Shown here in pieces: positions 1-16,254 of a DNA stretch of 16,254 bases (position 1 is its first letter; each line of letters opens with the position of its first letter). The notes under the pieces are model-generated. The model had not been told where the DNA came from and did no database searches. It was given only the letters and a program-made list of their open reading frames with translations. Where the stretch lies: positions 1 through 16,254 of the forward strand of contig JAHFZE010000060.1 of the NCBI GenBank assembly GCA_020854785.1, given 5' to 3'. Source of the DNA: Methanomethylovorans sp. Lineage in GTDB: Archaea; Halobacteriota; Methanosarcinia; Methanosarcinales; Methanosarcinaceae. The position numbers were made by a program, and so were the translations under genes.

Positions 1-2957
1 AGGTTACCGTAAAGTTGTATCGTACTGTTACGGTAAAGAGCCATCATTGCAGTTTCATGATCATCCTTCGCATCCTGATAGTTATGGATCTTCTCGTGCA
101 TCGTGGCAAGATCACCATAAAGGCCAGCTTCTATTATAGGTGGTGTAAGATGGTCTATTATAACGGCATTACCACGGCGCTTGGCCTGGGTGCCTTCCCC
201 CACGTTATCCATAATGTAGGGGTAGATGACGGGTGTCTCAGCCACCATGATAGACGGATAGTCATATCTCCACAGACCGACTTCATTTCCTGGGAGCCAT
301 TCCTGTGTGCCGTGGGTACCGAAGTGGATCATGGCATCTGCATCGTATATGTCGTTGATCCAGAAATATGTCGCAAGATATTGGTGTGTTGGAGGTATTG
401 AGGAATTGTGGTATATAAGAGACTCATCAGACTGTCCTGCTCTTGTTGGCTGGGGTATGAAATTGACATTTCCAAGCTGGATGGTCGGTATTACAAAGAA
501 CTTCCCACTTCTATCCTCATAGGTCATGACCTCACCGGGCGCTTTTCCCCATGTGTCCTCTACCTCTGTGCGCACACTAGCCGGCAACGTATCGTACCAT
601 TCAAGATATTCCTCCACAGGGAGAAGGGTCACGTATCCGGACTGTACTACTTTCTCAAGCTCTCCGGGCGCCCATGTGCCGACATTCCTGCTTTCAATGA
701 ACAGATCGATGAACTCACTACCGTTTGGAATTGTACCATTGCCTATGTTATAGCCTGCAGCATGCATGTCTTCCAGAAGCAGGGTGAAACTTGAGCCTAT
801 GTCCAGGTAACTGGCTCCAATATTGTTCTTTCCACCCTCGTGGTTATAATAAAGGATGGTGACCTTCTTGTCAGCATTTGCTGCTCTACCAAGTTCCGCC
901 CATGCAATTGCCCTGTCACATATCCATTCGACCTGACATTCAAGAGGTTCATAGTAATACTGTTCTGTTGCTTCATCCTGCACCCTTCCTGCAACCCATA
1001 TGTAATCAGTAAGCCCGTCTATTTCAGGCTGTGTGACCTGATATGGGATGGATGTGCTGCTTAATCCCAGCACACTTTTATTGAACTCTTCAGGCGTCTG
1101 GTAATAATCCTGTATTCCTTTGATTACAGGTACATTGTACTTTTGCAAATACTCCATACCTTTTTCATGGTCATTATAGTTAAGATAAAAACCTTTCAGT
1201 GAAATAATGGAATCAACAAGCACATCCCCATTCATCGTGAAGTAATCAACATCATTCTCACATACGGCATAAGTAGTGTAGATGACATTGCATCCTTTTG
1301 ATTCAAGCTCTCTGATAATGGCATCCTCTGAATTGTATTCAATGGATGTCTTACCCAGTCTATTACCGATTATTCCAATTGTAGGAGCCGACGCATTGTA
1401 ACCGTTATCGGCATACCAATCGAGATATTCAGTACTGTTGACAAAGGTCCTTGGGAACGCATCCGGATGATATATCCCATCATCAGGGATGATAGGCGCC
1501 TCTGGAGAAGAGTATTCAATATAGATGTTCTCAAGGGTAGCTCCAATGCAACGGACCCAGCTCTCCATATTGTTATATCCATCATAGTATAGGTAATCGG
1601 TCATTGCAGAGTATGGAGGATTTCCCATGTCAATTGTTGCTATTCCATACACATCAGCCAGCATACCGAACATTCCGATCTGAGCTCCGTTGTTCTTTGC
1701 AGCAAGCAGGTCATCCTTTATTACAGGAAGTTCGTTGGCTCCCACCATGTATAATATTATCACATCTTCATTGGTAATATCAATTGAACTGTTTATGGCC
1801 TCCCCGCCTGTCATGACATTGACATTGAAAATATCTGTGATAACTGCTCTTTCAGCAAGCACCTGCTTCAGATAATATACACTGGAATCCGAATTGATGA
1901 TGTAAGTGATATTAACTTTCTCTTGTAGGACCTCTGGCTCAGCAAGTGTTTGTCCTGCAAAGGCGCCTGAGAACTGCTGGCCCATGAACTTCAGCATGTT
2001 GACCATATTGGTCTCTCCACCCTGCACCCAGTATATTTCGATATCAGTGTAATTGCCAGAATAGAGGTCAACATTTGGCAGGGTTATGTTCTCGGAAAGA
2101 TTATAACCTATGACCATTGTGCCATTAGCTTTGGCAGCGTTTATACCGGGGACCCAGTTCGTAACAGCAGCTTCATCCCTGGATTCAATGAATATCATAG
2201 CATATCCGGAGAAGTCAATATCCTGCGGCAATGTTTCACTCCTTGAAATAACGGTTGTACTTAGTTCTGAGGATATATCTGATGCTGCCACAGCATTATT
2301 AAGGGTAGCAGTATTAACATCTGTGCCCAAGATAAAGAGGAACTTCACATCTCCGCTTCCAACTGAGCTACCGCCAGTTGAACTGTTGTCATTAGAGCCA
2401 TCATCAGTGGAGTCTTGACCACTTTCAATGATCTCAGAGAGATTGCTATATTCTGTTGCAAGATATATCAGCAAGTTCTCTGCATTTCTAAAATCTTCGC
2501 CCGTGGTACCCATATTATTATAATAGGTGTCGATAAGCTCTGTTGAAGAACCGTCGGATATGTAGTCAAAATATTCAGGCGTCCCCAGGGATCTTATGTC
2601 CACAAAAGATGTTCCATTGTCCTTTGCAGCCTTGAACGACAGACCCATGGGATCAAAGACCGCACTTGACAACATATCAGTAAAAATAACATCTTGCTCC
2701 ATCAATAGCCCTGAACTCGCTGCTGCGAGCAGTTCATCGCTGGGAGCAGACCAGGTAGTAGTGTTGAAAGATGGCACATAAGTGAACACTACATCTGAAC
2801 TGTATGCCATGGACTGGCTTGCTGCTTCAAGAGCAGGGCTGGGAGTCCAGGCAATATACATTATATCTATTTTGGTTTCGTCTGCCGATACCACTGTTGT
2901 TAAGGATGTCAACAACAATACACTTAATACCAATGTAAGTACATAGTTTCTTTGCAT
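1..2957 (-). CDS. Secreted CobN-like chelatase large subunit (C-terminus cut by window edge)
   Basis: Homologue of the large subunit of cobaltochelatase/Mg-chelatase (CobN/BchH/ChlH family), which inserts a metal into a tetrapyrrole ring. 985 codons are visible with no stop; the family is usually about 1,200-1,300 residues, so roughly the last fifth is missing. Residues 1-25 form a signal peptide (short basic start, hydrophobic core, likely cleavage after VSA), so the protein probably works outside the membrane, unlike cytoplasmic CobN. An N-terminal domain (about 28-178) is followed by a Ser/Asn/Gly/Asp-rich linker (about 180-203). Family signatures lie near the visible end: HFGTHGTQEWLPG at 878-890 and YPYIMDNVGEGTQAKRR at 912-928. 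Many N-x-S/T sites fit export. The ATG at 2957 follows a GGGGG Shine-Dalgarno inside an inverted repeat. It is the last of four minus-strand genes with ExbB-, ExbD- and DUF2162-like proteins. Family is certain; substrate and metal are unknown. Confidence 0.88.
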   Translation of the reverse strand, partial: MQRNYVLTLVLSVLLLTSLTTVVSADETKIDIMYIAWTPSPALEAASQSMAYSSDVVFTYVPSFNTTTWSAPSDELLAAASSGLLMEQDVIFTDMLSSAVFDPMGLSFKAAKDNGTSFVDIRSLGTPEYFDYISDGSSTELIDTYYNNMGTTGEDFRNAENLLIYLATEYSNLSEIIESGQDSTDDGSNDNSSTGGSSVGSGDVKFLFILGTDVNTATLNNAVAASDISSELSTTVISRSETLPQDIDFSGYAMIFIESRDEAAVTNWVPGINAAKANGTMVIGYNLSENITLPNVDLYSGNYTDIEIYWVQGGETNMVNMLKFMGQQFSGAFAGQTLAEPEVLQEKVNITYIINSDSSVYYLKQVLAERAVITDIFNVNVMTGGEAINSSIDITNEDVIILYMVGANELPVIKDDLLAAKNNGAQIGMFGMLADVYGIATIDMGNPPYSAMTDYLYYDGYNNMESWVRCIGATLENIYIEYSSPEAPIIPDDGIYHPDAFPRTFVNSTEYLDWYADNGYNASAPTIGIIGNRLGKTSIEYNSEDAIIRELESKGCNVIYTTYAVCENDVDYFTMNGDVLVDSIISLKGFYLNYNDHEKGMEYLQKYNVPVIKGIQDYYQTPEEFNKSVLGLSSTSIPYQVTQPEIDGLTDYIWVAGRVQDEATEQYYYEPLECQVEWICDRAIAWAELGRAANADKKVTILYYNHEGGKNNIGASYLDIGSSFTLLLEDMHAAGYNIGNGTIPNGSEFIDLFIESRNVGTWAPGELEKVVQSGYVTLLPVEEYLEWYDTLPASVRTEVEDTWGKAPGEVMTYEDRSGKFFVIPTIQLGNVNFIPQPTRAGQSDESLIYHNSSIPPTHQYLATYFWINDIYDADAMIHFGTHGTQEWLPGNEVGLWRYDYPSIMVAETPVIYPYIMDNVGEGTQAKRRGNAVIIDHLTPPIIEAGLYGDLATMHEKIHNYQDAKDDHETAMMALYRNSTIQLYGN

Positions 2958-2973
2958 GTTATCCCCCGATAAC
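2958..2973 (-). promoter_or_regulatory. Inverted repeat enclosing the CobN-like gene's ribosome binding site
   Basis: GTTATC and GATAAC, perfect 6-bp inverted arms separated by GGGG, sit immediately before the ATG (read on the minus strand GTTATCGGGGGATAAC). The G-run is the likely Shine-Dalgarno, so a hairpin would place it in the loop, or a dimeric protein could bind here. The repeat is seen directly; a regulatory role is inferred. Confidence 0.4.
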
Positions 2974-3065
2974 GTGTGCTGAGCACTTCGGATACATTGC
3001 TTGGCGGCGGTACCGAAGTGCCTGCTTATTAGATATTTTTTGTTTTACTCCACTATATGAACAAA
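2974..3065 (-). promoter_or_regulatory. Leader region of the CobN-like gene: 9-bp inverted repeat and possible TATA box
   Basis: This is by far the longest gap inside the four-gene unit, whose other junctions overlap or nearly touch. It holds a perfect 9-bp inverted repeat, GCACTTCGG at 2983-2991 and CCGAAGTGC at 3013-3021, with a 21-nt spacer. Further upstream, an A/T-rich AAAAAATATCTAATAAG (minus strand, about 3026-3042) could be a TATA box for separate transcription of the chelatase gene. No U-run follows the stem, so it is a poor intrinsic terminator; a processing site, attenuator or operator are alternatives. Confidence 0.4.
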
Positions 3066-3428
3066 TTAAGTAGTAGTCCCGTTCCCACTTTCCGGCACAT
3101 ACACCACTCTTCCATCAGCCAGCTTGTATGCAGTGCCAAGCACATCACCTGTACCGCCACCGATCTGGTCGGTAAGGTTCATCACTTCGATGGGCTGACC
3201 CTTTTCTTTTATGATGATCTTCATATCCTCCTGCCCGGGATTCTTCACAATGGTTATATCATCGGTGTTGCTGAGCAGTTCAGGTAACTGATAAGACATG
3301 ACCAGTGCGATCAGCAGGGCCACGGAGAATACCATGGCTATATCAAAAAGATTAGCAACGCCGGTTAGAGGGTTGACCTCATCGGCATCATAGAGTAGCC
3401 CTGTTCTCCTGAAACGTTTCTGTTTCAT
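3066..3428 (-). CDS. DUF2149 protein, ExbD-like single-pass membrane protein
   Basis: A 120-residue protein of the DUF2149 family. It has a basic cytoplasmic N-terminus, one membrane segment (about 27-46) and a polar domain outside, the topology of ExbD/TolR/MotB stator partners. Asp29 at the start of the membrane segment (NLFDIAMVF) occupies the place where ExbD and TolR carry their essential proton-handling aspartate; this parallel is inferred. The C-terminal part (about 58-116) contains short beta-strand-like stretches (KIIIKEKGQ, GRVVYVPES). Its ATG overlaps the stop of the ExbB-like gene by 4 nt (ATGA), indicating translational coupling and fixing the start. It most likely forms a stator with that channel and engages the exported CobN-like protein encoded next. 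The domain family is confidently recognised; the mechanical role is not shown by sequence. Confidence 0.82.
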   Translation of the reverse strand: MKQKRFRRTGLLYDADEVNPLTGVANLFDIAMVFSVALLIALVMSYQLPELLSNTDDITIVKNPGQEDMKIIIKEKGQPIEVMNLTDQIGGGTGDVLGTAYKLADGRVVYVPESGNGTTT

Positions 3429-4048
3429 TCCTTTGCCTCCAGGCTATCGAGGATGTAATCGATATCTGCCATATCCTGCCAGTACCATCTCTTCCGTACC
3501 TGGGTGAGCACATAAGAGATACTGCCTGCGAAAAGGCCTACAACTGTAGTTGCAAAGGCTATCATCAGATTATTGGCAAGCTGCACGATGTCACCCTGAG
3601 ATAAGCCAATAAGGGCAGGTCCCAGAGGAATGAGGGTGCCCATCAATCCAAGCATGGGCGCGACAGTTGATATGATACGTGTCTGCTCAAGTTTCTTTGC
3701 CATCTTGATCTCATATTCCTCGGACAACCACTCAATTGCAGGGACCCTATTCTTTTCCAGATGACCGGCCGCAGCATGTGCAAAAGATGTTACTATAAAG
3801 TTCTGTTTTATTTTTCTCAGAGCCTCTGCAGCAAAATCAAAATTCGATAGTTTGATATTATTTTGTACCTCAAGACATACAATTTCCAGATTATTGGTGT
3901 CCCTGCTCCTTTTTGCATATTCGGACAGAAACTCTCCTATCATTATCAGAGAGAGCAAAGACATGAGTATCAGAATTATAACCACAGGGTACAGCAAAGA
4001 AGATGAGAAAGTGTAGAGTATAGAAAATACGGAGGAAGTAACAGTCAT
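3425..4048 (-). CDS. MotA/TolQ/ExbB-type proton channel protein
   Basis: A 207-residue member of the MotA/TolQ/ExbB family, the ion-conducting part of proton-driven motors. Membrane segments are predicted at about 17-38, 126-148 and 160-182. The family signatures are visible: APMLGLMGTLIPLG at 130-143 and ATTVVGLFAG at 166-175; the loop between the first and second segments is long and cytoplasmic, as in ExbB. The ATG at 4048 is preferred because it lies one base after the DUF2162 stop and has GGAG about 11 nt upstream. An in-frame GTG at 4084 and ATG at 4078 would add 12 or 10 residues and overlap the preceding gene by about 35 nt. The stop overlaps the DUF2149 start (ATGA). Archaea of this group lack an outer membrane, so the usual TonB role does not apply; energising the exported chelatase-like protein is the contextual guess. 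Confidence 0.88.
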   Translation of the reverse strand: MTVTSSVFSILYTFSSSLLYPVVIILILMSLLSLIMIGEFLSEYAKRSRDTNNLEIVCLEVQNNIKLSNFDFAAEALRKIKQNFIVTSFAHAAAGHLEKNRVPAIEWLSEEYEIKMAKKLEQTRIISTVAPMLGLMGTLIPLGPALIGLSQGDIVQLANNLMIAFATTVVGLFAGSISYVLTQVRKRWYWQDMADIDYILDSLEAKE

Positions 4049-4049
4049 G

Positions 4050-4721
4050 TTATACACTTCTCCGGCTTCCGATAACATATCCACATATAACTAGCCCGGT
4101 AAGCACAAGCAAGGGAATGATATCAAGTTCTCCCCCTGTTGGCGGTATATTAAGCTGTTTTGACTTTATGTAAGCTGGTACGAGCATGGAACCAAGCAGG
4201 TAGAATATACCCAGGAACATCATCACCGCTCCAAGGTCTTCAGGTGTACGATGCATTTTCCGGAATATCCAGGTGGAAGATATGACTGTAATGAAAAAGA
4301 CAAAGCCTACCAATGCTCCAATTTTAAGTCCGTTCCATCCAAGTGTGGATGCAAGTATCATGCTGGATACAAAAAGAGCTGTCAGGCACACAGGACATGG
4401 CACTGAGATAAAAAGGAAAGTGTGCCTGGAAACGTCATGTCCGCATGACCACTTCTTCTGAGTGTAGATGCCGGCTCCTATAAGGAGCAAGGCCACTACT
4501 ACATGCAGGGTCATCCCCATGCTGGTTATCACATCCAGATTTGACTGGTCCACCAGTCCTATAAGGCCGCCAAGTATTACGGAAATCACAAAGTAACTTG
4601 CAGCTATGATCAAAGTCTCTTTTTTACTGATGTTGGAAAAGCCACATCCAACACCTGTCTTCAGGGCAAATATCATTATCCCTAACAGGATACCAACGAC
4701 TATAGCATAAACAGAATTCAT
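4050..4721 (-). CDS. DUF2162 polytopic membrane protein, putative transporter
   Basis: A 223-residue integral membrane protein of the DUF2162 family with about seven hydrophobic segments (about 4-20, 36-56, 68-86, 102-124, 132-152, 165-185, 200-217). Function is unknown; it is often labelled a putative transporter. Cys/His positions stand out: Cys26 in GVGCGFSN, Cys93 and His95 in WSCGHD, His100, and a CPVC pair at 109-112 entering a membrane segment. These could bind metal or act as a redox pair, which would suit a metal or tetrapyrrole route, but that is inference. It is the first gene of the unit: a TATA box lies 27-34 bases upstream and AGGAGAG precedes the ATG. Its stop at 4050 almost abuts the ExbB-like start. 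Confidence 0.8.
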   Translation of the reverse strand: MNSVYAIVVGILLGIMIFALKTGVGCGFSNISKKETLIIAASYFVISVILGGLIGLVDQSNLDVITSMGMTLHVVVALLLIGAGIYTQKKWSCGHDVSRHTFLFISVPCPVCLTALFVSSMILASTLGWNGLKIGALVGFVFFITVISSTWIFRKMHRTPEDLGAVMMFLGIFYLLGSMLVPAYIKSKQLNIPPTGGELDIIPLLVLTGLVICGYVIGSRRSV

Positions 4722-4723
4722 TT

Positions 4724-4756
4724 CTCTCCTATCCGTTTCCTTTTTTCTTATATAAG
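4724..4756 (-). promoter_or_regulatory. Promoter and ribosome binding site of the DUF2162-ExbB-DUF2149-CobN unit
   Basis: On the minus strand CTTATATAAG (4747-4756) is a textbook archaeal TATA box. Transcription would start about 25 nt further on, near 4726, leaving a very short leader. AGGAGAG at 4724-4730 is a good Shine-Dalgarno 2 nt before the ATG, so the exact start site decides whether it is in the mRNA. Confidence 0.6.
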
Positions 4757-4984
4757 TTGTGTGCTTTAATTAGCTATCTTTTGTTTAAAGCAACTTACAG
4801 TGTTTATAACCAGAGATATGAAAAGTGATAATTGATGTATATTCAATATCTATTTTCACATGCATATTTAAACAATATATACGTTTTCTTTTTAGATAAT
4901 AACTGGCACTACTTAAGCCTTCTTATATTTTTCGGCATCTAGGAATACATAATAAATATATTAAGGAAAGCTTGTATGTGTGCC

Positions 4985-5107
4985 ATGAGTTTTTTCCAGA
5001 ATAAGATAAAAGAAGTGGTTTCGAAAAAAGACAAAAGCAATATTTTGATGAGAGTCATCTTTTGTAGAATTCGGTGGGTTCTAACGAGATCTGATAAATG
5101 GATGTGA
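4985..5107 (+). CDS. Possible 40-residue leaderless small protein or gene remnant
   Basis: An ATG-to-TGA frame of 40 codons on the plus strand. The first 20 residues (MSFFQNKIKEVVSKKDKSNI) look like a genuine lysine-rich protein start, while the second half (RVIFCRIRWVLTRSDKWM) looks less protein-like, so it may be the stump of a broken gene. AATAAATATATTA at 4951-4963 is a fair TATA box whose expected start, about 25 nt on, coincides with the ATG, which would make the transcript leaderless. No homologue is recognised. An untranslated RNA or a chance frame are real alternatives. Confidence 0.25.
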   Translation: MSFFQNKIKEVVSKKDKSNILMRVIFCRIRWVLTRSDKWM

Positions 5108-5118
5108 CCACAAAAATG

Positions 5119-5148
5119 ATGTAAATTACTTTTATGTAAATTACTTTC
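5119..5148. repeat. Two-copy 15-bp tandem repeat
   Basis: ATGTAAATTACTTTT at 5119-5133 is followed directly by ATGTAAATTACTTTC at 5134-5148, 14 of 15 bases identical. It lies in the intergenic region and may be a simple slippage duplication or a pair of protein-binding sites. Confidence 0.7.
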
Positions 5149-5191
5149 AGCTGATGAGCTCAGCCTAAAAGCATATCAAGCAGATAATACT

Positions 5192-5214
5192 AAAAATTGA
5201 AAAAAAAGGAAAAA
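5192..5214 (-). terminator. Oligo-U terminator of the rps27ae operon
   Basis: Just after the rps27ae stop the minus strand carries three T-runs (T5 at 5210-5214, T8 at 5200-5207, T5 at 5192-5196) with no strong preceding stem. Staggered U-tracts are the common archaeal termination signal. Confidence 0.65.
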
Positions 5215-5220
5215 TCAAAC

Positions 5221-5370
5221 TTATTTCTTGAACTCGGTGTAACCGCATTTGCCGCAGGTGCGTCTGTCCTTGTGTTCAGCAAGGAATACGCCTTCACCGC
5301 ACCTGGGACATGCCTGGTGTGTCCTTTCCAGCTTGTCACCGCTGACCTTATAGTAATCTTTTACTGCCAT
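5221..5370 (-). CDS. rps27ae: Ribosomal protein S27ae (eS31)
   Basis: A 49-residue small-subunit ribosomal protein, the archaeal counterpart of the ribosomal half of the eukaryotic ubiquitin-S27a fusion, here without ubiquitin as expected. A zinc ribbon is formed by Cys21-x2-Cys24 and Cys39-x2-Cys42 (ACPRCGEG and [10 protein letters not shown]). AGGTG stands 6 nt before the ATG and the gene begins 12 nt after the rps24e stop, making it the last gene of the operon. In many euryarchaea a Kae1-Bud32 gene follows; here it is absent and an oligo-U terminator comes instead. Confidence 0.95.
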
Positions 5371-5382
5371 TGTTACACCTGC

Positions 5383-5706
5383 TTATTCTTCCGCTGTTTC
5401 TGCAACTTCCGCATTTTCCTCTGGTGTCTCGGGCAACTTATTCCTTTCGAGAATATGTGCCTCTTCTATCTTCTTCATGCGGGCAGCGTCTTCATATATC
5501 TTTGCATAGCCATTAAGCTTCTGCCTTCCGAAATCGTTCTTCATCCTCTGAATAACGACAAGTTCCAGTGGCACGTTCAGTAATGCTGCCATCTTGTTCT
5601 TTACATCCATCCTTGCAGGAGTAGAGCCTTCAAAAGTTACCTCGAAGTTAAGCTCACGCCTGTTAAGAAGTACATTTTTTTTATCCTCAATGATTTTAAC
5701 ATCCAT
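5383..5706 (-). CDS. rps24e: Ribosomal protein S24e (eS24)
   Basis: A 107-residue small-subunit ribosomal protein of the S24e family. Characteristic stretches are [16 protein letters not shown] (about 15-30), the helix beginning [13 protein letters not shown] (about 33-45), [21 protein letters not shown] (about 51-71) and an acidic Glu-rich tail, also common in the family. The ATG overlaps the end of the dephospho-CoA kinase gene by 11 nt and has a strong GGAGG 7 nt upstream, so the start is secure. It sits in the conserved kinase-S24e-S27ae order. Confidence 0.96.
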
Positions 5707-6274
5707 CGAATTTCCTCCGAATATCTATCAAATTGTTCCTGTCTTCCTGCCCATGTATCATCTTGTCCAGCAGGTCAAGGATCTCTTCCTTTTTGGATCT
5801 TGTGATATTGACAAGCACAACACCTTCATCCGGCTGCCCGTACAGTACAACCGAACCCTCAGGTGCAAGCAGTATTGCGGGCAACGCTGCAAGGTCCTCT
5901 TCGCCGCGCACGAATATTCTCACATGGTCCTTTGATCTAATGGCGTCATGGACCACATTGATCAGATCCTCGGTTATGACCCCGGGAGGATTATCCACGA
6001 ATATTTCACTGAACCCTGTATGCTTTGTGCCCACTACTACGCGGGCTGACGCAGGCCCACGCTTTGTCCGGTCATCAACTACAAGGATGTCCGGAATGAT
6101 ATTTGAATTGAGCAAGTGGAATGTAGTAACATCACCCACCGATATAAGTTTTGTGGGACTGCCCAGGTCTTTGGAAAGCTTCTGAATAGTGTCATCTCCA
6201 GTACCCGTGTAAAGGACACCAAATGTCTTCCTCAACAAAGGACGCAGTTCTTCCGGCAGGCGTATCGTTTTCAC
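5696..6274 (-). CDS. GTP-dependent dephospho-CoA kinase (DUF359)
   Basis: Archaeal dephospho-CoA kinase of the DUF359 family, unrelated to bacterial CoaE. It phosphorylates the ribose 3'-hydroxyl of dephospho-CoA using GTP, the last step of CoA synthesis, as established for the Thermococcus enzyme. The 192-residue length is typical. Family motifs are SVGDVTT (about 45-51), [11 protein letters not shown] (about 62-72) and a NPPGVIT loop, with a hydrophobic segment and a glycine-rich GPASARVVV between. The GTG at 6274 is preferred; a TTG directly before it (6277) is equally compatible with the GGTG Shine-Dalgarno. The gene starts 3 nt after spt4 and overlaps rps24e by 11 nt. Its location among transcription and ribosome genes is normal for archaea. 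Confidence 0.9.
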
Positions 6275-6277
6275 CAA

Positions 6278-6463
6278 TTACCGCACCTTCAGTGCATATC
6301 GGTCAGCTACTTTGATCTCCATTTTCTGGGCTATCTCTGAAAGTTCTGGGTCCACGATAATTACCATGCCACTCCAATCACTGCTAAGGTTGCTGGAACT
6401 ACATACCAGGCACGTCTGACCTGTAACTATCCTATGGCACTCCCTACAAACCTGCTCGGCCAT
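6278..6463 (-). CDS. spt4: Transcription elongation factor Spt4 (RpoE'')
   Basis: A 61-residue zinc protein, the archaeal Spt4 (formerly RNA polymerase subunit E''). It pairs with Spt5 to form the processivity clamp on RNA polymerase. Zinc ligands are Cys6-x2-Cys9 and Cys18-x2-Cys21 (VCRECHRI and TCLVCSSS), followed by the conserved SDWSGMVIIVDPE stretch that contacts Spt5. The ATG at 6463 is used because GAGGTT precedes it and the previous stop lies just 2 nt upstream; the frame could extend only to a TTG inside that stop region. Cotranscribed with rpoE' as in most euryarchaea. Confidence 0.95.
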   Translation of the reverse strand: MAEQVCRECHRIVTGQTCLVCSSSNLSSDWSGMVIIVDPELSEIAQKMEIKVADRYALKVR

Positions 6464-6465
6464 GT

Positions 6466-7038
6466 TCAAACCTCTTCCTGAGCATTGGATTTAGCTATCC
6501 TTTCCTCTTCAAGCCACTCCAGTTTTCCCAGAGCATTCTGTCTCATAGTTAGACCTATCTTACTTTCTCTTGGCTCCCGTTCATTGATGCTGAGGGCAAC
6601 TATCCTTGTCCTCACCCTATCACCCTCACCAAGGGAACGGGTTCCGGTTTTACTCACAAGCCGACCATTCTTCCCATCATAGGACATGAAATCATCCGTG
6701 ATCTGACTTACATGTAAAAGACCGTCCATAGCACCTATACTGACAAATGCTCCGAAATCCACGGTCTCAACAACCTCTCCTTCAACTACTTCCTGTATCA
6801 TGGGTGAGAACACGATAGCTTCAAAGTCTACATCATAATAGACTGCACCATCCCCCACAAGGATATGCCCCTCACCTACTTTTTCAATATCCGTGATAGC
6901 AACGATAGCACCTATCTGCTTATCAAGCCTGCCTTCAAGCTTCTCCCTCAGTGCATTCTTAACATTGACCTGAACATCCCCACCCAAGAGATCAGGAGCT
7001 ACCCGGATGGTATCAGAAAGTTTCATTTTCTTGTACAT
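6466..7038 (-). CDS. rpoE1: RNA polymerase subunit E' (Rpb7 homologue)
   Basis: The 190-residue archaeal Rpo7/RpoE' subunit. With Rpo4 (RpoF) it forms the stalk of RNA polymerase, helping DNA melting, RNA binding and termination. The N-terminal RNP-like domain is about 1-80 (begins MYKKMKLSDTIRVAPDLLG). An S1 RNA-binding domain follows at about 82-165 (GEVVETVDFGAFVSIGAMDG, GLLHVSQITDDF) and a short acidic tail closes it. GGAG lies 8 nt before the ATG and a TATAAATA box about 40 nt before, so it has its own promoter even though the PIN gene upstream lies on the same strand only 68 nt away. Confidence 0.96.
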   Translation of the reverse strand: MYKKMKLSDTIRVAPDLLGGDVQVNVKNALREKLEGRLDKQIGAIVAITDIEKVGEGHILVGDGAVYYDVDFEAIVFSPMIQEVVEGEVVETVDFGAFVSIGAMDGLLHVSQITDDFMSYDGKNGRLVSKTGTRSLGEGDRVRTRIVALSINEREPRESKIGLTMRQNALGKLEWLEEERIAKSNAQEEV

Positions 7039-7046
7039 GCGATCAT

Positions 7047-7085
7047 CTCCAAAAGCCCAGTTATCCTGCTATAAACCTATTTATA
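7047..7085 (-). promoter_or_regulatory. Promoter and ribosome binding site of the rpoE' operon
   Basis: TATAAATA on the minus strand at 7078-7085, in ACATATAAATAGG, fits the archaeal TATA consensus closely. The expected transcription start is near 7056, giving a leader of about 18 nt that includes GGAG at 7047-7050, 8 nt before the rpoE' ATG. Confidence 0.65.
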
Positions 7086-7106
7086 TGTTATAATTTTTAC
7101 TCTTGT

Positions 7107-7475
7107 TCATGACAATAATTCCAGACGAGTCCTTTGTCTGAGAGATATTACCCTTATGCCCATCTCCAACAGCCGTTTCTTAAGCCCGATATCATTTGTC
7201 AAGACAGCAGCCCCAGTAACTTGTGCAAGGGACACGATAATATCATCTGCGTGCCCTTCTAGGGGAACAAGCTCACACCTTTGTGTCAGAGACCTACCGA
7301 CCTTTGCAGCTATCCGGTCCTGACCCCTTGCTGTCGTAACGAGCCTTTCCAGCTCATTTATCACGGCCAGTGGAACAATAAAATGATCAAAACCCAGCCT
7401 ATGCAATTCACTGAATATGTCTACATTGAATTGCACAGGTATCATAAGAGCATTCGTATCAATTATCACCTTCAA
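7107..7475 (-). CDS. PIN-domain protein (Fcf1-like)
   Basis: A 122-residue PIN-domain protein, a Mg-dependent ribonuclease fold. Expected acidic active-site residues are visible: Asp6 in KVIIDTNAL, Glu41 in VINELERL, Asp77/Asp78 in HADDIIV and Asp95 in [11 protein letters not shown]. In most euryarchaea this gene sits directly after aIF2 gamma, and related proteins are grouped with the rRNA-processing factor Fcf1; a role in rRNA or tRNA processing is therefore more likely than a VapC toxin, and no antitoxin gene is adjacent. The start is taken as the TTG at 7475 overlapping the aIF2 gamma stop, giving MKVIIDTNA; a longer frame inside aIF2 gamma has no PIN sequence, and a GTG at 7469 is possible. 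Confidence 0.85.
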
Positions 7476-8698
7476 GACCTTATGACTCCCACACCTATCA
7501 GGCGCCACCTTGAGCCTATCCTTCTGCTGATCGCTACCATTGAACCGGCACTTGCACATACCGGCCTCTTGAGCTTTACTTCGGCAATGTTCTTCCTTGC
7601 ACTGGTGACCACACCCACAGTAGTGGCTGTGCCCACATTGAGCATAAGGGGTTCACTGGTCCTGATAGAACCTATCTCTGCTTCATCGATCACGCCTACT
7701 ACCCGTTCAAGCAGGTTTAGCTCAAGGGTGAACACATCCCGAGTTGGTGGTAAAGTACCGGGTTTGCCTGCTACCTGCCCCACAAGAGAATCACTCTTAG
7801 TTATCGCAGGGTCCAGTGTGGTCCCAACAGCAAGCAGCCCCCCTGGAGTGGCTTTATCTACGGCTTCCTTACCTGCAAAGATCATTGATATCTTGGTTAT
7901 TATCGGGATCCATCTGGTAGTCCCTTCACTTTCCAGCTTATAACCTGGCCTGATCTCCAGATCTTCACCGTTGACCAGAACGCCTTCTGTAAGAGTTCCG
8001 CCAATAACACCGCCTCTTATCTTATCAATGGGAGTGCCTGGCTTGTTGATGTCAAAGGAACGGGCGATAAGCATCTGTGCCGGTCTGTCTATCTTATATT
8101 CGGGGGTTGGGATGTGCTCTTCCATTGCCTGGAGGAGAGCATCAATATTTATGTTCTGCTGAGCAGATACGGGGATGATCGGAGCGTTCTCTGCTACCGT
8201 CCCTTTTACAAAGCGCCTGATCTGTTTATAATGATCTATGACCTCGTCTTTCGATACCAGATCTATCTTGTTCTGGACAATTAAAAGATTCTTGATCCCA
8301 ATAATGTTCAAAGCCATAAGATGTTCTTTTGTTTGCGGCTGAGGACATTCCTCATTAGCAGCTATCACAAGAATGGCACCATCCATAATAGCTGCCCCAG
8401 AAAGCATTGTGGCCATCAGGGTCTCATGACCAGGAGCATCAACAAAAGAGATAGTACGTAGTTCTTCTGAAGGCTCGCCACATCCCGGACAGGTTTCCGA
8501 TACAGTATAACATTGTGGCTCAGGGCAATTCGGGCACTTTCTGATAGTGGTATCTGCATACCCTAACCTGATAGATATTCCACGCTTCATCTCTTCACTG
8601 TGCGAATCTGTCCACACACCTGAGAGTGCGCTCACTAAAGTGGTTTTTCCATGATCGACATGACCTACCATGCCAATATTAACGCAAGGTTGACTCAA
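7472..8698 (-). CDS. eif2g: Translation initiation factor 2, gamma subunit (aIF2 gamma)
   Basis: The GTPase subunit of archaeal initiation factor aIF2, which carries initiator methionyl-tRNA to the small ribosomal subunit. With the TTG at 8698 it is 408 residues, matching the usual length. G1 is GHVDHGKT (12-19), G3 DAPGH (87-91), G4 NKID (about 137-140). A zinc knuckle lies between G1 and G3 ([17 protein letters not shown]; Cys55, 58, 70, 73). Two C-terminal beta-barrel domains follow. The frame is open for 30 more codons to a TTG at 8788, but that stretch is not conserved-looking and holds a TATA box. GGAGGG at 8709-8714 supports 8698. It overlaps the PIN gene by 4 nt. Confidence 0.95.
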
Positions 8699-8708
8699 TT
8701 CCTGATTT

Positions 8709-8735
8709 CCCTCCAATGGGCAAATAATTATAAAA
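8709..8735 (-). promoter_or_regulatory. Proximal promoter and Shine-Dalgarno of aIF2 gamma
   Basis: CTTTTATAATTA on the minus strand (TATA at about 8727-8735) lies 30-37 nt before the chosen TTG. GGAGGG at 8709-8714 is 10 nt before it. If transcription starts 25 nt after the TATA box, the mRNA is nearly leaderless and omits the Shine-Dalgarno; a start a few bases earlier or at the distal promoter would include it. Confidence 0.5.
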
Positions 8736-8756
8736 GTACGTAGCAATGCTTGCAAT

Positions 8757-8770
8757 CGGTCAGATGACCG
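8757..8770. repeat. 14-bp palindrome between two possible aIF2 gamma promoters
   Basis: CGGTCA-GA-TGACCG, perfect 6-bp arms with a 2-nt centre. It lies between the proximal TATA box (about 8731) and a distal one (TTTAAATA, about 8814-8821). It may be a repressor operator or a leader hairpin; the palindrome is certain, the role inferred. Confidence 0.5.
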
Positions 8771-8949
8771 GATGATATCTTGCTCCAAACCGTTGTTATC
8801 ATTTGGTTACTGGTATTTAAATGATTTCAACGTTTTAGTAATGTCTACATGTTAAATCTACTTATTGTAGTAATACAGTTAAACTCCAAGAAATAAACAA
8901 TTGTTCCTACAAATGTATCATGTGAGTGAAAACGTATCCCATGGTCTCT

Positions 8950-8955
8950 AAAAAA
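8950..8955 (-). terminator. Possible U-tract terminator of purP
   Basis: TGTGTTTTTTAGAG on the minus strand, T6, about 70 nt after the purP stop. No stem precedes it. U-tracts alone can terminate archaeal transcription, but this one is short. Confidence 0.3.
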
Positions 8956-9024
8956 CACATTTGTTTCCGGTCATCAGGAATTCGCTCACATAGATCACTA
9001 CCATTTTTCTAAATGAACAGAAGT

Positions 9025-10182
9025 TCAGGTCACTATGCGCCCCAACTCTCCCATCTCAATAGCTCTTCTTATCTCAAAAGCTATGCGTCTTCCAGTACTC
9101 ATGTTCTTTCTCCAGATAGTGTTACCATACGGATGACCTACTGACATATGCACGTTTGTTCCACCACCGACCCTAGGTGCGACATCATAGATGTAGAAGT
9201 TAAGATCCTTATCGATGCATGTCTGGAGGCAGAACGGACCTATAATACCCGGATCATAATACTTGCTTGCCGCATCAATATATTTCTCGGCCAGTATGAA
9301 CACATCCTCCAGAAGGGATTCCCGCAATGTGGAGGAATTATGTCCGCATACAGTGTATTCAGGGGTCAGCTGGTGTTCGGCCAGAGTTATCTGCTGAGGT
9401 GCAGGCAGACGGACATGACCGTCCAGACTGGTCTCAAAGCGCCAGTCTATGCCAAGGATCTCCAGCTTGCTCATTTCTTCCTCAATAGGAGAATAGAACA
9501 TATCGAAATTGAACACCGGACCGATAATATATCTTTCGATCCTTGCATTATCCAGAGCTTCCCGTGTGATCACGCCTTGCTTGAGCAATGCTTCTGATTT
9601 CTTCAGATATTCTTCATAGGTCGCAGCCGTGAAGAAACCTCTCTCAAGCTTCTTGACAGCATGCGGAAGTTTCACTATTGAGAGCTCCTCGATGTCCCGG
9701 GGATCATTGATCCTTTCCGGATAAGGAAGACCCGCCTTCTCCAACAGCCAATAGTAATCACGATCTATACCTCTTTCTTCACTTCTGAGCATATTCCTGC
9801 TGCCTACGATGGGTACAGCAAAGTCATTCTCTACCTCATCTATCCCACAGTATGAAGTAAATGACCTGTTAGGAATGAAAAGAACGTTCTGATCACGCAG
9901 CATCTGCTGCTTTTCAGGAAGCAGTACCTCATTGAACTTCTTCAGCATCATTGACTCGTCCACAATGCCACGCTTTATCTTCCCGTATGCATCCCTTTGG
10001 GCTTTAAAATAATGAGAATAGGTTCTCTCCCTTCCCTGCTGGCATATGGCAAAGGTGCGGAAATCTTCTTCCACAGCACCATCAAATACATCTAATGCGG
10101 AGTGAGAAGCAACTGCTCCGATCTTGATCTTTTCGGGATCATAATCTTGAACTATACCTATGATCTCTTTTCTGTCTATCAT
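9025..10182 (-). CDS. purP: 5-formaminoimidazole-4-carboxamide ribonucleotide synthetase (PurP)
   Basis: Archaeal ATP-grasp enzyme that converts AICAR plus formate and ATP to FAICAR, the penultimate step of IMP synthesis, replacing the folate-dependent PurH transformylase. 385 residues. Recognisable parts are KIGAVASHSALDVFDGA (about 21-37) near the N-terminus, the QQ-type GRERTYSHYFKAQRD stretch, IPNRSF-TSYCG, VPIVGSRNMLRSEER and the C-terminal ATP/Mg-binding APRVGGGTNVHM (about 335-346). The ATG at 10182 is chosen because GAGGG precedes it and the TATA box at 10220-10225 predicts a transcript starting near 10197; an in-frame ATG at 10209 would lie upstream of that. It is followed by an intergenic gap and appears to be a single-gene transcript. 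Confidence 0.95.
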   Translation of the reverse strand: MIDRKEIIGIVQDYDPEKIKIGAVASHSALDVFDGAVEEDFRTFAICQQGRERTYSHYFKAQRDAYGKIKRGIVDESMMLKKFNEVLLPEKQQMLRDQNVLFIPNRSFTSYCGIDEVENDFAVPIVGSRNMLRSEERGIDRDYYWLLEKAGLPYPERINDPRDIEELSIVKLPHAVKKLERGFFTAATYEEYLKKSEALLKQGVITREALDNARIERYIIGPVFNFDMFYSPIEEEMSKLEILGIDWRFETSLDGHVRLPAPQQITLAEHQLTPEYTVCGHNSSTLRESLLEDVFILAEKYIDAASKYYDPGIIGPFCLQTCIDKDLNFYIYDVAPRVGGGTNVHMSVGHPYGNTIWRKNMSTGRRIAFEIRRAIEMGELGRIVT

Positions 10183-10188
10183 CTTATA

Positions 10189-10227
10189 CCCTCTCTTGTC
10201 TTCACACATATCAATGAACTATATAGG
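10189..10227 (-). promoter_or_regulatory. Promoter and ribosome binding site of purP
   Basis: CCTATATAG on the minus strand (10219-10227) is a clear TATA box. The expected start near 10197 gives a leader of about 15 nt containing GAGGG (10189-10193), 6 nt before the ATG at 10182. Confidence 0.6.
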
Positions 10228-10255
10228 TTTTGTGTCACTCTCTTTCAATCGTTCC

Positions 10256-10861
10256 TCATGACTGGCTCAACAGGCCGATAATAACTGAAGTAATAAAAGT
10301 TTCCACTGCAGCTGCTATGAAAAGCAATGGCATGATCCAGAAGAAAAAGAACTTGATACCTGTGATCATTTCTTCCTTTAAATTGACCGATTCTCCCCTA
10401 AGAGAAGCGAGTCCTTTTAATCCCAACCTCAAACCTATGCCTGCAGAGACCACTACCATAGGTATCTCAATGATACCATGAGGCAAAAGACCAGCCACTA
10501 AATAAAGAGGGCCTTGTTCCATCAGGATCTTGTGGCTGAAAATACCCAGAAAATATCCATTGTAAGCAATGAAAAAAAATGGCACTATACCAAGCCCGAG
10601 TCCTAATACCAATATTAGCAGGCTCTTAAGGGCATTGTTAAGGAAGATCAGTAACATTATTTGGAGCAAGGACAGGTTTTTTAATAGGTCCACCAGTCCT
10701 TCAAGCTCCTCCAAAGATCTTACAACCCTGTCAGGGTACATAATGGCAGTTATATATCCTATAACTGCCGATATTACGAACAATAGGAACATGAATGCCG
10801 TCTCTCTGCGAATGCTCCTTATGTATTGCAGTGCTTCTTCTTTGTTTCTGACATTATTCAT
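10256..10861 (-). CDS. SpoIIM-family membrane protein
   Basis: A 201-residue multi-pass protein of the stage II sporulation protein M (SpoIIM, DUF95) family, common in archaea that do not sporulate; its function there is unknown. Membrane segments are at about 21-41, 64-77, 80-107, 117-145 and 168-198. The family signature LLPHGIIEIP is at 125-134. Its 5' end overlaps or abuts the DUF63 gene: an ATG at 10870 shares ATGA with the DUF63 stop, and an ATG at 10861 has the CGGGGT Shine-Dalgarno at a better distance of about 9 nt, so the latter is used. The tight coupling suggests the two membrane proteins act together. Confidence 0.85.
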   Translation of the reverse strand: MNNVRNKEEALQYIRSIRRETAFMFLLFVISAVIGYITAIMYPDRVVRSLEELEGLVDLLKNLSLLQIMLLIFLNNALKSLLILVLGLGLGIVPFFFIAYNGYFLGIFSHKILMEQGPLYLVAGLLPHGIIEIPMVVVSAGIGLRLGLKGLASLRGESVNLKEEMITGIKFFFFWIMPLLFIAAAVETFITSVIIGLLSQS

Positions 10862-10866
10862 TTTGA

Positions 10867-11718
10867 TCATACCCCGAAGAACATACGTATAGTATTCCTG
10901 CATGCAGGAGAGAGACCGAGTACAAGGATAACCATTTTTACAAAGGTCCGAAGATTGCGGGACTCCTCGCCTTCATTAAAGTTAGTATCTATTATGTACA
11001 AGACAGGGATAAATATAGCCAGCTTCAAAGGATACATCACAAATGCTGTTCCCGTAAGATCAATGAGATAGGAAGGCAGTACGTGCTTTTCATAGTATCC
11101 CAGCATATCCACTCCTATGAAAGTGGAGGAAGCATCAAGCATATGGGCCCCAAGTATGGATATGTTCAATCGGTCCGCAAGTATATCAAAACCTGTCTTT
11201 TTTGCTGTAATATAGACAATGGCTGTGATCAACGTTCCTAATCCGAGGATATAGAGTATTACCATAGGAAGAGCTATTTTTTGGATGCTAAGGAGCAAAA
11301 ATATGTTGAACACGAACCAGAGAGTGCCCATGGAAGCGAAGATGGTTTCCATGCTGTTCCCGTTCCATTTTTTGCTGAGCATTTTAGCTGTTAAAAGACA
11401 AACAAGTGTAATAAAGAATACAACAAAATATATGATAGGGGTTATCAGGAGCAAGCTGAAAGGTTGTTGTATGGCACCTGCATCTTCAAGTACCCGCATG
11501 GAAGACCCGGCAAGCACAAAAGGAACTATTGCAGCTATGAACCTGTTATCTACCTGTATGTCCAGTTTTTTAAGTAGTTTCACAACTGCAAATATACATA
11601 GTCCAAGTATGATGGCCCATGTAAGGGTGTTAATTATATTGTAACCTTCATCTTGCAGAATAGGGTCTATATAATATGTGTTTATAAATCCTGAAACCTT
11701 ATCTATATACGAAGTCAT
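10867..11718 (-). CDS. DUF63 polytopic membrane protein
   Basis: A 283-residue membrane protein of the archaeal DUF63 family with about eight hydrophobic segments; function unknown. Three conserved-looking polar patches are GSSMRVLEDAG (71-81), GAHMLDASSTFIGVD (190-204) followed by YEKH (209-212), and GLSPACRNTIR (268-278). Charged residues inside membrane helices (Asp195, Asp204, His192, Glu79) suggest an active site or a transport path rather than a structural role; this is inference. GAGGT lies 3 nt before the ATG. It is cotranscribed with the SpoIIM gene and divergent from egsA, 152 bases away. Confidence 0.85.
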   Translation of the reverse strand: MTSYIDKVSGFINTYYIDPILQDEGYNIINTLTWAIILGLCIFAVVKLLKKLDIQVDNRFIAAIVPFVLAGSSMRVLEDAGAIQQPFSLLLITPIIYFVVFFITLVCLLTAKMLSKKWNGNSMETIFASMGTLWFVFNIFLLLSIQKIALPMVILYILGLGTLITAIVYITAKKTGFDILADRLNISILGAHMLDASSTFIGVDMLGYYEKHVLPSYLIDLTGTAFVMYPLKLAIFIPVLYIIDTNFNEGEESRNLRTFVKMVILVLGLSPACRNTIRMFFGV

Positions 11719-11870
11719 TGAACCTCAAATGTTTATGCGAACCTACAGGAATATCCTTAATAGAATTAATGTTTAATAACTTCTATCATTAGGAAATCCT
11801 AACTACATTCAGTATATAATTCAATAATTCAATTAAATAACTACCTTACAAAATTATTGCAGGTATTCAA
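11719..11870. promoter_or_regulatory. Divergent promoter region, DUF63 and egsA
   Basis: For egsA, AATTAAATAA at 11831-11840 is a TATA-like box about 30 nt before the GTG start, with AGGT at 11861-11864 as Shine-Dalgarno. For DUF63, GAGGT precedes the ATG on the minus strand; its TATA box is unclear, with TTATTAAAC around 11773-11781 as a weak candidate. Confidence 0.45.
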
Positions 11871-12938
11871 GTGATCCCACCCAGAGAAGAGAATTCCAAA
11901 TGGATGCAATTACCCAGAGATATAGTAATAGGACACGGAGTCATCAGAGAGGTAAAAAGTGTCTGTGGTGACCTTAAGCTGGGCAACAATCCCCTGATAG
12001 TAACAGGAAAGCATACCCAGAATATAGCCGGAAATATCGTATATGATATCCTTGCAGACGCAGCTCTCGATCCAAGCGTGATAACTGTTAAATCAGCTAC
12101 AACAGAGGAAGTTGAACGAGTTAAAGAAGTTGCCCTTTATAATAATTCCAATTACCTGTTGGGCGTTGGCAGCGGTAAGTCCATAGACGTGGCTAAACTG
12201 GCAGCTACAGAACTTGATCTATCGTTCATCAGTGTCCCGACAGCAGCTTCACATGACGGTATTGTTTCTTCGAGGGCTTCCATACATGATGGAAAAAGGG
12301 CCACTTCCGTAGAAGCAAATGCTCCTATGGCAGTCATTGCAGATACGGAGATCATAGCAAATGCCCCCTACAGGCTTCTGGCAGCCGGCTGCGCAGACAT
12401 CATCTCAAATTACACTGCGGTGAGCGACTGGGAGCTGGCTTACAGACTGAGGAACGAGCCATTCAGCGAATATGCTGCCGCCCTATCCCGGATGACCGCA
12501 AAAATAGTGCTTGATTCCGTAGATTCCATAAAACCGGAGCTTGAGAGTTCAGTGAGGATAGTGGTAAAGGCACTGGTTTCAAGTGGCGTTGCCATGAGCA
12601 TTGCGGGTTCTTCACGCCCTGCATCAGGGTCTGAGCACATGTTCAGCCATGCTCTTGATATGGTGGCCCCAAAACCTGCGCTGCATGGTGAACAATGTGG
12701 TGTGGGAACTATCATGATGATGTACCTGCACGGAGGCGACTGGGAACGCATCAGGAACGGATTGAAAAAACTGCATGCTCCCACTACTGCTGCAGAGCTG
12801 GGCATTGAAGATAGATATATATTGGAGGCTCTGCTTCTAGCACATACAATCCGTCCGGAAAGATATACGATACTCGGTTCAGGCCTTACCCCTGAAGCTG
12901 CCGAGAGAGTGGCAAAGATTACTAAAGTAATAGAATGA
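11871..12938 (+). CDS. egsA: sn-glycerol-1-phosphate dehydrogenase
   Basis: Makes sn-glycerol-1-phosphate from dihydroxyacetone phosphate with NAD(P)H, setting the archaeal stereochemistry of membrane ether lipids. 355 residues, related to glycerol and 3-dehydroquinate dehydrogenases. The nucleotide loop is [16 protein letters not shown] (97-112), with Ser101 where GGG is common. Then come [18 protein letters not shown] (120-137), [14 protein letters not shown] (171-184), [18 protein letters not shown] (246-263) and LHGEQCG (271-277). Likely metal ligands are Asp176, His256 and His272. The GTG at 11871 is used because the upstream AGGT fits and the N-terminal stretch ending KWMQLPRD resembles Methanosarcina homologues; an ATG at 11904 is the alternative. 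It overlaps the UPF0179 gene by ATGA. Confidence 0.96.
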
Positions 12939-13411
12939 TTCAGATCCAGGTGTGTGATGATATGGTCGAGGTAGATACTACAATAACCCTTATTGGATCC
13001 CGTCTTGCTAAAGAAGGCATGGAGTTCATATTCGAAGGGGAGTCTAACGAGTGTAATAGATGTAAGCTCAAGAACACATGCTTAAACCTTGAAAAGGGGC
13101 GCCGGTATAGAGTTGTCGGAATAAAAACCCCTTCTGTACATGAATGTTTCCTTCACGATGGGGGAGTTATTGCAGTGGAGGTAGTGAAATCTCCGGTTGT
13201 GGCGATTTTGGATTCTAGGAAAGCCATCAAAGGAGCAAAGATCAGCTATGAGCCTCCAAAATGCAGAGATGTTCCAGATGATATGTACGACCTGTTCTTC
13301 CCGGAAGGACTGCGCATCGGAGACAAGTGTACTATAACTGATATTCTGGATAATATTGAAGATGTAGAGATATGTGCTTCTCCCCTGAAGAAGGTAGAAT
13401 TACAGTTGTGA
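12935..13411 (+). CDS. UPF0179 family protein
   Basis: A 158-residue archaeal protein of the UPF0179 family, function unknown. A cysteine group, Cys40-x2-Cys43-x5-Cys49 ([11 protein letters not shown]) with Cys71 (HECFLHDG), looks like a zinc or iron-sulfur site; Cys110 (PPKCRD) could add a ligand. The N-terminal half is beta-rich ([19 protein letters not shown]). Its ATG overlaps the egsA stop (ATGA), so the two are translationally coupled. A hairpin terminator follows. A link to lipid synthesis is suggested only by position. Confidence 0.85.
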
Positions 13412-13421
13412 GAATTAGACT

Positions 13422-13446
13422 GACATTATGCGAATGTCTTTTATAC
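13422..13446 (+). terminator. Hairpin terminator of egsA-UPF0179, fused to the next promoter
   Basis: GACATT-ATGCG-AATGTC (13422-13438) is a perfect 6-bp stem with 5-nt loop, followed by CTTTTATAC. It starts 11 nt after the UPF0179 stop. The TTTTATAC at the end also matches a TATA box, placed correctly for a start near 13468 and the DUF2150 ATG at 13494. Confidence 0.6.
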
Positions 13447-13493
13447 TACTAACAGAATGCTAAGAACATAGCGTAACCTAAAAGAGGTGTTTG

Positions 13494-14117
13494 ATGTCTG
13501 ATACGGAAACAGAGATCCTTTCCCATGATTTTTATACCATTGAACGGTGGAACAACTGGATAAACCAGGTCAAAGAAAGCGGTTTTGAGTTCAAGGAATC
13601 GGATGAACCGCAGGAAAAGGACAGTGCAGTTTTCATAAACATGGAAGATGACATCATCCTTGCATGCCTGAAAGTGGTAGCCAAGTTCGATAAGAACCTC
13701 ATCTCCGCGGAATCTGCGTTCCATTTCATCTCTCAGATAAAGGATATCGCTCTTGCAGAAATTGAACATATATCCGATGACATTGACATGATGATATCTT
13801 CAATGCAGACCTCACTTATCGGAACCTTTGCTGCCTTTGAATGCTACATCGGACAGGACTATAACAAGAAAGCAAGAATACCTACTCTGCTGAAACAGGC
13901 ATTGGAAGCAGAGGCATCAGACAGTATAGAGATATCACTGGACAAGGTGGCACAGATAGGTGCATTGATCATTAACGGTCGTAAGTTACCGGATGATATA
14001 ATTGAAGACATCCCATACGGATTAGTAGCGGAGTGGATGGACGGCATCGATTCCATTGCTGCTGCAATGATGGGAAGTGACAGTTACAAGAATGATGAAG
14101 CTGACGATGAAAGTTAA
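13494..14117 (+). CDS. DUF2150 family protein
   Basis: A 207-residue soluble, acidic, mostly helical protein of the DUF2150 family, found mainly in methanogens of this group; function unknown. Visible features are WNNWINQVKESGFEFKES near the N-terminus, a central helical part (about 50-115), a TFAAFECYIG stretch and an acidic tail ending DDES. No membrane segments, metal motifs or nucleotide loops are apparent. GAGGTG lies 4 nt before the ATG at 13494; a TTG just upstream would disrupt that spacing. It has a terminator before and after it, so it is probably transcribed alone. Confidence 0.82.
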   Translation: MSDTETEILSHDFYTIERWNNWINQVKESGFEFKESDEPQEKDSAVFINMEDDIILACLKVVAKFDKNLISAESAFHFISQIKDIALAEIEHISDDIDMMISSMQTSLIGTFAAFECYIGQDYNKKARIPTLLKQALEAEASDSIEISLDKVAQIGALIINGRKLPDDIIEDIPYGLVAEWMDGIDSIAAAMMGSDSYKNDEADDES

Positions 14118-14148
14118 CAACTTACATACACATTTTTAATTTGTACCT

Positions 14149-14182
14149 GGCTGGTAATGACCAGCCTACCTTTTCTTTCCGT
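14149..14182 (+). terminator. Hairpin with U-rich tail between DUF2150 and cfbE
   Basis: GGCTGG-TAATGA-CCAGCC (14149-14166) is a perfect 6-bp GC-rich stem with 6-nt loop, extendable by GTA/TAC with a bulge. It is followed by TACCTTTTCTTTCCGTTTTC. An earlier T5 run lies at 14133-14137. It probably ends the DUF2150 transcript, though a role in the cfbE leader is possible because the cfbE ATG is only 65 nt away. Confidence 0.5.
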
Positions 14183-14231
14183 TTTCTAAGGCATCGTTGC
14201 ACTTATCTATGGTTAAGTTCTTTTTCCGGTT

Positions 14232-15638
14232 ATGTACCGTTACCTTTGCGACCCCTCTGTCAAGAATGTAGCTGTCCTCGATATGACACATGGAGGCATT
14301 GTCATCGCCCGCAAGCTCAAAGAGCTGGGGTTGAATGTAACAGGAGTGGATGTTTATGGAACACTCTCCCCCGAACAATGTAACGCTATGGAGATAGATG
14401 GTATATGGGTGTCAGAAAAGAGCTGCCCTATTGAGGAAATGGATCTTATAATTAGCCCTGTTCACCTTTATCCCGACCACATTATGCTTCAGCAGGCTGA
14501 AGAAAAGCATGTCCCCGTAATATCTCATCACAGAGCTGTTGGAGAGATCCTGACAATAAAATATATTGATCACCATTCACTCATGATCGAGGTCACAGGC
14601 ACCAAGGCAAAGACCAGTACTGCTTCTCTGCTTGCCGATATGATCTCAAGGAAGCTTACTGTTGTGCTGCACACTTCCAGAGGACTGGAATTATGGGAAG
14701 ACGGTATATGCCGACTGCTACACAGAGGACTGAGCATTGCCCCTGGGAGCATTTTACAGGCAGTGGACATTGCAGGATCACTGGAAAGAAAGATAGAAGC
14801 TTACATCTTCGAGATATCTCTTGGAGTTACAGGATTTGGAAGTGTTGGTATCATCACAACACTTGATATGGATTACATGATCGCAGGTAAAACATCCATG
14901 GCAAGCGAGGCAAAGATCAGGTCACTCATCAGTTACCCCGAAGATGCGCTCCTTGTGCTCAATGATAGCTGCAGGGGAGAATTGCAGCAACTCGAACAAG
15001 CAATTATGTCGAAACGTATCAGAACTTTCAGTACCCTGGACAAAAATGAAGGTCTAACTTCGGATACTGACTATAGGATCAGCATGCACGGTAATAGTTT
15101 ATCCATTGCATATACAGGAGAGGAAATTGGGATCAGCCTCGCAGCTGGATATGATGCAAGATCATACATGACGGCTTTTGCTGCATCCAGCGTCACTTCC
15201 TTTGAGATGGGCATTCCATGGGAAACTGTAAAAGAAGTTCTACAGAATTTCAGGGGTTTGCAGGGCAGAATGCAGGAAATGATACAAGAGGACATAAGCA
15301 TCCTTGATAACTCCAATTCTGGCATGGATATCGTTTCAGTAGAAAAGGCTCTGAACCTGTGCATGAAAAGAAAGCAAAAGGTGATCATGGTGCTTGGCGA
15401 AGAGACAGCACAGGTATGCGAAGGACTGCCGCCGGAGGATGTTGCCGATCTGCTCAGAAACAGGCTGCAAGACATGGGTGAAGTGATACTGGTGGGTGAA
15501 AGGATGAAAAGCATGGCAACTGAAAATATACGCTATGCAGAGAGCTTTGATATGGGAAAGGCACTTGCAATGGAACTTGCCAGGATAAAGATCGATGATA
15601 AAGTTATTATTGCTCTGTGTGTGAAGTGCTTCCGCTGA
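14232..15638 (+). CDS. cfbE: Coenzyme F430 synthetase CfbE (Mur ligase family)
   Basis: ATP-dependent enzyme that closes the six-membered carbocyclic ring of 15,17(3)-seco-F430-17(3)-acid, the last step in making F430, the nickel cofactor of methyl-coenzyme M reductase. 468 residues with Mur-ligase layout: an N-terminal Rossmann-like part (VAVLDMTHGGIVIARKLKELG, 13-33), a central ATPase domain with P-loop TGTKAKTST at 122-130, and a C-terminal domain containing NFRGLQGRMQE. The P-loop has Ala where Mur enzymes usually have Gly (GTNGKT). The ATG has only a weak upstream CCGGTT; no better in-frame start is seen. cfbD follows about 140 nt later, confirming the pathway. Confidence 0.93.
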   Translation: MYRYLCDPSVKNVAVLDMTHGGIVIARKLKELGLNVTGVDVYGTLSPEQCNAMEIDGIWVSEKSCPIEEMDLIISPVHLYPDHIMLQQAEEKHVPVISHHRAVGEILTIKYIDHHSLMIEVTGTKAKTSTASLLADMISRKLTVVLHTSRGLELWEDGICRLLHRGLSIAPGSILQAVDIAGSLERKIEAYIFEISLGVTGFGSVGIITTLDMDYMIAGKTSMASEAKIRSLISYPEDALLVLNDSCRGELQQLEQAIMSKRIRTFSTLDKNEGLTSDTDYRISMHGNSLSIAYTGEEIGISLAAGYDARSYMTAFAASSVTSFEMGIPWETVKEVLQNFRGLQGRMQEMIQEDISILDNSNSGMDIVSVEKALNLCMKRKQKVIMVLGEETAQVCEGLPPEDVADLLRNRLQDMGEVILVGERMKSMATENIRYAESFDMGKALAMELARIKIDDKVIIALCVKCFR

Positions 15639-15778
15639 AAAGATGGGGCCTGTACATAAAATAGCCCTTTTATAGCAGAAGGCTGTAGTATATGCAAAAG
15701 TGACGTTTGATTAAGTGTAAAAAATCATACTTCTTGAAGCAAATATCATAACATTGATTTAACACCATGGAGAATAGC
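15639..15778 (+). promoter_or_regulatory. cfbE-cfbD spacer and cfbD ribosome binding site
   Basis: GGAG at 15769-15772 is 6 nt before the ATG at 15779 and is the likely Shine-Dalgarno. The 140-nt spacer is long for an operon; TTTTATAG (15667-15674) and GTAGTATATGC (about 15686-15696) are TATA-like, so cfbD may also have its own promoter. Confidence 0.4.
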
Positions 15779-16254
15779 ATGGCTGCGAATGACATATCTA
15801 TAATACACCCCAGACCTAGTTCGATAGTTGCCGCATTATACACACTAAGGGACCTAAATGTAGATGTTGCCATATTGCATGGCCCCCCTGGATGCTCTTT
15901 TAAGCATGCGAGACTCCTGGAGGAAGACGGGATACATGTAGTTACCACAGCCCTTGATGAAAATGGTTTTGTGTTTGGAGGGCGCAGAGAGCTTTCTTCT
16001 GTGCTGCAAAAGGTCAATGAGATGTTCCATCCTAAGTTGATTGGTGTAGTAGGGACATGCGCGAGCATGATCATTGGAGAAGAACTGCATGAGCCGGTGA
16101 TGGATGCAGATCTGGACGTACCAGTGATAGAGGTCGAGGTCCATGCAGGATATGCAAATAATACAAAAGGGGTGCTGCTCACTCTGGAATCTGCGCTGGA
16201 TATAGGTGTTATCGACAGGGAAGAGTTCGAGCGACAGAAAGTGCTCCTGGAAGA
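15779..16254 (+). CDS. cfbD: Ni-sirohydrochlorin a,c-diamide reductive cyclase subunit CfbD (C-terminus cut)
   Basis: NifD-like subunit that, with the NifH-like CfbC, reduces Ni-sirohydrochlorin a,c-diamide by six electrons using ATP hydrolysis and closes a lactam ring, giving seco-F430. The window ends after 158 codons of an expected 350-370. Visible are [19 protein letters not shown] (8-26), [18 protein letters not shown] with a candidate cluster-ligand Cys at about 40, [19 protein letters not shown] with a second Cys at about 93, and [12 protein letters not shown]. The ATG at 15779 gives [15 protein letters not shown], in register with Methanosarcina homologues as I recall them, and has GGAG 6 nt upstream; an ATG at 15767 adds four residues with no Shine-Dalgarno. 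cfbC, cfbB and cfbA may lie beyond the right edge. Confidence 0.93.

Follow-up and report, generated by a model that had tools for sequence, protein, structure and literature searches.

The four genes at the start of the Methanomethylovorans sp. contig studied here encode a DUF2162 membrane protein, a MotA/TolQ/ExbB-type channel protein, a DUF2149 protein and an exported CobN-fold protein. On sequence comparison, this archaeal set is an outer-membrane-free relative of HmuS-HmuU-HmuV from the Bacteroidota hmu operon, and the gene combination is not wholly new. The genes for DUF2149, DUF2162 and CobN co-occur in archaeal genomes more often than expected by chance. We tentatively read the operon as a cell-surface, motor-coupled machine for metal extraction, with a probability somewhat short of even.

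The operon and its conservation in archaea

All four minus-strand genes proposed in an earlier note on this DNA were recovered by Pfam matches and a simple hydropathy scan for membrane segments (Table 1). The window, i.e. the whole stretch of 16,254 nucleotides that was analyzed, is one whole contig whose end cuts the CobN gene, so what the four visible genes show of the locus is incomplete. For the ExbB gene, the ATG at 4048 is the more likely start, since the resulting 207 residues correspond to the length of many family relatives. The DUF2162 and ExbB genes would therefore abut without overlapping. The first three genes had been described as overlapping or abutting, and this holds for the 4-base overlap between the ExbB and DUF2149 genes and for the abutting pair, but an overlap of the DUF2162 and ExbB genes is unlikely. 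The gap between the DUF2149 and CobN genes is 108 bases. Another contig of the same assembly, C197, is 92% identical to bases 1-909 of the window. On it the CobN gene runs on as far as a membrane segment at the C-terminus, and another exported CobN begins there too. C197 may represent a strain variant or near copy and therefore does not prove that both contigs are parts of one molecule. The other end of the window carries the F430 genes CfbE and CfbD, and the neighbours common to eight loci that share the window's flank resemble housekeeping genes.

Table 1. Features of the operon in the window.
Feature	Coordinates	Strand	Evidence
DUF2162 polytopic membrane protein, 223 aa	4050..4721	-	Pfam PF09930, E 6.3e-68; 7 membrane segments (hydropathy)
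MotA/TolQ/ExbB-type channel protein	3425..4048 (longest frame 3425-4084)	-	Pfam PF01618 MotA_ExbB, E 4e-11; 3 membrane segments
DUF2149 protein, 120 aa	3066..3428	-	Pfam PF09919, E 4.6e-34; 1 membrane segment, near N-terminus
CobN/ChlH/HmuS-fold protein, exported class, first 985 residues	3..2957	-	Pfam PF02514 CobN-Mg_chel, E 9.8e-160
Hydrophobic export signal or N-terminal anchor of CobN, residues 6-24	2886..2942	-	Hydropathy 2.23 over 19 residues
First head-like domain of CobN, residues 30-174	2436..2870	-	Profile built in this analysis
Second head-like domain of CobN, residues 205-331	1965..2345	-	Profile built in this analysis
Third head-like domain of CobN, residues 348-474	1536..1916	-	Profile built in this analysis
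HFGTHG motif of CobN, residues 878-883; second His corresponds to essential HmuS His-538	309..326	-	Alignment

Conservation of the set was analyzed with profiles that were built from sequences of this analysis, one for each of the four families and further ones for the AAA+ protein and the head domain. In the phylum, 246 genomes were sampled: DUF2149 was found in 78, DUF2162 above cut-off in 68 and CobN in 148, with at most two CobN candidates scored per genome. The laboratory strain Methanosarcina acetivorans, used as a control, has both DUF2149 and DUF2162. All 68 DUF2162 genomes fall within the 78 DUF2149 genomes, 76 of which have a CobN match (printed lists compared by hand). We then considered 87 archaeal loci: 80 regions picked by DUF2149 matches, which cover 69 of the 78 matching genomes besides the window, six fetched for known CobN or motor genes, and the window itself. 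The complete four-gene set is present in 47 of these 87 classified loci, 44 times in the gene order of the window, in a sample that counts some genomes more than once and is biased towards the module. The association of CobN with MotA/ExbB, DUF2149 and DUF2162 is borne out in this sample. Simple gene calling overlooked some genes.

The cytoplasmic relatives CobN and ChlH insert the metal of vitamin B12 and chlorophyll with the ATP-driven partners CobS/CobT or ChlI/ChlD. A scan of every reading frame detected a ChlI/ChlD-type AAA+ gene in view in 20 of 28 loci with a cytosolic CobN (L127 is a locus with such a gene) versus 0/60 exported-only loci. For the cytosolic-CobN loci G162 and G236 the AAA+ gene lies just outside the fetched stretch. 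At the level of whole genomes, no AAA+ chelatase gene was found in 13 of 32, including that of the window; this genome is 76.5% complete, and both other tested genomes of the genus (99% complete) also have no AAA+ partner. A named set, selected with two peptide patterns that were derived from aligned exported proteins (79 loci kept from at least 594 stretches), gave a similar picture. Among its 19 CobN proteins with a C-terminal anchor, 13 are accompanied by DUF2162, ExbB and DUF2149 and none by an AAA+ gene; among the 57 without this anchor, none has DUF2162 or DUF2149 nearby and 31 have an AAA+ gene. The earlier note had named a scattered gene set accompanied by AAA+ subunits as evidence against its interpretation, and the data went the other way, as far as sequence can test this.

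An exported CobN-fold protein related to HmuS

By its look, the segment formed by residues 6-24 of the CobN-fold protein is an N-terminal export signal. The C-terminus is missing at the contig end, but relatives indicate what it could be. Among the archaeal relatives, 58 of 63 complete CobN proteins encoded beside the motor have membrane segments at both ends, while 25 of 29 encoded away from the motor have none. In this count, L128 was scored as beside the motor through a 17-bit ExbB match and belongs with the cytosolic CobN proteins. By sequence, the protein of the window belongs to an exported, membrane-anchored class, as had been proposed, and its N-terminal segment and its anchored relatives speak against a cytoplasmic location, the other finding that would have weakened the proposal.

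In a tree with 30 hand-picked archaeal exported sequences, a branch with full support (SH-aLRT 100) separates the exported CobN proteins and HmuS from cytoplasmic CobN and ChlH. Another CobN tree, which likewise places the protein of the window in the exported clade, omits L075 (masked letters), the second CobN of L055 (cut) and the first CobN of L164 (duplicate). The PDB matches of the protein are ChlH, CobN and HmuS. Family libraries annotate it as CobN, but below every NCBIfam cut-off. Its fold and its HxGxHG motif are shared with cytoplasmic CobN and ChlH. That it is simply a cobaltochelatase subunit of the cytoplasm whose start was misread is extremely improbable: this alternative was rejected on account of the anchors at both ends in relatives, the separate clade and the missing AAA+ partner.

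HmuS (also called BtuS) is described as a shown heme de-chelatase, and HmuS, HmuU and HmuV as the CobN, ExbB and DUF2149 proteins of one operon (PMC12583661). The archaeal set shares with HmuS-HmuT-HmuU-HmuV a CobN fold anchored at both ends, MotA/ExbB and DUF2149 in a single operon and a common clade; the HFG(T/A)HG motif with its essential His reads HFGTHG in the window. The differences are also numerous. At the sites of the HmuS heme ligands Met-79 and His-254, Met is found in 3/74 and His in 0/74 archaeal exported sequences, in a region where the tandem heads make the alignment uncertain. In the second active-site region, which lies outside the window, the His-1209 site is Asp in 57/74 and His in 6/74, and the Glu-1212 site is Gln in 50/74 and Glu in 6/74; contig C197 reads DNDDYYSYFGA there. 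With respect to the methionine-rich insertion of HmuS, a crude count showed none in proteins encoded beside the motor (no more than 11 Met in 100 residues), but this weak test flagged only one of three HmuS-type sequences. HmuY and HmuR are not among the recurrent neighbours of the archaeal loci, and the gene order is T-U-V-S instead of S-T-U-V. The archaeal proteins have in addition up to seven head-like domains and a CCHHTC-type motif (65/74 exported versus 0/29 cytosolic sequences). Filing the CobN of the window as HmuS was rejected, since its class conserves neither the heme ligands nor the second active-site His and has another protein in the permease slot.

The combination of CobN, ExbB and DUF2149 has also been published as the Zur-regulated PA1922-PA1925 cluster (PMC4542158, PMC9431628). 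Going by these published descriptions rather than by sequences, CobN-like, proton-channel (MotA/ExbB or 'ExbD') and DUF2149 genes lie together there under metal control; unlike in archaea, a TonB receptor in the outer membrane and a zinc or cobalt link are part of the system. Closer in organization is Trichlorobacter lovleyi pGLOV01, where a TonB receptor is followed by DUF2162-ExbB-DUF2149-CobN in the archaeal order, with an Asp-type active site and the motif CCDHTC. It differs in being bacterial, in its receptors, in a separate, adjoining ExbB-ExbD-TonB and in its location among B12 genes.

The use that archaea make of HmuS/CobN/ChlH homologues is called unclear in the HmuS study, and complete hmu operons are said to be absent from them (PMC12583661). 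Archaeal homologues that group with HmuS can now be named: they carry the U and V partners, in organisms that have no outer membrane and often no AAA+ chelatase motor.

The proton motor and the permease slot

The MotA/ExbB and DUF2149 pair keeps candidate proton-path residues. In the ExbB protein (219-aa numbering), Thr150 is found in 87/88 and Thr180 in 82/88 aligned sequences; both are presumably proton-path residues, by analogy with ExbB. In DUF2149, Asn26 is present in 85/85 and Asp29, at the helix start, in 84/85 sequences. A single-chain model of DUF2149, of low confidence (mean pLDDT 55.9), has a helix at 20-47 and a beta-rich outside part. The MotA_ExbB domain and a single-pass partner whose helix starts with an Asp are shared with the ExbB/ExbD, TolQ/TolR and MotA/MotB motors. 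The suggested ExbD topology of DUF2149 is retained as far as its one helix, the Asp and the presence of an outside domain are concerned, but the ExbD family is absent among the matches of 24 DUF2149 proteins with E up to 5. No solved structural relative of DUF2149 was found by sequence.

The T slot of the operon is occupied by DUF2162, by HmuT or, in Runella (between hyp genes), by a protein with a weak NicO/DsbD match. HmuT is not detectably related to archaeal DUF2162 (hhalign probability 3.8), nor is the Runella protein (1.7), both values coming from small and shallow profiles; the two identities were rejected. In 66 aligned rows, which include four non-homologous bacterial proteins from the same slot, the cysteines 26, 109 and 112 (CPVC) of DUF2162 are conserved in 60, 63 and 62, respectively. 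DUF2162 gave no clear fold match, with no DsbD, CcdA or NicO chain among the 50 matches listed, and the search for solved relatives by sequence returned only one chance-level row.

A possible metal-extraction machine

In the mechanism that we propose, the CobN body would bind a metal chelate (tetrapyrrole or metallophore) around the HxGxHG His and release the metal, with the tandem head domains as extra capture arms. Proton flow through ExbB and DUF2149 would move the anchored chelatase or the permease, resulting in cleft opening or hand-off, and would do the work of the ATP-driven ChlI/ChlD or CobS/CobT in the cytoplasmic relatives. The CCHHTC site close to the C-terminal anchor would take over the freed ion, which would then pass through DUF2162. 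For the DUF2162 type, cobalt (or nickel) would be the most likely metal, and for the HmuT type iron. Cobalt is chemically difficult to take out of a finished corrinoid, so the chelate may be another kind of molecule. The central idea of the earlier note, namely that the chelatase is moved by this motor and not by an AAA+ motor, is what we infer; the note's interpretation as a whole is partly supported by the sequences. The motor is unnecessary for the chemistry of HmuS as described, since the protein stripped of its membrane segments is active with NADH in vitro (PMC12583661).

CbiM or CbiQ adjoins the operon in 7/60 exported archaeal loci, versus 0/28 cytosolic loci and 0/29 motor loci without CobN; in the named set the counts are 1/19 C-terminally anchored loci and 1/60 others. 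In the window's own family, the operon was not observed to have a cobalt gene as neighbour, and corrin-ring genes also flank ordinary CobN (5/28 and 30/60 loci). Together, the CbiM/CbiQ neighbours, the CCHHTC motif and the separate ExbB-ExbD-TonB of Trichlorobacter would speak for a motor-driven process that extracts metal, possibly cobalt, from chelates outside the cell.

The set could instead be an uptake receptor for intact corrinoids or metallo-tetrapyrroles, in which CobN only binds and the motor drives release to a transporter without demetallation. The tandem head domains suggest capture, FecCD genes are present in 5/60 exported loci, and the His that is essential in HmuS is missing in 5 of 74 archaeal exported sequences. 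Yet this His, which is common to the whole superfamily, is kept in 67/74, the close transporters in f7/f17 loci include the metal-ion importer type CbiM/CbiQ, and the nearest characterised member of the clade is described as a de-chelatase (PMC12583661). We regard uptake of intact chelates as rather unlikely.

For HmuU/HmuV and PA1924, the published assumption is that of a TonB-type energiser of outer-membrane receptors (PMC12583661, PMC4542158), which would be unrelated to moving the chelatase. TonB-dependent receptors do adjoin the set in most annotated plasmid records, but a comamonad set has none in view, and Trichlorobacter has a separate ExbB-ExbD-TonB next to the set. Archaea of this group keep the pair and have no outer membrane. 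An energiser role of this kind is improbable for the pair. The idea of a TonB-like mechanism without an outer membrane fits the archaea, but bacteria with outer membranes carry the set too.

The chelatase could also run forward outside the cell, inserting metal into an exported ring or loading a carrier with metal. Cytoplasmic CobN and ChlH work in this direction and chelatases are reversible in principle, but we know of no exported metal-free ring in these methanogens. HmuS is moreover described as running in the removal direction (PMC12583661). Forward chelation thus seems very improbable.

The drawn assumption that U and V power an outer-membrane receptor becomes testable against the alternative that they power the chelatase or the permease. 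If metal extraction by a motor-coupled chelatase is true, chelatases of this family, known with ATP-driven partners, would also have a proton-driven motor. The demand of methanogens for cobalt, nickel and iron is high, and a candidate metal-scavenging surface machine is therefore of practical interest.

A more extended version of the metal-extraction reading, which would give class I chelatases an additional source of power, is possible but somewhat less probable. Here the proton-driven ExbB-DUF2149 would act directly on surface-anchored CobN in archaea and some bacteria to remove cobalt (in other cases iron, nickel or zinc) from chelates outside the cell, the ion passing via CCHHTC and a metal-specific permease, and the archaeal motor would also serve S-layer and giant surface proteins. 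Unlike in the ExbB/ExbD, TolQ/TolR and MotA/MotB motors, ExbB-DUF2149 pairs are found beside genes for a chelatase, an S-layer protein or giant surface proteins, and they also occur in loci with no CobN in view.

Gene set in the window and in related archaea

The four minus-strand genes that the earlier note had proposed, encoding a DUF2162 protein, a MotA/TolQ/ExbB protein (ExbB below), a DUF2149 protein and a CobN-fold protein, were recovered by family matches. An N-terminal export signal had also been predicted for the CobN protein, and in a hydropathy scan its residues 6-24 form a hydrophobic segment that fits such a signal. For DUF2149 and DUF2162 of the window, the closest named relatives come from Methanomethylovorans and Methanolobus.

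Features located in the window
Feature	Positions	Strand	Remark
DUF2162 protein	4721-4050	minus	family match
MotA/TolQ/ExbB protein	from 4048 or 4084 to 3425	minus	family match; two start options
DUF2149 protein	3428-3066	minus	family match
CobN-fold protein	2957-3	minus	family match; gene truncated by contig end
Coenzyme F430 synthase CfbE	14232-15638		
CfbD (start)	15767-16252		

The window is the entire contig C110 of a 2.06 Mb assembly (76.5% complete). Positions 1-909 of another contig of this assembly, C197, match window bases 1-909 with 92% identity. Both contig ends lie inside the CobN gene, which is carried on in C197 as far as the C-terminal membrane segment, and a second exported CobN begins there. 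The assembly break at these ends is due to either strain variation or a near copy. CfbE and the start of CfbD lie 10 kb from the operon.

Among 246 genomes sampled in the phylum, DUF2149 was found in 78, DUF2162 (above cut-off) in 68 and CobN in 148. Comparing the lists by hand, all 68 DUF2162 genomes fall inside the 78 with DUF2149, 76 of which have a CobN match. Of 14 named control genomes, five have CobN and only Methanosarcina acetivorans has DUF2149. Eighty regions around DUF2149 matches were taken, covering 69 of the 78 genomes. That the four genes are conserved together in relatives was borne out: all four families are present at 47 of 87 classified loci, in the order DUF2162-ExbB-DUF2149-CobN on one strand at 44 of these 47. 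The remaining 40 include loci cut by contig ends, loci with no CobN in view and loci with genes missed by simple gene calling. Tandem runs of two or three exported CobN genes occur in several operons. In a large protein database the DUF2149 profile matched 5699 proteins. DUF2162 proteins of about 400 residues adjoin ExbB at L087 (6006-7211), L099 (939-2141) and L107 (8222-9460); the L087 protein, the one of the three scanned, has a TPR-like N-terminal part.

Exported and cytosolic CobN proteins

Hydrophobic segments are present at both ends in 58 of 63 complete archaeal CobN proteins adjoining motor genes (ExbB and DUF2149), and no hydrophobic end segment was seen in 25 of 29 away from them. 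Five motor-side proteins depart from this pattern: L057 and L102 have the C-terminal segment only, L075 contains masked letters, L083 has no segment, and L128 was placed here by a spurious motor match. A gene for a ChlI/ChlD-like AAA+ protein is in view at 20 of 28 cytosolic-CobN loci and at none of 60 exported-only loci. At the whole-genome level, an AAA+ homologue was absent at E 1e-10 from 13 of 32 genomes searched, namely the window's, both other genus members tested, five of genus g3 and five more. Those CobN genes of the 13 genomes that were examined belong to the exported kind; they are not all of the candidates, the second of genome G196 for example being outside this set. The earlier view of an exported CobN working without an AAA+ partner agrees with both counts. 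In the named set (79 loci drawn by CobN peptide patterns, three with a cut CobN), none of 19 CobN with a C-terminal segment has AAA+ and 13 have DUF2162, ExbB and DUF2149; the 57 complete CobN lacking this segment show 31 AAA+, no DUF2149 or DUF2162 and one ExbB match.

The same division appears in the 74-row tree, where a branch with SH-aLRT 100 parts 39 exported proteins from the 29 cytosolic archaeal CobN and six canonical CobN/BchH. The exported side comprises 30 archaeal and three HmuS-type proteins, with Trichlorobacter, Runella, Pseudoalteromonas, Azospirillum, a comamonad and Diaphorobacter. A 109-row FastTree repeated the split with support 100. The tree is unrooted with long internal branches, and the order of the bacterial groups is unsure. 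A C-x-[HN]-x-T-C motif, mostly CCHHTC, lies near the C-terminal anchor in 65 of 74 archaeal exported rows, in none of 29 cytosolic rows and in none of three HmuS; in the named set 17 of the 19 anchored proteins carry it and none of the 57 others does. The sequence at this site is CGHTTC in Runella and CCDHTC in Trichlorobacter.

The window CobN has three head-like domains. Of 71 motor-side archaeal proteins with a match, 35 contain a single such domain and 36 contain between two and seven, and five bacterial proteins, including Bacteroides HmuS, have one each. The exported CobN of L163 (12599-19453, genome G135) has seven, of which five consecutive ones score nearly equally, suggesting recent duplication.

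Relation to the heme de-chelatase HmuS and possible substrates

In Prevotella and Bacteroides records the hmu order is HmuY, HmuR, CobN (HmuS), an unnamed membrane protein (HmuT), ExbB (HmuU) and DUF2149 (HmuV); an Aureibacter record has HmuY and the receptor in swapped places. PMC10434189 and PMC10101095 give the same order, and PMC13227078 and PMC6460266 also treat the Bacteroidota proteins. According to PMC12583661, HmuS takes iron out of heme, His-538 is essential, and the protein made without membrane segments is active in vitro. The CobN-like/ExbB/DUF2149 trio is described as Zur-regulated PA1922-PA1925 in PMC4542158, PMC8456098, PMC8531726 and PMC9431628, and DUF2149 as TolQ-linked in methanogens in PMC9425974. 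Two CobN-like 'BtuS' proteins of Methanosarcina barkeri, which may or may not belong to the exported kind, are raised under Fe(II)/cysteine and FeS2 relative to Fe(II)/sulfide (PMC10846266). Among the papers listed by our literature search, with most subscription papers outside its scope, none connects the archaeal operon to the hmu module or treats the ExbB-DUF2149 pair as a chelatase motor.

The essential His column of HmuS is also His in 67 of 74 archaeal exported rows. In contrast, the second active-site His column is Asp in 57 and His in six, the Glu-1212 column is Gln in 50 and Glu in six, and the head-site heme ligand columns hold Met in three and His in none. A crude count for the methionine-rich insertion of HmuS, which picked out just one of three HmuS-type rows, showed none in proteins next to the motor (at most 11 Met per 100 residues). 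The Asp version is common to Trichlorobacter, Runella, Pseudoalteromonas, the comamonad and Diaphorobacter; Azospirillum has His. At this position 12 of 29 cytosolic archaeal CobN (L126, L131, L132, L134, L135, L136, L139, L140, L141, L142, L144 and L160) carry three Cys in a row (CCCYFG-type). The HxGxHG motif is lost in exported paralogues at L070, L071, L072, L074 and L106 (second CobN), which are therefore perhaps binding proteins only.

Cobalt-transporter or corrin-ring genes adjoin the exported operon at 11 of 60 archaeal and three of 19 named loci (families f7 and f17; a Methanomicrobia MAG, a Firmicutes MAG and deltaproteobacterium NaphS2), at none of 29 motor loci with no CobN in view and at none of three HmuS loci. 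None was seen by the operon in the window's own family. As corrin genes also occur at ordinary CobN loci (5/28 archaeal, 30/60 named), such neighbours alone are weak evidence. CbiM/CbiQ discriminates better (7/60 and 1/19 exported versus 0/28 and 1/60 ordinary loci). The Runella set is flanked by hypABF and hypCDE, and the protein in its permease slot matches NicO/DsbD weakly; nikR lies near the Azospirillum set. The most economical interpretation is a single engine that serves several metals, combined each time with a suitable permease.

The proposed ExbB-DUF2149 motor

Sequence comparison establishes the parts, their predicted topology and conservation, the lack of AAA+ partners and a clade common with the de-chelatase. 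We infer that proton flow through ExbB-DUF2149 would move the anchored CobN body or DUF2162, and that this movement would release a metal bound outside the cell and pass it inwards. Since HmuS lacking its membrane segments is active in vitro, the role of the motor may lie in handling the substrate, in release or in hand-off, and not in the chemistry.

In DUF2149, N26 (85/85 aligned proteins) and D29 (84/85) lie where the single helix begins; in ExbB, T150 (87/88) and T180 (82/88) are conserved. Their positions resemble those of residues in the proton path of ExbD and ExbB. The ExbD topology proposed for DUF2149 held as to one helix with Asp at its start, and a family link to ExbD was absent from the profile matches. 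No solved relative was found by sequence and the predicted structure model is poor, so the basis for calling it 'ExbD-like' is its topology together with the Asp.

PMC12583661 and PMC4542158 assume that the pair is a TonB motor for outer-membrane receptors, and receptors do adjoin the set in most annotated plasmid records. However, three observations argue against this as its only role: Trichlorobacter has DUF2162-ExbB-DUF2149-CobN followed directly by canonical exbB-exbD-tonB, the comamonad ExbB-DUF2149-CobN set has no receptor in view, and the pair is retained in archaea, which lack an outer membrane of the TonB-receptor kind.

Some ExbB-DUF2149 pairs without CobN have other neighbours, and archaea may use this motor more generally at the cell surface, with the chelatase as one of several clients. 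At L050, L060, L061 and L062 (genomes G130, G135, G186 and G206, genus g6), pairs without DUF2162 or CobN directly adjoin an S-layer-type gene encoding an 870-residue protein; that of L050, the one of these four scanned against Pfam, is an S-layer protein (PF07752). Giant CARDB-repeat proteins adjoin pairs at L076 (837-6737), L096 (13012-17979), L105 (2-7045) and L107 (3-2792), and a further giant gene lies at L091 (2-7120), outside the four scanned. Three of these four contain PQQ-type propellers (PQQ_2), and at their C-termini the giant CARDB proteins too carry a hydrophobic segment with a basic tail.
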